A stretch of 64,000 nt of DNA from Prochlorococcus marinus subsp. marinus str. CCMP1375. GTDB taxonomy: Bacteria; Cyanobacteriota; Cyanobacteriia; PCC-6307; Cyanobiaceae. Below are positions 1 to 64,000 of this stretch, piece by piece. Both the position numbers and the translations under genes were made by a program. The notes under the pieces were generated by a model. It did no database searches, was not told the DNA's origin, and saw only the letters and a program-made list of their open reading frames with translations. The stretch is taken from positions 62,001-126,000 of the forward strand of contig NC_005042.1 of NCBI RefSeq assembly GCF_000007925.1, given 5' to 3'. Every line of letters begins with the position of its first letter. Position 1 is the stretch's first letter.

Positions 1-899
1 AAAGGCACTATTTCACTAATATCAGATCCACTATTCTTACTCAGAAGTGGAAACAATCCAATACTGAAAATAAGAGTGATTCCAAATGGCTCAATTAAAG
101 CCCTAGGGAATTCTGGTAGCGTTTCAGCTTTCCATAAGAATGGGAAAGCTTTATCTCTAGATTTAGAATATTTTTTTTCAAAGTATGGCTCTGAACTTGT
201 TAGCAGAACATCAATTATTGTTTTAATTGATTCTGTAATTACATTATTTGTCTCGGTTTCTAGTTTGATTCTTTGTCGAGCAGCAAATCTTATAAATGGT
301 GTAACAATATATGATATAAAGGTATAGCAAAGTAAAAGACTAAAAATTAAATACACAGCTGTTAGTTTTCCAAAAATAAGTATTGCTATTGATATGAATG
401 ATACAATGAAGAAACCACTAACTATTTGTAAAATAGGCCGAACAAATTTTTCAGAAACTCTTGATACATTTAGCAGTAATTTTGTAGATAATTCAGAAGT
501 TTTATTTGCTAGAAAAAATTCATATGGTTGTGATAATATTTTCTTTTGGGCTATTTCAGTTAAATCTAGCCAAATTGAATAAGTTAGTCTTTCTTGACAT
601 GCCCTTAGGAATAGTCTGAGCAATGAAGATATCCAATTTACAGCTATATAGACAATCACTAGCAAAATGATTTTAGTTTTTGGATCTTCGGTAAATAGTT
701 GGCTAAAAGGAATTGATGGTTTATTTGGGGCTCCTATGAAAAGGGTGAAAATGCGTGATACCAGTGCTACTACAGCGACATCGACTAGCCCAGTTATCGC
801 AGCAATTGGTAAAAGCAAAAGAAGTGATCTTTTCCTTTTCTTTGGTAGTGTCTTTAAAAGACGAACCAGTAACTTAAATGTTTGACTTCTACGTATCAT
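1..899 (-). CDS. ABC exporter, N-terminal membrane domain (partial)
   Basis: Translating the minus strand from the ATG at 899 gives about 299 codons without a stop up to the window edge, so the C-terminal part, including the expected ATPase domain, lies outside. The protein starts MIRRSQTFKLLVRLL, followed by a basic stretch and then several hydrophobic segments (LLLLPIAAITGLVDVAVVAL, KIILLVIVYIAVNWISSLL, FFIVSFISIAILIFG). This is the layout of a type I exporter membrane domain of the MsbA/PglK type. The motif ACQERLTYSIWLDLTE is typical of the coupling region after the third segment. Its place next to glycosyltransferases suggests export of a polysaccharide or lipid-linked glycan; that role is inference. 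No nucleotide-binding motif is visible, so the exporter call rests on the membrane-domain pattern only. Confidence 0.72.
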   Translation of the reverse strand, partial: MIRRSQTFKLLVRLLKTLPKKRKRSLLLLLPIAAITGLVDVAVVALVSRIFTLFIGAPNKPSIPFSQLFTEDPKTKIILLVIVYIAVNWISSLLRLFLRACQERLTYSIWLDLTEIAQKKILSQPYEFFLANKTSELSTKLLLNVSRVSEKFVRPILQIVSGFFIVSFISIAILIFGKLTAVYLIFSLLLCYTFISYIVTPFIRFAARQRIKLETETNNVITESIKTIIDVLLTSSEPYFEKKYSKSRDKAFPFLWKAETLPEFPRALIEPFGITLIFSIGLFPLLSKNSGSDISEIVP

Positions 900-1338
900 T
901 CCTTGAAATTACCCATCCTTAGCCTTTGAAACCTTTTTAGCAGGCCACTTTTTAGGCTGATCTTTGGTAATGGAAAGAGCCCTTTACTGGAACAATGGAT
1001 CGTTAACAGTTAATCTTTTTCAGTCTGAGGCGATTCAATAAAAAGCGTTAATGATTTTTACTAGTCTTAGACAGTCAAATGAACCATTGGCCCTGTTTAG
1101 ATATTTCAATTCTTGATCATTAGATTTTTTATAAATTTTTCTTATGAATCGTTAGAGATGCTATGGATTTAGTTGGTGTGTTAACTGTCACAATGCCAAA
1201 ATCAAATTCTTCTTGAGCGATACTAGGTAGTAGTTATTATCTATTTCAATCTAATTGGCTACAGGAAATCGTATGTAAAGCATACCAAATACTCTTGATA
1301 TAAACATAAGCATAGATTTCACAGCAATTGATTTTTGT
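900..1338. other. Intergenic stretch, no gene recognised
   Basis: This 439-base AT-rich gap lies between the minus-strand ABC exporter and the plus-strand glycosyltransferase, so it should carry two divergent promoters. Only very short ORFs (about 20 codons or fewer) occur on the plus strand. On the minus strand a reading of about 25 codons at 909-983 ends in KKWPAKKVSKAKDG but has no start codon. I see no tRNA, no strong hairpin and no repeat. Confidence 0.6.
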
Positions 1339-2562
1339 ATGAATAGGTGCAAAATAAGGCAAAATATATATAACCAAGAATTGAGTCTATTGGCACATAT
1401 TGTTTTGCTTTCTACAGCTGATTGGGATCATCCTTTATGGACAAATAAACAACATGTGGCTTGCTCTCTTGCAGATGAAGGCCATTATATTCTTTATGTA
1501 GAGTCATTAGGATTGAGATCAGTCAATGCTACTAGTAAAGATTGGATTCGTATATTTAAGAGATTAATCAAAGGTTTATCTCCTCCTAGGAATGTATATA
1601 AGAATATTTGGGTCTGGTCTCCATTGGTGATACCTGGCTCTTCAAAGGGAATATTTCTAATAATTAATAAATTTATGCTTTTTTTTGGTATTTATATCGC
1701 TAGAAAAATTTTAAGATTACGTTGTGAATGGCTCTGGACTTATAACCCTTTAACAACAAAGCTTCTAAATATAAAAAACTTTTCACAAATAATTTATCAT
1801 GCTGTTGACGCTATTCAAGAACAACCAAATATGCCGAGAGAAATTATAGAAAGTGAAGAAAAAAAATTATGTCTTAAAGCTAATAATGTTTTTGTTACCT
1901 CTCCAGCTATTTATAGAAGATTAAAGCCCTATTCTCATAATATTAAATACTATTCAAATTGTTGTGACTATAATCATTTTTCAAAAGCACTAAATATTAA
2001 AAGAAATAATATTCCAGAAGATCTAATGATTTTAAAGTCACCAGTCATAGGTTTTGTAGGAGCCATTAGCAATTATAAACTTGACTTTTCATTAATTTAT
2101 GAGTTGGCTAAAAATAATAAAATGTGGAATTTTGTATTTATTGGACCTGTTTCAGAAGGGGAGGCAAATACTGATACAAGTTTAATTGATAGCTTGCCAA
2201 ATATACATCTTTTTGGGTATAGGCCTTATTCAGTACTTCCCTCTTATTGTGCTGGTTTTGATCTTGCTTGGTTGCCACTACAAAAAAATCCGTATACACA
2301 TTCTATGTTCCCAATGAAGTTTTTTGAATACCTTGCTGCTGGTTTGCCAGTGGTTGCTACTTCTATTGATAGTCTTCAAGAATTTTCCAACGAAGCAATA
2401 TTATGCGAAGTTGATTATAAGCATTTTGAATCAGCAATTAAATCATCTTTAACCACTTCTTACTGTGATTTGGAGTTAAGACTGAATCTTGCAAAGCAAT
2501 ATACTTATAAGAAACGTACTCAAAGTATGCTCCATGATATTCAAGAATTGATCAATGCTTAA
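1339..2562 (+). CDS. Glycosyltransferase, GT4-like
   Basis: This 407-residue protein has the two-lobed layout of GT-B enzymes of the GT4 group. The N-terminal lobe begins around LLSTADWDHPLWTNKQHVACSL and includes IIYHAVDAIQEQP. The C-terminal lobe begins near VIGFVGAISNYKLDFSLIYEL and carries FVFIGPV, LPNIHLFGY and PMKFFEYLAAGLPVVAT, which is the usual E-x-x-A-x-G-x-P nucleotide-sugar binding segment. It probably adds a sugar to a surface glycan on the cytoplasmic side. The ATG at 1339 opens the frame; a downstream TTG could also serve, because the first 15 residues look unlike the family. It ends 4 bases before the converging asnB gene. Donor and acceptor cannot be told. Confidence 0.85.
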   Translation: MNRCKIRQNIYNQELSLLAHIVLLSTADWDHPLWTNKQHVACSLADEGHYILYVESLGLRSVNATSKDWIRIFKRLIKGLSPPRNVYKNIWVWSPLVIPGSSKGIFLIINKFMLFFGIYIARKILRLRCEWLWTYNPLTTKLLNIKNFSQIIYHAVDAIQEQPNMPREIIESEEKKLCLKANNVFVTSPAIYRRLKPYSHNIKYYSNCCDYNHFSKALNIKRNNIPEDLMILKSPVIGFVGAISNYKLDFSLIYELAKNNKMWNFVFIGPVSEGEANTDTSLIDSLPNIHLFGYRPYSVLPSYCAGFDLAWLPLQKNPYTHSMFPMKFFEYLAAGLPVVATSIDSLQEFSNEAILCEVDYKHFESAIKSSLTTSYCDLELRLNLAKQYTYKKRTQSMLHDIQELINA

Positions 2563-2566
2563 TGAG

Positions 2567-4531
2567 CTATATATTTTTATCAATCCAAGATTCCCAAATT
2601 AGAGCAGACCATAATTTTTTACTATTATCTTTTACACCTTGAATGTGTTCATTTAATAGCTTTGTTGTAATTTCTGGATTAAGAAAACCCTCATCCCGCA
2701 CTTTATTACTATTTAACATTTCTTCTGCCCATTCTCTTAAAGGTCCTTTAATCCATTCATTTATAGGTGTTGCAAAACCTGCTTTGGGCCTTTCAAATAA
2801 TTTTTTAGGTATATAGTCTGCAAGAATTTCCTTTAAAATATATTTTCCACAATTATTTTTTATTTTCAGATTAATAGGTAACCTCCAGATGAGTTCGCCA
2901 ACATTTTTGTCTAGAAAAGGTGACCTTGTTTCCAGACCAACAGCCATTGATGCCCTGTCTAATTTAACTTGATTATTTCCTGGCAAATATGATAAACAGT
3001 CTATGACCATCATAAAAGTAACTGGATCTAATTTTAATTCATGTATAGATTGATTTAATCGTTCATTACTAATAGGTGTAAAAGGTTGATTATATTTGTA
3101 TTCAGTTATTGAAGAAACATCACTCCATTCACGAATTAAACGATAATATAAATCTTCCAATGAATTACTGTAGCTTATTTTATCTGTGATTTTATATAAC
3201 CTTTCCCTAAATTGACGTATTTTTAAAATTGAACCTATTAAATCAATACTTTGGGTAGATAATTTATTGACTGAATTTATTAACATAGGCTTCATAAAAT
3301 TTGGAATAATTCCAAAATACTTCCATATTTTAGGTGCCATTGTATATCGATTATATCCTCCAAATAATTCGTCGGCCCCATCTCCACTTAAGGCAACTGT
3401 GTAACCTTGCGACTTAGCAGCATTGCAAAGTAATAAAGTAGGAATTGCAGCAGGATCTGCAAATGGCTCTGAATAGTATTCATTGATTTTTGGCACAATA
3501 TTCAGAGCATCTTCATTGGTAAATATTAACTCTGAATGATTTGAGCCTAAATAGTTTGAAATTCTTCGAGCATAAGTAGCTTCGTCAAACCTTTTATTTT
3601 CGAAACCTATTGTAAAAGTATTGATTTGGGAATTTGATGTTTCTTGTAATAATGCTGATACTAAGGAGGAGTCTATTCCTCCAGATAGAAAGGAAGTTAT
3701 TTTCACATCAGCTTTTGATTGAGATTTTACTGATTTAATTAATTCTTGCTTTAATAAATTAATTGCTTCAGATTCGTTCTCTATCTCTCTACCATCTACG
3801 TTTTTTATCGTATCTTCTAGTTGCCACCATGACATCGGATAAATCTTGCTATAATCGTCATCAGTAACATCAATTTCTAGAATCTTTCCAGCCTCTAATT
3901 TCCAAATATTTTCATAAATGCTATGGGGATCTGGTACATAATTATAGTTAATAAATAAGCCCATAGACTCTCTGTTAATAGTATTATTAAATTCAGGATA
4001 TGATTTTAAGGCTTTCAAATCTGATCCAAATATCAAGACTTTTCTAGTACCTACACCAGTAATGCCCCAGTAAATTGGTTTTTCTCCGAATCTATCTCTT
4101 GCTAAATAAAATTTATTTTCTTTTCTATCAAATATTCCAAAGGCAAACATTCCTATTAATTTTGTTAATGTTTTATATACTCCCCAGCACTCAATTGCCT
4201 GTATTAATGTTTCGGTATCAGAATGACTTTTCCAATTTTGTGAACCTTGAGTTATTTCCAATTCTTGCCTTAAATCCCAGTGATTATATATTTCACCATT
4301 AAATGTTAAAACAAATCTGTTAGAACTAGATAACATGGGCTGATGTCCAGCTTTTGATAAATCATTAACAGACAACCTCGTATGACTAAGCAGTATTCCT
4401 ATGTCATTGTCTATCCAAATTCCACTATCATCAGGTCCTCTATTTAGCAGGGAAGTATTCATTTTCGAACCTATTTCATCTAGTGCTAATATTTGTCTAT
4501 CTTTGCAAATCAGTCCTGCAATACCACACAT
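2567..4531 (-). CDS. asnB: Asparagine synthase (glutamine-hydrolysing)-like amidotransferase
   Basis: The 654-residue protein begins MCGIAGLI, where Cys2 is the nucleophile of class II glutaminase domains, followed by LLNRGPDDSGIW and LTFNGEIYNH. The synthetase half has the PP-loop SFLSGGIDSSLVSALL around residue 285 and later GDGADELFGGYNRY, both typical of AsnB. The length fits the AsnB family. It normally moves ammonia from glutamine onto aspartate, but AsnB paralogues inside surface polysaccharide clusters may amidate sugar acids instead. Here it sits among glycosyltransferases, so a glycan role is plausible (inference). It is convergent with the GT4 gene and divergent from the GT39 gene, with only 60 bases in which both promoters must fit. 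Confidence 0.9.
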   Translation of the reverse strand: MCGIAGLICKDRQILALDEIGSKMNTSLLNRGPDDSGIWIDNDIGILLSHTRLSVNDLSKAGHQPMLSSSNRFVLTFNGEIYNHWDLRQELEITQGSQNWKSHSDTETLIQAIECWGVYKTLTKLIGMFAFGIFDRKENKFYLARDRFGEKPIYWGITGVGTRKVLIFGSDLKALKSYPEFNNTINRESMGLFINYNYVPDPHSIYENIWKLEAGKILEIDVTDDDYSKIYPMSWWQLEDTIKNVDGREIENESEAINLLKQELIKSVKSQSKADVKITSFLSGGIDSSLVSALLQETSNSQINTFTIGFENKRFDEATYARRISNYLGSNHSELIFTNEDALNIVPKINEYYSEPFADPAAIPTLLLCNAAKSQGYTVALSGDGADELFGGYNRYTMAPKIWKYFGIIPNFMKPMLINSVNKLSTQSIDLIGSILKIRQFRERLYKITDKISYSNSLEDLYYRLIREWSDVSSITEYKYNQPFTPISNERLNQSIHELKLDPVTFMMVIDCLSYLPGNNQVKLDRASMAVGLETRSPFLDKNVGELIWRLPINLKIKNNCGKYILKEILADYIPKKLFERPKAGFATPINEWIKGPLREWAEEMLNSNKVRDEGFLNPEITTKLLNEHIQGVKDNSKKLWSALIWESWIDKNI

Positions 4532-4591
4532 ATAAAATGAGAAACCTTATATTAGGTTACTCTATAATATAATCGTAGATATGATCTACAT

Positions 4592-6190
4592 ATGTTTCGC
4601 AATCTCAGACCTAATCATTTCAAACTAGCTAGTTTACTAGGATCTATAAATTTTTTAAAAGAAATATATTTATATATACCTTTAATATTTACTTTTGGTC
4701 CAAGAAGTTTTGTCGCACAAGATGAGGGATATTATGCTCTTCAGTCTAAATGGATTTTAGATACAGGTAATTGGCTAGCGCCTATGTGGTGGTCAGTTCC
4801 TACTTATGATAGGACAATAGGGGTCCAATGGCTAATTGCTGGTTTTCAGAAAATTTTTGGACAATCTATTTTCGTAGCTCATTTGCCATCAATAATATCT
4901 GGTATTATTTCCCTTTTTCTAACCTATAAAATTTCTTGCTTTCTTATAGGTAAAAGTTTTTCTTGGTTATCTCCTTTAGTACTTTCCCTTAGTTATTTGT
5001 GGATAGATAATCTACATTTGGCAACTCAAGATATGCCTTTGTTGGCTGTGGAATTATTTGGAATATATTCGATTTTAAAAGCTTCAAAATCCTACAAGAG
5101 TAAATGGTTTTTCTTTTCAGGTATAAGTATTGGAATTGCTTTTATGCTAAAGAGCTTTATGATTTTTCTTCCAATTATTGCAATAATACCTTTTTTATTC
5201 TCCAATTCTAAGGATATATTCTTATCAAAGTATTTTTATATTGGATTAATTATCGGTTTCTTACCATTTTGTATATGGATAGCATTAAGTTTAAAAGTAT
5301 ATGGCACTGAAAATGTATCACTTTTATATACAAAGCTTTTAGATTTGTCTACTACGAGTAGTTATAGTAGATCCCCTATCTATTATTTTTGGAATCTCCC
5401 TATAAATACATTTCCTTGGTGTATACTCGCACTACTAGGAATTATAAGAAGCTTTCAATCCTTTTCAATTAACAAGAAATTGCTGATTATCGGCTATCCA
5501 TTCATGTTGTTTGTATTATTAAGCTTATTTAATACTAAAACCCCATATTATGGATTGCAGTTAACTCCATTCATTGCAATAAATGCAACAATAGCTATTA
5601 AGGATATTTTACACAATGATACTCAACTTAGTAGAAGCTGCTTGTTTATAATCTCACTTATTGGATCTCTAATACTCTTAATAGGATTTATAAACTTAAC
5701 TTTTAAATTTACAGATATATCTTCAAACTTCCCACAAGAATTACTGGTAACAATACTCCTTCTTACTGGATTTTCTTTAACTTCAGTTTATTTTGCTCGG
5801 AGTAAATCAACTCTTTTACTAGCATTATTTGCAGGGCCATATCTATCCTTCATTTTAGCCACTCAGAATGGACTTTTTACAGATCGAAACCCCAATTTTA
5901 GGAAAGCATATTTTACTAATGATATTTCGCATAAATTAGAAAATAATTATGTCAATTTTATCTTCCCTGATTATCAGCTAAGCTCACAATCCTTTTCTCA
6001 GGTCGTTCGCTTAGGCCTTTATTCAAAAAATTCAGGTAATATTAAATTAAACCCTTTATCACTGAGAGAAGGAGAATATGCTTGGATTGAAGATTCAAAA
6101 ATTAAACAATTACCTATAAACTCCTATGATGTCATAAAAGATGATCCTATCTTCGACCCTTGGACACTTATTTTCTACTCAAAAAAGTAA
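4592..6190 (+). CDS. GT39/ArnT-like membrane glycosyltransferase
   Basis: This 532-residue protein has about ten to twelve hydrophobic segments. Near residue 45 it has AQDEGYYALQSKWIL, the acidic loop (D-E-G-Y) that carries the catalytic Asp in ArnT and other GT39 enzymes, followed by IGVQWLIAGFQKIFG. These enzymes use polyprenyl-phosphate sugars and transfer the sugar on the outer side of the inner membrane. The C-terminal 90 residues are soluble and probably periplasmic. The gene is divergent from asnB and is followed 78 bases later by the methyltransferase-GT2 fusion. That fusion could supply the lipid-linked sugar donor, which would link the two (inference). The substrate is unknown. Confidence 0.8.
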   Translation: MFRNLRPNHFKLASLLGSINFLKEIYLYIPLIFTFGPRSFVAQDEGYYALQSKWILDTGNWLAPMWWSVPTYDRTIGVQWLIAGFQKIFGQSIFVAHLPSIISGIISLFLTYKISCFLIGKSFSWLSPLVLSLSYLWIDNLHLATQDMPLLAVELFGIYSILKASKSYKSKWFFFSGISIGIAFMLKSFMIFLPIIAIIPFLFSNSKDIFLSKYFYIGLIIGFLPFCIWIALSLKVYGTENVSLLYTKLLDLSTTSSYSRSPIYYFWNLPINTFPWCILALLGIIRSFQSFSINKKLLIIGYPFMLFVLLSLFNTKTPYYGLQLTPFIAINATIAIKDILHNDTQLSRSCLFIISLIGSLILLIGFINLTFKFTDISSNFPQELLVTILLLTGFSLTSVYFARSKSTLLLALFAGPYLSFILATQNGLFTDRNPNFRKAYFTNDISHKLENNYVNFIFPDYQLSSQSFSQVVRLGLYSKNSGNIKLNPLSLREGEYAWIEDSKIKQLPINSYDVIKDDPIFDPWTLIFYSKK

Positions 6191-6268
6191 CTTTAATCGA
6201 TGACCTCTTTGAACATAGAATCTTTTTGTATTAGTATCATAGTTAACTATCTAGATATATAGTTCTTC

Positions 6269-7663
6269 ATGGAAAGCACCCACAATAAACTTCACTATAG
6301 AAACCTCAATAAAACATATTACCAAGATCTCGAAAAAATCCATCAAGTACTTATTCCTGAAGGACAAAGAATACTCGAATTAGGGTGTGGAGTTGGAGAC
6401 TTGCTTTCTTCTCTAAAACCTAGTTATGGTGTTGGCATCGAGATTGATCTTGAAACTGCAAATATCGCTAGAGAACGGCATAAGCATCTTCATATTTATA
6501 ACTTAGATGCTGAAGGAATTACTCAAACTAATTTTAATACTTCAGAACCATTTGATATCATTATTATCAATAATACATTAAATACCATTAATGATGTTCA
6601 AGCACTATTTGTTAAACTTGAGGAATTTAGTCATTGTCAAACAAGATTAGTTATAAGTTTTCATAATTGGCTATGGCAACCATTATTGAAGTTGTCCGAG
6701 AAAGTTGGACAAAGAGAACCTCAACCCCCTGAGAGTTGGTTGACTCCAGGTGATATTTCTAATCTGTTAGATATTTCTGGATGGGAGGTTTTAAAGCATG
6801 GTCATAGGTGTTTAGTACCCAGAAATATTCCCGTGATTTCTTCTTTTGCAAACAGATGGCTCAGCCAATTGCCACTATTAGAGAATTTTGATTTAACACA
6901 CTGGATGATTGCAAGACGCAGACCTAAAGAACATAAAGAAGCCAGTATTAGCATTGTGATACCAGCAAGAAATGAGTCAGGAAATATTTCTTCTGCTATT
7001 AAAAGAATGCCAGACTTTGGTTTACCAACAGAAGTAATATTTGTTGAAGGACATTCAAATGACGATACTTGGGAAGAGATCAATAGAGTCTGTGCAGATT
7101 ATGAAGGCCCTTTAGCTATAGAAAAATATAGGCAAACAGGCAAAGGAAAGGCAGATGCTGTTTGGTTAGCCTTTGAAAAGGCTAAGGGTGATATTTTAAT
7201 GATTTTAGATGCTGATTTAACTGTTAGGCCAGAAGATCTGCCTGTATTTGTAAGAACTTTATTGGAAGGTAATGGTGAATTTGTAAATGGATGCCGACTT
7301 GTGTATCCAAGGACAAATTTAGCTATGCCTTTATTAAATACTTTGGCTAATCGTTTTTTTGCTGCTGTATTTTCTTGGTTATTAAGACAAAGGTTTAAAG
7401 ATACTCTTTGTGGAACAAAAGTTTTATGGAAGAAGGATTATCAGAGGTTAAAAGATGGAAGAAGCTATTTTGGTGATTTTGACCCCTTTGGAGATTTTGA
7501 TTTATTATTTGGAGCCAGTAAGCTTAATTTAAAAATAGTTGAAGTACCTGTAAGATACCAGGAACGAATTTATGGTAGTTCAAATATATCTCATTTTAAA
7601 GAGGGTTTGGTGCTAGCAAAAATGTGTTTTATAGCAGCTAAAAAATTAAGATTCATTCCTTAA
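6269..7663 (+). CDS. Fusion of SAM methyltransferase and GT2 glycosyltransferase
   Basis: The 464-residue protein has two recognisable halves. Residues about 1-200 form a class I SAM-dependent methyltransferase with motif I RILELGCGVGDLLSSL, an acidic residue after VGIEIDLET, and PFDIIIINNTLN. Residues about 225-464 form a GT2 glycosyltransferase with ISIVIPARNESGNISSAI, VIFVEGHSNDDTWEEI and ILDADLTVRPEDL, where the D-A-D is the metal/nucleotide-sugar motif. The second half resembles DPM1-type polyprenyl-phosphate sugar synthases. It ends directly before the next gene (stop TAA 7661-7663, ATG 7664), so the two are probably co-translated. A plausible job is making a lipid-linked sugar for the neighbouring GT39 enzymes. 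What the methyltransferase modifies is unknown. Confidence 0.85.
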   Translation: MESTHNKLHYRNLNKTYYQDLEKIHQVLIPEGQRILELGCGVGDLLSSLKPSYGVGIEIDLETANIARERHKHLHIYNLDAEGITQTNFNTSEPFDIIIINNTLNTINDVQALFVKLEEFSHCQTRLVISFHNWLWQPLLKLSEKVGQREPQPPESWLTPGDISNLLDISGWEVLKHGHRCLVPRNIPVISSFANRWLSQLPLLENFDLTHWMIARRRPKEHKEASISIVIPARNESGNISSAIKRMPDFGLPTEVIFVEGHSNDDTWEEINRVCADYEGPLAIEKYRQTGKGKADAVWLAFEKAKGDILMILDADLTVRPEDLPVFVRTLLEGNGEFVNGCRLVYPRTNLAMPLLNTLANRFFAAVFSWLLRQRFKDTLCGTKVLWKKDYQRLKDGRSYFGDFDPFGDFDLLFGASKLNLKIVEVPVRYQERIYGSSNISHFKEGLVLAKMCFIAAKKLRFIP

Positions 7664-8605
7664 ATGCAAAATATAAATTGGATAAAATTATTTGTAATAG
7701 GACTTTTTGCATATACACTTTTAGCTCTTTATCTAGGGGTATCAGATCTCAAAAATTCTATTTCATACCTGCCTCATAGTTTTTGGCTTTTCTCATTAAT
7801 TTCACCTTTATCTGTTCATTTAATTTTGTCATTACGATGGCATTTCTTTCTTCGATATTTGCAATGCAATATCAATTATTTTGAATCTTTTAGCATTTAT
7901 TTACCTGGATTATCTTTAATCGCTGCTCCTGCAAGATCTGGAGAGGCTATTAGGGGGCTTTGGTTGAAAAGTAGATTTAATTTGCCAGTTAGCCTTGGTA
8001 TAAGTTGTACATTCGTAGAGAGAATTGGTGAATTAATTAGTGCATTAATAATAATAATATGGTCTCTATATTTCACTAATTTTTTCTCTATACCTATATT
8101 GTTATTTTTTACAATTACATGCTCTTATTTTTTTCATCACTTTAAAATTATAAAAAAACTTACGATTTTTTCGAAAAACTTACATTTTTATAATTCGAAA
8201 TTTCTACAGAGAAAGATATTTAAAAATGCTTCCCTTTTAGTTGATAAAGTTAATACCTTATGTCTCCCTTATCCATTGGCTTTGTCGGTTTTGTTAAGCC
8301 TAGTTGCATGGCTGATAGAAGCATACTTACTGTATCGAGTATTTTCTTTTCTCAATGTCGAAATTGCTTTTAAACATTCGGCACTTATAAGAACCGTAAT
8401 GGGAATGGGAGGAGTTATCTCATTCCTACCAGCGGGCTTAATTACAGCTGAATCTACAGGAATAGCAATGGCTTTAGCATATGGCTCTGGTCGCGTTGAG
8501 GCGGTTGCTGCAACAATCTTTATACGTATTTATACATTGTTTATACCATTTATTTTAGGATTGTTCTCCTATTCTTTTCAGAAGGATATCCGTTTTTCAA
8601 AATAG
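7664..8605 (+). CDS. Lysylphosphatidylglycerol synthase TM region / UPF0104-like membrane protein
   Basis: This 313-residue integral membrane protein has about seven or eight hydrophobic segments. It contains SLRWHFFLRYLQ, LSLIAAPARSGEAIRGLWLKSRFNLP, TFVERIGELISALI and, near the end, GMGGVISFLPAGLITAESTGIAMALAYG. These match the conserved blocks of the UPF0104/flippase-like family related to the membrane half of MprF. Members are often found beside GT2 and GT39 genes, and a role in moving or using lipid-linked sugars has been suggested for them. The ATG follows the previous stop with no gap, and the next gene begins 19 bases after its end, so the three form one transcription unit. Confidence 0.78.
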   Translation: MQNINWIKLFVIGLFAYTLLALYLGVSDLKNSISYLPHSFWLFSLISPLSVHLILSLRWHFFLRYLQCNINYFESFSIYLPGLSLIAAPARSGEAIRGLWLKSRFNLPVSLGISCTFVERIGELISALIIIIWSLYFTNFFSIPILLFFTITCSYFFHHFKIIKKLTIFSKNLHFYNSKFLQRKIFKNASLLVDKVNTLCLPYPLALSVLLSLVAWLIEAYLLYRVFSFLNVEIAFKHSALIRTVMGMGGVISFLPAGLITAESTGIAMALAYGSGRVEAVAATIFIRIYTLFIPFILGLFSYSFQKDIRFSK

Positions 8606-8624
8606 TTATAATTTTTTAAAATTT

Positions 8625-11054
8625 ATGTACTTAATAAAAGCCAATTTGAATCGAATTAAAATCTTTAAGAGTGATTATTTAATATTATTTTCTTTGTGGG
8701 TCTTAGGATTAATAATGGACTCTATTTGGATATCTAATCATAATATACCACCGGCATGGGATCAATCATTCCATTTGACGAATCTATATAAGATGTCTTA
8801 TATATTAAGGGAATTTCAATTATTTAGTTTTAATTGGTGGTACCAGATTTTATCGGTCACAGATAATTATCGAGGACCATTAACTTATTTAATATCTTCT
8901 CCATTCTTTTTAACTTTTGGCTCAACTTATAAAGCAGCAATACTGTCTAATTGTCTTTTTAATGCAATTCTTTTATTCTCAACTTATTATTTAGGACGTA
9001 TTATATATTCGAGAGAGGCTGGCTTGTGGTCAGCTTTTATTTGTTCTTTTTCGCCAGCATTAGTAGTTCAAAGAACTGACTTCTTAATTGACTTTAGTCT
9101 GACTTCAATACTTACCTGCACCTGGCTTTGCTTCAGCTATTGGTATTTTAGAAAGCACAAGTTGAATGTAGCTTTTTCAATATTGACTGGCTTGTTATTA
9201 GGTTGTACAGCGCTTGTTAGACCTACTGGAATTATTTTTCTGATTTTACCTATCATAATTACTTTATTTAAAGCTTTCTTTTCTTTCTTTAACCGAAATT
9301 TCATCCCCTTAATAAACTCTTTTATTGTATTTATTTCTTTTATATTTATATTCTCTCCTTGGTTTTCTATAAATTGGTTAACAATACTTACTAGTCTAAA
9401 TCGAGCTAGACAATGGGGTATCTCTTACCAAGAAGGCTTAGAAGCCAATACTTTAGAAGGTTTACTTTTTTATCCATTACTTCTTCCGAAAATGATAGGT
9501 GTATGCTTCATTACATCTATTATTATTTTACTAATATTTTCATTTAAGAGGAGATCTAATAATGTTATCTTTAATAAATTCTCTTCTCAACATTCTATAT
9601 GGTTTATAAGCTTTCCTCTGGGAGGCTTGCTGATATGTACCTTAATGACAACAAAGGACTATCGATTTATTCTTCCTCTTTTACCTCAGTTTGCAATAGC
9701 TTTAGGAATTATAATCTCATCAAACTATTCTAAAAGGGTTTTTAATAAGTTTTCAAAAGTATTTTTAGTTTTAATATTATTTTTTACAATAATATGGAAT
9801 CAATTTGGTTTCGGGTTTAATCTATCTGCTTTCCCAGTAAATAAGCCCAACTCTCAGGATAAATGGCCTATAGAAGATATTATTAAAACTATAGTAACTG
9901 AAAGTCCAAATGTGTCTTCTACATTAGCAGTACTTCCTGATTCAAAATACCTCAATGCATTTAATTTAGAAGCGGAAGGCCAGCGACAATTGGGACAAGT
10001 TTCTGCAAGACAAATTGTTAGTAATTTGGAAAATGTAGACGATGATTTATATAATTATGATTGGTTTTTAATTAAAACAGGTGAACAAGGTGTGATGAGT
10101 AATAATAGACAAGCTAAATTAACTAACTTACTTTTAGATTCCTCTGCATTTGTAGTTATTCGAACTTGGACACTACCAGATAAAAGTGAAGCATTCTTAT
10201 TGCATAGACAGCCTTTAAGCTTGACTGTATCACCAATAAATTGTTCAGACACTTTTCCAAAGGCAATTATCAAACCTTTACCTTCAGGTTTAGATATTAG
10301 TATTCTAGGTAAAATTAGTAATATTCAGGACAAAAGACTACTTATAGATTTAGTAACTTCCTCAGAAAAAATTACTTATGACCATATGATAGGTCAAGGA
10401 ATGTTATATTTAAGAACAGTAGATCCAGAAGCTTGCATCAATGTATCTGAAAGATATAGGCTACAAGCACCACAATCTCTTTTAAATTTACCTGTAAAAA
10501 CTAATATTCGGCTTATCTCATCTGATGGTCATATTGATAATATCAATACCGATAATACATTCTATTTTAATAATAAACTAGACAAAGTATTACTTAATAA
10601 TCGCGTTAACTTGCTTTTAGAGATGGGACAAATGCTACGAAATGGTAGTTTAGACGATTTATTTGATAAGGTTGGACAAGTCAATCAAAGTGATCCTAAC
10701 CAATTATATCTTAGTAATTCTGAGGCTATTTTAATTCAGCGATTTGAGGAAAATCCTAATAACATTGATTATCTTTATTCTTTAGCATTAGCTCAGGCTT
10801 TGAAGAAGAAAGCTACTGATGCATATCAAACATTAGATTATTTAACTAATATTGATTCAGAAAATGAGTATGCATTCTTAGCAAGAGCTGTAGTTGAACT
10901 CTATATATTTAATCCTCGAAAAGCATTAGAATCAATAGAGCAAGTTAATCAATTAACAGCAAATAAATCTTTGCTAGAAATTAACCATACTCTTAAAATA
11001 ATTTCTCATATTATGCTTTTAGACTTCTTTAAATTATTTAGTTTTATAGAATAA
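8625..11054 (+). CDS. Large GT39-type membrane glycosyltransferase with soluble C-terminal domain
   Basis: This 809-residue protein begins with a GT39-like membrane half (about residues 1-400, roughly ten hydrophobic segments). It includes IPPAWDQSFHLTNLYKM, an acidic loop in the place where GT39 enzymes keep their catalytic Asp, and ALVRPTGIIFLILPI. The remaining 400 residues are hydrophilic. From about residue 700 helical repeats resembling TPR units appear (PNNIDYLYSLALAQALKKKATDAYQTLDYL and ENEYAFLARAVVELYIFNPRKALESIEQV). The C-terminal part is presumably periplasmic. It is the last gene of the block starting at 6269. Overall call: undecaprenyl-phosphate-sugar-dependent glycosyltransferase, substrate unknown. 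The acidic loop is less canonical than in the GT39 protein at 4592. Confidence 0.75.
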   Translation: MYLIKANLNRIKIFKSDYLILFSLWVLGLIMDSIWISNHNIPPAWDQSFHLTNLYKMSYILREFQLFSFNWWYQILSVTDNYRGPLTYLISSPFFLTFGSTYKAAILSNCLFNAILLFSTYYLGRIIYSREAGLWSAFICSFSPALVVQRTDFLIDFSLTSILTCTWLCFSYWYFRKHKLNVAFSILTGLLLGCTALVRPTGIIFLILPIIITLFKAFFSFFNRNFIPLINSFIVFISFIFIFSPWFSINWLTILTSLNRARQWGISYQEGLEANTLEGLLFYPLLLPKMIGVCFITSIIILLIFSFKRRSNNVIFNKFSSQHSIWFISFPLGGLLICTLMTTKDYRFILPLLPQFAIALGIIISSNYSKRVFNKFSKVFLVLILFFTIIWNQFGFGFNLSAFPVNKPNSQDKWPIEDIIKTIVTESPNVSSTLAVLPDSKYLNAFNLEAEGQRQLGQVSARQIVSNLENVDDDLYNYDWFLIKTGEQGVMSNNRQAKLTNLLLDSSAFVVIRTWTLPDKSEAFLLHRQPLSLTVSPINCSDTFPKAIIKPLPSGLDISILGKISNIQDKRLLIDLVTSSEKITYDHMIGQGMLYLRTVDPEACINVSERYRLQAPQSLLNLPVKTNIRLISSDGHIDNINTDNTFYFNNKLDKVLLNNRVNLLLEMGQMLRNGSLDDLFDKVGQVNQSDPNQLYLSNSEAILIQRFEENPNNIDYLYSLALAQALKKKATDAYQTLDYLTNIDSENEYAFLARAVVELYIFNPRKALESIEQVNQLTANKSLLEINHTLKIISHIMLLDFFKLFSFIE

Positions 11055-11140
11055 ATGTGTCTTTGATATAAGAAAACATTGTAGTGCTATGCTTTTATGG
11101 AATGATCTAAATAGATTTAGATTGGTTAAGTATCTTTTGT

Positions 11141-12268
11141 ATGGCTGAGAAGAAAAAGACAGCACTGATAACAGGTATAACTGGTCAGGATGGAAGTTAT
11201 TTGGCTGAACTTCTATTAGAGAAGGGTTATGTAGTTCATGGAATTAAACGCCGAGCAAGTACCTTCAATACTAGTCGCATTGACCATCTCTATCAAGATC
11301 CACATGTTTCAGATCAAAGTTTAATTCTCCATTATGGAGACCTGACTGATAGTACAAATCTTATTCGTATTATTCAACAAGTTGAGCCAGATGAGATATA
11401 TAATCTTGGCGCGCAAAGTCATGTTGCTGTAAGTTTCGAAGCTGCAGAATATACCGCTAATTGCGATGGATTAGGGACTTTGAGAATTCTTGAGGCTGTT
11501 CGAATGCTAGGACTGTCCAAGAAAACAAGGATTTATCAGGCAAGTACTAGTGAACTCTATGGTTTAGTTCAACAAATACCCCAAACGGAAACTACTCCTT
11601 TTTATCCACGAAGCCCTTATGCAGTAGCCAAGTTATATGGCTATTGGATAACTGTTAATTATAGAGAAGCTTATGGAATGTATGCATGTAATGGAATTCT
11701 TTTTAATCATGAATCTCCCAGAAGAGGCGAAACTTTTGTCACCAGAAAAATAACTAGGGGATTGGCTCGTATTGATGCTGGTTTAGATGAATGTCTTTAT
11801 ATGGGCAATTTGGATTCGCTTCGAGATTGGGGACATGCAAGAGATTATGTAGAAATGCAGTGGTTAATGCTTCAAAATGAAACTCCTGAAGATTTCGTTA
11901 TTGCAACAGGTCGTCAAGAAAGCGTTAGGCGTTTCATTGAATTAACAGCGCTGGAGTTGGGTTGGGGCTCTATTGAATGGGAAGGTAAAAGTATTAATGA
12001 GATAGGAAGACGAGGAGATAATGGTCAAGTCGTGATACGAATTGATTCACGTTATTTTCGCCCTGCAGAAGTTACTACTCTTTTAGGTGAAGCATCTAAG
12101 GCTCATCAGAAATTAGGTTGGAAACCTTTGACTAGTCTTGAGCAAATAGTTGCAGAAATGGTTGCTGTAGATAAGGAAGAAGCTGCTAAAGAAGCATTGT
12201 TAAGTAGTAAAGGTTTTTCGGTTATGAGCCCTATGGAGTCTCCTCCTTCTAATTCTCTTAATAAGTAA
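11141..12268 (+). CDS. gmd: GDP-mannose 4,6-dehydratase
   Basis: The 375-residue protein is a short-chain dehydrogenase of the extended type. It opens with [26 protein letters not shown] (NAD(P)-binding glycine motif), then [33 protein letters not shown] and [14 protein letters not shown], all characteristic of GDP-mannose 4,6-dehydratase. The catalytic Tyr-x-x-x-Lys is [12 protein letters not shown], and [21 protein letters not shown] follows. It turns GDP-D-mannose into GDP-4-keto-6-deoxy-D-mannose, the precursor of L-fucose and D-rhamnose. The length is close to the family norm, with a short extra tail after residue 350. fcl follows after 14 bases, so the pair should make GDP-L-fucose for the surface glycan. 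Confidence 0.96.
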
Positions 12269-12282
12269 TTTATTTGCGAAAT

Positions 12283-13287
12283 ATGATTAAAAAAAGTTTA
12301 CTAAAGAAAGAAGATAAGATTTTTGTTGCTGGTCACAAAGGGATGGCTGGATCAGCGATTTGCCGTTCCCTTTTGCATAAAGGCTTTGAAAACATTTTAA
12401 CTGTAGATCGTAATGATTTGGATTTAACGGATAATCATAATGTTAGGAATTGGTTTGATACTTATCAGCCCTCCATTGTTGTTCTTGCAGCAGCAAAAGT
12501 AGGTGGTATTCAAGCCAATAGAATTTATCCAGCAGATTTCTTATTAGAAAATCTAAAAATACAAAATAATGTTATTGAAACTGCTTGGAATAAAGGTGTA
12601 AAAAGATTTCTATTTCTTGGTAGTAGTTGTATATATCCAAGATGTACTCCCCAACCTATAAGAGAAGAAAGCTTACTTACCAGTTCTTTGGAATCAACAA
12701 ATGAATGGTATGCTCTAGCAAAAATTTCTGGTTTGAAATTATGTGAAGCATTAAGAACTCAACATGGTTTTGATGCAATTACTTTAATGCCTACCAATTT
12801 GTATGGACCAGGAGATAATTATCATCCTGAAAATTCTCATGTTCTGCCTGCAATGATTCGTCGTTTTCATGAAGCAAATGAACAAGGAGTTTCATCTATA
12901 AAATGCTGGGGAACAGGTGATCCATATAGAGAATTTTTGCATGTAGATGATCTTGGTGATGCATGTGTTTTTGCTCTAGAAAATTGGGACCCTTCTTCTT
13001 CTCAAGCACCTTCTGATTCATATGGTAATCCTTTATATTTTTTAAATGTAGGAACAGGAATAGATATTAAAATACGTGATTTAGCTAGCACGATAGCTAA
13101 AATAGTAGGATATAAAGGAGAGATTATTTGGGATAAAAGTAAACCAGATGGAACACCTAAAAAACAATTAGATGTTAGTAGATTATTACAATTAGGTTGG
13201 AAATCTACTATTTCTTTTGAAGATGGCTTGAAAAATACCATTCAACATTTTAGAGATGAATTAAAACAAAATAAAGTTAGAATTTAA
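12283..13287 (+). CDS. fcl: GDP-L-fucose synthase
   Basis: This is an extended short-chain dehydrogenase of about 334 residues. It has DKIFVAGHKGMAGSAICRSL at the N-terminus, VVLAAAKVGGIQANRIYPADFL, FLGSSCIYPR and the catalytic EWYALAKISGLKLCEA (Tyr-x-x-x-Lys). TNLYGPGDNYHPENSHVLPAMIRRF is a signature of GDP-L-fucose synthase (WcaG/Fcl), which epimerises and reduces GDP-4-keto-6-deoxy-mannose. The frame is open from a TTG at 12274, but I chose the ATG at 12283 because the protein then begins MIKKSLLKKEDKIF, as family members do. It follows gmd by 14 bases and is the last gene before ssrA, with which it converges. Confidence 0.95.
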   Translation: MIKKSLLKKEDKIFVAGHKGMAGSAICRSLLHKGFENILTVDRNDLDLTDNHNVRNWFDTYQPSIVVLAAAKVGGIQANRIYPADFLLENLKIQNNVIETAWNKGVKRFLFLGSSCIYPRCTPQPIREESLLTSSLESTNEWYALAKISGLKLCEALRTQHGFDAITLMPTNLYGPGDNYHPENSHVLPAMIRRFHEANEQGVSSIKCWGTGDPYREFLHVDDLGDACVFALENWDPSSSQAPSDSYGNPLYFLNVGTGIDIKIRDLASTIAKIVGYKGEIIWDKSKPDGTPKKQLDVSRLLQLGWKSTISFEDGLKNTIQHFRDELKQNKVRI

Positions 13288-13323
13288 ACAACTATAATTT
13301 CACTTACCATCGTGAAGATTATG

Positions 13324-13343
13324 AAAAGGGCTCTTCCAAGCCC
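13324..13343 (-). terminator. Terminator-like hairpin at the 3' end of ssrA
   Basis: On the minus strand GGGCT-TGGAAG-AGCCC is followed by TTTT. The stem has 5 GC-rich base pairs and a 6-base loop. It sits after the tag region, so it probably ends ssrA transcription, but it could also be a stem of the mature coding piece. The T run is short. Confidence 0.5.
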
Positions 13344-13394
13344 AATGGATCATTTGGTTGATAAGGCTGATCTAACCCCATCTCCTTTATAAGG

Positions 13395-13445
13395 TCAAGC
13401 AGCAACAGGTGCTGTTTGACGGGAGAAACTAACGATTTTGTTAGC
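13395..13445 (-). other. Proteolysis tag reading frame of tmRNA
   Basis: Sixteen codons plus a TGA stop, reading ANKIVSFSRQTAPVAA. The resume codon is GCT (Ala). The hydrophobic C-terminal end VAA follows the usual tag pattern recognised by ClpXP-type proteases. It lies in the coding piece of the permuted ssrA gene. Confidence 0.93.
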
Positions 13446-13659
13446 AGTTATGGTTTTGCTCTAACCGAGCAGGTTTCAGTCAAACTCCTAGAACCCCGTC
13501 GAAGCCATTGCAGCCCCAGAATAGATGGAGCTGAGCGGAATCGAACCGCTGTCCGAGATAATGGTGTGAATCACCTAGTCCATTCAAAATGGACATATAT
13601 ATTCTGACAGATTTTGAAAATTCTTTCCATTTCAATAACAAACTATTTTTAGAATCGTT

Positions 13660-14808
13660 TTGTTTAACAACCTAAATCAAGAAATTAATCTTGTTGCCTT
13701 CCTTCCGGAGGGCTTAGAGGAAGCAGGAGCAATTGAGCTAAAAAGTTTAGGTGCATATTCGCTTAAATCTTTTAAATGTACTCTTACATGCAAGGCGGAT
13801 TTAGCATGTTTTTATCGTTTAAATCTTCAAGCTCGCTTACCTTTTCGTTTTCTTAGAGAAATTAGTCAATTTCTTTGCAAAGGTAAAGAATCACTTTATT
13901 GTGAAATTCAAAATGCATGTGCTTGGCACGAATGGCTAGACCCTTCTAAAAGTTTTCGTGTAAATGTATCAGGAGTTAATAATCAATTACGACATAGTCA
14001 TTTCACAGCATTGCAAGTAAAGAATGCTATTGTTGATTTACAAAGAGAGATTTGGGGCAAACGTTCTAGTATAAGTATTGATTCACCTGATGTATGTATT
14101 CATTTACATCTTCATGGCCCTCATGCAACTTTAAGTCTTGATAGTTCAGCTACTAGTTTACATAAACGAGGATATAGATCTGCAATGGGTCTTGCTCCAT
14201 TAAAGGAAAATATTGCAGCAGGTTTATTAAAACTCTCTAAATGGAATGATTCCATAAATTTGGTCGATCCTTTATGCGGATCTGCAACATTTTTGTTAGA
14301 AGCTGCAAATATTGCAAGGGGTATAGCTCCAGGACTTAATAAAAGATTTCTCTTTAAAAGTTGGCCAGATTTTGATATAGAAATATGGAAATCAGAGAAA
14401 AGCTCTGCCAATAGTCTTTTTTCACCTAATAAAAAATTACCTAAATTAATAGGATGTGAGGAGGATAATCATATTGCGAATGATGCAATATCTAATATAA
14501 CTAATGCTGGATTTCTGAAAGAAATTGATATAAGAAAAGGACATTTTAGGGATTTTGAATTTCCTAAATCTCCTGGTTTAATTGTTTGTAATCCACCTTA
14601 TGGTAAAAGAATTGGCAACGAAAAACAATTAGAATCTCTATATATAGAATTAGGTCATTTTTTCAAGAAAAAAGCATCTGGTTGGGACTTGTGGTTATTA
14701 AGTGGAAACCCTAGATTAACTAATTTCTTAGGGATGAAGTGTACTAGGCGTTTCCCTATCAGTAATGGTGGTATTGATTGTAGATGGCTACATTATGAGA
14801 TTTATTAA
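13660..14808 (+). CDS. THUMP-domain RNA N2-guanine methyltransferase, RlmL/Trm14-like
   Basis: The 382-residue protein has an N-terminal THUMP-type region (about residues 1-165: FLPEGLEEAGAIELKSLGAY, FRVNVSGVNNQLRHSHFTALQVKNAIVD). The C-terminal Rossmann methyltransferase contains RGYRSAMGLAPLKENIAAGLL, LVDPLCGSATFLLEAANIA (SAM-binding motif I), LIGCEEDN and the catalytic IVCNPPYGKRIG (N-P-P-Y). This pattern is that of the RlmL/YcbY N-terminal half and related tRNA/rRNA m2G enzymes. The frame opens at a TTG (13660), which gives a protein starting right at the THUMP domain. It is divergent from ssrA with about 65 bases between, and its last 4 bases overlap the converging holin-like gene. Confidence 0.88.
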   Translation: MFNNLNQEINLVAFLPEGLEEAGAIELKSLGAYSLKSFKCTLTCKADLACFYRLNLQARLPFRFLREISQFLCKGKESLYCEIQNACAWHEWLDPSKSFRVNVSGVNNQLRHSHFTALQVKNAIVDLQREIWGKRSSISIDSPDVCIHLHLHGPHATLSLDSSATSLHKRGYRSAMGLAPLKENIAAGLLKLSKWNDSINLVDPLCGSATFLLEAANIARGIAPGLNKRFLFKSWPDFDIEIWKSEKSSANSLFSPNKKLPKLIGCEEDNHIANDAISNITNAGFLKEIDIRKGHFRDFEFPKSPGLIVCNPPYGKRIGNEKQLESLYIELGHFFKKKASGWDLWLLSGNPRLTNFLGMKCTRRFPISNGGIDCRWLHYEIY

Positions 14809-15191
14809 AGCTTTCCAAAGACTGCTTTTGTGCTTTTAGACAACCCTTCTAATGTTTCTGGCAAGTAAGGACCTTTAGTTAAATACCCGCCTAACCTAAG
14901 ACTTAAGCCAGCCAAAGTAATATCAATTAATGCAATAATTAATAAGGAAGTTTCTATATTCCAATTGAAAGCATTTTGCATCCATAAAATGATTATTATT
15001 TGAATAGCTAGTAAAGTAAATAACATAAGTATTCCACCTATTGCAAGAAAAATACCACCACTTATTAATCTTCTTTTTTCACGATCAACCTCTTTTAGAG
15101 CAATTCGAACATGAAGATCCATAATTGAGCTTGCCAGAGCAGTAACTCTTGCTGCTGCTCCTAATCCTTTAGAACGTTGCGAATCTTCCAT
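14805..15191 (-). CDS. Phage-holin-superfamily (DUF1469-like) membrane protein
   Basis: The 128-residue protein has a helical N-terminal part (LGAAARVTALASSIMDLHVRIALKEVDREKRRLI) followed by two strong hydrophobic segments (GGIFLAIGGILMLFTLLAIQIIIIL and TSLLIIALIDITLAGLSLRL). This matches the DUF1469/YqjE-like group, which despite the holin name is found widely in cyanobacteria and proteobacteria, often beside a YqjD/ElaB-like protein. Exactly such a gene lies directly upstream here with no gap (stop at 15192). The pair is probably co-transcribed and anchored in a membrane; the function is unknown. Confidence 0.75.
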   Translation of the reverse strand: MEDSQRSKGLGAAARVTALASSIMDLHVRIALKEVDREKRRLISGGIFLAIGGILMLFTLLAIQIIIILWMQNAFNWNIETSLLIIALIDITLAGLSLRLGGYLTKGPYLPETLEGLSKSTKAVFGKL

Positions 15192-15656
15192 TTATGACCT
15201 CCTCCCTCCTGACATAAGTATCCCTAATAGAACACCAAGGCCTGTTGCTATGCCAATTGCAAGTAAAGGTCTTTGACGTACTGGGGTTTCAATTTTTGGC
15301 CGTAGAGTGCAATTTAGTTCATCTAAAAGATCTTCTAATTGTTTTTCTAATGGTTCCAGACTTTCAGCGAGATCTTTCGTTCTATCACTTGCTGAATTCA
15401 ATAAATCCTCTAATTGTTCAATTACACCTATAGAAGTTTTGCCAGAGTGTGAAGCTAAGACCTTTACTAAATCATCCAAGCTTCCTCGAGTTGCTTCTAT
15501 TGTTTGTTTTGCTAGATCAGGCCATTGCTCTTGAATTTTTGGCAGTAAGTCATCAAACTGATCGCTAAACCATTGGTTTGAAATACTCTGGTCTTCAGAG
15601 GAAGGAATCTCCACTGATGCCTGGGTATCGCAAGTAGCGGAATTCTCTGATTCCAT
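15192..15656 (-). CDS. DUF883/YqjD-like protein with C-terminal membrane anchor
   Basis: The 154-residue protein is acidic in its first 40 residues. It continues with a long amphipathic helical region rich in Glu, Leu and Ser (about 40-125), and ends with RQRPLLAIGIATGLGVLLGILMSGGRRS, a single hydrophobic anchor followed by arginines. The tail matches the ElaB/YqjD/DUF883 family, whose members attach to the inner membrane through the C-terminus and in E. coli bind ribosomes. The downstream neighbour is the DUF1469-like gene, an arrangement also known elsewhere. The middle region is poorly conserved, so only the family-level call is offered. Confidence 0.65.
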   Translation of the reverse strand: MESENSATCDTQASVEIPSSEDQSISNQWFSDQFDDLLPKIQEQWPDLAKQTIEATRGSLDDLVKVLASHSGKTSIGVIEQLEDLLNSASDRTKDLAESLEPLEKQLEDLLDELNCTLRPKIETPVRQRPLLAIGIATGLGVLLGILMSGGRRS

Positions 15657-15900
15657 AATTTTCCAGACTGTTTTTTAAAGCCTAGTGAGCTCTTGGATTC
15701 TAGGAAACCCTTTTATTGATTTCATTCTTTCCAATAATAAACAGTAAGCAACCTAACAAATGCGTGTAAACAAAGTCACATTCTGCCATCTTTCGCTTTT
15801 TCCTTCTGATTTAATAACATTCAGACGTCGCCTTTGATTACATTTATTGCTATATGAAGCCTTCTAGTGCTAAAAATCTCCTGTATTTAATTTAGTGATC

Positions 15901-16032
15901 ATGGACGTCGGGTTGTCAGCAATGTTTTTTGCGTCCAATACTATCCCTACAGATTTTGGTTTAGTTCTTGCTGCCATGGCAGGTGCTGGGAGCTTGCTCT
16001 TAATTGCATTGAGATTTGTTCCAACTGATTAG
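15901..16032 (+). CDS. Small 43-residue single-span membrane protein, unknown
   Basis: The reading frame starts with ATG at 15901 and ends with TAG. The protein begins MDVGLSAMFFASNTIPTDFG, then has one hydrophobic segment (LVLAAMAGAGSLLLIALRFV) and ends PTD. It is about the size of the small photosystem subunits, but I cannot match it to PsbX, PsbY, Psb30, PsaM, PsaI, PetG, PetL, PetM or PetN. There are 244 bases free of genes upstream and about 140 downstream, so it is probably a monocistronic gene. A weak ATCTA/TAGAT hairpin followed by T residues lies shortly after it. The composition looks like a real membrane protein; its role is unknown. Confidence 0.6.
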   Translation: MDVGLSAMFFASNTIPTDFGLVLAAMAGAGSLLLIALRFVPTD

Positions 16033-16176
16033 AGGAGCACAATAAAATCATTCTTCATAGGCAGATCTAAGCCTAGGTAGATTTTTAGTGTTTATTTTGT
16101 TAGCCTATATATCTTTTTCGAAGTATGTTCATTAATTTATATTATAGTCTTTATTTATTATTAGTGATTTATCTAA

Positions 16177-16383
16177 ATGAATGAATCTATAGAGTTAAGT
16201 CTGCAATATCAATTTCAAGCAGAAAAATTGCGAAGAACTATACAAGAATGTAATGATATTGATTTGTTAAAAAGAATTTCTATACAACTTTTAGAATTAA
16301 ATAAGAAAAAGACATCAATAGCCCAGATTGCATCTAAAATGGCATTTGAAGCTGAGCAAAGGAATTTAAATGATTCTAAATAA
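16177..16383 (+). CDS. Small 68-residue protein with NblA-like N-terminal motif
   Basis: The protein begins MNESIELSLQYQFQAEKLRR and continues with helical, charged sequence (ECNDIDLLKRISIQLLELNKKK). The piece IELSLQYQF resembles the start of NblA (ELSLEQQF), the adaptor for phycobilisome breakdown. The remainder, with C-N-D-I-D-LLK-R-I-S-I-Q-LLEL, looks instead like a group of small conserved cyanobacterial proteins of unknown role. Two amphipathic helices are likely. ATG at 16177 gives the full reading frame. It stands alone, about 60 bases before the next gene. I would not call it NblA without a profile search. Confidence 0.6.
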   Translation: MNESIELSLQYQFQAEKLRRTIQECNDIDLLKRISIQLLELNKKKTSIAQIASKMAFEAEQRNLNDSK

Positions 16384-16440
16384 ATAATTTTTATATTTTT
16401 TCTTGAAGAATCTTTTTTATCAGAAAAACTTTATTGCCTT

Positions 16441-16821
16441 ATGAGTCAAAGATGGGTCATACTTCAACATACACTCAGTCAAGAGTCTCTAGAAGGTATG
16501 CATTTTGATTTGTTGTTGGAAGACAATGGATCTTGTCGCACTTGGCGCCTTCCTTGTATCCCTGATATAGATGGGCCCTCGGTTTCAGCTACCCCTCTTT
16601 TGCCTCATAAGCTTCATTGGTTGGAAAGAGAAGCTGGTGCTGTGTCAGGAGGAAGAGGATGGGCCAAACGCATAGTTGGTGGCAAATTTTATGGATCTTT
16701 ACCTTTCGAAAAAGATGGTGATATATCTATAAATATTAATAGCAGCAACCTTACTGGCAGATTGTTCCTGAGTAATAATCTTTGTCAAATCACTTGTTTT
16801 TCCAATTTCGATGTCATTTAA
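16441..16821 (+). CDS. LigD 3'-phosphoesterase-domain-like protein
   Basis: This 126-residue protein has RWVILQHTLSQESLEGMHFDLLLEDNGSCRTWRLP (His10, His21, Asp23) and later HKLHWLEREAGAVSGGRGWAKRIVGGKF. The H-x-D-LLLE and L-x-x-W-x-x-P pieces, together with EAGAVSGGRG, resemble the small stand-alone proteins of the LigD N-terminal (PF13298-type) family, in which these His and Asp residues bind metal and act on DNA 3' ends. The Arg two residues after the Asp in classical LigD is Leu here. It lies 63 bases before smc on the same strand, so a DNA-related role would fit (inference). The match is from memory of family motifs and needs a profile search. Confidence 0.6.
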   Translation: MSQRWVILQHTLSQESLEGMHFDLLLEDNGSCRTWRLPCIPDIDGPSVSATPLLPHKLHWLEREAGAVSGGRGWAKRIVGGKFYGSLPFEKDGDISININSSNLTGRLFLSNNLCQITCFSNFDVI

Positions 16822-16884
16822 ACATTTAATACTTGAGCTTCTCTGAGGTTTCGCTAATCTTTGTTTTCAAGATTCTAACTCCTG

Positions 16885-19800
16885 TTGGTTTACATCAATC
16901 AGGTAGGACTAACTAATTTCAAGTCCTTTGGGGGTGCTATGACTATTCCCCTTGAGGAGGGGTTTACTGTCGTTACAGGTCCCAATGGTTCAGGGAAAAG
17001 CAATATCCTTGACGGAGTTTTATTTTGCCTTGGCTTAGCGACTAGTAGAGGAATGAGGGCAGAACGTCTTCCTGATTTAGTAAATAGTGCTGTTTTACGA
17101 GCAGGTAAATCTGCTGAGACTGTTGTCAGTGTGAAGTTTGATCTTTCAGATTGGCATCCTGATGCTGCTGAGGAGGGCTTAGAAATCCCTGAAGAAGGAC
17201 CTTGGATTAAACCTGGCCAGAAGGAATGGACAGTTACAAGACGACTTCGAGTGATGCCAGGAGGATCTTATAGTTCTTTTTATAGTGCAGATGGCGAGAG
17301 CTGTAATTTGCAGCAGCTTCAGACTCAATTAAGACGTTTGAGGATAGACCCTGAAGGTAGCAATGTAGTCATGCAGGGCGATGTTACTCGCGTTGTATCC
17401 ATGAGCAATAAAGACCGAAGGGGTTTGATAGATGAACTTGCTGGAGTTGCATTATTTGATAACAGAATTGAGCAAGCACGCCTGAAACTAGATGATGTAT
17501 TTGAACGTCAAGAACGTTGCAGAATTGTGGAGCAGGAGCTGCTTTCTTCAAAGCTACGCTTAGAGAAAGATTGTGAAAAGGCTCGTTTATATAAACAACT
17601 TAAAGAGCAGATGCAGTTAGGTAGAAAACAAGAATCAGTTTTAGTTTTTGAATTAGCTAAGAAAGATTTAGAAAATTTACTTTTACGTCAAAAGGATTTA
17701 ATTGAGAAGGAAGCTCGAGACCAGGATTTTGTTATCAAATTCAAAGAAAAAGTAAATGAATCAGATAAGAAATTACAAACACTTCAAGCAGAGGTTAAAG
17801 CTTTAGGTGAAGATAAATTGATAGCAATTCAAGGAGAAATTGCGGGGTTAGATAGTCAGGCACGTGAATTAGAACGCCAAGCTATTCAACATAAAGAAGA
17901 AGGTGAGAAACTAAAACTCAAAAGACAAGATATCAAAATTCTTCAAAATGAAGTTAGACAAGATAGTTTAAAAAAGACTAAGGAATTTCCTCAAAGTACA
18001 ATTGATTCTGCAGAGAAAAGGGTCAAGGATGCACAATCTGCGGTTGAAGTCTCACGCAGAAGACTGACAGATATTGCAGGTCGATCTGGCGTTTGGCTAG
18101 AAGAATACAAGGAGAGAACTGATATTAGACAAAAACTTCAATCTAAATTAAAACCATTACAAGAAGAACAGCAGAAATTACAGGAGAGATTGGTCCAAAT
18201 TAATGAACGTTTGGAAGAGCTTAGAATTGATCAGGATAGAGATATAATAGAAAATCAAAAATTAAATAAGGAATTAGAGGTTCTAGATGACGAGTGGCAA
18301 TCACTTTTAAAATTGATAGTTATTCAACAGGAAGAAATTGATAAGTTTGTGGATGAACTATCAATTCAGCAAAGAACTCGCTTGCGTTTAGAAAATGAAC
18401 AAACAAAAGTGGAAAAAGATATCGCTCGATTAGAAAGTAGAAAAGAAACATTACATGAAAGTAGAGGAACAGGTGCTTTAAGACTTTTACTTGAAGCTGG
18501 CCTAGAAGGAATCCATGGTCCTGTTGCTCATTTAGGAGAAGTCAAAAATGAATATCGACTTGCTCTTGAGGTTGCAGCAGGAGCAAGAATAGGTCAAATT
18601 GTTGTTGACGATGATTTAATTGCTGCTAAGTCAATTGAATTACTTAAAAGACGTAAAGCAGGGAGATTAACTTTTCTTCCATTAAATAAAATCAAAAATA
18701 GTTCGGGCAGTAATAAAAATGTTTTTAAGAGACCAAGTATTGATGAAAATTCCAATTGCAATAATGGCTTTATCGCTAAAGCAATTGATTTAATTGAATT
18801 TGATACTATTTATAAAGATGTTTTTAGATATGTATTTGGAGAAACCTTTGTCTTCAATGATTTACATTCTGCTCGTACTCAATTAGGAGTCTCTAGATCC
18901 GTCACGCTTGCTGGAGAATTAATTGAGAAAAGTGGAGCAATGACAGGAGGTAGTTTTTTAGGTAGGAGTAGTGCATTAAGTTTTGGAAGTAGTGACGAAA
19001 AAGATGATATCGAGCCTTTACGTCAAAAGTTGCTCGAGATCGGCGAGACCCTAGTGCAATCTAAAAAGGAAGAATCTCGCTTAATTAGCTGCTTAGATCA
19101 AGCTAGGCCAAAATTGAAATCACTCGAGAAAAAACAGACTTCTTTAGATGCTCAGCGTTCTGCTTTTAAGAGATCTAATGGACCTTTCTTAACTAGACAT
19201 AATGAACAAAAGGAACGTTTAATTTCTCTTAATAAGGCTAAGGAAGAGCATCAAAATCGTTTAGATCTAATTGCAGAATCAATTAAACCATTTGTAAATG
19301 ATCTTGAGATAATAGATGCTAAAGAAAAAGTTCCTCAAGCAGATAATTCCAATAGCAATATTAAGGAATTACAGGAAGATCTAAATAGTTCTGAAGAAGT
19401 TTTAGAAAGAGCAAAAGAGGAGCGTGATGATTTACTTAATCAGAAACGTCATGAAGAATTAGCTTTAGAAAGGCTTGAAGGCCAACAAAAATCTCTTTCA
19501 GAAGAAGAAGAAAGATTGCAAGAAGCGATTGATTTACTTACTAAACAGCATAAAAAATGGAAAGAAGAAAATCAGAATTTGCAAACTCATAGAGAAAAAT
19601 TAGATATTTTGAAAAAAACTTTAGAAACATCTTTTGGTGAAAAACGCCGAGCTAGAGATGCTGCTGAGCTTCAGTTAGCTAATTTCAGGCAAAAGTTTCA
19701 AGATTTGACATGGAAACTTGAGAGATTGCAAGATGATATTAAGGCTATTCATGAAGAGCTTCGTAGTGGAAATATACGTATTCAAGAATTAGAAAAACTT

Positions 19801-20493
19801 CTTCCTGATCCATTGCCAGAAATCCCATCATTAGTTAGAGAGCAAGGTTTAGAACATCTTCAAAATCAATTGCAAAATCTTCAAGACCGTATTGAGTCAT
19901 TGGAGCCAGTAAATATGTTGGCTTTGGAGGAACTTGAGAAATTGGATATTCGTCTAAAAGATCTTGTTGAGAGATTAGAAGTTTTGACCGAAGAACGTTC
20001 TGAATTATTGCTGCGAGTAGAAACTGTAGCAACTTTGCGTCAAGAAGCCTTTATGGAAGCTTTTGAAGCCGTTGATGTTCATTTTCGTGAGATTTTTGCA
20101 AGCCTTTCAGATGGAGATGGACACCTTCAATTGGAAAATATTGAGAATCCTTTAGAGGGCGGATTAACATTAGTAGCGCACCCTAAGGGGAAAGCTGTAA
20201 GGCGTTTAGCAGCAATGTCTGGAGGAGAAAAATCTTTAACCGCACTTAGTTTCCTTTTTGCGTTGCAACGTTTTAGACCTTCCCCTTTTTATGCTTTAGA
20301 CGAAGTAGATAGTTTTCTAGATGGAGTTAATGTAGAAAGGCTTTCTGCTTTGATTGCTAGACAATCTGAAAGTGCTCAATTTATGGTTGTGAGTCATAGA
20401 CGCCCCATGATAGGAGCTGCAACACGTACTATAGGTGTTACGCAGGCTAGGGGCGCTAACACACAAGTCGTTGGATTGCCTTTGGCTGCTTGA
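16885..20493 (+). CDS. smc: Chromosome segregation protein SMC
   Basis: The 1202-residue protein has the full SMC layout. It has an N-terminal Walker A (VVTGPNGSGKSNILDGV, residues 30-46), the Q-loop area QGDVTRVVSM, a long coiled coil (about 170-500), a hinge (about 520-690, with GIHGPVAHLGEV and SGAMTGGSF), a second coiled coil (about 710-1000), and a C-terminal head with LAAMSGGEKSLTALSF and FYALDEVDSFLDGVN (signature and Walker B). It is an ATPase that compacts and separates chromosomes together with ScpA and ScpB. The start is a TTG at 16885, which places the conserved MVYINQVGLTNFKSFG at the N-terminus. The downstream PRC-barrel gene begins 64 bases later. Confidence 0.97.
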   Translation: MVYINQVGLTNFKSFGGAMTIPLEEGFTVVTGPNGSGKSNILDGVLFCLGLATSRGMRAERLPDLVNSAVLRAGKSAETVVSVKFDLSDWHPDAAEEGLEIPEEGPWIKPGQKEWTVTRRLRVMPGGSYSSFYSADGESCNLQQLQTQLRRLRIDPEGSNVVMQGDVTRVVSMSNKDRRGLIDELAGVALFDNRIEQARLKLDDVFERQERCRIVEQELLSSKLRLEKDCEKARLYKQLKEQMQLGRKQESVLVFELAKKDLENLLLRQKDLIEKEARDQDFVIKFKEKVNESDKKLQTLQAEVKALGEDKLIAIQGEIAGLDSQARELERQAIQHKEEGEKLKLKRQDIKILQNEVRQDSLKKTKEFPQSTIDSAEKRVKDAQSAVEVSRRRLTDIAGRSGVWLEEYKERTDIRQKLQSKLKPLQEEQQKLQERLVQINERLEELRIDQDRDIIENQKLNKELEVLDDEWQSLLKLIVIQQEEIDKFVDELSIQQRTRLRLENEQTKVEKDIARLESRKETLHESRGTGALRLLLEAGLEGIHGPVAHLGEVKNEYRLALEVAAGARIGQIVVDDDLIAAKSIELLKRRKAGRLTFLPLNKIKNSSGSNKNVFKRPSIDENSNCNNGFIAKAIDLIEFDTIYKDVFRYVFGETFVFNDLHSARTQLGVSRSVTLAGELIEKSGAMTGGSFLGRSSALSFGSSDEKDDIEPLRQKLLEIGETLVQSKKEESRLISCLDQARPKLKSLEKKQTSLDAQRSAFKRSNGPFLTRHNEQKERLISLNKAKEEHQNRLDLIAESIKPFVNDLEIIDAKEKVPQADNSNSNIKELQEDLNSSEEVLERAKEERDDLLNQKRHEELALERLEGQQKSLSEEEERLQEAIDLLTKQHKKWKEENQNLQTHREKLDILKKTLETSFGEKRRARDAAELQLANFRQKFQDLTWKLERLQDDIKAIHEELRSGNIRIQELEKLLPDPLPEIPSLVREQGLEHLQNQLQNLQDRIESLEPVNMLALEELEKLDIRLKDLVERLEVLTEERSELLLRVETVATLRQEAFMEAFEAVDVHFREIFASLSDGDGHLQLENIENPLEGGLTLVAHPKGKAVRRLAAMSGGEKSLTALSFLFALQRFRPSPFYALDEVDSFLDGVNVERLSALIARQSESAQFMVVSHRRPMIGAATRTIGVTQARGANTQVVGLPLAA

Positions 20494-20557
20494 GATGTAT
20501 CTACTAATCAAGTTATGCGCCAAAATGATTCGAATAGTTCAAATCTAAATCTCTAGC

Positions 20558-21631
20558 TTGACCAACTCGCAATTTCCAAACGATTTAGGTGAAACGGTGC
20601 CCAGTGAAAGACTCTGGCTTCGTTCAGAGTTAATGGGCACCCAAGTCATTACTCGTGATACAGGGCGCCGCTTAGGTGTCGTAGGTGAGGTAGTTGTCGA
20701 TATTGATAGGAGAGAAGTTATTGCATTGGGACTTCGTGATAACCCTTTAACTAGATTTTTACCTGGGTTGCCAAAATGGATGCTTTTGGAACGAATTCGC
20801 CAAGTTGGTGATGTAATTTTGGTTGATTCGATTGATTCTTTGAGTGAAGAATTTACTCCTGATAGATATAGCAAAGTTATTAATTGCCAAGTAATTACTG
20901 AATCTGGTGAGCAATTAGGAAGAGTCTTAGGATTTTCGTTTGATATTGAAACAGGGGAACTTATTAGTTTAGTTATGGGTGCGCTTGGTGTTCCTCTTTT
21001 AGGTGAAGGAGTCCTCAGTACTTGGGAGATACCTGTTAATGAAATAGTCAGTAGCGGGGCGGATCGAATTATCGTTTATGAAGGTGCTGAAGAAAAATTA
21101 AAACAGTTAAATAGTGGATTGTTGGAAAAAATTGGTGTAGGTGGTGGAGCTTGGGATGAGAGAGAAAGAGAACGTTACCGAGTCAATTTGGTTCCAGTTG
21201 AGAATCAATTGACTTCAGGAGAAGAAATTGAACAATTCCAAAAGACACTTGAACCTTCTTCTGATGTAGCTTTTAATGAGGAAGAAGAAGAATTGGAATA
21301 TGTTGAAGTAGAAGAGAGAAATCAATTTGATGATAGTCAATCTCGTTATCTTGAAGATATTCCATTGTCAAGACCGTCTAATCTTGGAGAGCCACTAAAA
21401 GAAGAATATGATGAGCAATTATCTAATGAAGAAAATTATATTCCTCAGCAAACTCTAGAATCAAAATCTGAAAATAATAGACGAAATCGTTCTGTCAATC
21501 GAAAAGCTATTTCTAACTTAGATGATCCATTAGATGTTGAGCCAATCAAGATTGATAGACCTATTAATGATCATTTAGAAGATAAGAATGATGAAAAAAT
21601 GCAATCTTCAGAGATTGAAGATCCATGGTGA
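20558..21631 (+). CDS. PRC-barrel domain protein
   Basis: The 357-residue protein contains two PRC-barrel-like repeats. The first (about residues 20-100) has LMGTQVITRDTGRRLGVVGEVVVDIDRREVIAL. The second (about 105-185) has VINCQVITESGEQLGRVLGFSFDIETGELISLVMG. The last 150 residues are very acidic and low in complexity (EEEEELEYVEVEERN) and probably disordered. PRC barrels occur in photosynthetic reaction centre H subunits and in RimM; stand-alone cyanobacterial versions have no firm function. The frame opens with TTG (20558), and no better ATG lies near it. It follows smc on the same strand and converges with the LpxB-related gene. Confidence 0.8.
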   Translation: MTNSQFPNDLGETVPSERLWLRSELMGTQVITRDTGRRLGVVGEVVVDIDRREVIALGLRDNPLTRFLPGLPKWMLLERIRQVGDVILVDSIDSLSEEFTPDRYSKVINCQVITESGEQLGRVLGFSFDIETGELISLVMGALGVPLLGEGVLSTWEIPVNEIVSSGADRIIVYEGAEEKLKQLNSGLLEKIGVGGGAWDERERERYRVNLVPVENQLTSGEEIEQFQKTLEPSSDVAFNEEEEELEYVEVEERNQFDDSQSRYLEDIPLSRPSNLGEPLKEEYDEQLSNEENYIPQQTLESKSENNRRNRSVNRKAISNLDDPLDVEPIKIDRPINDHLEDKNDEKMQSSEIEDPW

Positions 21632-21661
21632 AAAAAAACTTAATTAGTTCTTCTTTAAAAA

Positions 21662-22957
21662 TTAAATATTTGATTTATATAATAAATTAATAATTTCTTT
21701 TGCCATTGAATCTATTGCTCCAGGATTCCCACGAAGTGAGCGTAAGTCTTCTTTTTGGCCCTGCAGCCTTTCTGGTGAACTTATCCAATCATTAGATTCT
21801 TTAGCTATTTCGCTTGGAAGAATTTTACCAATTCTTTCAGGAACAATCATCTTCTTTGCTGTAATATTAGGCCAAGCCATATATCTATTACTTCTCATTC
21901 TCCATATGCTAAGTAATATTCCAAAGCACCATTTGAAGATAGGTAGTCGTGCAATTATCCCCAGGAAACCATCCCAGGCTTGCATTACATGTATATGTTG
22001 AGTTGGGACAACGACTATCATAGGTATTGTTAATGCTCCTAATTCTGCAGTATTAGCTCCTATAGTTGTTAAGGCTAGATTGCATTGACTAACAAAACCA
22101 TGAGCAGGGTAATCTTCAATTAAATGGATCTCATTCCCTGCCTTTGTTTTGAGCCTTTTCCAAGAAAATTGTTCATTAGGAAGTTCAATACTTTGTATTT
22201 TAGACTTGTATTCCTTAGTAATTGGATTTTTAGAACTGTTGAAATTGATGATTTCTTGTAGATTTGTTGTTGGTGCTATTGGCATTAAGAAGTTGCATTC
22301 TGGAGATAGTGCAGATAATTCATCTACAACTTGAAGGAAAAAGGGTATTCCTACGCAAAGTTTTGCCTTTTTAGAACCTGGAAATATTGCTATCCATTTC
22401 CCTTTAGGTAGAAGTGTTTCATGTGTCCTTTGCTTTTGAAGATCTGCCATTAAATCTCCTACAACAACACAACGCTTTTGTAATTTCTTAGGCAAATTTT
22501 CTTTTACTTTTGGAGACATTGCGGCAATCCGATCATTCCAAAAAGGCCATCTTGCAACCCATTCCGCATAGGTAATATTTTTATATTTGAGCCTTGCTGC
22601 AAGTAGAACACTCCAAAATTGATCTCCGCCTAAAAATACAACAACTCCTTTTGATGGCCAAAATCCATATTTCTGAGGATTGATTAAGAGGCTCCAGAAA
22701 TTGTTTGCCTTTGAAACTGTTTCAAAAATTCCCCACTTTTCAGCAACTTCTTTTTCTTTTCCTGTTGCATTTGGGCATGGAACTAAAACAAGCCTGAGAC
22801 TGACTAGTGAATAGGGTTTAGATGGGTGAAGTGAAAAAGATGAATGTAATTTTTCAGCCAGGGGTTTTACCCATGTAGTTAATTCCCCTGGTCCATTAGA
22901 AACCATTACTACTACTAGATTAGGTTTTTTAGTTGCAGCAGTTGTTATGGAAGTCAA
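21662..22957 (-). CDS. Lipid-A-disaccharide synthase-related protein
   Basis: The 431-residue protein has a GT-B fold pattern: VVVMVSNGPGELTTWVKPLAEKL at the N-terminus, PSKGVVVFLGGDQFWSVLLAARLKYKNITYAEWVARWPFW in the middle, and IAIFPGSKKAKLCVGIPFFLQVVDEL and TTIGANTAELGALTIPMIVVVPTQ in the C-terminal lobe. This is the cyanobacterial family related to LpxB (TIGR03492-like). It keeps the F-P-G-S-K and T-x-x-A-E-L-G-A-L-x-x-P-M pieces of glycosyltransferases in the LpxB/MurG group. Picocyanobacterial lipid A is simplified, so the real acceptor is uncertain. A tRNA-Leu lies just upstream on the same strand. Confidence 0.8.
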   Translation of the reverse strand: MTSITTAATKKPNLVVVMVSNGPGELTTWVKPLAEKLHSSFSLHPSKPYSLVSLRLVLVPCPNATGKEKEVAEKWGIFETVSKANNFWSLLINPQKYGFWPSKGVVVFLGGDQFWSVLLAARLKYKNITYAEWVARWPFWNDRIAAMSPKVKENLPKKLQKRCVVVGDLMADLQKQRTHETLLPKGKWIAIFPGSKKAKLCVGIPFFLQVVDELSALSPECNFLMPIAPTTNLQEIINFNSSKNPITKEYKSKIQSIELPNEQFSWKRLKTKAGNEIHLIEDYPAHGFVSQCNLALTTIGANTAELGALTIPMIVVVPTQHIHVMQAWDGFLGIIARLPIFKWCFGILLSIWRMRSNRYMAWPNITAKKMIVPERIGKILPSEIAKESNDWISSPERLQGQKEDLRSLRGNPGAIDSMAKEIINLLYKSNI

Positions 22958-22969
22958 TGTTCTTGATTA

Positions 22970-23051
22970 TGCGGATGGCGAGACTTGAACTCGCAAGGCC
23001 GAAGCCACACGCTCCTTAGACGTGCGTGTCTACCAATTCCACCACATCCGC
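22970..23051 (-). tRNA. trnL: tRNA-Leu, anticodon AAG as read
   Basis: On the minus strand an 82-base cloverleaf is seen. The acceptor stem GCGGATG pairs with CATCCGC, with discriminator A and no encoded CCA. The D loop contains TTGGTAGA. The anticodon stem CACGT pairs with GCGTG (one G-U), and the loop is CTAAGGA. A variable arm (TGGCTTCGGCC) shows it is a class II tRNA, and the T arm is GCGAG-TTCAAGT-CTCGC. With T at position 33 the anticodon is AAG, which reads CUU, or CUN-type codons if A34 becomes inosine. The leucine identity is firm; the A34 is unusual for bacteria. Confidence 0.93.
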
Positions 23052-23160
23052 AGTTGAAACAAAGTTGTGAACTAAGTCAAAGATGATCATATACGGTATA
23101 CGTTTGAGAATGATGGGTCTAAGCACTGATACGATTCATTTATATCATTCAATATCTTGA

Positions 23161-24510
23161 GTGTCTTTAGGCAAAGTTTTAATAGCGAACCGAGGCGAAA
23201 TCGCTTTAAGAATTCTCCGTAGTTGTAGGGAGTTAGGTATTGCAACGGTTGCTGTGTATAGCACTACTGATAGAGAGGCTTTACATGTCCAACTTGCCGA
23301 TGAAGCAGTTTGTGTTGGAGATTCGCCTAGTAGCAAAAGTTACCTAAATGTTCCAAATATTATTGCTGCTGCAACATCTAGAGGAGTCGATGCTATTCAT
23401 CCTGGTTATGGTTTTCTGGCTGAAAATGATCGCTTTGCTGAGATTTGCAAAGACCATGGCATTGTCTTTATAGGTCCCTCGCCAGATTCCATTAGATCTA
23501 TGGGCGATAAATCTACTGCCAAATCAACAATGATGGGAGTAGGAGTGCCTACTGTGCCTGGGAGCAAAGGATTATTGGCTAATTGGGAAGAGGCTTCATT
23601 GCTTGCGAAAGATATGGGCTATCCAGTAATGATTAAAGCTACTGCTGGGGGAGGAGGAAGAGGGATGCGATTAGTTAATGATCAAGAATCTATTGAAGAG
23701 CTTTTTAAGGCAGCTCAGGGTGAATCAGAAGCTGCATTTGGGAATGCTGGTCTATATATGGAGAAATTTATAGATAAACCTAGACATGTAGAAGTTCAAA
23801 TTTTGGCAGATAGTCTTGGAAATGTTGTTCATTTAGGAGAAAGAGATTGTTCTATTCAAAGAAGGCATCAGAAATTATTAGAAGAATCCCCTAGTCCTGC
23901 TTTAGATGAGCAATTAAGAATGCGAATGGGGGAAGCAGCAGTTTCAGCAGCGAAAAGTATCAATTATGAGGGTGCTGGCACTGTTGAATTTCTTTTGGAT
24001 AGATCAGGTAATTTTTATTTTATGGAAATGAATACGCGAATTCAGGTTGAGCATCCAGTCACTGAGATGGTTACAGGTATTGATTTAGTGGCCGAACAAT
24101 TGCGGATAGCAGGAGGTGAGCCAATTTCTCTTACGCAAGATCAAATAGAGCTGCGAGGTCACTCTATTGAATGCAGAATTAATGCTGAGGATGCATCTCA
24201 CAACTTCCGTCCTTCTCCAGGGAGAATTACAGGGTGGCTGCCTCCAGGGGGCCCCGGTGTAAGAGTTGATAGTCATGTTTATACCGGTTATGACATACCG
24301 CCTTTCTATGATTCTTTAATAGGTAAATTGATTGTTTGGGGTAATGATAGAGAGTCAGCATTGAAACGTATGAAAAGAGCTTTAAATGAATGTGCTGTTA
24401 CAGGTATTCCAACAACAATTGACTTTCATTTGAAATTGCTTGAACGTGATGAATTTCTTAAAGGCGACGTGCATACAAAATTTGTTGAGCAGGAAATGCT
24501 CAACAAATAA
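23161..24510 (+). CDS. accC: Acetyl-CoA carboxylase biotin carboxylase subunit
   Basis: The 449-residue protein matches AccC over its whole length. It begins [33 protein letters not shown], then has [15 protein letters not shown], the ATP-grasp glycine loop [48 protein letters not shown] and [22 protein letters not shown] (the E-M-N-T-R-x-Q-V-E-H metal and catalytic block). It carboxylates biotin on the carrier AccB, the first half of malonyl-CoA formation in fatty acid synthesis. The start is GTG at 23161, giving the usual N-terminus. It stands alone and converges with the YggT gene 12 bases later. Confidence 0.98.
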
Positions 24511-24522
24511 TTGAATTGCTTT

Positions 24523-24843
24523 TTAACCTTGCATAGCTTGTTTGAGTAACATCTGGGAGATTATTCCTTGCGGTCCAACTAATAATTCTCTACTAAGGCT
24601 AATTAAGCCAAACCATATAACAGGTGTAATATCAACCCCACCAATTGGCCCAACAATTTTTTTTGTAATTGTCAAGAAAATCTCAGTAGGAAGATAAAAC
24701 AAAAGCCAAAAGCCATTTTTCAGATTTATTTGCGGATACCAAGTGAGAATAATTCTCATTAGGAATGCCAATGACCAAGCTCCTAAAAGAAAACTTGTTG
24801 AAAAATGGATGATTGGAAGTATTTTTATTAGGTTTGGCGTCAC
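24523..24843 (-). CDS. YggT-family membrane protein
   Basis: The 106-residue protein has two hydrophobic segments around residues 12-33 and 45-60 and a third weaker one near 75. It contains LAFLMRIILTWYPQINL and FYLPTEIFLTITKKIVGPIGGVDITPVIWFGLISLSRELL, the conserved YggT/YlmG/Ycf19 pattern (R-x-x-L-x-W-[YF]P and P-x-x-D-x-[ST]P-[IV]). In cyanobacteria and plastids YlmG proteins affect nucleoid or thylakoid organisation. The gene is divergent from psbX, with 86 bases in between holding both promoters. Confidence 0.88.
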   Translation of the reverse strand: MTPNLIKILPIIHFSTSFLLGAWSLAFLMRIILTWYPQINLKNGFWLLFYLPTEIFLTITKKIVGPIGGVDITPVIWFGLISLSRELLVGPQGIISQMLLKQAMQG

Positions 24844-24929
24844 AAAGCTGTAAGTATCTGTACATCTATCGTATAAATTTCCATTTAATCCGTAAGATAA
24901 TTGAGCTTTTGCTTTTATAAAGAGCTGTA

Positions 24930-25097
24930 ATGGCTTTTACTTTGCTATTTGGTGCAGGTGTCTCAGGCGACGTTGCTACTGCTTCAGCTGTAGGCATGAT
25001 CGGTAGTTTTCTTGCCGCTGCCGCTTTAATCGTTGTTCCTGCCGCATCTTTTTTACTTTGGGTTTCCCAGAAAGATGCTCTTGAACGAGGACGATAG
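24930..25097 (+). CDS. psbX: Photosystem II reaction centre protein PsbX
   Basis: A 55-residue protein running from ATG (24930) to TAG (25095-25097). It begins [20 protein letters not shown], followed by one membrane span ([23 protein letters not shown]) and [10 protein letters not shown]. The piece I-V-V-P-A-x-x-x-L-x-x-x-S-Q-K-D is the PsbX signature (compare ALVVIPATVGLIFISQKD in other cyanobacteria). PsbX is a small subunit beside cytochrome b559 that helps quinone exchange. The N-terminal extension relative to the 39-residue freshwater form is usual for marine picocyanobacteria. ycf66 follows after 86 bases on the same strand. Confidence 0.9.
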
Positions 25098-25132
25098 GAC
25101 TAGGCAATTCCTGCTTATTTCTTAGACTATGT

Positions 25133-25159
25133 TAAACGAGTTGGATTACTTCTCGTTTA
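25133..25159. repeat. Inverted repeat between psbX and ycf66
   Basis: TAAACGAG at 25133-25140 is matched by CTCGTTTA at 25152-25159, an 8-bp perfect stem with an 11-base loop. It lies 24 bases before the TTG start of ycf66. It is not followed by a T run, so it is not a classical terminator. It could attenuate read-through from psbX or shield the ycf66 start. Confidence 0.45.
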
Positions 25160-25183
25160 CGGGTCATTTCGTGGAGCTTTATT

Positions 25184-26242
25184 TTGGTCAATGCCAGTCT
25201 TAATTGGGCGAGCATTGTAGGAATTGCCTTGGCCATATGTGGTGGAGGCCTTTATTTCTTGCGGTCTTTTAAGCCAGCGCTTGCTAGAGATTACGATGTA
25301 TTTTTTGCTGCAATAGGCCTGCTTTGTGGAGGAATCCTGTTTTTCCAAGGTTGGCGTTTAGATCCAATTCTTCAATTTGGACAGTTTTTGCTTGCAGGAA
25401 CTACGGTATTTTTTGCATATGAAAGTGTTCGACTACGAGGTATAGCGACTGACCAAGCTAGAAGATCCTCATATTTTGATGAAGAATTTGAATCACCTTC
25501 ACGTCCAAACTCTGGTTTTAGATCTAGAGATGAAGGGAGATTTGATCAGTTTCAAGAATTAGAACCTATTAGTCGGCGTTTTGGAAGTAGAGATTCTGCA
25601 GGATATGAAACAGATGAGGACGAATTATATAGATCTAGTAGAGCGTCAAGACCAGCAATACCTGAGCAAGCTGCAAGTAGGAGAAGTCGCCCTCAGCGTG
25701 ATTCATTTAAAAGTGAGTCAAGAGAATCTCGAAGGATGGCAAGATTTTCCAATGATAATCCTGATGATGAAATCGTAGGAAGATCTTCATTTGGCGATCG
25801 TAGAACTTATAGACAAGAAGACAAACGAGGAAGTAGACCTAGGGCTAATTCTCAAGCTTCAAGAGGAATCAGTGATAGTAGACAAGGGCGATCAACTATG
25901 AGTAGAGATCAAAGTAAGTTTCAATCCCAATCCAATAGATACTCTGCTCCTAAAGGTACGCCTATTTCTGATAAGGCAGAGGATGCGGCTTTTGCTTCTC
26001 CTGAGTCGCAATCAGTTCGCAGACGATCAACACAATCAGGACCTTCTGACAGAAGAAGATCAGTTGGGACACCAGAGAGGTCTTCAACTTCTCGAAGACC
26101 TAATTCAAACAATTCAATGCCAAGAGATAATTCATCCAGAAGACCTAATTCAAACAATTCAATGCCAAGAAATAATTCATCCAGAAGACCTAATTCAAAC
26201 AATTCAATGCCAAGAGATAATTCATCTAGATTTGACGACTAA
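25184..26242 (+). CDS. ycf66: Ycf66 family protein with long disordered tail
   Basis: The 352-residue protein starts at a TTG (MVNASLNWASIVGIALAICGGGLYFLRSFKPALARDYDVF). The first 85 residues hold three hydrophobic segments and the piece ALARDYDVFFAAIGLLCGGILFFQGWRLDPILQFGQFLL, the conserved Ycf66 N-terminal domain. Ycf66 is found in cyanobacteria and some plastids and has no established function. The remaining 265 residues are rich in Arg, Ser, Asp and Gln with no hydrophobic parts, so probably disordered. They end in three copies of a 15-residue repeat, RRPNSNNSMPRDNSS. Its place after psbX suggests a thylakoid connection (inference). Confidence 0.88.
   Translation: MVNASLNWASIVGIALAICGGGLYFLRSFKPALARDYDVFFAAIGLLCGGILFFQGWRLDPILQFGQFLLAGTTVFFAYESVRLRGIATDQARRSSYFDEEFESPSRPNSGFRSRDEGRFDQFQELEPISRRFGSRDSAGYETDEDELYRSSRASRPAIPEQAASRRSRPQRDSFKSESRESRRMARFSNDNPDDEIVGRSSFGDRRTYRQEDKRGSRPRANSQASRGISDSRQGRSTMSRDQSKFQSQSNRYSAPKGTPISDKAEDAAFASPESQSVRRRSTQSGPSDRRRSVGTPERSSTSRRPNSNNSMPRDNSSRRPNSNNSMPRNNSSRRPNSNNSMPRDNSSRFDD
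26094..26228 (+). repeat. Three 45-bp in-frame tandem repeats in ycf66
   Basis: Three head-to-tail copies start at 26094, 26139 and 26184 with a 45-base period and only a few base differences (one codon GAT/AAT in the middle copy, TCC/TCT near the ends). Each copy encodes 15 residues, so copy number can change without a frameshift. Confidence 0.92.
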
Positions 26243-26279
26243 CTATCTATTTTAATTTTTTCTTTTTGAAAGTCATTTC

Positions 26280-26528
26280 TTATGGGACTAAGCCAGCCCA
26301 GTGAAGAAAACCTGATTTACTAATAGTTTCTATGAGCAATATTGCTATAAAACCAATCATGGCGAATCGCCCATTAACTCTCTCAGCATATCCACTCCAT
26401 CCAAAGGAAGGGATATCAGGAGTTGTGGCACTAGGAGTCATTTGGACATCATTTGTTTCATCATTGTTTTCTTGAGATTCGCTTTTGGAAGATTCCACTT
26501 TGGATAATTCTGGATTGTTTGAAGTCAT
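26280..26528 (-). CDS. hli: High-light-inducible protein (HLIP)
   Basis: The 82-residue protein has an acidic, disordered N-terminal 40 residues and then FGWSGYAERVNGRFAMIGFIAILLIETISKSGFLHWAGL. The E-R-x-N-G-R-F-A-M-I-G-F sequence is the chlorophyll-binding ExxNxRxAM(I/L)G helix of the CAB/ELIP/HLIP superfamily. HLIPs bind chlorophyll and carotenoid and protect photosystems and chlorophyll synthesis under light stress. It lies 8 bases after the start of the upstream ABC transporter's stop on the same strand and may be co-transcribed with it. It converges with ycf66. Confidence 0.93.
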   Translation of the reverse strand: MTSNNPELSKVESSKSESQENNDETNDVQMTPSATTPDIPSFGWSGYAERVNGRFAMIGFIAILLIETISKSGFLHWAGLVP

Positions 26529-26536
26529 AAATAAAA

Positions 26537-28525
26537 TCAGAGTCTGTCAAATTCATAGTTTGAGGAAGGTTGAAGATGCCATGAGCCATCTCCATTGAGC
26601 TCCAGAACCGAATCATGAAAGTCGATAAGGGTTGGCCTATGACCAACACTAATGACTGCTAGATCTCTTTTTCTTAAAAGACTATATAAGTGCTGCTCTG
26701 TATTTATATCCAAAGCGCTGGTTGCTTCATCTAATACTGCAAATCTTGGTGAATTTAAAAGCAACCTACCAAAAGCAAGTCTTTGCTGTTCTCCTAATGA
26801 AAGTATTCTGGGCCAATCTTGTTTGATTGTTAAGTCGGGATAACGATCTATAAATGAAGTGAGGTTTACTTCATTAAGTACAGCTCTAAGATGCTCATCA
26901 CTAAATTTATTTTGATCAGTTGGATAGCACAGTTGTTCTCGTAGAGAGCCTAAAATCATATATGGTTTTTGAGGAATAAATAAGAGATCACCTTTTTTTG
27001 GTGCATCAATTTGCCCTTGACTAGGTTTCCATAAACCACTAAGCATTCTTAATAATGATGTTTTTCCACAGCCTGAAGGACCTACTACTAACAAACTATC
27101 ATCTGGATTAATACTAATATTTAGACCTGCAATGATTTTCTTATTGCTATTTGGAGGATAAAGGTCTGCATTTTTTATTATTATAGAATTATTCCACGAA
27201 TCTATATTTTCTTGAGAAGAATCTTTTTGCCTACTAACTTTCTCTACTTTTGATTGAAAACCTTCAAGTCGACTAATGCCAGCAGTAAACTTTGCTAATT
27301 CTTCGATTTGATTGACTATAAAAAATAATGATCCTTCTACCATTCCAAAAGCAAAACTTGCTTGAATAAATCTTCCATAATCAATCTCGCCAGCAAAATA
27401 TGGAACTGCCATTATTAGGTAAGGGAAGAAATTTCCTGCATAATTAATTGAACGTCGCATTACATCGATAATTACTCTCCAAATTATTAGAAGATTAAAA
27501 TTATTGACTACTTCTAACAGTCTTCTTTTTGTCTCTGCTTTTTCAGGTTCTTCGCCAGAATAAAAAGCAATTGATTCTGCATTATCACGAATGTGTACTA
27601 AACCATATCTAAAATCAGCCTCATATCTAAGCTGATCAAAATCAATCCTTACTAAATTTTTTCCTGCTATAATTAAGATACTTGTTGCAAAGGCTGCATA
27701 AGCAAATAGAGATAACGTTAAAGTCGTACTTATAGTCCAAAGAATAATAATATTTAGAGAGAAAGTTAAAAACGCATCAAATATTCCTAAGGTAAAAGAT
27801 AAACTTTGGCCAGTAAATGCTCTTGTATCATCTGTAATTCGTTGGTCTGGGTTGTCTACATCCGTTTGTTCTTCATCATTTGGATTGAGAATATAATAAG
27901 CTTTATTCTTCATATAATCAGATATTAAGCTTTTTGAAAGCCATTCTCTCCATATAATCCCTAATTTATAAGTAACGAATATTTGAGATACACGTATAGG
28001 TAATGCAACTATAAAGCAGCATGCATAAATACCTAAAATCTTGTAAAAACCTGCTTCTTGTTTTTGTACTAGTGCATTTGTCAAATCTCTTGCAATAAAA
28101 CCAATTCCTGCATTGATTCCGTTAACTGCCAAAAGCATTAGGACAATAATACCTAGTAAAGACCAATGCACCCATCTTTTATTTCTCAGTTGATGCCTAT
28201 AATTAAAAAAAGTTAAACTTCCAATAGCAAATACTCCTGAAAAGAAAAACCCCCACCAACTAGACCATATTGAAGTTACTATTTCAACTACCCCATTAAA
28301 ATATTTTTCTAATAAAATTGGCTGTATTTTTTCAAAGAATTCTATTAAGCCAGTTAATAATATTAGAACGATTCCCCCTACACAAAATAATAGCGAAATC
28401 AGTAGCCATATAAAACTCCACCCACTATTTTGTTCAAGTGGCAAAAAGAAAGGCTGCGCTAATTTTCTTAAGCTACTGAGTTGATCCCTTAAGCGTTTAT
28501 TATTAGAGATGGTTTGTTCTGTCAT
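26537..28525 (-). CDS. ABC transporter, fused permease and ATPase (SbmA/YddA type)
   Basis: The 662-residue protein has an ABC_membrane_2 type N-terminal half with about six spans (residues 30-400; NDEEQTDVDNPDQRITDDTRAFT is the family's characteristic piece). Its C-terminal ATPase contains VVGPSGCGKTSLLRMLSGLW (Walker A), LSLGEQQRLAFGRLLL (signature) and FAVLDEATSALD (Walker B). Relatives include YddA, BacA-related proteins, peroxisomal ABCD transporters and mycobacterial vitamin B12 uptake proteins. The substrate cannot be read from the sequence. The D-N-P-D-Q-R-I block separates it from exporters of the MsbA type such as the one at the left edge. Confidence 0.9.
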   Translation of the reverse strand: MTEQTISNNKRLRDQLSSLRKLAQPFFLPLEQNSGWSFIWLLISLLFCVGGIVLILLTGLIEFFEKIQPILLEKYFNGVVEIVTSIWSSWWGFFFSGVFAIGSLTFFNYRHQLRNKRWVHWSLLGIIVLMLLAVNGINAGIGFIARDLTNALVQKQEAGFYKILGIYACCFIVALPIRVSQIFVTYKLGIIWREWLSKSLISDYMKNKAYYILNPNDEEQTDVDNPDQRITDDTRAFTGQSLSFTLGIFDAFLTFSLNIIILWTISTTLTLSLFAYAAFATSILIIAGKNLVRIDFDQLRYEADFRYGLVHIRDNAESIAFYSGEEPEKAETKRRLLEVVNNFNLLIIWRVIIDVMRRSINYAGNFFPYLIMAVPYFAGEIDYGRFIQASFAFGMVEGSLFFIVNQIEELAKFTAGISRLEGFQSKVEKVSRQKDSSQENIDSWNNSIIIKNADLYPPNSNKKIIAGLNISINPDDSLLVVGPSGCGKTSLLRMLSGLWKPSQGQIDAPKKGDLLFIPQKPYMILGSLREQLCYPTDQNKFSDEHLRAVLNEVNLTSFIDRYPDLTIKQDWPRILSLGEQQRLAFGRLLLNSPRFAVLDEATSALDINTEQHLYSLLRKRDLAVISVGHRPTLIDFHDSVLELNGDGSWHLQPSSNYEFDRL

Positions 28526-28731
28526 AGCAATATCATAAGCTTCTAGTCATCTCGGAACTTATGCAATCTAATTGTATTCTTAACGCTCATAAAAAGTTAA
28601 GAAAAAGCTGCAAACTCTCATCAAATTAGTTGATTTTCTACAATTTATGAGGCTCTAAGAGTCTGATTAAGAAAAAAGTATCTACAAATCAGGGATTCTC
28701 AATAGTTATATTTTTAATTTTCTTTTCTAAT

Positions 28732-29073
28732 TTAGCCTGGAGGCCAGTTTAATTTTCTACCACCAATTACATGAATATGAAGATGAAAAACTGTTTGACC
28801 AGCCTCACTACCGCTATTGATAACTGTTCTCCAGTGGTTTAAACCTTCTAACTTCGCTATTTTCGCTGAGACTAGTAATAAATGACCTAATAAGCTTTCA
28901 TCTTGAATTTCAGCCTCTCTAAGACTTGGTATGGCTTTTCGAGGAATTACCAGTATATGAACTGGAGCTTGAGGTTGAATATCACGAAAGGCTAGACACA
29001 TTTCATCACTATAAATTTCATCACAATCAATTTCTCCTCTTAGAATACGACTAAATATTGTTTCTTCAGACAT
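28732..29073 (-). CDS. HIT-family nucleotide hydrolase
   Basis: The 113-residue protein carries the histidine triad at residues 97-101 (HLHIHVIGGR), preceded by NSGSEAGQTVFHLH. The N-terminus is TIFSRILRGEIDCDEIYSDEMCLAFRDIQPQAPVHILVIPRK, which is the HINT/PKCI branch. These enzymes split nucleoside phosphoramidates and related adenylated compounds. The size matches HinT. About 200 bases on each side are free of genes. Confidence 0.94.
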   Translation of the reverse strand: MSEETIFSRILRGEIDCDEIYSDEMCLAFRDIQPQAPVHILVIPRKAIPSLREAEIQDESLLGHLLLVSAKIAKLEGLNHWRTVINSGSEAGQTVFHLHIHVIGGRKLNWPPG

Positions 29074-29267
29074 AAAATATTTCCTTATAATGGTTAATGA
29101 TTTAGATGAATAAATTATATATGCTTTTATTGATATGAACTTAATAAGTTTACCATTTAAGTAGCAATATTAGTTTGTATTATTGAAAACATTGTTAATA
29201 CCTGTAGGAATTAAAATTTTGAGCTTTGTAAGAAATTATTTTTTTTAAAATCTTTTTTAGATGGATT

Positions 29268-29879
29268 TCAATCACTACATAACCTTAAAACATCTTTTTT
29301 CTTAAAGCCATGCTCCTTTAACTCTTTATTTAAAGCTTCTTCATTAATTGCTCTGTCTACGAAAAGCACTCCATTCAAATGATCCATTTCATGCTGAATG
29401 CAGCGAGCAAGTAGGCCATCAGCGTTTATTTTTTTTGGTCTTCCCATTTCATCACGAAAATTTACTTTAATAGATGATGGTCTGATTACATCAAGGTATA
29501 CCCCTGGGATGCTCAAGCATCCTTCTTCATATGTATCAATAGTGGCACTAAATTCTGTGATTTCGGGATTAATTAAAATAATTGGAGGAGTGGCTGAATT
29601 TTCAATGTCTAAATCAATAACTAAAAGTTGTTGTTGAGAGCCTATTTGCGGTGCTGCCAAGCCAATGCCTTTCGCTGCATACATGCTGTGAAGCATTTTC
29701 TTTACTAGATCTCTAATATTTTTGTCGACTTTGCTAATTCTTTTAGCTGATTGCCTTAATGCTGAATTGCCTAGTGTGTGAATTTCAAGTTCAGGCTGAT
29801 CCGTTGGTTTTTTAGAAACCGCAAGAGAAGTTCTTTGCTTTTCTGCATTAATAGCAAGTTGCGAAAAACTGCGAGCCAA
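29268..29879 (-). CDS. def: Peptide deformylase
   Basis: The 203-residue protein has all three deformylase motifs: GIGLAAPQIG (residues 71-80), EEGCLSIPG (Cys121) and QHEMDHLNG (His163, Glu164, His167). Cys121 and the two histidines bind the catalytic metal. It removes the formyl group from new proteins. There is a 30-residue N-terminal extension before the core (ELEIHTLGNSALRQ), as often seen in cyanobacteria. It is divergent from the S9 peptidase, with 62 bases between. Confidence 0.97.
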   Translation of the reverse strand: MARSFSQLAINAEKQRTSLAVSKKPTDQPELEIHTLGNSALRQSAKRISKVDKNIRDLVKKMLHSMYAAKGIGLAAPQIGSQQQLLVIDLDIENSATPPIILINPEITEFSATIDTYEEGCLSIPGVYLDVIRPSSIKVNFRDEMGRPKKINADGLLARCIQHEMDHLNGVLFVDRAINEEALNKELKEHGFKKKDVLRLCSD

Positions 29880-29941
29880 GGAGGTTAATGTTTAACTAAT
29901 ACTAATTTTACCTATTTTAGGGCTAATTAGATGGTTCCTCT

Positions 29942-31900
29942 GTGAAATTCAAAAATAGAGATTCTGAGCGCACTTCATTTTTAAATACTCCATTAGATGC
30001 AAAGACAGTTTGCGCTTCCTCTCCGAACATAAAAGAACCACGGTTAATCGATGATTGGGTTTTATGGCTAGAGCAAAGGCCAAATGAAGGAGGAAGGACA
30101 ACAGCATTGGTGCGTCCATGGGGCAAAACTGATTGTTCCCCACAAGAATTAACTCATTTTAAATGGAATATAAAAAGTTCTATTCATGGATATGGTGGAG
30201 CGGCTTTAGCTGCTGTATGTTCTTGTGATCAAATTTTCTTAACTTGGGTAGATCATTCTGATGGTTGTCTTTGGTCACAATCGTGGCAAGGTCTGCAAAC
30301 TTCTTTAGAAAAAAAGGAACCCCTATTAATTCAATTAACAGAACCGATTTGTTTGTCAAAGAAAGCAGATTTTTACTTGGGAGATGGCTTGATTGATTTA
30401 AAAAAAATGCGTTGGTTGGGAGTTATGGAGAAAGATGATAGAGACTATTTAGTTTCATTTTCTTTAAATGATGCATTGCAAGAACCTAAAGTTATTTATA
30501 TAGCAAAAGATTTTCTTGGATATCTTAAGTTAAGCCCTAACAGCAATAAGTTGGCATGGGTTGAGTGGCAGAAACCTTCAATGCCTTGGGATCAAAGTGA
30601 ACTGTGTCTGGCTTCAGTATCTGATGAAGGGGAATTATCATCTCATAAGATTTTTGTAAACCCTTTAATTAATTCCTCCAAGAAAGTATCAGTTTTCCAG
30701 CCAACTTGGTTAAACAATGATCAATTGGTATTCGCTGAGGATAGTAATGATTGGTGGAATTTAAAAAGAATAGATTTTAAAAATGATTTAATATCAAATT
30801 ATAAGCATATATGTAATATACAGGCTGAATTTGCCATGCCGCAATGGATTGCTGGAATGTCTACAATTGCTATTTCTCAAGATCGAATACTAGCCTTAAG
30901 TTGTAAGAATACAACATGGAAATTGAATCTAATTAATCATAATCAAAAGACAATAAATATTGACCTACCTTTTGATAATTTATCTTATTTAGATGCTAAT
31001 CAAGGTAGAGTAATTCTTATTGCAGGTAATTCGTTTAAAGAATCAAGTCTTTTAGAAGTTGATTTAGTTGAAAAGCCTTATACCTATAAATTAGAAGAAA
31101 AGAATTCTATATTAAATCAAGATGAAATAAGTGTTGCTGAGGATTTTTGGTTTAAAGGGTTTCATGGTCGTATAACCCATGCTTTATATTACGCACCAAA
31201 TCCTAGGAGATTTAATGTAATACCTCTTTTAGTCAAGATACATAGTGGTCCAACTTCAATGGCTTCTAGAGGTTTGAACCTTTCGACTCAGTTTTGGACT
31301 TCTCGAGGATGGGCAGTAGTAGATGTTAATTATGGAGGTTCAACAGGATTTGGTAGAGACTATCGTGATCGCCTTCGAGAAGGATGGGGAACTGTCGATG
31401 TAGTTGATTGTTATTCAGCAGTAAAGGAACTTCTGAAATTAGGCAAGGCACATAATAACTATATTGCTATTGAAGGCTCTAGTGCTGGAGGATTTACTGC
31501 TTTAGCATCTTTATGCTATTCAAAGATTTTTAATGCTGCTGCTTGTAAGTATCCAGTGACTGATTTGATTGATATGTCTGAAACGACTCATCGTTTTGAG
31601 AGCAATTATTTAGATTATCTAGTAGGCCCTTTGTCTAAAAATAAAGAAAAATATTATGATAAATCACCCATTAATCATATCAAAAAAATAACTTCACCCG
31701 TTATATTTTTTCATGGGATGAAAGATAAGGTTGTTAAATTAGAGCAAGTAAACAAAATCTTTTTTGGACTTAAAAAGAATCAAATTCCTGTAGAACTATA
31801 TACATTTAGAGATCAAGGCCATGGTTTTCGAGATGCACTTGTAAATATTGAGGTATTAGAGTTAACTGAAAGGTTTTTTAATGTACATTTAGGGCTTTAG
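29942..31900 (+). CDS. S9 family serine peptidase (acylaminoacyl-peptidase-like)
   Basis: The 652-residue protein has an N-terminal beta-propeller part (about 1-380) and a C-terminal alpha/beta-hydrolase domain. The hydrolase begins with FHGRITHALYYAPN and VKIHSGPTSMASRGLNLSTQFWTSRGWAVVDVNYGGSTGFGRDYRDRL. The nucleophile motif is EGSSAGGFTAL (around residue 514), the acid lies in FHGMKDKVV (about 592) and the His in DQGHGF (about 626). These features place it in the prolyl-oligopeptidase family. It begins with GTG at 29942. Its last 4 bases overlap the stop of sufS on the opposite strand. Confidence 0.93.
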   Translation: MKFKNRDSERTSFLNTPLDAKTVCASSPNIKEPRLIDDWVLWLEQRPNEGGRTTALVRPWGKTDCSPQELTHFKWNIKSSIHGYGGAALAAVCSCDQIFLTWVDHSDGCLWSQSWQGLQTSLEKKEPLLIQLTEPICLSKKADFYLGDGLIDLKKMRWLGVMEKDDRDYLVSFSLNDALQEPKVIYIAKDFLGYLKLSPNSNKLAWVEWQKPSMPWDQSELCLASVSDEGELSSHKIFVNPLINSSKKVSVFQPTWLNNDQLVFAEDSNDWWNLKRIDFKNDLISNYKHICNIQAEFAMPQWIAGMSTIAISQDRILALSCKNTTWKLNLINHNQKTINIDLPFDNLSYLDANQGRVILIAGNSFKESSLLEVDLVEKPYTYKLEEKNSILNQDEISVAEDFWFKGFHGRITHALYYAPNPRRFNVIPLLVKIHSGPTSMASRGLNLSTQFWTSRGWAVVDVNYGGSTGFGRDYRDRLREGWGTVDVVDCYSAVKELLKLGKAHNNYIAIEGSSAGGFTALASLCYSKIFNAAACKYPVTDLIDMSETTHRFESNYLDYLVGPLSKNKEKYYDKSPINHIKKITSPVIFFHGMKDKVVKLEQVNKIFFGLKKNQIPVELYTFRDQGHGFRDALVNIEVLELTERFFNVHLGL

Positions 31901-33150
31901 GAATGTTCCTTAATAAAATTAATACTGGACATCAGTTCTTGAGTAAAAAAATCTATTTCTTTTTTTGTTGATGTAAAGCTAAGACTTGCACGCGCAGTTG
32001 AGCTTATTCCATAGTATTCATGAATTGGTTGGCAGCAATGATGGCCACTTCTGATACAAATATTTTTTGAATCTAATAATTCTGCTATATCATTAGAGTG
32101 TATATTTTCTATATAGAAGGTTGCTAAAGGTGCACGATTGGGCTGTTGTTCAGGAGTGGGACCTAAAATTCTAATTCCTTCTATAGTTTCTAGATTTTTA
32201 AACAAGTATTGTGTCAGTTCTTTCTCATATAAACCTATATTCTCTAAACCAATAGACTGAAGATAAGAAATTGCTGCTCCCATACCAATAGCTTCTCCTA
32301 TTGCAGGAGTTCCAGCTTCAAATTTGTGTGGTAAATCGGACCAGTTACTTTTTTGAAGAGAAACATCTTGTATCATTTCACCTCCAGCTAAGAAAGGAGG
32401 CATTATTTCTAATATTTCTTCTTTAGCCCATAAAAAGCCACAACCTGTTGGTCCACATAATTTATGAGATGAACCAGCTAGAAAATCTATATCTAATGCT
32501 TCAACATTTATTTTTTTGTGGGCAAGGCTTTGGCAAGCATCTATGAGTATTAAAGCTCCAGCACTATGAGCAATTTCTGAGATTTTTTTAATAGGGTTGC
32601 AGGTTCCTAATGTATTACTGACATGAAGAAGGCATACTAATTTAGTTTTTTCATTTACTTTATTCTTTAGATCATTGAGATCTAATTCTCCTGTTTTTGT
32701 TATACCAATATAACGCAGCTTACAACCTTTTCTTTTTGCTAGTAGTTGCCATGGAACAAGATTACTATGATGTTCCATTAAAGTAATCAATATCTCGTCT
32801 CCTTCTTTTAATTGAGAATCTCCCCATGAATATGCGACTAAATTAATTGCTTCAGTTGCATTGCGAGTAAAAACAATTTCTCTATTTGACTTTGCTTGAA
32901 CAAATTGTGATGTTATTTCTCTGGCATCTTCAAATGCCTGAGTTGCTTTGGCACTTAACTGATGAGCACCTCTGTGAACATTTGCATTTTCATATTTGTA
33001 ATAATGAACCATTCTCTCAATCACAAATTTTGGCTTTTGACTAGTTGCTGCATGATCTAAATAAATTAAATCATTATTTTCTTGAGAGCCTAAAGAAAAG
33101 AGTTCAAAATCCTTTCTTGTTATTTCAGCTAGATTCTTTTTACTTTTCAT
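31897..33150 (-). CDS. sufS: Cysteine desulfurase SufS
   Basis: About 417 residues from the ATG at 33150. The PLP enzyme contains IYLDHAATSQKP, HRGAHQLSAKAT, EIVFTRNATEAINLVAYSW, LITLMEHHSNLVPW, LAGSSHKLCGPTGCGFLW (the Lys holds PLP) and IRSGHHCCQPIHEYYG (active-site Cys). It takes sulfur from cysteine for Fe-S cluster assembly. The frame is open up to an ATG at 33186, but that start would overlap the end of sufD by 28 bases; the start at 33150 leaves an 8-base gap and matches the usual N-terminus. It is the last gene of the sufBCDS operon. Confidence 0.95.
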   Translation of the reverse strand: MKSKKNLAEITRKDFELFSLGSQENNDLIYLDHAATSQKPKFVIERMVHYYKYENANVHRGAHQLSAKATQAFEDAREITSQFVQAKSNREIVFTRNATEAINLVAYSWGDSQLKEGDEILITLMEHHSNLVPWQLLAKRKGCKLRYIGITKTGELDLNDLKNKVNEKTKLVCLLHVSNTLGTCNPIKKISEIAHSAGALILIDACQSLAHKKINVEALDIDFLAGSSHKLCGPTGCGFLWAKEEILEIMPPFLAGGEMIQDVSLQKSNWSDLPHKFEAGTPAIGEAIGMGAAISYLQSIGLENIGLYEKELTQYLFKNLETIEGIRILGPTPEQQPNRAPLATFYIENIHSNDIAELLDSKNICIRSGHHCCQPIHEYYGISSTARASLSFTSTKKEIDFFTQELMSSINFIKEHS

Positions 33151-33158
33151 GTAATTCT

Positions 33159-34376
33159 TTATAGATATTTTGAGAGAGAGGACCATTTAGTTATTTCTAA
33201 TGGCATGCCATTCAAAATTTCATTGCAAAATCCATTGATTATTAGAGAGTTCGCGAGATTCTGATCAATTCCCCTACTTTGTAAATAGAAAAGTTCTTCT
33301 TTTTCTAATTGACTAATTGTTGCACCATGATTACATTGAACATCATCAGCAATAATATTTAGTTTCGGACTAGTATCTATTTTTGCGTTAGAAGACAAAA
33401 GCAGATTCTTACTTATTTGACTTGCTTTAGTTTGTTGCGCTACTTGAGGCACATCAATTAATCCATTAAATATAGAATGAGACTCATTGGCTGCAATTGC
33501 TTTATGGATTTGTTCGAGGGACCCATTAGGACCACCAAATTTAACTATAGAATGAGTTTCAATATTTTCACTGTTAGATGTTATTTGCAGTCCTTTTATA
33601 TTTGTACTAGCGTTTCCATCTAATTGAAATATATGTTGCTCTATTCTGCTGAAATACCAGTCTTCCAACATTGAGCAAAAAGAATATACACTTTCTTTTT
33701 CTTGTATGATAGATATATGGCTCAATAGCTTTGAATATTGTTTACCTATCGCGATACAGCCATGATTGACTATTGCTTGATTTTCAATATAAATTTCAAT
33801 TAAGTTACTATGAGCACAGAAATCTTCGCTATTTAAGATTTCTAGTATGTCTAATTTAGCACCCTTTTCTACGATTAGCATAACCCTATAGGGACTTAAT
33901 CCATTTTTACTTTTTGGCAAAATAATTTCTAATGAAGCATTACTATCTTTTTTTATTTTTAGTGCAATTAATTGACTATTTATTGCTTCATTGAATTTTT
34001 TTAGGAATATATCATCTCTATTTTGCTTAAAGGAAAACTTAGAAAAATATTTCTTTAATTCATTTTCACTAATTTGTTCAATATAATTTGGTAGACTTTG
34101 ACATTCAATCGGAGAATCTGTATCTAAACTAATTTGTGTTGATTTTTTGTTAGCTTTATTATTAACTTCAACAGAAATCTTGTTTTTTTTCTGATTAACT
34201 GGAAGTGTAAAAAATTCATTCATACGTGTTAGGTCTGTAAGACGCCATTTCTCATTAGATTTCTTTGGAATTCCATATTCTTGAAGAAATTTTCTACCTT
34301 CTTTTTGATTGTTTGCTAATACTCCTTTAGTGTGAGGGAGTGAGTTTATCCATTCACAGTAAATCTTAGGATCCAT
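33159..34376 (-). CDS. sufD: Fe-S cluster assembly protein SufD
   Basis: The 405-residue protein shares the beta-helix domain of the SufB/SufD family. It has VMLIVEKGAKLDILEIL, NQAIVNHGCIAIG, IKGLQITSNSENIETHSIVKFG, FNGLIDVPQVAQQTKASQISKNLLLSSNAKIDTSPKLNIIADDVQCNHGATISQLEKEELFYLQSRGID and a C-terminal helix bundle. The D-D-V-x-C-x-H-G block is diagnostic. It forms the SufBC2D scaffold with its neighbours. N-terminal parts are divergent, as usual. It follows sufC by 7 bases. Confidence 0.95.
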   Translation of the reverse strand: MDPKIYCEWINSLPHTKGVLANNQKEGRKFLQEYGIPKKSNEKWRLTDLTRMNEFFTLPVNQKKNKISVEVNNKANKKSTQISLDTDSPIECQSLPNYIEQISENELKKYFSKFSFKQNRDDIFLKKFNEAINSQLIALKIKKDSNASLEIILPKSKNGLSPYRVMLIVEKGAKLDILEILNSEDFCAHSNLIEIYIENQAIVNHGCIAIGKQYSKLLSHISIIQEKESVYSFCSMLEDWYFSRIEQHIFQLDGNASTNIKGLQITSNSENIETHSIVKFGGPNGSLEQIHKAIAANESHSIFNGLIDVPQVAQQTKASQISKNLLLSSNAKIDTSPKLNIIADDVQCNHGATISQLEKEELFYLQSRGIDQNLANSLIINGFCNEILNGMPLEITKWSSLSKYL

Positions 34377-34383
34377 TAATTTA

Positions 34384-35175
34384 TTAAGTTTCCACCTGCT
34401 CTAGTCCTTCATAGCCAGACTTTTCTAAGGCTATTGCGAGTTCTTTGGTACCTGTTTTAATAATTTTTCCGTCTTTCATTACATGAACATAATCAGGTTT
34501 GATTTCGTTTAATAGGCGCTGATAATGTGTAATTAGTATTGTTGCTTTATTCTTTGAATGAATTTTATTTATTCCATTTGAAATAATTCTTAGAGCATCT
34601 ATATCTAAACCAGAATCTGTTTCATCTAAAATAGAAACTATAGGCTTAAGCAAAGCCATTTGTAGTATTTCATTTCTTTTCTTTTCTCCCCCTGAAAAGC
34701 CTTGATTTACGCCTCTTTCTAGAAAATCCTTATTCATTTGCACTATTCCTAGAGTATTATTTACGATTTCATCAAATTCAAATGTATCTAGCTCGCTTTC
34801 TTTTAACTCTTTACGCCTTGCATTGACTGCTGCTCGTAAAAAGTCAATATTTTTTACACCAGCAACTTCTACAGGATATTGAAAACCTAGGAATAACCCT
34901 TTGTTAGATCTTTCTTCTGGTTCTAAGCTGGTTATACTTTCACTTTCTAATAATATTTCTCCCTCAGATATTTCATAAGATGAATGCCCAGCAATTATTT
35001 TGGCTAGTGTACTTTTCCCACTACCATTCCTTCCCATGATCGCATGTATTTCACCTTCATATATTGTTAAGTTAACACCTTTAAGGATACTATTACCATC
35101 AATTCCTGCATGTAGATTTTTAACTTCTAGAAGTATTCTTTTTGGCTCCATTCTTTTATCTAATTGCTTAGTCAT
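34384..35175 (-). CDS. sufC: Fe-S cluster assembly ATPase SufC
   Basis: The 263-residue ATPase has [21 protein letters not shown] (Walker A), [15 protein letters not shown] (Q-loop), [18 protein letters not shown] (signature), [18 protein letters not shown] (Walker B, where D-E-T-D-S-G-L-D is typical of SufC) and [11 protein letters not shown] (H-loop). It powers the SufBC2D scaffold. The ATG at 35175 overlaps the stop of sufB in an ATGA arrangement, which points to coupled translation. A second ATG eight codons later ([10 protein letters not shown]) would also give a normal protein. Confidence 0.96.
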
Positions 35176-36629
35176 CCTATAGTTCCTTCCAGTTTAAGCC
35201 CCAATAGACTATCAGCTTCTGATGCAAATTCCATTGGTAATTTATTGAATACATCCTGACAAAATCCACTTACCATCATTGACACAGCCTCCTCAGAATT
35301 AATACCTCGACTTTTCAGGTAGAATAATTGATCTTCAGATATTTTAGAAGTACTTGCTTCATGCTCAATACTAGAATTCATTTGTTTTGAATGTATATAG
35401 GGATATGTATTAGCAGAAGCTTGATCTCCAATTAATAATGAATCACATTGGCTATAATTTTTGGCGCCAAATGCTTTGCTTCCCATATGAACTAATCCTC
35501 TATAACTATTTTTTGATTTTCCAGCACTTATACCTTTGCTGATAATAGTTGATTTTGTGTTTTTTCCAATATGAATCATTTTTGTCCCTGTATCTGCTAT
35601 TTGCTTATTATTAGTTAGTGCTACAGAGTAAAATTCACCAACTGCACCATCTCCTTCTAGAATACAACTTGGATATTTCCATGTTATAGAAGAGCCAGTT
35701 TCAACTTGAGACCAACTAATCTTGCTTCTTTTCCCTTTGCATCTTCCTCGTTTGGTGACAAAATTATAAATACCTCCAATCCCATTTTTATCTCCTGCAT
35801 ACCAATTCTGAACGGTTGAATATTTGATTGATGCGTCATCTAAAGCAATTAATTCTACAACAGCTGCATGAAGAGTGTTGGTATCAAACATTGGCGCTGT
35901 GCATCCCTCCAAGTAACTTACTGATGATTTTTCTTCGGCGATAATTAATGTTCTTTCAAATTGCCCAGTATCTCCAGAATTGATTCTAAAATATGAGGAT
36001 AGCTCCATAGGACAATTAACACCTTTGGGTATATATACAAAGGATCCATCACTAAATATAGCTGAATTTAAGGCTGCGAAAAAATTATCGCTCATTGGAA
36101 CTATTGTGCCTAAATATTTATCTACAAGTTCAGGGTATTTTTGAATTGCTTCACTAATTGAACAAAAAATAACTCCATCTTCCGCTAATTTCTCTTTAAA
36201 AGTAGTTGCAATTGAGACACTATCAAATACAGCATCTACAGCTACATTAGTAAGTCTTTTTTGCTCATTAAGGGGAATTCCAAGTTTATCAAAAGTAGCT
36301 AATATTTCTGGATCAACATCATCAAGACTAGTTTTCTTTTCTATATCTTTTGGTGCAGAATAATAAACTAAATCTTGATAATTAATGGGGGGATAGTTTA
36401 AATCTGCCCATTTTGGTTCTTCCATCTTTTCCCACTTCCTAAAAGCTTTCAAACGAAATTCCAACAGAAAGTCTGGCTCACTTTTTTTTTCTGAAATCAA
36501 ACGAATAATACTTTCGTTAATTCCCTTGGGAATTTTTTCAGACTCCACATCTGTGAGAAAACCATACTCATATGATTTCTCGAGAACTTGCGATACCGTT
36601 TTGTTTTTAGTCATGGCTCTTGAAAGCAC
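35172..36629 (-). CDS. sufB: Fe-S cluster assembly protein SufB
   Basis: The 485-residue protein contains [118 protein letters not shown] and [19 protein letters not shown]. This is the standard SufB sequence of about 480 residues. The frame begins at ATG 36629 ([10 protein letters not shown]), but the ATG at 36614 ([19 protein letters not shown]) looks more like the family start. It is the first gene of the operon. The divergent neighbour is not SufR, the repressor usually found here in other cyanobacteria. Confidence 0.96.
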
Positions 36630-36696
36630 TACCCACTTGGGGTAAAAATGACATGGTTAGCATAGGTTACATCCTATACAACCCTTAAATTATTTT

Positions 36697-37074
36697 ATGT
36701 ATGAACAGTCAGACGAACACAACAAGAATACTTACCTGACTTTAGAAGATTTACGACGTATTGAAGAAACGGATTTATCTAGCTTGGATAAGCATTACGT
36801 TCGATTGTTAGCCCATTGCTTGGCTTCTTTTAAGTCAATGGTTAAAGATCAAGCCATTGGTGAGATTCCAGATGTGAAGACTCGCTCGCAATGGTTATTA
36901 ACTCAATATTCTCCAGAAACAGATGAAGCTTTTCTCTATACCTTGTTGGAACAATTGGGATCAGCAGCTATTCAATTGGAACATTTGGCCATTTATTATC
37001 AACTATCTCCATTGGAATTGACTCTTGAGCATTTAATTAGTTCTATTCAAGGACGGTTGGGAAATGATCAATAA
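36697..37074 (+). CDS. Conserved cyanobacterial hypothetical protein, helical
   Basis: The 125-residue protein is mostly helical and acidic with no membrane segment. It includes LTLEDLRRIEETDLSSLDKHYVRLLAHCLASFKSM, GEIPDVKTRSQWLLTQ and LYTLLEQLGSAAIQLEHLAIYYQLSPLELTLEHLI. I recognise no family with a known function. It is divergent from sufB, in the place where many cyanobacteria carry the repressor gene sufR, but it has no winged-helix motif and no cysteine cluster, so it is not SufR. ATG 36697 gives the full reading frame. Confidence 0.75.
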   Translation: MYEQSDEHNKNTYLTLEDLRRIEETDLSSLDKHYVRLLAHCLASFKSMVKDQAIGEIPDVKTRSQWLLTQYSPETDEAFLYTLLEQLGSAAIQLEHLAIYYQLSPLELTLEHLISSIQGRLGNDQ

Positions 37075-37270
37075 CTTTCTTTAGTCAATGCATGAGAAAT
37101 TGGAAAATTTATTGATCCCAAAGAAATGCTGTTTAAAATTCCGGACTAAGATAGCTCTCAATAAACTTAGATCACTCCTCAAAACGAACTATTTTTTTAA
37201 ATAACCTTTTTAATAAGTACCCTTTTATACCAAGCTTTTTGGACATGACTTCGGCTTTTGAATCCTTTCG

Positions 37271-37366
37271 TTGCAGTCAGTAGATCCTGACTACAGCCCC
37301 GAAAAAGTTCCAATCATACGACAATCAGAAGATACTATTGATCCCGAACAAAAACGGAGGTTCTAA
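37271..37366 (+). CDS. Possible 31-residue leader ORF upstream of the DUF4912 gene
   Basis: The frame starting with TTG at 37271 reads MQSVDPDYSPEKVPIIRQSE, then eleven more residues ending in KRRF and TAA at 37364-37366. The stop lies 4 bases before the GTG of the next gene, and the GGAGGT ribosome-binding site of that gene is inside the last codons of this ORF. The charged, proline-containing sequence looks protein-like, but the ORF is short and starts with TTG, so it may be chance. Confidence 0.3.
   Translation: MQSVDPDYSPEKVPIIRQSEDTIDPEQKRRF
37356..37361 (+). promoter_or_regulatory. Strong ribosome-binding site of the DUF4912 gene
   Basis: GGAGGT lies 9 bases before the GTG at 37371. 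It decides the start, because the open frame reaches back to a TTG at 37338 that would put this site inside the coding region. Confidence 0.75.
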
Positions 37367-37370
37367 AAGC

Positions 37371-38468
37371 GTGGCCCAGGATAAAGAATCATTGTCACGT
37401 TTAACACTTCGTCAGTTGCGCATACAAGCAAGTGAATTAAGAATTCCGCTTTATAGCCGTAAATCCAAAGCTTCTTTAATCAAAGAAATCTCTTTATTTA
37501 AAGAAAGGGAGCAAACTGATAGGAAATTAATATCATTTTCTGGATTAAATCCTTTAAAAAGAAAGAAAGATAGCTTTGACTCTGCTTCAACTGAACAAAC
37601 AAGAGTTGTTTTTCTTCCCAGGGATCCTGACTGGGCCTACGTTTTTTGGACTATTTCTGAAGCAGATCGTCAACGTGCTCAATCTCAAGGAGCAAGCAGA
37701 CTTTGTTTACGTTTGTCAGATGTTACGGGCATACAAAATGGAGGACAATATGCAGGAACTTTAAGAGAGGTCATTGTTGATAGCCATAGTACTGAGTGGT
37801 ATTTACCTATTCCCGTTGGAGATCGTGATTATAAAGTAGAACTTGGTTATCGCTTTGGGGCTCAATGGATTTCCTTGTCATTCTCTTCAGTTGCAAGAGT
37901 TCCTTCTTTGCGTCCAAGTGAGCAGGTATTGGATCAGTTTGTTCCTTTTAGCTTGGATGCACCGTCAAGTAATGATGTTGTTGAGGAAGAAAAGAATTTA
38001 TTGACTGACCAACGGGAGAGTGATTTGCATGAACGCTTATATCAAACAGCCACCACACATTTCCGTAAGTCACGAATTGGCTCCGAAGAATTTCAAGAAA
38101 GAACAGGCCATGATGAAGTGATTAATGAATCAGGTTCTGGTTTATGGGCCAGTGGTAGAAATGAATCTGGTTTGGGTGGTATTGAACAGCGCGAGCGTTC
38201 TTTTTGGCTAATTGCCGATGCTGAATTAATTGTTTATGGCTCTACTGACCCTTCAGCAAAACTATCTATAGGTGGTGAGGAGGTTCCTTTGGCGTCTGAT
38301 GGAACATTTAGATTACAGGTTCCTTTTAGAGATGGAGTGCAGAATTACTTAATAGAAGCAACAGATGTTATGGGTGAACAGAAACGTAATATAAACATGA
38401 AATTTGAACGTGTTACTCCTCAAGACAATACAAACCCAATAGATAAAGCAAAATCTGAATGGTTTTAA
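37371..38468 (+). CDS. DUF4912 domain protein with SAP/Rho-N-like N-terminus
   Basis: About 365 residues from the GTG. The N-terminal 45 residues (LSRLTLRQLRIQASELRIPLYSRKSKASLIKEI) resemble the SAP or Rho N-terminal helix-turn-helix that can bind nucleic acid. The middle part (about 85-200) is the DUF4912 domain: FLPRDPDWAYVFWTISEADRQRA, LCLRLSDVTGI and WYLPIPVGDRDYKVELGYR. The C-terminal 80 residues form a beta domain (ELIVYGSTDPSAKLSIGGEEVPLASDGTFRLQVPFRDG), an Ig-like or bacterial-type sandwich. The function is unknown. The order SAP, DUF4912, beta sandwich is typical of cyanobacterial members. Confidence 0.85.
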   Translation: MAQDKESLSRLTLRQLRIQASELRIPLYSRKSKASLIKEISLFKEREQTDRKLISFSGLNPLKRKKDSFDSASTEQTRVVFLPRDPDWAYVFWTISEADRQRAQSQGASRLCLRLSDVTGIQNGGQYAGTLREVIVDSHSTEWYLPIPVGDRDYKVELGYRFGAQWISLSFSSVARVPSLRPSEQVLDQFVPFSLDAPSSNDVVEEEKNLLTDQRESDLHERLYQTATTHFRKSRIGSEEFQERTGHDEVINESGSGLWASGRNESGLGGIEQRERSFWLIADAELIVYGSTDPSAKLSIGGEEVPLASDGTFRLQVPFRDGVQNYLIEATDVMGEQKRNINMKFERVTPQDNTNPIDKAKSEWF

Positions 38469-38489
38469 TATATTTACCAACTGACTAAA

Positions 38490-38660
38490 ATGGCGCGTTG
38501 GTTAGTAGCAATTACCCCGATTGCAGGTGCAATACTTTTTCCTTTAATAGTGCCAATTACTATTAGTAGACTTGGCATAAGTTATGGCGTTGTTGTTGCA
38601 TTGGTTCTAAGTAGCTTATGGTTTGTTGCAATGTTACGTACCTCAGAGATGCCTCACTGA
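38490..38660 (+). CDS. Small 56-residue membrane protein, unknown
   Basis: The frame runs from ATG (38490) to TGA (38658-38660). The protein begins MARWLVAITPIAGAILFPLI and has two hydrophobic segments, roughly residues 4-25 and 32-50 (SYGVVVALVLSSLWFVAML), ending RTSEMPH. It sits between the DUF4912 gene (21 bases upstream) and pgm on the same strand. No family with known function is recognised; composition and spacing suggest a real gene. Confidence 0.65.
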   Translation: MARWLVAITPIAGAILFPLIVPITISRLGISYGVVVALVLSSLWFVAMLRTSEMPH

Positions 38661-38717
38661 AATCGGATTTAGTGAAAGCTCTTCTGATGGTTTATTTCTT
38701 CAGATGTTTTTTGTCAA

Positions 38718-40376
38718 ATGTCTCTTAAAAATCTTTCAGCAGATAGCCAATTTAAGGTCGTATTGGAGGCACCTTTTACTGATCAAAAGCCTGGGACTTC
38801 TGGCCTTCGTAAAAGTACAAAACACTTTCAGCAACCTCATTATTTAGAGTCTTTTGTGGAGGCAATATTTCAAACTTTGCATGGTTTAGAAGATGGAGTT
38901 TTAGTACTGGGTGGAGATGGTCGTTTTGGAAATAGAAATGGAATTGATGTCATCATTCGTATGGCTGCTGCCCATGGAGTCCGAAAAGTAATTACTACAG
39001 TGGATGGAATTCTTTCTACGCCTGCTGCATCTCATTTAATTAGGACTAAGAAAGCTGTTGGAGGAATTATCCTTTCTGCAAGTCATAACTCTGGAGGTCC
39101 TGATGGTGATTTTGGGGTCAAAGTTAATGGCCCAAATGGTGGTCCAGCCTCTGAATCCCTAACAGATGCTATTTATGCCAAAACACAAATACTTGATAGT
39201 TATCAAATAATCAACCATGACTCTATATCTTTAGAATTACCAGCTAAATATGAAGTGGGGGGAATGATTGTAGAGGTTATTGATGGCATAGAAGATTACA
39301 TAGCTTTAATGCAGAAGATTTTTGATTTTGACAGAATCAAATCTTTTCTCAAAGATGATTTCTTGATTGCATTTGATGCTCTTAATGCAGTTACAGGACC
39401 ATATGCAAAAAGATTGCTAGAAGATTTTTTTGGTGCTCCTACCGGGACAGTCAGAAATGGCATACCTTTGGAAGATTTTGGCGGTTGTCACCCTGACCCT
39501 AATTTGACTTATGCCAAGGACTTGGCTGATTTGTTGCTTAATGGGTCGGAATATTCTTTTGGAGCTGCTTGTGACGGCGACGGCGATCGCAATATGATTT
39601 TGGGCCGTAATTGTTTTGTTAATCCAAGCGATAGTCTTGCGGTATTGACCGCAAATGCCAATTGTGTTCCCGCTTATTCCGGGGGATTATTAGGCGTTGC
39701 ACGTTCAATGCCAACTAGTTCAGCAGTTGATGTTGTAGCTAAAGATTTGGATATAAGTTGTTTTGAGACACCTACAGGTTGGAAATTCTTTGGGAATCTT
39801 TTGGATTCAGGTCAAATTACTCTTTGTGGCGAGGAAAGCTTTGGTACTGGCAGTAATCATGTTAGAGAAAAAGATGGATTATGGGCAGTTCTTTTTTGGT
39901 TGCAGATTCTTGCACATAAGAAGTGTTCTGTAGAGGAGTTAATGCATAAACATTGGGATCATTTTGGCCGACATTATTATTCTCGACATGACTATGAGTC
40001 TATTGCAAGTGATATAGCACAGAATTTATATGAGACAGTTGAATTAAGGTTGCCTTCATTAATTGGTAATTCTTTTGCAGGAAGACAAGTTACCACTGCT
40101 GATAACTTTACATATACAGATCCTGTTGATCATTCAATTACGGCTCGTCAAGGGTTGAGAATTCTTTTGGATGATGGTAGCAGAGTAATTCTACGCTTAT
40201 CGGGGACAGGTACAAAGGGTGCAACTTTAAGAGTCTATTTAGAAAGTTATGTCTCTTCTCAGGGAGACTTAACTCAAAATCCACAAAACGCGCTTTCTCA
40301 ACTAATTACTTCTATAGATTCTTTTGCGGAAATTAGCAACAGAACGGGTATGAGTAGACCTACTGTAATTACCTGA
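38718..40376 (+). CDS. pgm: Phosphoglucomutase
   Basis: The 552-residue protein has FTDQKPGTSGLRKSTKHF at the N-terminus, the phosphoserine loop GGIILSASHNSGGPDGDFGVKVNGPNGGP, the metal loop GAACDGDGDRNMILG, the sugar-binding CGEESFGTGSNHVREKDGLWAVLFWLQIL and the phosphate-binding RLSGTGTKGATLRVY. This is the eukaryote-like alpha-phosphoglucomutase (PgmA) type. It interconverts glucose 1-phosphate and glucose 6-phosphate for glycogen and sugar nucleotide synthesis. ATG at 38718 places the conserved K-P-G-T-S-G-L-R-K block near residue 25, as expected. Confidence 0.97.
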   Translation: MSLKNLSADSQFKVVLEAPFTDQKPGTSGLRKSTKHFQQPHYLESFVEAIFQTLHGLEDGVLVLGGDGRFGNRNGIDVIIRMAAAHGVRKVITTVDGILSTPAASHLIRTKKAVGGIILSASHNSGGPDGDFGVKVNGPNGGPASESLTDAIYAKTQILDSYQIINHDSISLELPAKYEVGGMIVEVIDGIEDYIALMQKIFDFDRIKSFLKDDFLIAFDALNAVTGPYAKRLLEDFFGAPTGTVRNGIPLEDFGGCHPDPNLTYAKDLADLLLNGSEYSFGAACDGDGDRNMILGRNCFVNPSDSLAVLTANANCVPAYSGGLLGVARSMPTSSAVDVVAKDLDISCFETPTGWKFFGNLLDSGQITLCGEESFGTGSNHVREKDGLWAVLFWLQILAHKKCSVEELMHKHWDHFGRHYYSRHDYESIASDIAQNLYETVELRLPSLIGNSFAGRQVTTADNFTYTDPVDHSITARQGLRILLDDGSRVILRLSGTGTKGATLRVYLESYVSSQGDLTQNPQNALSQLITSIDSFAEISNRTGMSRPTVIT

Positions 40377-40409
40377 ATCTTTTGATGAAAAACTGTTTCC
40401 CTAATTATT

Positions 40410-41750
40410 TTGAGTAAGGATCTATTCACTTTTAATAGTGATGAGCAAATTCAGAGGAATGCACCTCTTGCTGATAGATTGCGCCCTACAAAAATTGATG
40501 AATTTGTTGGCCAAGATGCAATTCTTGCTGAAGGTAGACTATTAAGAAGAGCGATAGAGGCAGATCGAGTTGGGAATCTTATTTTTCATGGCCCACCTGG
40601 AGTTGGTAAGACTACTTTGGCAAAGATTATTGCTGCAAACACTCGTTCATATTTTAGTGTTCTTAATGCCGTATTAGTTGGTGTCAAAGAGATTCGAAAG
40701 GAAGTTGAAGATGCACGTGAAAGGTTGGGCCGATATGGGCTAAAAACCATTCTTTTTCTTGATGAGGTGCATCGTTTTAATAGTGCTCAGCAAGATGCAT
40801 TATTGCCATGGGTTGAAAACGGTACTTTTATTCTTATAGGAGCTACAACAGAGAACCCTTACTTCGAAGTCAATAAAGCATTAGTAAGTCGATCTAGAAT
40901 CTTTCGCCTAACTCCAATAGAGCCGCATCATTTACATAAACTACTAGTTAGAGCTTTATCAGATTCTGAGAAAGGTTTTGGTAAAAAACAGGTCAAGCTA
41001 AGTAGCGATGCAGCTAATCATTTGGTAGATGTGGCGAATGGAGACGCTCGATCTTTACTTAATGCTCTTGAATTAGCTGTTGAAACTACTGCTATTGATG
41101 CAAAAGGCGTCATTAATATTGATCTGCAAATAGCTGAGGAATCTATTCAACAGAGAGCTGTTCTCTATGACAAAGAAGGGGATGCACATTTTGATACCAT
41201 TAGTGCTTTTATCAAATCGATGCGAGGATCAGATCCGGATGCATCTTTATTTTGGATGGCCCGTATGCTGGAAGCAGGAGAAAATCCGAGATATATCTTT
41301 CGACGTATGCTTATTGCTGCATCAGAAGATATTGGTTTGGCTGATCCACAGGCAATTGTTGTTATTGAATCTTGTGCTTCAGCTTTTGATCGTGTTGGTT
41401 TACCAGAAGGCATTTATTTCCTTTCGGAGGCTGCACTTTATTTAGCATGTGCTGAAAAAAGTAATAGTATTTTGGGAATACTTTCAGCTCAGCGCGCTGT
41501 TAGGACTACTCAAAAACAAGATGTTCCTAGACATCTTCGTGATTCTCATCGAGATGGTGTTCATTCTGGAGATGGCGATGGTTATTTATATCCACACAAC
41601 TTTGCGGATAACTGGGTGTCTCAAAATTACTTACCCCATGAACTTACGAAAGAAAAATTTTGGGAGCCAACTTCTAATGGTTGGGAGGGGAAGAGAAAAG
41701 AAATATTACGTGAATGGAAAACTAAACAAATAGATGATCAAATTGAATAA
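40410..41750 (+). CDS. rarA: Replication-associated recombination protein A (RarA/MgsA)
   Basis: The 446-residue AAA+ ATPase has APLADRLRPTKIDEFVGQDAIL, LIFHGPPGVGKTTLAKIIAANT (Walker A), TILFLDEVHRFNSAQQDALLPWVENGTFILIGATTENPYFEVNKALVSRSRIF (Walker B, sensor 1, arginine finger) and the later DAHFDTISAFIKSMRGSDPDASLFWMARMLEAGENPRYIFRRM, the RarA/WRNIP1 core. It acts at stalled replication forks. The start is TTG at 40410, 33 bases after pgm, and the length matches the family. Confidence 0.95.
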   Translation: MSKDLFTFNSDEQIQRNAPLADRLRPTKIDEFVGQDAILAEGRLLRRAIEADRVGNLIFHGPPGVGKTTLAKIIAANTRSYFSVLNAVLVGVKEIRKEVEDARERLGRYGLKTILFLDEVHRFNSAQQDALLPWVENGTFILIGATTENPYFEVNKALVSRSRIFRLTPIEPHHLHKLLVRALSDSEKGFGKKQVKLSSDAANHLVDVANGDARSLLNALELAVETTAIDAKGVINIDLQIAEESIQQRAVLYDKEGDAHFDTISAFIKSMRGSDPDASLFWMARMLEAGENPRYIFRRMLIAASEDIGLADPQAIVVIESCASAFDRVGLPEGIYFLSEAALYLACAEKSNSILGILSAQRAVRTTQKQDVPRHLRDSHRDGVHSGDGDGYLYPHNFADNWVSQNYLPHELTKEKFWEPTSNGWEGKRKEILREWKTKQIDDQIE

Positions 41751-41815
41751 TTTTATAATTAAAGAATTTTTTGTAAACTAAATATTAAAAGCTAGTATCT
41801 GAAATTACGATTGCT

Positions 41816-42472
41816 TTAATTAGCACAAATCATTAAATCACCTTTTCCCTGATTGTCATTAGATGCAATAGCAATTATCCATGATCTATAAATTGTTGTT
41901 TGAATTTTTACTTCATGATTTAGTGTTTGATGAATAGCAACATTTGATTTGTTCTTAATATGCCAATTTTTTAAATCTTTGGATAAAGTTCCTCTTTGCC
42001 ATTTAATAGCAGCTTCCTTAATTACCCACTGCTCTAAAACTTTTTTTCGAAAGTCCTCATTATTTAAGCTTTTTAAATTATTTTGGTCATATTTATGAAA
42101 AAAACGTTCAGATATTCCTTCTGCTGATAAGGCTCTATCGCTTCTTTCTATATCCACTCCTAATTTAGTTGGGGACCATCCAATTAATAGAGCATCATTA
42201 CAATGACTAAAACTTACATGTCCAAGATTATTCCCTAATAAAGGTGCTTTGCCAATAGAGGCTTTTAATGGTATCTCTAGTGGATTAAGCTTAAAAAATT
42301 GAGATAATGCAAAGCGAACATAACTTCTAGCATGTTTATATTCTTTAGCTCTCCTTGGATGAAGAGAATTAGCTATTTTCTCTTCGCTAATAGAAATTTC
42401 TTTTAATGGTGAATCCATTGGAAATATCCAAAGAGGCAGTACTCTTGGTTTCTGAATGTCAGTCAATCGCAT
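41816..42472 (-). CDS. 4'-phosphopantetheinyl transferase (Sfp/HetI type)
   Basis: The 218-residue protein carries the two Sfp-family motifs: LGVDIERSDRALS (G-V-D-I-E) and EQWVIKEAAIKWQRG (W-x-x-K-E-A). Other family pieces are RRAKEYKHARSYVRFALSQFF and SIGKAPLLGNNLGHVSFSHCNDALLIGWS. It moves the phosphopantetheine arm of CoA onto acyl carrier proteins. Cyanobacteria generally lack AcpS and use this type for fatty acid synthesis. Its ATG (complement of 42470-42472) overlaps the ATG of the divergent peroxiredoxin gene within CATG. Confidence 0.92.
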   Translation of the reverse strand: MRLTDIQKPRVLPLWIFPMDSPLKEISISEEKIANSLHPRRAKEYKHARSYVRFALSQFFKLNPLEIPLKASIGKAPLLGNNLGHVSFSHCNDALLIGWSPTKLGVDIERSDRALSAEGISERFFHKYDQNNLKSLNNEDFRKKVLEQWVIKEAAIKWQRGTLSKDLKNWHIKNKSNVAIHQTLNHEVKIQTTIYRSWIIAIASNDNQGKGDLMICAN

Positions 42473-42938
42473 GTCTCTTCAAATTGGCGAAAAAGCACCA
42501 GATTTCACTCTTCCAGATCAAGATGGGAAATTAATAAAACTTTCATCTTTTAAGGGCGAGAGAGTTGTGATCTATTTTTATCCCAAAGATGACACTCCTG
42601 GATGCACAAAGGAAGCTTGTAATTTTCGTGATCGCTGGGACATTTTGCAAAATCATAAAATAAACGTAATTGGAATTAGTAAAGATCCAGCGAACAAGCA
42701 TTCAAAGTTTATTAATAAATATCAGTTGCCTTTTATTCTTCTTACTGATTTAGAGCCTTGTCCAGTAGCTACTTCTTATGAAAGTTATGGATTGAAAAAG
42801 TTTATGGGCAAGGAGTATATGGGAATGAAGAGACAAACTTTTGTAATTGACTCTGAAGGAAAATTGGAAGTCATTTATTTGAAAGTCAAGGCTGCCAGTA
42901 TGGCTGATCAGATTGTTCAGGATTTGGCTTTGGAATAG
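42471..42938 (+). CDS. bcp: Thioredoxin-dependent peroxiredoxin (Bcp/PrxQ)
   Basis: About 155 residues from the ATG at 42471. It has MSLQIGEKAPDFTLPDQDGKLIKLSSFKGERVVIYFYPKDDTPGCTKEACNFRD (peroxidatic Cys in T-P-G-C-T, resolving Cys five residues later), VIGISKDPANKHSKFINKYQLPF and GMKRQTFVIDSEGKL. It reduces peroxides with electrons from thioredoxin. An in-frame ATG five codons upstream (42456) exists, but the family starts like MSLQIGEKAPDF. The 3' end overlaps the converging coaX gene by 53 bases. Confidence 0.95.
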   Translation: MSLQIGEKAPDFTLPDQDGKLIKLSSFKGERVVIYFYPKDDTPGCTKEACNFRDRWDILQNHKINVIGISKDPANKHSKFINKYQLPFILLTDLEPCPVATSYESYGLKKFMGKEYMGMKRQTFVIDSEGKLEVIYLKVKAASMADQIVQDLALE

Positions 42939-43626
42939 AAGGTAGATCAATGTCGATCATTCCTTCTAAAACCAGATTAGGTCGATGATATACATCAATT
43001 TGTCTATTTATTAAATGGTTAAATAAGATTTCTGAATCACCTCCACATATCCAAAGAGGCAGATTACTGTCTTTTTGTGCTTCGATTATGCTTCCTAGTA
43101 AAGCTTGAAAACTACCTTTTAGCATCGCTGCTTCTGTAGAAATAGGAAATTGATTGGCTGGTAAATTGTCGGTGCATACCGGCTTAAGTTTTTGAGCACC
43201 TTTTGCCATGGATGATCTTTGTAACTTAAGCCCAGCAATTAATTGCCCTCCTGCAAATTCTCCATTGGCTGTAATTCTTGTAAGACTTAACACTGTGCCT
43301 GCATCTGCTAAAAGGATTCCTTTGCTATGGAGGTTTTGAGATTTTGCTTGTTTAAAAGCGGCCCAACCTCCTAAAGCTCGATCAATACCTATCCAATCTG
43401 TCAGTTTCAATAGAGGAACATCTTTAATTCCAATGCATCTTTTAGTTTCCAAGTTAATAGATGAGGGTATAGGGCCTACTGCCGCCCATTTCCACAAATG
43501 ATTTTTGAGCTTTTTTAGTTGTTTTGGATTGGGATCGGTATGAGAAAAAGACCATTGTTCCTGTTTTTGAATTGCCCAATGCCAGCGACTGTTACCTATC
43601 AAAAGACAATATTTTTGGTGTTTCAC
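42886..43626 (-). CDS. coaX: Type III pantothenate kinase
   Basis: The 246-residue protein contains CLLIGNSRWHWAI near the N-terminus, IGIDRALGGWAAF (the G-x-D-R-x-x-x-x-x-A motif), ILLADAGTVLSLTRITANGEFAGGQLIAGLKLQRSSMAKGAQ and LWICGGDSEIL. This is the acetate-kinase-fold CoaX, which phosphorylates pantothenate to start CoA synthesis. The first motif usually has D-x-G-N-[ST]; here the piece reads I-G-N-S-R, with Leu-Ile in place of the usual Asp, as picocyanobacterial versions may do. It follows cysH with 2 bases between on the same strand. Confidence 0.9.
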   Translation of the reverse strand: MKHQKYCLLIGNSRWHWAIQKQEQWSFSHTDPNPKQLKKLKNHLWKWAAVGPIPSSINLETKRCIGIKDVPLLKLTDWIGIDRALGGWAAFKQAKSQNLHSKGILLADAGTVLSLTRITANGEFAGGQLIAGLKLQRSSMAKGAQKLKPVCTDNLPANQFPISTEAAMLKGSFQALLGSIIEAQKDSNLPLWICGGDSEILFNHLINRQIDVYHRPNLVLEGMIDIDLPSIPKPNPEQSDQPYWQP

Positions 43627-43628
43627 TT

Positions 43629-44393
43629 TTACTTGTGTTCTTTATTACTGTCCTCAATATGAATTCCACATTCTTGTTGTAAGCCTCCAAATCGTGTTTT
43701 TCTTCCAGCTGCATCAGTAGTATCTGGGGAACTTGAATGCCAATCACCTATTGTTGAATACCCTTTTTCAAAAAGAGGGTGTTGAGGTAAATCATTGGTT
43801 TGCATGTAATAAAAAATGTCTTTTTGCGACCATTCCAATATTGGTCTAAGAGATAGACGGTTTCTAATACGATCTAATATGCTCATTGAGCTCCTATTGT
43901 CAGTTTGACTGCTTCTGACGCCACTTGCCCAGCAATAGATATCTAAATCTTCTAAAGCTTTTTCTAAAGGTTCGACTTTTCGAATGCGGTGATATTTTCC
44001 CATATCTTTTAGAGAGTTAGTATTCCAAAGTTCACCGTATAAGGCTTCCATTCTTGCTGGAGTTATTATGCTTTGTGCAACAGTGACATCTAGCTTAAGT
44101 CTGTCTGTAAGTGCAGCTGCATATTGATAAGTCTCTTTTGGTAAATACCCTGTATCAACCCATATTACTTTTATAGTATTGCCACTATTGAGCTGGTAAA
44201 GCATGTGAAGTAAAACCGATGATTGAATCCCGAAACTTGTCGTAATAGCAAGATGAGGACCAAATTGTTCATAAGCCCATGTCAAGCGTTTTTGTGGAGA
44301 TAGTGGTTCAAGATGCTTACGAGCTTCTTTTAAGGGAATCTTTAAGAATGGAATTTTTTCCAATTTTCTAGAAGTCATGTGTTTATCATCCAT
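43629..44393 (-). CDS. cysH: Phosphoadenylyl-sulfate reductase
   Basis: The 254-residue protein has the PP-loop-like LAITTSFGIQSSVLLHMLYQ, VIWVDTGYLPKETYQYA, YCWASGVRSSQTDNRSS, LRPILEWSQKDIFYYMQTNDLPQHPLFEKGYSTIGDWHSS and the catalytic ECGIHIE near the C-terminus. This is the thioredoxin-dependent PAPS reductase of assimilatory sulfate reduction. It lacks the extra CC pairs of Fe-S APS reductases, and the single cysteine in E-C-G-I-H agrees with the PAPS form. An ATG five codons later (MTSRKLEK) could be the start. It is upstream of coaX with a 2-base gap. Confidence 0.94.
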   Translation of the reverse strand: MDDKHMTSRKLEKIPFLKIPLKEARKHLEPLSPQKRLTWAYEQFGPHLAITTSFGIQSSVLLHMLYQLNSGNTIKVIWVDTGYLPKETYQYAAALTDRLKLDVTVAQSIITPARMEALYGELWNTNSLKDMGKYHRIRKVEPLEKALEDLDIYCWASGVRSSQTDNRSSMSILDRIRNRLSLRPILEWSQKDIFYYMQTNDLPQHPLFEKGYSTIGDWHSSSPDTTDAAGRKTRFGGLQQECGIHIEDSNKEHK

Positions 44394-44439
44394 TATTGCT
44401 TCTCATTAGGTTCCTTTAATCATCTCAGGCATAGTTCAG

Positions 44440-45624
44440 ATGAAGTCTAATTTTTCCAAAAATGGCGCTGTTGTTGTAGTAGGAGGCGGCTTTGGAGGCC
44501 TCACGGCTGCACTTTCTTTAAGTAGATGTAAACAAAGGCCTCCTATTATTTTGATAGAACCCAGTTCTAGATTTAATTTTTTACCATTATTTTATGAATT
44601 GTTAAGCGGTGAACTTGAAGTATGGGAGGTTGCTCCTTTCTATAAAACTTTGCTTGCATCTAAGGGCATTGTCTTGATAGATCAATTTGTAGACAATATT
44701 GATTTAGATAAAGAGGTTGTATCTACATCAGCTGGACAAGTTATTAAGTATGGGCAGTTGGTTATTGCAACTGGTTCAAAGCTAAATAGTTTTGGGATTT
44801 CAGGTGTGAATGAACATTGTCTTAAGTTTAATAAATATCAGGATGTATTAACCCTTAAAAGAGTAATTAGGAGGCTGAATCATTCCAATGAAAATAGACA
44901 AAACTTAGTTATTGTTGGAGCAGGAGCAACTGGAGTAGAACTTGCTTGCAAAGTTGCGGATCTTGTAGATGCGCGAACGGAAATTCATTTAATTGAAGTT
45001 GGAGAGAATATTTTGCCTAAAGGGAGATCTTTTAATCAAGAACAAATTCAAGAAGCAATACGAAAAAGATCTATTAATTTGCATTTAAATACTAATGTTT
45101 TAAAGGTTTTAGAAAATAATGTGGAAATTCAGAGTTTGAGCAAACAACATTCTCAGCCGTTCAGTTTGAATCATTCTGGAATAATATGGACTGCCGGAGT
45201 AAAATCAGCTATCCCTTCTGGTTTGCCTGAAACTTTGATTAGGAATGGAAGAGTTGCGATTGATTCGAAACTACAAATCATTGGACGTAATAATGTTTTT
45301 TCTATTGGAGATATGGCTATAGATCAAGAAAACCCTTGCTTAGGAACTGCTCAAGTTGCAATGCAACAAGGAGAACATCTAGCAAAGAATGTAATTGCGG
45401 CTCGTCAAGGTAAAGACTTGACTCCCTTTGAGTTTGTTGATCGTGGTGAAATGCTTAGCATGGGAATTGGAGAGGCAACTATTACAGGTATGGGTTTGAC
45501 CATTTCAGGTTCAATTGCTTTTAAAATGAGGCGAATGGCTTATTTATCAAAGTTCCCTAATTTATTTTTGAGTATTCGCTCTGCAGGCTCTTGGTTACTT
45601 AGTGATGGTAAGAAATTCATTTAA
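44440..45624 (+). CDS. ndh: Type II NADH dehydrogenase (NDH-2)
   Basis: The 394-residue flavoprotein has two dinucleotide-binding motifs: GAVVVVGGGFGGLTAALSLS (FAD) and NLVIVGAGATGVELACKVAD (NADH). It also has VIATGSKLNSFG, GIIWTAGVKSA and VFSIGDMAID, the last being the FAD-contacting block. Homology is to Ndh/NdbB-type enzymes that pass electrons from NAD(P)H to plastoquinone without pumping protons. The C-terminal region (MRRMAYLSKFPNLFLSI) probably associates with the membrane surface. It is divergent from cysH, with 46 bases between. Confidence 0.9.
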   Translation: MKSNFSKNGAVVVVGGGFGGLTAALSLSRCKQRPPIILIEPSSRFNFLPLFYELLSGELEVWEVAPFYKTLLASKGIVLIDQFVDNIDLDKEVVSTSAGQVIKYGQLVIATGSKLNSFGISGVNEHCLKFNKYQDVLTLKRVIRRLNHSNENRQNLVIVGAGATGVELACKVADLVDARTEIHLIEVGENILPKGRSFNQEQIQEAIRKRSINLHLNTNVLKVLENNVEIQSLSKQHSQPFSLNHSGIIWTAGVKSAIPSGLPETLIRNGRVAIDSKLQIIGRNNVFSIGDMAIDQENPCLGTAQVAMQQGEHLAKNVIAARQGKDLTPFEFVDRGEMLSMGIGEATITGMGLTISGSIAFKMRRMAYLSKFPNLFLSIRSAGSWLLSDGKKFI

Positions 45625-45725
45625 TTGGGAGAATATATATCAAGAGGGAATACTTGTTTTGTCATGTGCCATGCTTTCGGATGATTTTACTTTTTCATCG
45701 ATTATGAAAATACAAAAAGAAAAAT

Positions 45726-47546
45726 ATGAATGAATTAATAGTTGTTTTAGATAACCCTCAAGCACTTATTACTTTAGGTGTTTTGTTCATAGCGGTATTG
45801 CTTTTTATAAGTGGTTGGCTTGCACCTGAGCTTACGGGGCTTTTAAGTGTTGCGTTGTTAATGGCTACAGGTGTACTTGAGCCTCAAAAGGCGCTAGCTG
45901 GTTTTGGTAGCCCTGCTTTAATAACTTTGATGGGTTTATTTGCAGTTTCTGCAGCTTTGTTTAAAAGTGGAGCTTTGGATCGTTTAAGAGAGTTAATAGC
46001 ATTTGAAAGCATAAAAACACCACGACGTTTAATTGGTGTTTTGGGGTTTGTTGTTGCTCCTATCTCTGGAATTGTTCCCAATACGCCAGTTGTTGCATCT
46101 CTTTTGCCTGTTATAGAAGCTTGGTGTGTTAAACGAAATATCTCTCCTTCAAGAGTTTTATTGCCTCTTTCTTTTGCAACTTTATTGGGAGGAACTCTCA
46201 CTCTTTTGGGTAGTTCGGTAAATTTATTAGTTAGCGATATAAGTGCTCAGCTTGGGTATGGGCCTTTAGAACTTTTTAGTTTTACTGCTATTGGGATACC
46301 TATATGGTTTATTGGAACAATTTATTTGTTATTAGCTCCACAATCACTTTTACCAGACAGAGGTAGAGAGAAGAGTGACTTTGGAAGTAGGCCTGATCAA
46401 ACTGGCTACTTCACAGAGGTAACTATTCCGATTGATTCAGAGTTGGTTGGCCAATCTTTGCGCAATAGCAGATTACAGCGTCGTTTTGATGTGGATGTTT
46501 TAGAGCTTCAAAGAGGAAAGGAAAGGCTGCTACCTCCTCTCGCAGATCGTACAATTGAGCCTGGGGACCGATTATTGCTAAGAGTTACTCGCTCTGATCT
46601 TTTAAGGCTGCAGCAAGAACATACTATTCAACTCGCAAAAAGAAATTTAAATGATTCAATTAATCCATTTGAACGGTTTGTTGTTGAAGGTCAAAAAACA
46701 GTAGAAGTTCTTTTGCCAGCAGGTTCAACTCTTGCTGGAGCAAGTTTAAGGGAATTAAGATTCAGACAACGTCATAATGCAACGGTATTAGCACTAAGGC
46801 GTGGTCAACAGACAGTTCAAGAACGCCTTGGACAAGCGATTTTGCATGAAGGTGATGTATTGCTTTTACAGGCCCCTATAGACTCAATTCGTGGTCTTCA
46901 AGCAAGTAATGACTTGCTTGTACTCGATCAGCTTGAAAATGATTTGCCTACAGTAAAGAGTAAGCCAATCGCTATTGCAATCGCTATTGCAATGATACTT
47001 TTGCCTTCTCTGACGAACTTGCCTTTAGTGGCATCAGTTCTTATTGCTGTTATTGCAATGGTTGTTGGTGGTTGCATTAGGCCTGCTGAAGTCCAACGTT
47101 CTATACGTCTAGATGTAATCCTGTTATTGGGATCATTGTCTAGTTTTAGCGTTGCAATGCAAACTACTGGCCTTGCAGATGCTTTTGCTGGGAGTCTTCA
47201 ATATTTCTTGGAGGGATTACCTAGATATATTGCATTATTAGTAATTTTCTTATCTACAACTATCTTCACCCAGTTTATTAGTAATGCTGCTTCTGTTGCA
47301 TTATTGGCACCAGTTGCAGTGCAACTGGCTCCTAGTTTGAATCTCCCCCCAACAGCTCTTTTAATGACAGTTTTATTTGGAGCGAGTCAATCATTCCTTA
47401 CTCCTATGGGTTATCAGACAACTTTGATGGTATTTGGACCTGGTCGCTATCGTTTCTTAGATGTCACACGTTATGGAGCTGGTCTAACTTTACTTATGAC
47501 TATTGTTGTTCCTGTATTAATTCTTTGGCAATACTCAGGTCTTTGA
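45726..47546 (+). CDS. SLC13/DASS-type transporter with two RCK_C domains
   Basis: The 606-residue protein has membrane segments at about residues 5-200 and 415-605. In between are two TrkA-C/RCK_C-like domains: TEVTIPIDSELVGQSLRNSRLQRRFDVDVLELQRG at about 215-300 and VEVLLPAGSTLAGASLRELRFRQRHNATVLALRRG at about 320-400. The membrane halves contain APISGIVPNTPVVASLLPVIEAW and FTQFISNAASVALLAPVAVQLA, the two N-x-P/N-A-A hairpins of the divalent anion:sodium symporter family. Sulfate or a dicarboxylate are plausible substrates. ktrB and ktrA follow on the same strand. Confidence 0.87.
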   Translation: MNELIVVLDNPQALITLGVLFIAVLLFISGWLAPELTGLLSVALLMATGVLEPQKALAGFGSPALITLMGLFAVSAALFKSGALDRLRELIAFESIKTPRRLIGVLGFVVAPISGIVPNTPVVASLLPVIEAWCVKRNISPSRVLLPLSFATLLGGTLTLLGSSVNLLVSDISAQLGYGPLELFSFTAIGIPIWFIGTIYLLLAPQSLLPDRGREKSDFGSRPDQTGYFTEVTIPIDSELVGQSLRNSRLQRRFDVDVLELQRGKERLLPPLADRTIEPGDRLLLRVTRSDLLRLQQEHTIQLAKRNLNDSINPFERFVVEGQKTVEVLLPAGSTLAGASLRELRFRQRHNATVLALRRGQQTVQERLGQAILHEGDVLLLQAPIDSIRGLQASNDLLVLDQLENDLPTVKSKPIAIAIAIAMILLPSLTNLPLVASVLIAVIAMVVGGCIRPAEVQRSIRLDVILLLGSLSSFSVAMQTTGLADAFAGSLQYFLEGLPRYIALLVIFLSTTIFTQFISNAASVALLAPVAVQLAPSLNLPPTALLMTVLFGASQSFLTPMGYQTTLMVFGPGRYRFLDVTRYGAGLTLLMTIVVPVLILWQYSGL

Positions 47547-47599
47547 ATTATACCAAGAATTATGAATACTCTTGCAACTTTTAAATAGCCACTAATTCA

Positions 47600-49003
47600 G
47601 TGCCTTTTTCAAAACAAGTCAATTTAAAACTAGCTTGGTATCGAAAATTAACGGTACCTCAATTTACTGTTTTAACAGGCTTGCTTCTTATTTTTTCTTG
47701 CACTGTTTTACTTGCAACTCCTTTATGCTCTTCTGCAGAAGTTGGTATTTGGGAATCTTTTTTTACGGCTACTTCTGCTGTCACGGTAACAGGTTTGACG
47801 ATAATTGATATAGGTAAAGATTTAACGATCTATGGACAGATTTTGCTGGCATGCATGCTGCTTATTGGTGGCTTAGGTTTAATGGCTATTACAACTTTTT
47901 TACAAGGGTTTGTTGTAAGTGGAACAGAGTTGAGAACCCGCTTGGATCGAGGAAAAACTCTTGATGAATTTGGAGTAGGAGGAGTTGGTAGAACTTTTCG
48001 AGGTATTGCTCTTACCGCTTTTGTACTAATTGCGATTGGAGCATGTATTCTTTTTTATTTTGGTTTCACTGATATTAGTAATTTAGGAGAAAGAGCATGG
48101 GCGTCTATCTTTCATAGTATTTCTGCGTATAACAATGCAGGTTTTGGACTTTGGTCGAATAGTATGCAAAGTTATCGCAGCAATTGGGTAGTTAATGGTG
48201 TCGTTATTCTGCTCGTATTATTAGGTGGTTTGGGTTGGCGAGTGACAAGTGATATATGGACAAATCGTAAAAATTTGCATTTTCGACGTTTGAGCCTTCA
48301 TACTCGCTTAGTCATTAGAACCTCAGTATTTTTAATATGTCTAGGAACTTTTGGATTATTTCTTACTGAGTCCATAGAGAAAGGTGCTTTTTTCTTCACT
48401 ATCAATTGGCATGAACGTTTTTTAACTTCTTTATTTGCATCTATAAGTGCAAGGACTGCTGGCTTTACAAGTATGCCGATATCAATCGAGACTATTTCTG
48501 ACTCAGGCCTGTTGCTCTTAATGACTTTAATGTTTATAGGTGCCAGTCCAGGAGGTACTGGTGGTGGAATTAAGACCACAACCATTGCTGCCCTTATGGC
48601 AGCAACACGATCAACGTTGAGAGGCCAAGATAATGTTGTTATTCGCCATAGACAGATTTCTGACAAAGTTGTTTTAAAAGCAGTAGGTATTACAGTCGGC
48701 TCTCTTTTGTTTGTTTTAATAATGGCGTTATTGATAAGTATGGCAAATGGTTTTGGAGGCCAAGATAACTTTTCTTTTTTAGAAATATTGTTTACATGTA
48801 TTTCAGCCTTTGCAACAGTAGGATTTGATCTTGGAGTTACGCAGCATTTAAGTGGGATTGGTCAATTTATTTTGGTTCTAGGAATGTTTGTTGGAAGGCT
48901 TGGGATACTCTTATTGTTAAGTGCGATTTGGCAAGCTCTTAACAGAGGTGGGATTAAAGATCAGAATAGAATTGGCTATCCACATGAGGATCTCTATGTT
49001 TGA
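47600..49003 (+). CDS. ktrB: Potassium transporter membrane subunit, KtrB/TrkH family
   Basis: The 467-residue membrane protein has the four pore-loop repeats of this family: FTATSAVTVTGLTIIDIG, HSISAYNNAGFGLWSNS, ASISARTAGFTSMPI and TCISAFATVGFDLGVT, each with the selectivity-filter Gly. The block LMFIGASPGGTGGGIKTTTIAALMA is the conserved segment near the third or fourth repeat. It imports K+ together with Na+ under control of KtrA, encoded next. The start is GTG at 47600. The overlap seen with a longer ktrA reading disappears with the better ktrA start. Confidence 0.94.
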   Translation: MPFSKQVNLKLAWYRKLTVPQFTVLTGLLLIFSCTVLLATPLCSSAEVGIWESFFTATSAVTVTGLTIIDIGKDLTIYGQILLACMLLIGGLGLMAITTFLQGFVVSGTELRTRLDRGKTLDEFGVGGVGRTFRGIALTAFVLIAIGACILFYFGFTDISNLGERAWASIFHSISAYNNAGFGLWSNSMQSYRSNWVVNGVVILLVLLGGLGWRVTSDIWTNRKNLHFRRLSLHTRLVIRTSVFLICLGTFGLFLTESIEKGAFFFTINWHERFLTSLFASISARTAGFTSMPISIETISDSGLLLLMTLMFIGASPGGTGGGIKTTTIAALMAATRSTLRGQDNVVIRHRQISDKVVLKAVGITVGSLLFVLIMALLISMANGFGGQDNFSFLEILFTCISAFATVGFDLGVTQHLSGIGQFILVLGMFVGRLGILLLLSAIWQALNRGGIKDQNRIGYPHEDLYV

Positions 49004-49026
49004 ATTCTATTGTTGGAGGTAAGAAA

Positions 49027-49731
49027 ATGAGTCAATGGTGGAGATGGTTACGAAATAAAGATGATGAATCCCTTGGATTTGCTGTCGTTGGGATTGGTCG
49101 TTTTGGAACAGCTGTGTGCCGTGAATTGATCCGCAATGGGGCAGAGGTACTTGCGGTTGATTCTTCTGAAAGAGCAATTGAAGATTTACGTCAATTGGAG
49201 CCTTCTATAGAGGCACGAGTTGTTGATTCAACAGATGAGGAATCTATGAGAGAAGCAGGAGTTTTGGAAATGGGCACAGTGGTTGTTGGGATTAGTGAAC
49301 CAATAGAGGCAAGTATTACTACCACGCTCATTGCAAAAGATACTGAAGGCAGTCGAGTGCAACAGGTGATTGCTAGGGCTACAAGTGATTTACATGAACG
49401 GATGCTCACTAGAGTTGGCGCTGATAGAGTGGTTTTCCCTTCTAGAATGCAAGGAGAACGGTTGGGCTTAGAACTAGTACGACCTAATTTGATAGAGAGG
49501 TTAGAATTGGATGCTCAAACAGGAATTGATGAAATTAAGGTTCCTGAACTTTTTATAGGTAGTTCTTTAAGAGATCTGAATCTTCGTAAGAATTATCTAG
49601 TTAATGTTTTAGCAGCAGGGCCAGCAGAACGATTAACAGTTAATCCCCCAGCTAAATATATTTTAGAAAAAGATCATGTTTTGGTGGTAATGGGTTTGAT
49701 GGAAGATCTTCAGAAATTACCTCAAGTCTGA
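49027..49731 (+). CDS. ktrA: Potassium transporter regulatory subunit, KtrA/TrkA family
   Basis: About 234 residues. An RCK_N domain ([37 protein letters not shown], an NAD-binding G-x-G-x-x-G) is followed by [20 protein letters not shown] and by an RCK_C domain ([34 protein letters not shown]). A perfect ribosome-binding site GGAGGT at 49015-49020 lies 6 bases before this ATG, which is why I prefer it to the TTG at 49000. It is a cytosolic nucleotide-sensing gate for KtrB. The stop TGA is followed directly by the ATG of anmK. Confidence 0.94.
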
Positions 49732-50865
49732 ATGTATGTTTTGGGTTTAATGAGTGGGACTAGCGCTGATGGTGTTGATGCTGTGTTAGTGGATTTTAGA
49801 GGTAATTTAAATAAACCTAGATGGAAATTACTTAATTCAGTCTCACTCAAATATTCGGTTGATTTGCAGAAAGCAATTATTGATGCTGGACAGGGTTCTA
49901 AGTTGAGTGGCTGTGATTGGCTGGAACTTTCTGAAGCGATTACAGAAGCCCATTTTTCAGCAGCAAGTAGATGTGACCCTGATGGAATTTCTACTGTTGT
50001 AGGTTGCCATGGACAAACTGTTTGTCATAGACCACCGAAACCCTCTTTTAGAGGAGCAAGCTGGCAGCTTATTCAAGCACCTTTATTAGCAACTCTTCTA
50101 GGGAAAAATGTCATTTATGATTTCAGATCTAAGGATCTTGCTTTAGGAGGACAAGGTGCTCCTTTAGCCCCATTTTTGGATTATGCATTAATAGGAAGAG
50201 GGAAGACTTGGAGAGGAGTTCTTAATCTTGGAGGTATTGCCAATCTTTCATTAATTCCGCCTCTTAAGGGTCCTCATCGCAAATGCCATTTATTGGGATG
50301 GGATTGTGGTCCTGCTAATACTCTTATAGACCTTGCCGTTCAGAAAATCACTAATGGGCAAATGAATTTTGATTGTGATGGATTGATGGCTTCAAAAGGA
50401 AAACCTGACTTGGATGCAATAAAAAAATGGCTTAAGGAAGATTTTTTTCAACAGCCTCCTCCAAAATCAACTGGTAGAGAATATTTTGGTTCTCTTGATT
50501 TAGCCAAAAGATTCTCTGAGATTAATTCAGCCAATGTAAATGATTTAGTTGCTACTATCACTTGCTTTACTGCTTGTGTTGTTGCCCAAGATTTAAATAA
50601 TTTATTTAAAAAGTCTTGGATTAAGCCTGCTGAATTGTTTGTAGCAGGTGGAGGAAGTAGAAATATTTTCCTTATGAAAGAAATTACGAATAGATCCCCA
50701 GGAATACGAGTTTTGTCTACTGAAAAAATTGGAATCCCTTCGCAAAGTAGAGAAGCTATGGCATTTGCATTATTGGCATGGTGGAATATTAATCAAAAGC
50801 CTATTAACACTAACGTTACAGGGTTAAAAGAACCCTCTGTTCTTGGCATTGCAGTTAGACCATAA
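49732..50865 (+). CDS. anmK: Anhydro-N-acetylmuramic acid kinase
   Basis: The 377-residue protein begins [22 protein letters not shown], the AnmK N-terminal motif. It then has [59 protein letters not shown] and FVAGGGSRN. It phosphorylates anhydroMurNAc released in peptidoglycan recycling. It starts immediately after the ktrA stop, so it is presumably part of the same transcription unit, although the functions are unrelated. Confidence 0.95.
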
Positions 50866-50873
50866 AAATAAGT

Positions 50874-51173
50874 TCATGGCTTGGTCAATTTGATTCTTCT
50901 TGGTGCACCTCTAAGCCGCCTTGATTGTTGGGTCTCTAAAGAAGACCTGAAACTTTCTGTATGGCTTGTGTTTGTACTTTCTTCGCTCTTGGATAGATAT
51001 TCAGTTATTAAGCTATCAACTCCTTCTTGGATAAGAACTTTTGCCATATTGCTGACTGTTCTGGATTCTTTTTTGGCTAAAAAAGTTAGCTGAGCGCATA
51101 GCTCCTCTGGAAGCACAACTTGCACCCTGGGAGACTTTTGCTTCCCGCTTGATGAATTTTGCCGGGTAGCCAT
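50874..51173 (-). CDS. Ribbon-helix-helix (CopG/Arc-type) protein
   Basis: About 99 residues from the ATG at 51173. The central part, SPRVQVVLPEELCAQLTFLAKKESRTVSNMAKVLIQEGVDSLI, has one short beta strand followed by two helices, the layout of ribbon-helix-helix DNA-binding proteins. The flanks are basic and Ser-rich (MATRQNSSSGKQK and SRRLRGAPRRIKLTKP). The frame stays open to 51272, but the upstream part is unlike a protein and contains palindromes, so MATRQ is the likelier start. It converges with anmK (8 bases) and is divergent from the next small gene. It is probably a regulator, target unknown. Confidence 0.75.
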   Translation of the reverse strand: MATRQNSSSGKQKSPRVQVVLPEELCAQLTFLAKKESRTVSNMAKVLIQEGVDSLITEYLSKSEESTNTSHTESFRSSLETQQSRRLRGAPRRIKLTKP

Positions 51174-51201
51174 GACCCAAAAGATGTAACGGGTATTAAT
51201 T

Positions 51202-51239
51202 AGTGTACACTTATAGTCAAGGATAGTATCCAGTACTAT
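51202..51239. promoter_or_regulatory. Palindrome cluster upstream of the ribbon-helix-helix gene
   Basis: AGTGTACACT (51202-51211) is a perfect 10-bp palindrome. GGATAGTATCC (51221-51231) is a second one around a central G. It overlaps a third, ATAGTA-TCCAG-TACTAT (51223-51239). They lie 29 to 66 bases upstream of the ATG at 51173. A TTGACT lies between them on the minus strand (51220-51215) and might be a -35 box. These could be operators for autoregulation. Confidence 0.4.
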
Positions 51240-51337
51240 GCTTATTTTGAGATTAATCTTTGATCTCTTCAAATTCCAATCTTGCCTATTGGCCCAATTT
51301 CTAGATTTTCACAGCTACTCAAGCAAAAGTATTTTCA

Positions 51338-51703
51338 ATGACTAAAAAACCCACCCTTCCATCTTCCCCTGCCTCAGCAAGAGTTCAGAACTCTTCTATG
51401 AATGAGAGCAATGAAAGGACAAAGGCATCGCGCAATAAGCGCAGAAGGGGAAAAGCAAATAGTGATGTTTTAGTTTCTGCAGTCATTAGCTCTTATCTAC
51501 TTACTCATTTGCACCATGTTTTACAAAAAGCTGAATATTCGGCTACTAATGAAGGCCGCATGATTCAGGCAGATAATTTTGCACAATTAAGGAAAGTTTT
51601 ATGCATGGATGCAAGAAGCATGAAGGATGCTTCTGCTTTAGGAATGAAAGAAGTTGATTCAGGAAAGTTTCATGATTCTAATTTTGGCCCAAAAGTGGCT
51701 TAA
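51338..51703 (+). CDS. Conserved hypothetical protein, basic N-terminus
   Basis: The 121-residue protein has a Ser/Lys/Arg-rich N-terminal 40 residues (ERTKASRNKRRRGKANSD) followed by a helical part (LVSAVISSYLLTHLHHVLQKAEYSATNEGRMIQADNFAQLRKVLCMDARSM). There is no signal peptide or membrane segment strong enough to call. I do not recognise a family. It is divergent from the ribbon-helix-helix gene and lies 32 bases before the Nif11-like gene on the same strand. Confidence 0.7.
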   Translation: MTKKPTLPSSPASARVQNSSMNESNERTKASRNKRRRGKANSDVLVSAVISSYLLTHLHHVLQKAEYSATNEGRMIQADNFAQLRKVLCMDARSMKDASALGMKEVDSGKFHDSNFGPKVA

Positions 51704-51735
51704 ATTAATAGTCCAAACTAAGTTGAAAATTTTTA

Positions 51736-51966
51736 ATGAGTAGTAACGCTGAAGCTCTTTATAAGCGTATTGAGGCTGACCCTGCCTATAGAAATCTCCT
51801 TTTTCGTCAAGCTCTTCAGAATCCGCAAGGAGCTTTGCAGAGGATCTGTGAAATAGGAGAAGAGCTGGGCCTTCCCGTTACTGTGGAAGAAGTTAAGGAT
51901 TATATTTCTAAGCTAGATGATTTAGATACAAAGCAATGGTTGATAAAAGCTAGAGGGGGCCTTTGA
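51736..51966 (+). CDS. Nif11-like protein, no core peptide
   Basis: The 76-residue protein reads MSSNAEALYKRIEADPAYRN at its start, then RQALQNPQGALQRICEIGEELGLPVTVEEVKDYI and ends in WLIKARGGL. The helical pattern A-D-P-x-x-R-x-x-L, followed by a G-x-P-x-T-x-E-E turn-helix, resembles the Nif11 leader domain that precedes prochlorosins. Here the double glycine sits at the very end with only Leu after it, so there is no core peptide. No LanM-type enzyme is nearby. Its 3' end overlaps the converging small gene on the minus strand by 17 bases. The Nif11 relation is by pattern and needs a profile search. Confidence 0.65.
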   Translation: MSSNAEALYKRIEADPAYRNLLFRQALQNPQGALQRICEIGEELGLPVTVEEVKDYISKLDDLDTKQWLIKARGGL

Positions 51967-52129
51967 TTCCTCCTGTTTTATTTATAATTTGTTTTTCAAT
52001 TAAAGGAACTTGTTTGATTTCTCTTTGTTCGTACCCTCCTCCCCCAGCCAACGTCCAAAAGAACCAATAGCTAGGTATAGCTAAACCTGCAGCCAGAATC
52101 AAAGCAGTAATTTGTTCGAGTCTGACCAT
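51950..52129 (-). CDS. Small 59-residue membrane protein, unknown
   Basis: On the minus strand the ATG at 52129 opens a frame that ends with TAG at 51952-51950. The protein begins MVRLEQITALILAAGLAIPS, has one hydrophobic segment through YWFFWTLAGGGGY, then a charged tail (EQREIKQVPLIEKQIINKTGG) ending IKGPL. It resembles the size class of small thylakoid proteins, but I cannot name it. It is divergent from the ABC-F gene and overlaps the end of the Nif11-like gene. Confidence 0.65.
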   Translation of the reverse strand: MVRLEQITALILAAGLAIPSYWFFWTLAGGGGYEQREIKQVPLIEKQIINKTGGIKGPL

Positions 52130-52222
52130 TATTTAAGATCCGGAAACCTGAAAGTTTAGTATTGCAAGTTTGCATCCAATATTAGTTTAAATATATTGAC
52201 TATTGAAAAAGGATTTCCTTTA

Positions 52223-53932
52223 GTGATCAGACTTGAGAAAGTTAGTAAAATTTACCCTACAGCTGAAGTTCTCAAAGAAATTACGTGGGAAATAAAACCT
52301 AGTCAGCGCATAGGTCTTGTTGGTGTCAACGGTGCTGGGAAGTCAACGCAATTAAGAATTATTGCAGGCTTAGAGGAAGTCAGTTCAGGTGAGGTCTTAT
52401 ATGAGGGACAACCGCGTATTGCATATTTGCAACAAGAATTTGATGTTGATGTAAATAGGACCTTGAGAGAAGAATTGTTTCAAGCATTTGCTGATGCTGC
52501 AGAAGTTTTAATTGAAATCAACAAGATAGAGCAACAGATGAATTCAGAAAAAGCTAAATCAGATGATCAATTTTTAAATTCTTTGATTAAACAATTAGGT
52601 ACTCTTCAAATGCGTTTTGAAGCGTTGCATGGTTATGAGTTGGAGGCACAAATTGAGAAGCTTTTGCCTCAAATAGGCTTTTTTTCAGATGACGCAGAAC
52701 GATTGGTTGGCGATTTTTCAGGTGGTTGGCAAATGAGGGTTGCATTAGGGAAGATTTTGTTACAAGAACCTGACTTATTGTTATTAGATGAACCAACTAA
52801 TCATTTAGATCTAGAAACAATTGAATGGCTCGAGAAGTATTTATTAAAGCAAACAGCTGCGATGGTAATTATTAGCCACGACAGAAGTTTTTTAGACAGA
52901 ATATGCACTAATATTGTAAGTACAGAAAGAGGAATTTCCAGGACATATAATGGCAATTATTCTGATTATTTAAACCAGAAAGAATTAGAATCTGAATCAA
53001 TTAAGGCAGCTTTTGATCGTCAACAAAAAGAATTAACAGCTCAACAAGATTATATTGAAAGATTTAGAGCTAGTGCAACTAGAAGTACCCAAGCCAAAAG
53101 CAGAGAGAAGTTGTTAAATAAACTAGATAAAATAGAAGCACCTATTTCCGAATTAAAAAAACCTAATTTTTCATTTCCTAAAGCTCCAAGATCGGGGAAA
53201 AGTGTTGTTAGAGTGGATGATTTGACACATACTTATAACGATAAAATTATTTTTCTAGGAGCTAAGTTGCATATAGAGACCGGAGATCATATCGCAATAT
53301 TAGGCCCTAATGGAGCAGGCAAATCTACATTATTGCGCTTAATAATTGGTAAGGAAAAAGCAGAAGATGGTTTAGTTGAATTAGGTAGGCATAATGTTAT
53401 CCCTAGTTATTTTGAACAAAATCAATCTGAAGCGCTTGAACTTAGCAAGACAGTATTAGACACCTTATTTGATGTTGTTCCTGATTGGAGCAATACAAAA
53501 GTAAGATCATTATTAGGAAGCCTTGGTTTTAGTAATGATGACGTTTTTAAAAAAGTTGCTGATTTAAGTGGAGGCGAAAAAGCCCGTGTTGCATTGGCTT
53601 TGATCATAGTCAAGCCTTGTAACTTGCTTCTCCTTGATGAACCTACTAATCATTTAGATATACCAGCTAAAGAAATGCTTGAAGAAGCAATTAAAAATTA
53701 TGAAGGTTCTTTGGTAGTTGTTTCCCATGATCGTTACTTCATCTCAAAAGTTGCAAATCGAATTGTAGAAATTAGAGATGGTCAGCTAATTTTTTACTCT
53801 GGTAATTATGATTATTATAAGGATAAAAAAAGGCAGCAAATAGAAAAAGAAAAAGCATTACTTGATGAAGCAAAAAAAGAAGCTAAAAGAATTGCTAAGA
53901 GAAAACTTCAGCGAAAGAGTAAAAAGAAATAG
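52223..53932 (+). CDS. ABC-F family ATPase (Uup/EttA type)
   Basis: About 569 residues with two ATPase domains and no membrane segments. Walker A motifs are GLVGVNGAGKSTQLRII and AILGPNGAGKSTLLRLI. Signature motifs are FSGGWQMRVALGKILL and LSGGEKARVALALIIV. Walker B motifs are LLLLDEPTNHLDLETIEWLE and LLLLDEPTNHLDIPAKEMLE. The linker between them is charged and helical (QQKELTAQQDYIERFRASATRSTQAKSREKLL). A basic tail closes the protein. These features define ABC-F translation factors. I chose GTG at 52223 (MIRLEKVSKIYPT) with AAAGGA 9 bases upstream, rather than the TTG at 52196. Confidence 0.93.
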   Translation: MIRLEKVSKIYPTAEVLKEITWEIKPSQRIGLVGVNGAGKSTQLRIIAGLEEVSSGEVLYEGQPRIAYLQQEFDVDVNRTLREELFQAFADAAEVLIEINKIEQQMNSEKAKSDDQFLNSLIKQLGTLQMRFEALHGYELEAQIEKLLPQIGFFSDDAERLVGDFSGGWQMRVALGKILLQEPDLLLLDEPTNHLDLETIEWLEKYLLKQTAAMVIISHDRSFLDRICTNIVSTERGISRTYNGNYSDYLNQKELESESIKAAFDRQQKELTAQQDYIERFRASATRSTQAKSREKLLNKLDKIEAPISELKKPNFSFPKAPRSGKSVVRVDDLTHTYNDKIIFLGAKLHIETGDHIAILGPNGAGKSTLLRLIIGKEKAEDGLVELGRHNVIPSYFEQNQSEALELSKTVLDTLFDVVPDWSNTKVRSLLGSLGFSNDDVFKKVADLSGGEKARVALALIIVKPCNLLLLDEPTNHLDIPAKEMLEEAIKNYEGSLVVVSHDRYFISKVANRIVEIRDGQLIFYSGNYDYYKDKKRQQIEKEKALLDEAKKEAKRIAKRKLQRKSKKK

Positions 53933-53972
53933 ATATCAGTTCATTATGAATTAAATAGAAATTAAATTGTAG

Positions 53973-55148
53973 CTATAGACTTCTGAACCCTCTTATATCT
54001 ATAGGCTTAATATCAATTTTGATTGTAATATTATTTCTTAAAATTAAAAATTTCATTTTCTTACTTATTCCATTACTATTTATAGTATTAACGACATCTT
54101 GAGGGTTTTTAACATCTTTGTTGTTGATGGAAATGATAACATCATTTACTTTTAGACCCCTTTTTTCTGCAGGTCCACCTGGTAAAACATATATAATTAA
54201 AGCTCCTTTTCCATTTGTAGGAGATAAATTAACTCCTATCATTGGATGAATAGCTCTACCTCGTGATGCTAATTGATTTGCAATTTCTATTGCTTTATTG
54301 ATTGGAATAGCAAATCCTAAACCTGCTCCAGGACCAGAACGAACCAGTGTATTGATTCCAATTACTTCACCTTGAGAATTAAGTAATGGGCCGCCAGAAT
54401 TACCAGGATTAATTGCAGCATCAGTTTGAATTAAATTTAATCGCTTATCAGATATACCTAGTTGAGATACATTGCGATTTAGATTGCTAATAATACCTAA
54501 GGTTACTGTTTTTTCTAATCCATACGGGTTCCCAACTGCTATTGCCCAATCGCCAACTTCAATTTCCTCAGAATTACCTAAATAAGCCTTTGGCCAAGGT
54601 CCTAAGCCTTTAAGTCTTACCACCGCTAGATCCGTCAGGTAGTCTTGTCCCACTACCCGACCTGGAATTCTTCTTCCATCAGAGAGCCCGACCATAAGCT
54701 CTTCGCTGTTTTCTACTACATGTGCATTAGTAAGAACAAGTCCTTCCGAAGCAAAAATAACGCCACTTCCTTGCCCTCGTTCAATTCTTGGTCTTTGATA
54801 TTGTCGATTTGGATTAGCAAAGAATCTTTCAAAATTTGGGTCAATCAATAAATTTGGAGGGAATATATTTCTGTTATTAGTAAATACTTTCCGTTGAGTT
54901 TCTATAGTAACTACAGCAGGGCCACTTTTTTTTAATGCTTCAGATACAAACGATTTGTTTGCAATTAGTTGAAATTGTTTGCGTTCAATTTGACTAGTTA
55001 AAGGAACTATAAATGCTGTTCTTGCTGAGGTATTTGTCCCTAGAATTAATAGACTTAAGGCATAACCATATATAGGTTTGTATTTCTTCATCAACTCAGA
55101 AATAGTTTTTGAGGTTAATTTAATGGTCATTTTATTTTTTGTATTCAT
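53973..55148 (-). CDS. htrA: HtrA/Deg-type serine protease with PDZ domain
   Basis: The 391-residue protein begins with a basic stretch and a hydrophobic segment (YKPIYGYALSLLILGTNTSARTAFIV), a signal or anchor for export. The trypsin-like domain has the triad His143 (LVLTNAHVVEN), Asp173 (DYLTDLAVVRL) and Ser251 (INPGNSGGPLLN). A single PDZ domain covers about residues 290-380 (IGVNLSPTNGKGALIIYVLPGGPAEKRGLKVNDVIISINNKDV). It degrades or refolds damaged periplasmic or thylakoid-lumen proteins. It is convergent with the ABC-F gene. Confidence 0.95.
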   Translation of the reverse strand: MNTKNKMTIKLTSKTISELMKKYKPIYGYALSLLILGTNTSARTAFIVPLTSQIERKQFQLIANKSFVSEALKKSGPAVVTIETQRKVFTNNRNIFPPNLLIDPNFERFFANPNRQYQRPRIERGQGSGVIFASEGLVLTNAHVVENSEELMVGLSDGRRIPGRVVGQDYLTDLAVVRLKGLGPWPKAYLGNSEEIEVGDWAIAVGNPYGLEKTVTLGIISNLNRNVSQLGISDKRLNLIQTDAAINPGNSGGPLLNSQGEVIGINTLVRSGPGAGLGFAIPINKAIEIANQLASRGRAIHPMIGVNLSPTNGKGALIIYVLPGGPAEKRGLKVNDVIISINNKDVKNPQDVVNTINSNGISKKMKFLILRNNITIKIDIKPIDIRGFRSL

Positions 55149-55181
55149 TGATTTTTTGGGGGCGTTTCCAAAGTGTTTTTC

Positions 55182-55349
55182 ATGCTTGAATTTTCTGAAT
55201 GCCTATTGCTTGAATTGAGTATAGGAAGTTTTCCTTATAAGCTAGTTCAAAATGATATTGGCTTTTTCACTTCTTTAATAATTGCCTGTTTTATGTTTTT
55301 CTCTAATTTTTTAAGTATTTTTCTTTTTTTAATGCAAGTTTTTGCTTAG
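55182..55349 (+). CDS. Candidate 55-residue ORF with a hydrophobic C-terminal half
   Basis: The frame from ATG 55182 to TAG 55349 begins MLEFSECLLLELSIGSFPYK, and its last 30 residues are strongly hydrophobic (GFFTSLIIACFMFFSNFLSI). It fills most of the 248-base gap between htrA and the DUF2973-like gene. The Phe-rich composition can arise by chance in T-rich DNA and there is no clear ribosome-binding site, so the call is weak. Confidence 0.25.
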   Translation: MLEFSECLLLELSIGSFPYKLVQNDIGFFTSLIIACFMFFSNFLSIFLFLMQVFA

Positions 55350-55396
55350 TCTTTAATTGAGGGAAAGTGAAATGACTTTTTGATGCCTAGAAAATT

Positions 55397-55663
55397 ATGA
55401 TGAGCTCTATTTTCCCCTTTGTATATGCTTTGATAGTAATTGTGTTGCTATGGCAGGCATTGCGAGTGATGTCTAGAGGTTTGTTTGCTGCGAATGCTCT
55501 TGAGAAAGCAGATAACCCCTTGAAAAAAGATCGTACAGGGCAATTTACTATTCATCCTGAATTACTCAATAAAGATGGGAAGATTACTGATGAGGATCTT
55601 CTTACTGTACGCTTCTCAAATGATTTGGATCCTCCAAAGCAAACAGAATCTTCGTCTGAATAA
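55397..55663 (+). CDS. DUF2973-like small membrane protein
   Basis: The 88-residue protein has one N-terminal hydrophobic segment (SIFPFVYALIVIVLLWQALRVM) and a soluble tail ending in GQFTIHPELLNKDGKITDEDLLTVRFSNDLDPP. The H-P-E-L-L-x-x-x-G-x-I-x-x-E-x-L-L-x-V-R block resembles DUF2973, a small conserved cyanobacterial family of unknown role. The next gene (55721) lies 57 bases downstream on the same strand. Confidence 0.7.
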   Translation: MMSSIFPFVYALIVIVLLWQALRVMSRGLFAANALEKADNPLKKDRTGQFTIHPELLNKDGKITDEDLLTVRFSNDLDPPKQTESSSE

Positions 55664-55720
55664 AAGATGTGAGATTCTTAAGTCATACAAGCATTCATCG
55701 AATTTAAAAGGGAGTTAATT

Positions 55721-56104
55721 GTGGATCAAAGAACACGTGTAGTTGCAGCAGTTATTAAATCTTTGAGGTTGCCCCCAAGATTCAGATTACGCCTATTAAA
55801 GGAAGATCCGGTTCGTCTAGAATTAAGTCTGACTCCTGCTTATGGTAAAGAACCCATACAAGTGGGTTTGGTTGAATCTCTTGATTTGGTAGCGCGTCGT
55901 GATCGAGAAGGAAGAATTCCTAGAGATTTGCAAGGTACGTGGGATTGGACTGTTCGTCATGGCAAGGTAAGTACTGGTGGATGGAATCCTTTTTTGAAAG
56001 AAGCGTTGCAAACAATGTTTGAAACTGGACTACCTGCAATTATTTATGAAGAGCTAACAGGTGAGGATTATCATCCTGTTGATGGTGCAAGACATGTTCG
56101 ATAA
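55721..56104 (+). CDS. Conserved cyanobacterial hypothetical protein
   Basis: The 127-residue soluble protein starts with GTG, with AAAAGGGAG about 6 bases upstream as the ribosome-binding site. It contains RVVAAVIKSLRLPPRFRLRLLKEDPVRLELSLTPAYGKEPIQVGLVESLDLVARRDREGRIPRDLQGTWDWTVRHGKVSTGGWNPFLKEALQTMFETGLPAIIYEELTGEDYHPVDGARHVR, of which the tail (after about residue 75) is well formed and globular. I recognise no functional family. It lies between the DUF2973-like gene and an hli gene. Confidence 0.75.
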   Translation: MDQRTRVVAAVIKSLRLPPRFRLRLLKEDPVRLELSLTPAYGKEPIQVGLVESLDLVARRDREGRIPRDLQGTWDWTVRHGKVSTGGWNPFLKEALQTMFETGLPAIIYEELTGEDYHPVDGARHVR

Positions 56105-56185
56105 AAGGTCTATATGAGTATTTTGAGGTCTTCAACGCTTTTTTGTTCTTAACTAGATAGAATTTGTTTAATCTCCTAAAAGACT

Positions 56186-56335
56186 ATGTCACCTGAAGAC
56201 ATTGAGCCTCGTTATGGATTTGTAAATTATGCTGAAATCTGGAACGGTAGATTAGCAATGCTTGGAATTGTTATTGGGTTGAGTACAGAACTATTAACTG
56301 GTCAAGGTATTCTTGGTCAAATTGGATTCGGTTAA
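56186..56335 (+). CDS. hli: High-light-inducible protein (HLIP), short form
   Basis: The 49-residue protein runs from ATG 56186 to TAA 56335. It begins MSPEDIEPRYGFVNYAEIWN and continues GRLAMLGIVIGLSTELLTGQGILGQIGFG. The A-E-I-W-N-G-R-L-A-M-L-G piece is the ExxNxRxAMxG chlorophyll-binding helix of HLIPs. Short HLIPs such as this one are common in Prochlorococcus. xseA starts 13 bases later on the same strand. Confidence 0.93.
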   Translation: MSPEDIEPRYGFVNYAEIWNGRLAMLGIVIGLSTELLTGQGILGQIGFG

Positions 56336-56348
56336 TTGCTAGAAACTT

Positions 56349-57527
56349 TTGTTGAAGTTTGAGAATGAAAAGTTGAATAAAGATACAGTCCCACATTTTT
56401 CTGTTGGTGAGCTTAATCAAGCTATAGGGAATCTTCTTTCAAGAGGATTTGCTCCTACTTTTTTACTTCATGCCACCGTATCAAAAGCCCAATTAAAGAA
56501 TGGTCATCTATGGTTAACACTAACTGATGGGAAGGCAAGTATTTCTGCTGTCATATGGTCTTCCTCTTTGAAGAATATTAGTTTTCGCCCTGTTGAAGAA
56601 GATGGAGTTGAACTTTTAGGAAAATTAAATTTTTGGCAGAATCGAGCAACGTTAGTTGTTCAAGTAATCCAAATAAGGCCAACGCTTTCGACCGTTTTAA
56701 GACAATTTGAAGTAGTTCGCTCTTTATTAGTTAATGAAGGTTTGATAGCTGATGAAAGACGCAGACCATTACCAAGGTTCCCCAGTGCAATTGCTATTTT
56801 TACTAGTGTGCCAAGCTCTGCCTATGCTGATATGTTGCGGACCGCAAAGGAACGATGGCCGTTAACGAAGTTATTAGTAGTTGCTATTCCTGTTCAAGGT
56901 GAAGTATCTGTAAAGATAAGAGAAGCTTTGTCCAAATTAGCTGATTCTTATTTACATCTAGGGGTGCAAGCTCTGGTCTTGGCAAGGGGAGGCGGTAGTC
57001 GGGAGGATTTAATGGTTTTTGATAACGAGGAGCTTTGTAGACAATTAGCAGAATTTCCCATTCCAGTAATTACTGGACTTGGTCATGAAGACGATTTGAC
57101 TGTGGCAGATCTTGTTGCAGATCATAGATCTGCAACTCCAACAGCAGCAATTGTAGATTTATTACCAAGCAGAGAAATGGCAAAAAATAATTGTATTCAG
57201 CTTCGTGCAAGGTTCAAAGATTATGTCACTTGGACTATTCAAAATAAAAGTAGGGAAATTTTAGACAGAAAAAATACATTGGTTAATTTTTCCCCTTTTT
57301 TACAACTGAGAAAACAGAAGCAACTACTCTCTCAAATGACCAAACTTTTGATTGCACTTTCTCCTACAAGCTTATTAAAAAGAGGGTTTTGTATAGTTCG
57401 CAATAATCTTGACACCGCTGTTAAGTCTGTTAAAGATTTAAAAGTTGGTGACCAAGTAACCATTGAATTAAGTGATGGTTATACACATTCAAAAGTTCAG
57501 ACTATTTTTCCTAATAAAAAGATATAA
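56349..57527 (+). CDS. xseA: Exodeoxyribonuclease VII large subunit
   Basis: The 392-residue protein has an N-terminal OB-fold (HFSVGELNQAIGNLL, LWLTLTDGKASISAVIW, VELLGKLNFWQNRATLVVQVIQI). The catalytic domain contains AIAIFTSVPSSAYADML, LVLARGGGSREDLMVFDNEELCRQLAEFPIPVITGLGHEDDLTVADLVADHRSATPTAA, and a coiled C-terminal part follows. The G-G-G-S-R-E-D-L and G-H-E-x-D block is characteristic of XseA. It degrades single-stranded DNA with XseB, encoded next. The start is a TTG at 56349, and xseB follows 33 bases later. Confidence 0.96.
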   Translation: MLKFENEKLNKDTVPHFSVGELNQAIGNLLSRGFAPTFLLHATVSKAQLKNGHLWLTLTDGKASISAVIWSSSLKNISFRPVEEDGVELLGKLNFWQNRATLVVQVIQIRPTLSTVLRQFEVVRSLLVNEGLIADERRRPLPRFPSAIAIFTSVPSSAYADMLRTAKERWPLTKLLVVAIPVQGEVSVKIREALSKLADSYLHLGVQALVLARGGGSREDLMVFDNEELCRQLAEFPIPVITGLGHEDDLTVADLVADHRSATPTAAIVDLLPSREMAKNNCIQLRARFKDYVTWTIQNKSREILDRKNTLVNFSPFLQLRKQKQLLSQMTKLLIALSPTSLLKRGFCIVRNNLDTAVKSVKDLKVGDQVTIELSDGYTHSKVQTIFPNKKI

Positions 57528-57560
57528 TAGTTAAATCAAATAAGTTTTGGAGAAGCTAAA

Positions 57561-57845
57561 TTGATTAAGAAAGATCAAGACTCAAATAACAATAAATTAT
57601 TCAATCAAGATAAAGTAAAAGATTTATCCTCTGTAATTAATAAGTTATCTTATGAGGATTCTCTAAAGCAATTAGATGATATTTTAAACAAGCTTCAAAA
57701 TGAAAGCCTTCTTGTAGAAGATCTACAGGAAAACTATCTTAAAGCAAAATTATATTTGAAGCATTGTGAACAATTATTAGATAAGGTCGAACAAGAAATT
57801 CATGAAATAATACCTAGTGAAATAGATGAAATTGCTAATAATTAG
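57561..57845 (+). CDS. xseB: Exodeoxyribonuclease VII small subunit
   Basis: The 94-residue protein has LSYEDSLKQLDDILNKLQNESLLVEDLQENYLKAKLYLKHCEQLLDKVEQEI from about residue 30 on, the two-helix XseB domain. The first 25 residues are charged and unstructured (IKKDQDSNNNKLFNQDKVKD). The start is TTG at 57561 with GGAGAAG 8 bases upstream. It lies directly after xseA and ends next to the converging zinc-ribbon gene. Confidence 0.93.
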   Translation: MIKKDQDSNNNKLFNQDKVKDLSSVINKLSYEDSLKQLDDILNKLQNESLLVEDLQENYLKAKLYLKHCEQLLDKVEQEIHEIIPSEIDEIANN

Positions 57846-58175
57846 TCATTCCGTTTCTTCTGCTTTAATATCAATCGTTGCTGAGCTAGCAGGAATGTTA
57901 TTATTTATTTCTTCTGGTACGATGTTATTATTTGAACCACATATTGGACAGAGTATTGAATCTGTAATATAAGATGAGCCGCAGTTAGTACAAGTTTTTA
58001 TATTCGATTTCAAGCTTCTCCAGCTCAACCAAGCTACTCCACTAATTAAGAAAATTATAAAAAATATTAGAAATAATAATCCGCCTGCTATATCTACAAA
58101 AAATCTACCTGCAGAAGTAGGCAATATAAAAATAAATATAATACCGAGCCAAATTATTGTTGATGTTCTATTCAT
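57846..58175 (-). CDS. Zinc-ribbon membrane protein
   Basis: The 109-residue protein has two hydrophobic segments (TIIWLGIIFIFILPTSAG and GGLLFLIFFIIFLISGVAWL) followed by a cytosolic zinc ribbon, CTNCGSSYITDSILCPICGS (two C-x-x-C pairs), and an acidic tail. The domain type is clear but the family is not named with confidence. It is 3 bases after the YihY gene on the same strand, so the two may be co-transcribed. Confidence 0.75.
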   Translation of the reverse strand: MNRTSTIIWLGIIFIFILPTSAGRFFVDIAGGLLFLIFFIIFLISGVAWLSWRSLKSNIKTCTNCGSSYITDSILCPICGSNNNIVPEEINNNIPASSATIDIKAEETE

Positions 58176-58178
58176 ATT

Positions 58179-59120
58179 TTAAATGGAGATATGAATTGTC
58201 TTTGTTTTTCTATGACGATTGACTTGATTACTAACTAATCCAATACTCCAACATTGCCCAAAATAAATAATTAATCCAACTAACCAAATCCAAAGAGTTA
58301 ATACTAAAACACCACTTATAATCCCATATGCTTGAAAACGTGAGCCTAAAGAAAGGATAGTTCTACTTACTGCAGAATTTAGTAAAGTTAATAGCGTACC
58401 AATCATTATTGACCCAGGGATTAGTGGTCGAATAGGTACTCTCCTTCTTGGTACTAATGCTTGTAGTAATAGGGCCATAATTGTAAAACCCATAAAAGGA
58501 ATAATTACTTGGCCAACTTCTATTAAGGGAATTTTTGATAAAGTATTTGTTAATTGAGGACTATTATCTTTTAGGTCTGTCCATACTGCCCCTGGAATCA
58601 TTCTTAAATAAGAACTTATTTCATCTATAACCATTAATACACCTACTAGAAGCACAACTAAAAATGCTTCTATTCTATTTCTAATGAGTCTAAAAGCTTG
58701 CATTCGCAAAGGAATGGGACTTGTCTTAGAAGGCAGGGCATCTTCCCATAGTCTATCGGCTCCTCTTTGAAGCGTTAAATATGCATTTCCTGCAGTGATA
58801 ATCAAGAACATTGCACCTAAAATTCCAGCACCAAATCCTTGATTTACAAGTTTTATTAAAGTTGTTTCTACCAATCCAACTACTGAAGGTGGAAGTACTT
58901 GCGATGCTAAACCAATAATTTGTTGATCAAGACCTTGTTGATTACCTAAAAACCATGACGCGACTGAAAGAGAAATTAATAATATTGGAAAGAAAGATTG
59001 TAGTGTGTAGTAAGCAAAGGCGGCACTAAGGTCAACACAGTCACATCGGTTCCATCTTTGAGATGCATACCATAAACTTCTTAAAAACCAGTTAAAATGG
59101 CGACGCCAGTGAATTACCAC
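58179..59120 (-). CDS. YihY/BrkB family membrane protein
   Basis: The 313-residue protein has about six membrane segments. It contains DLSAAFAYYTLQSFFPILLISLSVASWFLG near the start, AGILGAMFLIITAGNAYLTLQRGADRLW and, near the end, ILSLGSRFQAYGIISGVLVLTLWIWLVGLIIYFG. These are the conserved parts of the YihY/BrkB family (once annotated as ribonuclease BN). The family has no proven function. The preceding 139 bases separate it from the inositol monophosphatase gene on the same strand. Confidence 0.9.
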   Translation of the reverse strand: MVIHWRRHFNWFLRSLWYASQRWNRCDCVDLSAAFAYYTLQSFFPILLISLSVASWFLGNQQGLDQQIIGLASQVLPPSVVGLVETTLIKLVNQGFGAGILGAMFLIITAGNAYLTLQRGADRLWEDALPSKTSPIPLRMQAFRLIRNRIEAFLVVLLVGVLMVIDEISSYLRMIPGAVWTDLKDNSPQLTNTLSKIPLIEVGQVIIPFMGFTIMALLLQALVPRRRVPIRPLIPGSIMIGTLLTLLNSAVSRTILSLGSRFQAYGIISGVLVLTLWIWLVGLIIYFGQCWSIGLVSNQVNRHRKTKTIHISI

Positions 59121-59259
59121 TCTCTATTGATATCAGATATTTTAATTTTAGTGTAAATATAGTAAATTGTTAGTGCTAGCTTCTTATTTTATATTTCTAA
59201 ATAGATTATTTTTTCTACATTATCTATGTGCTAAGCCTTAGATGAGTAATGATCACTAT

Positions 59260-60072
59260 TTATTGCATTAATATATTACCCCAAGGAATAAGTCTTTCTA
59301 AATCCTGTTCGCAATCAGCTGCTATTAAAGGGAAGTTAACTGCACTTAAGTCTTCTCCTACTTGAACTGAAGTTGGAGGATTGTCTAACCATTTTATAGA
59401 ACATCCAAGTTCCTGTAAAATTAACCATGATGCTGCTAAATCCCATATTTTTGGTGTTGCTTCAAGGGCTCCAAAAGTTTGTCCAATTGCAACGCTTAGC
59501 ATATTGAGGCTAGATACACCTAATAAGCGTATTTTTCCAGGAAATCTTTTCTTTGGTTGTTTTTGCAATACACTAATTGATCTACTGCATACAGATACAC
59601 AATCACTTTTTGATAAATTAGTATCTCTAGGGTTTATTTGCTTGTTATTCACCCATACACCTTGCCCTTTAATTGCGACAACTCTTTTTTGAAGTGCTGG
59701 TATATCAAGAATTGCTGTTTCTGGATTTCCATCTACAAAACGTGCTATTGAAATTGCCCAAAATGGTATTCCTGCTGCAAAGTTTGTTGTTCCATCAAGA
59801 GGGTCTACTATCCAATATGCTTTAGAAGATGGAACTAATTTAGAGCCTTCTTCACTTAAAACACCTTCTTGTTTGTTGGTTATCGTATTAACTCCATCAA
59901 CAATAAAATTGTCACTCCATCTATCACAGCTAGTTATTAAAGTTCCATCATCCTTTAATTCAGAATTTATTTTACCAAAGTCCCTTAATTGTCTTTCAGC
60001 GACTTTGTCAACTAAATCATGAAGCAATTTAAATTGATCTTTATTTAAGATGCTGGGTCTCGTTTCATTCAT
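59260..60072 (-). CDS. Inositol monophosphatase family protein
   Basis: About 270 residues from the ATG at 60072. It has GVLSEEGSKL (metal-binding Glu), YWIVDPLDGTTNFAAGIPFWAISIA (the D-P-x-D-G-T-x-N-F motif) and IWDLAASWLILQELGCSIKWLD (the W-D-x-A-A motif). It could be an inositol, histidinol or fructose-bisphosphate phosphatase; these cannot be separated by motifs. The frame reaches back to 60111 but that start would overlap the TolC-like gene by 29 bases, so I chose the internal ATG. It follows tolC on the same strand. Confidence 0.9.
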   Translation of the reverse strand: MNETRPSILNKDQFKLLHDLVDKVAERQLRDFGKINSELKDDGTLITSCDRWSDNFIVDGVNTITNKQEGVLSEEGSKLVPSSKAYWIVDPLDGTTNFAAGIPFWAISIARFVDGNPETAILDIPALQKRVVAIKGQGVWVNNKQINPRDTNLSKSDCVSVCSRSISVLQKQPKKRFPGKIRLLGVSSLNMLSVAIGQTFGALEATPKIWDLAASWLILQELGCSIKWLDNPPTSVQVGEDLSAVNFPLIAADCEQDLERLIPWGNILMQ

Positions 60073-60082
60073 AATCAAATAA

Positions 60083-61708
60083 CTATAAAAGTCCAATGCA
60101 TGCTTCTTCATTTAATGATAAGTGATTTGGTAAGTTTTTTTCACTTAAGGCATTAGTATCTTTATCTTCACAATTTTGTAGTTTCTTAATACCTGTCTTT
60201 CTCTGTAAGGTAATTAGGTTTGTATTATAATCAGTGATAGATTTAATATGATTAACTTCTGCTTGAGTTAGGTCTCTTTGAGAAACTATAACCTCACGTT
60301 GAGTAGTAATTCCTGTTTTAAGTCTTAGTATAGATAATCTTAAAGACTCTTTTGAAGATTGTATTGCTTCATATGAGTTTTTTATACTTTCTTTAGATAT
60401 GTTTAATTTATAGAAAATCTCTTCCACTTCTTTTCTTATCTCAGTTTTTTTTAAAGCAATTCTTGCTTCTAATTCTTTCACTTTTTCTTTCTTTGCATTG
60501 TATCTTGCTTTGCTATAACCACCGTCGAATATGGGCCAATTAAATTGAAGCCCAAGAGTATTATTTTGACTATTAATACTATTATTAGTTCGAGGCGAAG
60601 AGACGAATGTTTCGCCTTTGGATAGGGAACTATCAAATGTATTATATATTGATACTGTTGGCTTTTTACCTGCTAGTGCAGCTTTTGCATTATTTTCATT
60701 CATTGATATTTGAAGTGAAATCTGATCTAGTTCTTTTCTATATTTAATAGCATAATTAATACTTTCTTCTAGAGAAATTTTCCATATCCCAATAACTTTG
60801 GGCTTAGATCCAATAATTGGAGTTGTATTTGGCTTTAGATTTAGTAATTGCGCCAATTTCCTTTGGTATATTTTTTTATTCCCTAATCGATCTGCAAGCA
60901 ATTGTTTGTCATTAGATAACTGTGTTTTAGCGTCAAGAACATCTAACTTTGAACCTATACCAGACTTAAATCTTATACGTGCTTCATTTAAGGAAATCTT
61001 TGAAGTTTTAATTGAATCTTTTGCTATTCGAATGTCTTGCAGTGACTTTTGTAAATTAAAAAATTGATTTTGAGCTTCTAAAACTAAGTCACGCATTTTA
61101 ATAGTATAAGCAATTCTTTGACGTTCAAATTCATCTCTAGCTGCGGCAATTTGAGGAATTCTTGCAGGATTAATGACATCCCATTTTAATGTTGCCTTCA
61201 AGCTTGCTTTTAGTTGGTTGCTTGATGTATTCGTAGATAATTTATTAAATGTATTACCTTTAAGATATTGAGGAAAACCTGTACTTGAGATGTCAAGATT
61301 AGGATACCAAGCAGATACTTCACTTTTTAATAAGTATCTTGTTTCTTCTATCCTTTTACGCATTATTTTAAGTTCATAACTATTTGCTTTAATTAGATCC
61401 TCTAAATCCTCTAATTTAATTACTTTATTATTTAGAATTTTAAATTTCTCTAGTGATTTTCTTACTTTTTTTGACCTATCGCTGCTAGCAATTTTTACTT
61501 TTTCTATTTGACCAATTAATTTGTGTTTACTATCTTTAATTCTTGCAGATGACGATAGAGTTTCATGATTTTTGATTGAATAATCACCTGAAGATGCCAA
61601 TCCGACATCCAGCATAATATTAGCTAGTGTAATGCCAATAAATACTTTAAAATAAATATTTTTCAAAGGACTAAAGTTTATATTAGCTATCATTTTCTTG
61701 TTCTCCAA
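60083..61708 (-). CDS. TolC-family outer membrane efflux protein
   Basis: The 541-residue protein starts with a signal-like segment (IYFKVFIGITLANIMLDVGLASS). Long helical repeats follow, typical of the outer membrane efflux protein domain. The two halves carry SYELKIMRKRIEETRYLLKSEVSAWYPNLDISS and YRKELDQISLQISMNENNAKAALAGKKPTVSIY, and LGLQFNWPIFDGGYSKARYNAKKEKVKE is the strand-helix junction. It forms a trimeric channel that exports proteins or small molecules. A start at 61693 (MIANINF) is also possible. No adaptor or inner membrane pump gene lies beside it. Its 5' end overlaps the end of the radical SAM gene. Confidence 0.9.
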   Translation of the reverse strand: MENKKMIANINFSPLKNIYFKVFIGITLANIMLDVGLASSGDYSIKNHETLSSSARIKDSKHKLIGQIEKVKIASSDRSKKVRKSLEKFKILNNKVIKLEDLEDLIKANSYELKIMRKRIEETRYLLKSEVSAWYPNLDISSTGFPQYLKGNTFNKLSTNTSSNQLKASLKATLKWDVINPARIPQIAAARDEFERQRIAYTIKMRDLVLEAQNQFFNLQKSLQDIRIAKDSIKTSKISLNEARIRFKSGIGSKLDVLDAKTQLSNDKQLLADRLGNKKIYQRKLAQLLNLKPNTTPIIGSKPKVIGIWKISLEESINYAIKYRKELDQISLQISMNENNAKAALAGKKPTVSIYNTFDSSLSKGETFVSSPRTNNSINSQNNTLGLQFNWPIFDGGYSKARYNAKKEKVKELEARIALKKTEIRKEVEEIFYKLNISKESIKNSYEAIQSSKESLRLSILRLKTGITTQREVIVSQRDLTQAEVNHIKSITDYNTNLITLQRKTGIKKLQNCEDKDTNALSEKNLPNHLSLNEEACIGLL

Positions 61709-63080
61709 TCAGATGCTCTACAAAGTCGTCTGGACCTAATATAATTTTTATTGGAATCTTTAGATTATTGGCTACTTCTTCAACAGTGACATCATCTAGA
61801 AATTTTAATTCATCATGTTTCAACATTACTGATGGCAGTAGAAGTTCATCCCCAAGCTCTTTATTTTTTAGTCCATTAATTATATCTTGACCAGTTAGTA
61901 ACCCAGTGACGACTTTCTCTTTGCCCCAATATGGGCTAGCTAGTCCAAAAACTTTGAGTGAAAGACCCTCAATTCTATTCATTCTTAAGGATATAGGGCT
62001 GAGAGCTTGCTCAACTAGTTTACCTACCACCCAACTACATGTTTTTTTCTTTGAAATTTTTTTGGGTAGATGTTGGGTAACTATATCCATGGCTTCTAGA
62101 AATGACCTGATGCTTCCTACTCCATTTTCTTCTTGCGGAAGATCTTCATAAGCCACCCTATGAGGAAGTTGTTTGTTTGCTATTAAATACCATTCATCAG
62201 AGAGCCATGCAAACCGACTTCCAATTTTAGATTGGAAGTCGGTTTGCATTCTCTCCACTAAACTAATGACTTTCTTTGCGCATTCTTCATTTACGGGTTG
62301 CAATCCATCTTGATCTGGCCTGAAGCGTGTAAGACCTACTGGAACCACTGCGGTTGAAATAATAGCCGGCCATGTTCCCTGCGCATATTGGAATAGATCA
62401 TTAATTGTTTTGGCGAGATTTTTACCATCATTAATCCCAGGGCATACAACTATTTGGGCATGCAATTGAAGTTTTTTTTCTGCAAACCATTTAATTTGTT
62501 CCATTATTAATCCTGCTTTATCGTTTTTTAATAATTGACTACGTAATTTTGAATCAGTGGCATGAACTGATACAAATAAAGGAGATAGTCGTTGTGCTTC
62601 AATCCTTTCCCAATCCTTTGGCATTAAATTAGTTAGCGTCAAATATGAGCCATAAAGAAAACTCATACGGTAGTCATCATCTTTTACATAAAGAGTTTGC
62701 CTGCGTCCTGCGGGCTGTTGATCTATAAAGCAAAACGAACAATTGTTATTGCATTGTTTGAGACCATCAAACAATGCTTCTGTAAAAATTAGTCCTAAAT
62801 CATCATCCAAATTTTTTTCGAGTTGAATATTATGCCTTTCGCCATTCTTATCTAAGACTTCAAGTTCTAATTCCTCTTCTGCAATTAAATATTTGTAATC
62901 AATCAGGTCTCGAGGCTTTACTCCATTAATTGTTAGCAATTGATCTCCAGCCTCAAACCCTAGATCCTCTCCGATTGACCCTGGATCTACAATTTTGATT
63001 AATGCTGGGTCTGGCTTGTAGCCCTTAGTTACCTCGGTTAAAGAAGGTATTGCAGAATTTGGAGAAGGTTCCTTCCACAC
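61683..63080 (-). CDS. Radical SAM / PDZ-like / DUF512 protein (TIGR03279-type)
   Basis: The 465-residue protein has a PDZ-like N-terminus (VDPGSIGEDLGFEAGDQLLTINGVKPRDLIDYKY, about 30-65). The radical SAM cysteine cluster is C-x3-C-x2-C at residues 110, 114 and 117 (CNNNCSFCFIDQQPAGRR), followed by a DUF512-like C-terminus (KVFGLASPYWGKEKVVTGLLTGQDII, LLPSVMLKHDELKFLDDVTVEEV). This is a conserved cyanobacterial family; its reaction is unknown, and relatives include DUF512 proteins of Clostridia. Codons 278 to 291 hold the 19-bp inverted repeat described separately. Confidence 0.9.
   Translation of the reverse strand: MWKEPSPNSAIPSLTEVTKGYKPDPALIKIVDPGSIGEDLGFEAGDQLLTINGVKPRDLIDYKYLIAEEELELEVLDKNGERHNIQLEKNLDDDLGLIFTEALFDGLKQCNNNCSFCFIDQQPAGRRQTLYVKDDDYRMSFLYGSYLTLTNLMPKDWERIEAQRLSPLFVSVHATDSKLRSQLLKNDKAGLIMEQIKWFAEKKLQLHAQIVVCPGINDGKNLAKTINDLFQYAQGTWPAIISTAVVPVGLTRFRPDQDGLQPVNEECAKKVISLVERMQTDFQSKIGSRFAWLSDEWYLIANKQLPHRVAYEDLPQEENGVGSIRSFLEAMDIVTQHLPKKISKKKTCSWVVGKLVEQALSPISLRMNRIEGLSLKVFGLASPYWGKEKVVTGLLTGQDIINGLKNKELGDELLLPSVMLKHDELKFLDDVTVEEVANNLKIPIKIILGPDDFVEHLIGEQENDS
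62207..62249. repeat. Perfect 19-bp inverted repeat inside the radical SAM gene
   Basis: ATGCAAACCGACTTCCAAT (62207-62225) is followed by TTTAG and then by ATTGGAAGTCGGTTTGCAT (62231-62249), the exact reverse complement. All 19 base pairs match, and the outer flanking bases do not pair. It is in frame with the minus-strand gene, encoding residues 278-291 (MQTDFQSKIGSRFA). Such a long perfect stem with a 5-base loop is not expected by chance in a 64 kb window. Confidence 0.97.
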
Positions 63081-63391
63081 AGATTAGAGAATTGTTCTTT
63101 TAGTTTGCTATCAAATTGTATTATTTTTCCATTTCGAATAGAAAAATTTTTAAGGCCTCCACAAATGGAGAAGCTTGTAGTTTTTTAATCTTATAAGTAA
63201 TTTGATACATGCGAAAAAGTAAAATCTTTAGATATTTAATTTAATTGCTTTTTAATTTCTTGTGCTGACAGGCTTACTTTGTAAACCTCTGCTTACTATC
63301 AACAATTTGAATTGATTTAATCCTGAGCTACTTCTTTTCCACTAAAGACTCCTCTGATTTATCTGAGGGATATTTATCTAGGCCCAGAACC
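63081..63391. other. Intergenic stretch, divergent promoters
   Basis: This gap of about 310 bases lies between the minus-strand radical SAM gene and the plus-strand DUF3120 gene. It is very AT-rich. The only ORFs are very short, for example an 11-codon frame at ATGCGAAAAAG near 63,210. I see no RNA gene and no strong hairpin. Confidence 0.55.
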
Positions 63392-64000
63392 TTGAGATTC
63401 TGGGCTAGTGCCCTTGTGGTGTTGCCTGTGTTTCTTCAGGCACCTTGGGTCCACTTTTATCCTTTGTCAGCACTTTTATTTACCTTTGTATTATTAGGAT
63501 TAGGAATTTCATTAGTTGTATTTTCTGATGATCAATGGGGTCGACTGGGGTCTCTTCTTGTAGGAGTAAGTGGAAGTTGGCTTGGCGGCTGTTTGTTTTG
63601 GGGATGGTTGAGAATGCACCCTGTTTTACATCTTCCAGTAGAGGCAGTTGCTTTGCCAGTGGCATTTGTTGGACTTTCCACTAGATGGCGTATCGGTTCT
63701 GCTTTTTATTTGGCTTGTTTACTTGGAACAGCTTTTACTGATTTCATGATGGTTTTAACAGGTGTAATGAAAAAATGGCCAGATATAGTTGCTGCGCCTA
63801 TAGATCAAGCAGCTCAGGCTCTTAACAAAACTTCCTTGAATCTTTTTAACCTTCCAACTTTATTACTACTTTTCATTGCAGCTATTTTGATAGTTTTTTT
63901 ATCAGATCAAATGAATCAAAGAGGTATTGTTAATTCTCCTGCAGGGGCGGCTTGGTTAGTAGCAGGAACAGCTTTGACAACAACACTTTGGGTTGATGGG
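63392..64000 (+). CDS. DUF3120-like membrane protein (partial)
   Basis: The plus-strand frame is open from just after a TGA at 63308-63310 to the window end, so the 3' end is missing. It contains LRFWASALVVLPVFLQAPWVHFYPLSALLFTFVLLGLG, GSWLGGCLFWGWLRMHPVLHLPVEAVALPVAFVGLSTRWRIGSAFYLACLLGTAFTDFMMVLTG and AAPIDQAAQALNKTSL, the pattern of the cyanobacterial DUF3120 family of multi-span proteins with unknown function. No ATG lies near the front. TTG at 63392 is the most plausible start I can find; a rarer codon further up is possible. About 203 residues are visible. Confidence 0.7.
   Translation, partial: MRFWASALVVLPVFLQAPWVHFYPLSALLFTFVLLGLGISLVVFSDDQWGRLGSLLVGVSGSWLGGCLFWGWLRMHPVLHLPVEAVALPVAFVGLSTRWRIGSAFYLACLLGTAFTDFMMVLTGVMKKWPDIVAAPIDQAAQALNKTSLNLFNLPTLLLLFIAAILIVFLSDQMNQRGIVNSPAGAAWLVAGTALTTTLWVDG

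Follow-up and report, generated by a model that had tools for sequence, protein, structure and literature searches.

The genome of Prochlorococcus marinus SS120/CCMP1375 was analysed as a single contig of 1,751,080 bp. The window is the whole stretch of 64,000 nucleotides of this contig under study, and coordinates refer to it unless they are marked as genome coordinates. On the minus strand of the window, an ORF (gene position 61683–63080) encodes a protein of 465 aa that was attributed to the TIGR03279 family of radical SAM proteins using NCBIfam and Pfam matches (794 bits against NCBIfam TIGR03279). The protein contains the domains PDZ_6, Radical_SAM_2 and DUF512, the Pfam match to the last of these covering residues 246–447. 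An orthologue of the gene was found in 185 of the 201 genomes of the family, and a search of viral contigs revealed no relatives of it.

Inside this gene, a repeat search revealed two arms of 19 nt (62207–62225 and 62231–62249) that are 100% complementary and separated by 5 nt. In the gene sense, the 5' arm (ATGCAAACCGACTTCCAAT, 62231–62249, minus strand) encodes MQTDFQS and the 3' arm (ATTGGAAGTCGGTTTGCAT, 62207–62225, minus strand) encodes IGSRFAW. The spacer between them (CTAAA in the gene sense, 62226–62230, minus strand) lies within codons S284 and K285. The arms and the loop together encode residues M278–A291 (MQTDFQSKIGSRFA) and the first base of the W292 codon in frame on the minus strand, and these residues fall inside the DUF512 match. 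The hairpin sequence occurs only once in the genome. The repeat search and the translation thus confirmed what had been proposed from the sequence alone, namely a perfect 19-bp stem with a five-base loop in a radical SAM/DUF512 gene whose reading frame is kept.

Folding of the stem region as RNA led to a predicted structure of -42.6 kcal/mol (z = -9.9). Beyond a 1x2 internal loop, the predicted fold adds an outer helix of 6 bp (GGAGAG/CUCUCU), the 5' side of which is located at 62251–62256 and the 3' side at 62199–62204 (both on the minus strand; GGAGAG/CTCTCT in DNA). A search of the stem region against Rfam did not assign it to any family, and the best match was at the chance level (E = 0.79). 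An intrinsic terminator was also considered and rejected: the stem is located in the middle of a gene and its flanks, TGGCTCTCTGATG and TCTCTCCACT, contain no T run.

The hairpin was the only perfect stem of at least 14 bp found in the window; the sequence-only reading had named many similar perfect 19-bp stems in such a search as a refutation. The next-best stem of the window is an imperfect inverted repeat of 19 nt (84%) with an 18-nt spacer at 18311–18366. The whole genome contains 72 perfect stems of at least 12 bp with a loop of up to 30 nt, and 27 of these are located entirely within ORFs of at least 80 aa (ORFs were chosen mechanically, and a few may not be genes). The 19-bp hairpin is the longest of these 27. 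The count of in-ORF stems also includes a 22-bp stem that reaches across the beginning of an 80-aa ORF of doubtful status, and the 19-bp hairpin is the longest stem within any credible ORF of the genome. As a control, all 1,651 ORFs were subjected to 25 codon shuffles within genes and 25 synonymous-codon shuffles. The longest stem in these 50 replicates was 16 bp, in agreement with the earlier claim that the hairpin is not expected by chance. In-ORF stems as a class are also in excess: 28 stems of at least 12 bp were observed against about 6 expected from the shuffles, and 10 of at least 14 bp against about 0.6; seven were at least 15 bp long.

To evaluate which arm is ancestral, codon alignments of 36 distinct orthologues were prepared, a tree was built using FastTree and the polarity of the arms was read by direct comparison with relatives. 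The mean identity to 11 relatives from the genus is 84% in the 3' arm and 55% in the 5' arm; the whole gene averages 71% and the 30 nt upstream 68%. The 3' arm encodes part of a conserved stretch, I-G-[ST]-[RN]-F-A-W-L-S-D-E-W-Y-L in most orthologues, whereas the stretch encoded by the 5' arm is loosely constrained ([LM]-Q-x-x-[YF]-x-x). The closest sister on the tree is Prochlorococcus sp. AG-409-L21 (L044). Its 3' arm, ATT GGA AGT CGC TTT GCA T, is identical to that of SS120 at 18 of 19 positions, and the SS120 5' arm matches the reverse complement of this sister arm at 18 of 19 positions as well. In the other direction, the sister 5' arm forms only 6 of 19 pairs with the SS120 3' arm, and the two arms of the sister pair with each other at 5 of 19 positions. 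The peptide encoded by the 5' arm is LQSRYEA in the sister and MQTDFQS in SS120. The hairpin was absent from all 36 orthologues, in which 5–14 of 19 positions pair. The asymmetry of 18/19 against 6/19, the low pairing in the sister and the lack of any orthologue above 14/19 show a one-way transfer from the 3' arm (the donor) to the 5' arm (the overwritten recipient). The sequence-only reading had named a single ancestral arm as the outcome indicating a template switch, and this is the outcome that the alignment gave. Note that one base of 19 differs from every relative in each arm; this count does not single out the 5' arm because the relatives are highly varied there.

The register of the arms tends toward complementarity across the family. 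Averaged over the orthologues, 8.97 of 19 positions pair, compared with 5.06 gene-wide, and the register ranks third among 1335 registers. Amino acids needed on the two sides tend to have partly complementary codons, so that a quasipalindrome stands at this site. Such a family-wide tendency suits a quasipalindrome substrate, which is known for template-switch mutagenesis in bacteria (PMC7202029), and the immediate SS120 parent may have been such a quasipalindrome, although the sister has only 5/19 pairs. In a distant relative (L024, genome G033), MQ..FQ and the rare CGG codon have arisen independently at the homologous site; its own arms pair at 11 of 19 positions and its 5' arm pairs with the SS120 3' arm at 15 of 19. 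This likeness can be taken as a sign that the site tends toward a quasipalindrome.

All these characteristics allow us to assume that the hairpin was very probably left by a template switch during replication, i.e. a quasipalindrome 'correction', in the SS120 lineage. What was found at the locus is a perfect inverted repeat with a short spacer, one arm of which is ancestral and the other its reverse complement. This explanation was also the first option of the sequence-only reading, and the conserved 3' arm and derived 5' arm support it. During replication, the polymerase would have taken the already copied sequence of the 3' arm as the template instead of the true template of the 5' arm, either through folding back of the nascent strand, which we consider the probable geometry, or through a jump onto the other strand, and would then have returned to the normal template. 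Nineteen bases would thereby have been replaced by the reverse complement of their neighbour, with the change of several residues. The outer 6-bp match may mark the end point of the switch, with its 5' side as a possible switch-back site, or may be a chance coincidence. Inversion of the spacer was rejected as a part of the event, as the inverted form TTTAG sets an in-frame TAG stop. The changed arm would have survived because the frame was kept, no stop was made and the pattern [LM]-Q-x-x-[YF], which covers the few residues under constraint, was retained, and the replacement was presumably neutral. A single event seems probable, with the limit that the nearest relative is about 0.5 substitutions per site away, and at this distance one event looks the same as several successive ones. 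In the donor arm, R289 is encoded by CGG (2.6% of Arg codons), and the third base of this codon differs from 11 of 11 genus relatives; therefore, either the donor changed before it was copied or a small part of the copy ran in the opposite direction.

The high predicted stability of the fold and the two intact arms without a mismatch could also be expected of an mRNA or antisense RNA hairpin selected in the SS120 lineage, for example for translation pausing, mRNA stability or as an RNase site. We consider this improbable: relatives lack the stem, no Rfam family corresponds to it, it occupies a mid-gene position where one arm is simply ancestral, and a recent event accounts for the perfect arms equally well. 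A conserved structured RNA element was rejected on the pairing of 5–14 of 19 positions in the 36 orthologues and the Rfam result. The functional mRNA hairpin and the protein-binding site that had been suggested from the sequence alone fail as conserved functions, since no relative retains the pairing. A two-step history, in which a stem made by a template switch was later recruited in the SS120 lineage as a functioning mRNA hairpin and is now held perfect in both arms by selection, is quite improbable.

Hairpins are difficult to sequence and the analysis drew on one assembly of the strain, so fold-back synthesis in cloning or sequencing could be suspected. Such a sequencing or assembly artefact, also raised earlier, was nevertheless judged very unlikely because the derived arm preserves the reading frame and the [LM]-Q-x-x-[YF] pattern constrained in the family; other genes carry stems of a like kind as well. 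Codon choices under protein constraint could in principle have made the arms complementary by chance. The encoded peptides do favour pairing (a mean of 11.2 of 19 positions with the SS120 protein fixed and random codons), and the orthologue L019 has independently reached 14/19. However, 19/19 was obtained about once per 200,000 such draws, and none of the 50 shuffled ORF sets contained a stem above 16 bp, which makes chance convergence highly improbable. Finally, protein-coding palindromes of the mobile type exist, at least as cited in PMC6649704, but the alignment with orthologues shows neither an insertion nor an indel and the genome contains no second copy of at least 13 nt of an arm. Insertion of a mobile palindromic element of the Rickettsia type, or a protein-binding site, is therefore exceedingly improbable.

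The putative template switch was compared with known systems. Quasipalindrome template-switch mutation is established in E. coli, including the thyA hotspot and the lacZ QP reporters (PMC7202029), in work of Ripley 1982 and of Dutra and Lovett 2006 as far as it is described there. As in E. coli, a putative imperfect repeat with a short spacer would have become perfect with one arm templating the other. Unlike the reporters, the SS120 case is deduced from a comparison of species and is fixed and function-preserving instead of a selected revertant. Coding genes of Saccharomyces also show products of template switching, among them REG2, where arms of 16 bp flank a 5-bp spacer and five amino acids were changed (PMC8604942). 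These cases share with SS120 a perfect coding stem on one lineage, several amino-acid changes and the 5-nt spacer; the SS120 arm differs in being longer (19 bp), belonging to a cyanobacterium, having no spacer inversion and having no close strain for dating. The mitochondria of Nematomorpha contain numerous coding palindromes of up to 284 bp, some of which are common to several species (PMC6649704). They are likewise perfect inverted repeats with both arms coding for protein, whereas the SS120 stem is single, short and specific to its lineage. The palindromic elements of Rickettsia, as cited in the same paper, are in-frame palindromes in bacterial genes and, in contrast to the SS120 stem, multi-copy insertions; the SS120 stem is neither inserted nor repeated. 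Thus, by the available tests, the stem belongs with the template-switch homogenisation of arms known from E. coli and from the coding genes of yeast, and it works in a like manner. The type of mutation is already known, and it has been published that inverted repeats are over-represented in the coding DNA of prokaryotes and that template switching explains this (PMC4060949). The SS120 stem is a new, fairly long but otherwise typical example. It offers a clean natural case from a free-living cyanobacterium, in which an apparent single mutation replaced several adjacent residues of an otherwise conserved enzyme, and clustered changes of this sort can be mistaken for signs of positive selection or for an RNA structure with a function.

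Five other in-ORF stems, chosen for their length, were compared with genus orthologues; the asymmetry of their arms is given as a description without a formal test, and the gene names are a reading of the translations, except for the transporter. In four of the five, all perfect stems of 14–15 bp in conserved genes, one arm exceeds the gene-wide identity and the other is lower than or about equal to it. These stems are located in an apolipoprotein N-acyltransferase-like gene (genome position 1269133; identity of 0.68 for the 5' arm and 0.87 for the 3' arm, gene 0.66), a phosphoglycerate-mutase-like gene (genome position 491103; 0.75 and 0.57, gene 0.70), a hydrolase-like gene (genome position 1083390; 0.74 and 0.54, gene 0.68) and an ORF at genome position 749273 (0.73 and 0.58, gene 0.63). 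The fifth is an 18-bp perfect stem with a 16-nt loop in a membrane-transport (PF03547) gene (genome position 1112848–1112899; L113:18348–18399), with identities of 0.46 and 0.46, where the relatives are too variable to tell the derived arm. The excess of coding stems and the one-sided ancestry in most of the tested stems suggest that changes of several residues at once arise repeatedly through template switching in this small, streamlined genome. Analysis of GC skew placed the replication origin close to genome coordinate 1 and the terminus at around 0.94 Mb, and the window hairpin is compatible with fold-back on the leading nascent strand. Only three of the five donor-arm stems fit leading-strand fold-back by our reading, and no conclusion about the replication strand was therefore drawn.

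Two observations were made in other genomes. In a partial genome (G190, contig C22), the same 362-codon gene fragment was found at both contig ends in opposite orientation (L169/L170), most likely as an artefact of assembly or amplification. In another Prochlorococcus species (G010), of which 0.6 Mb was examined, an AT-rich 19-bp perfect stem with a 4-nt loop is located inside a 325-codon open frame (L234:5470–5511).
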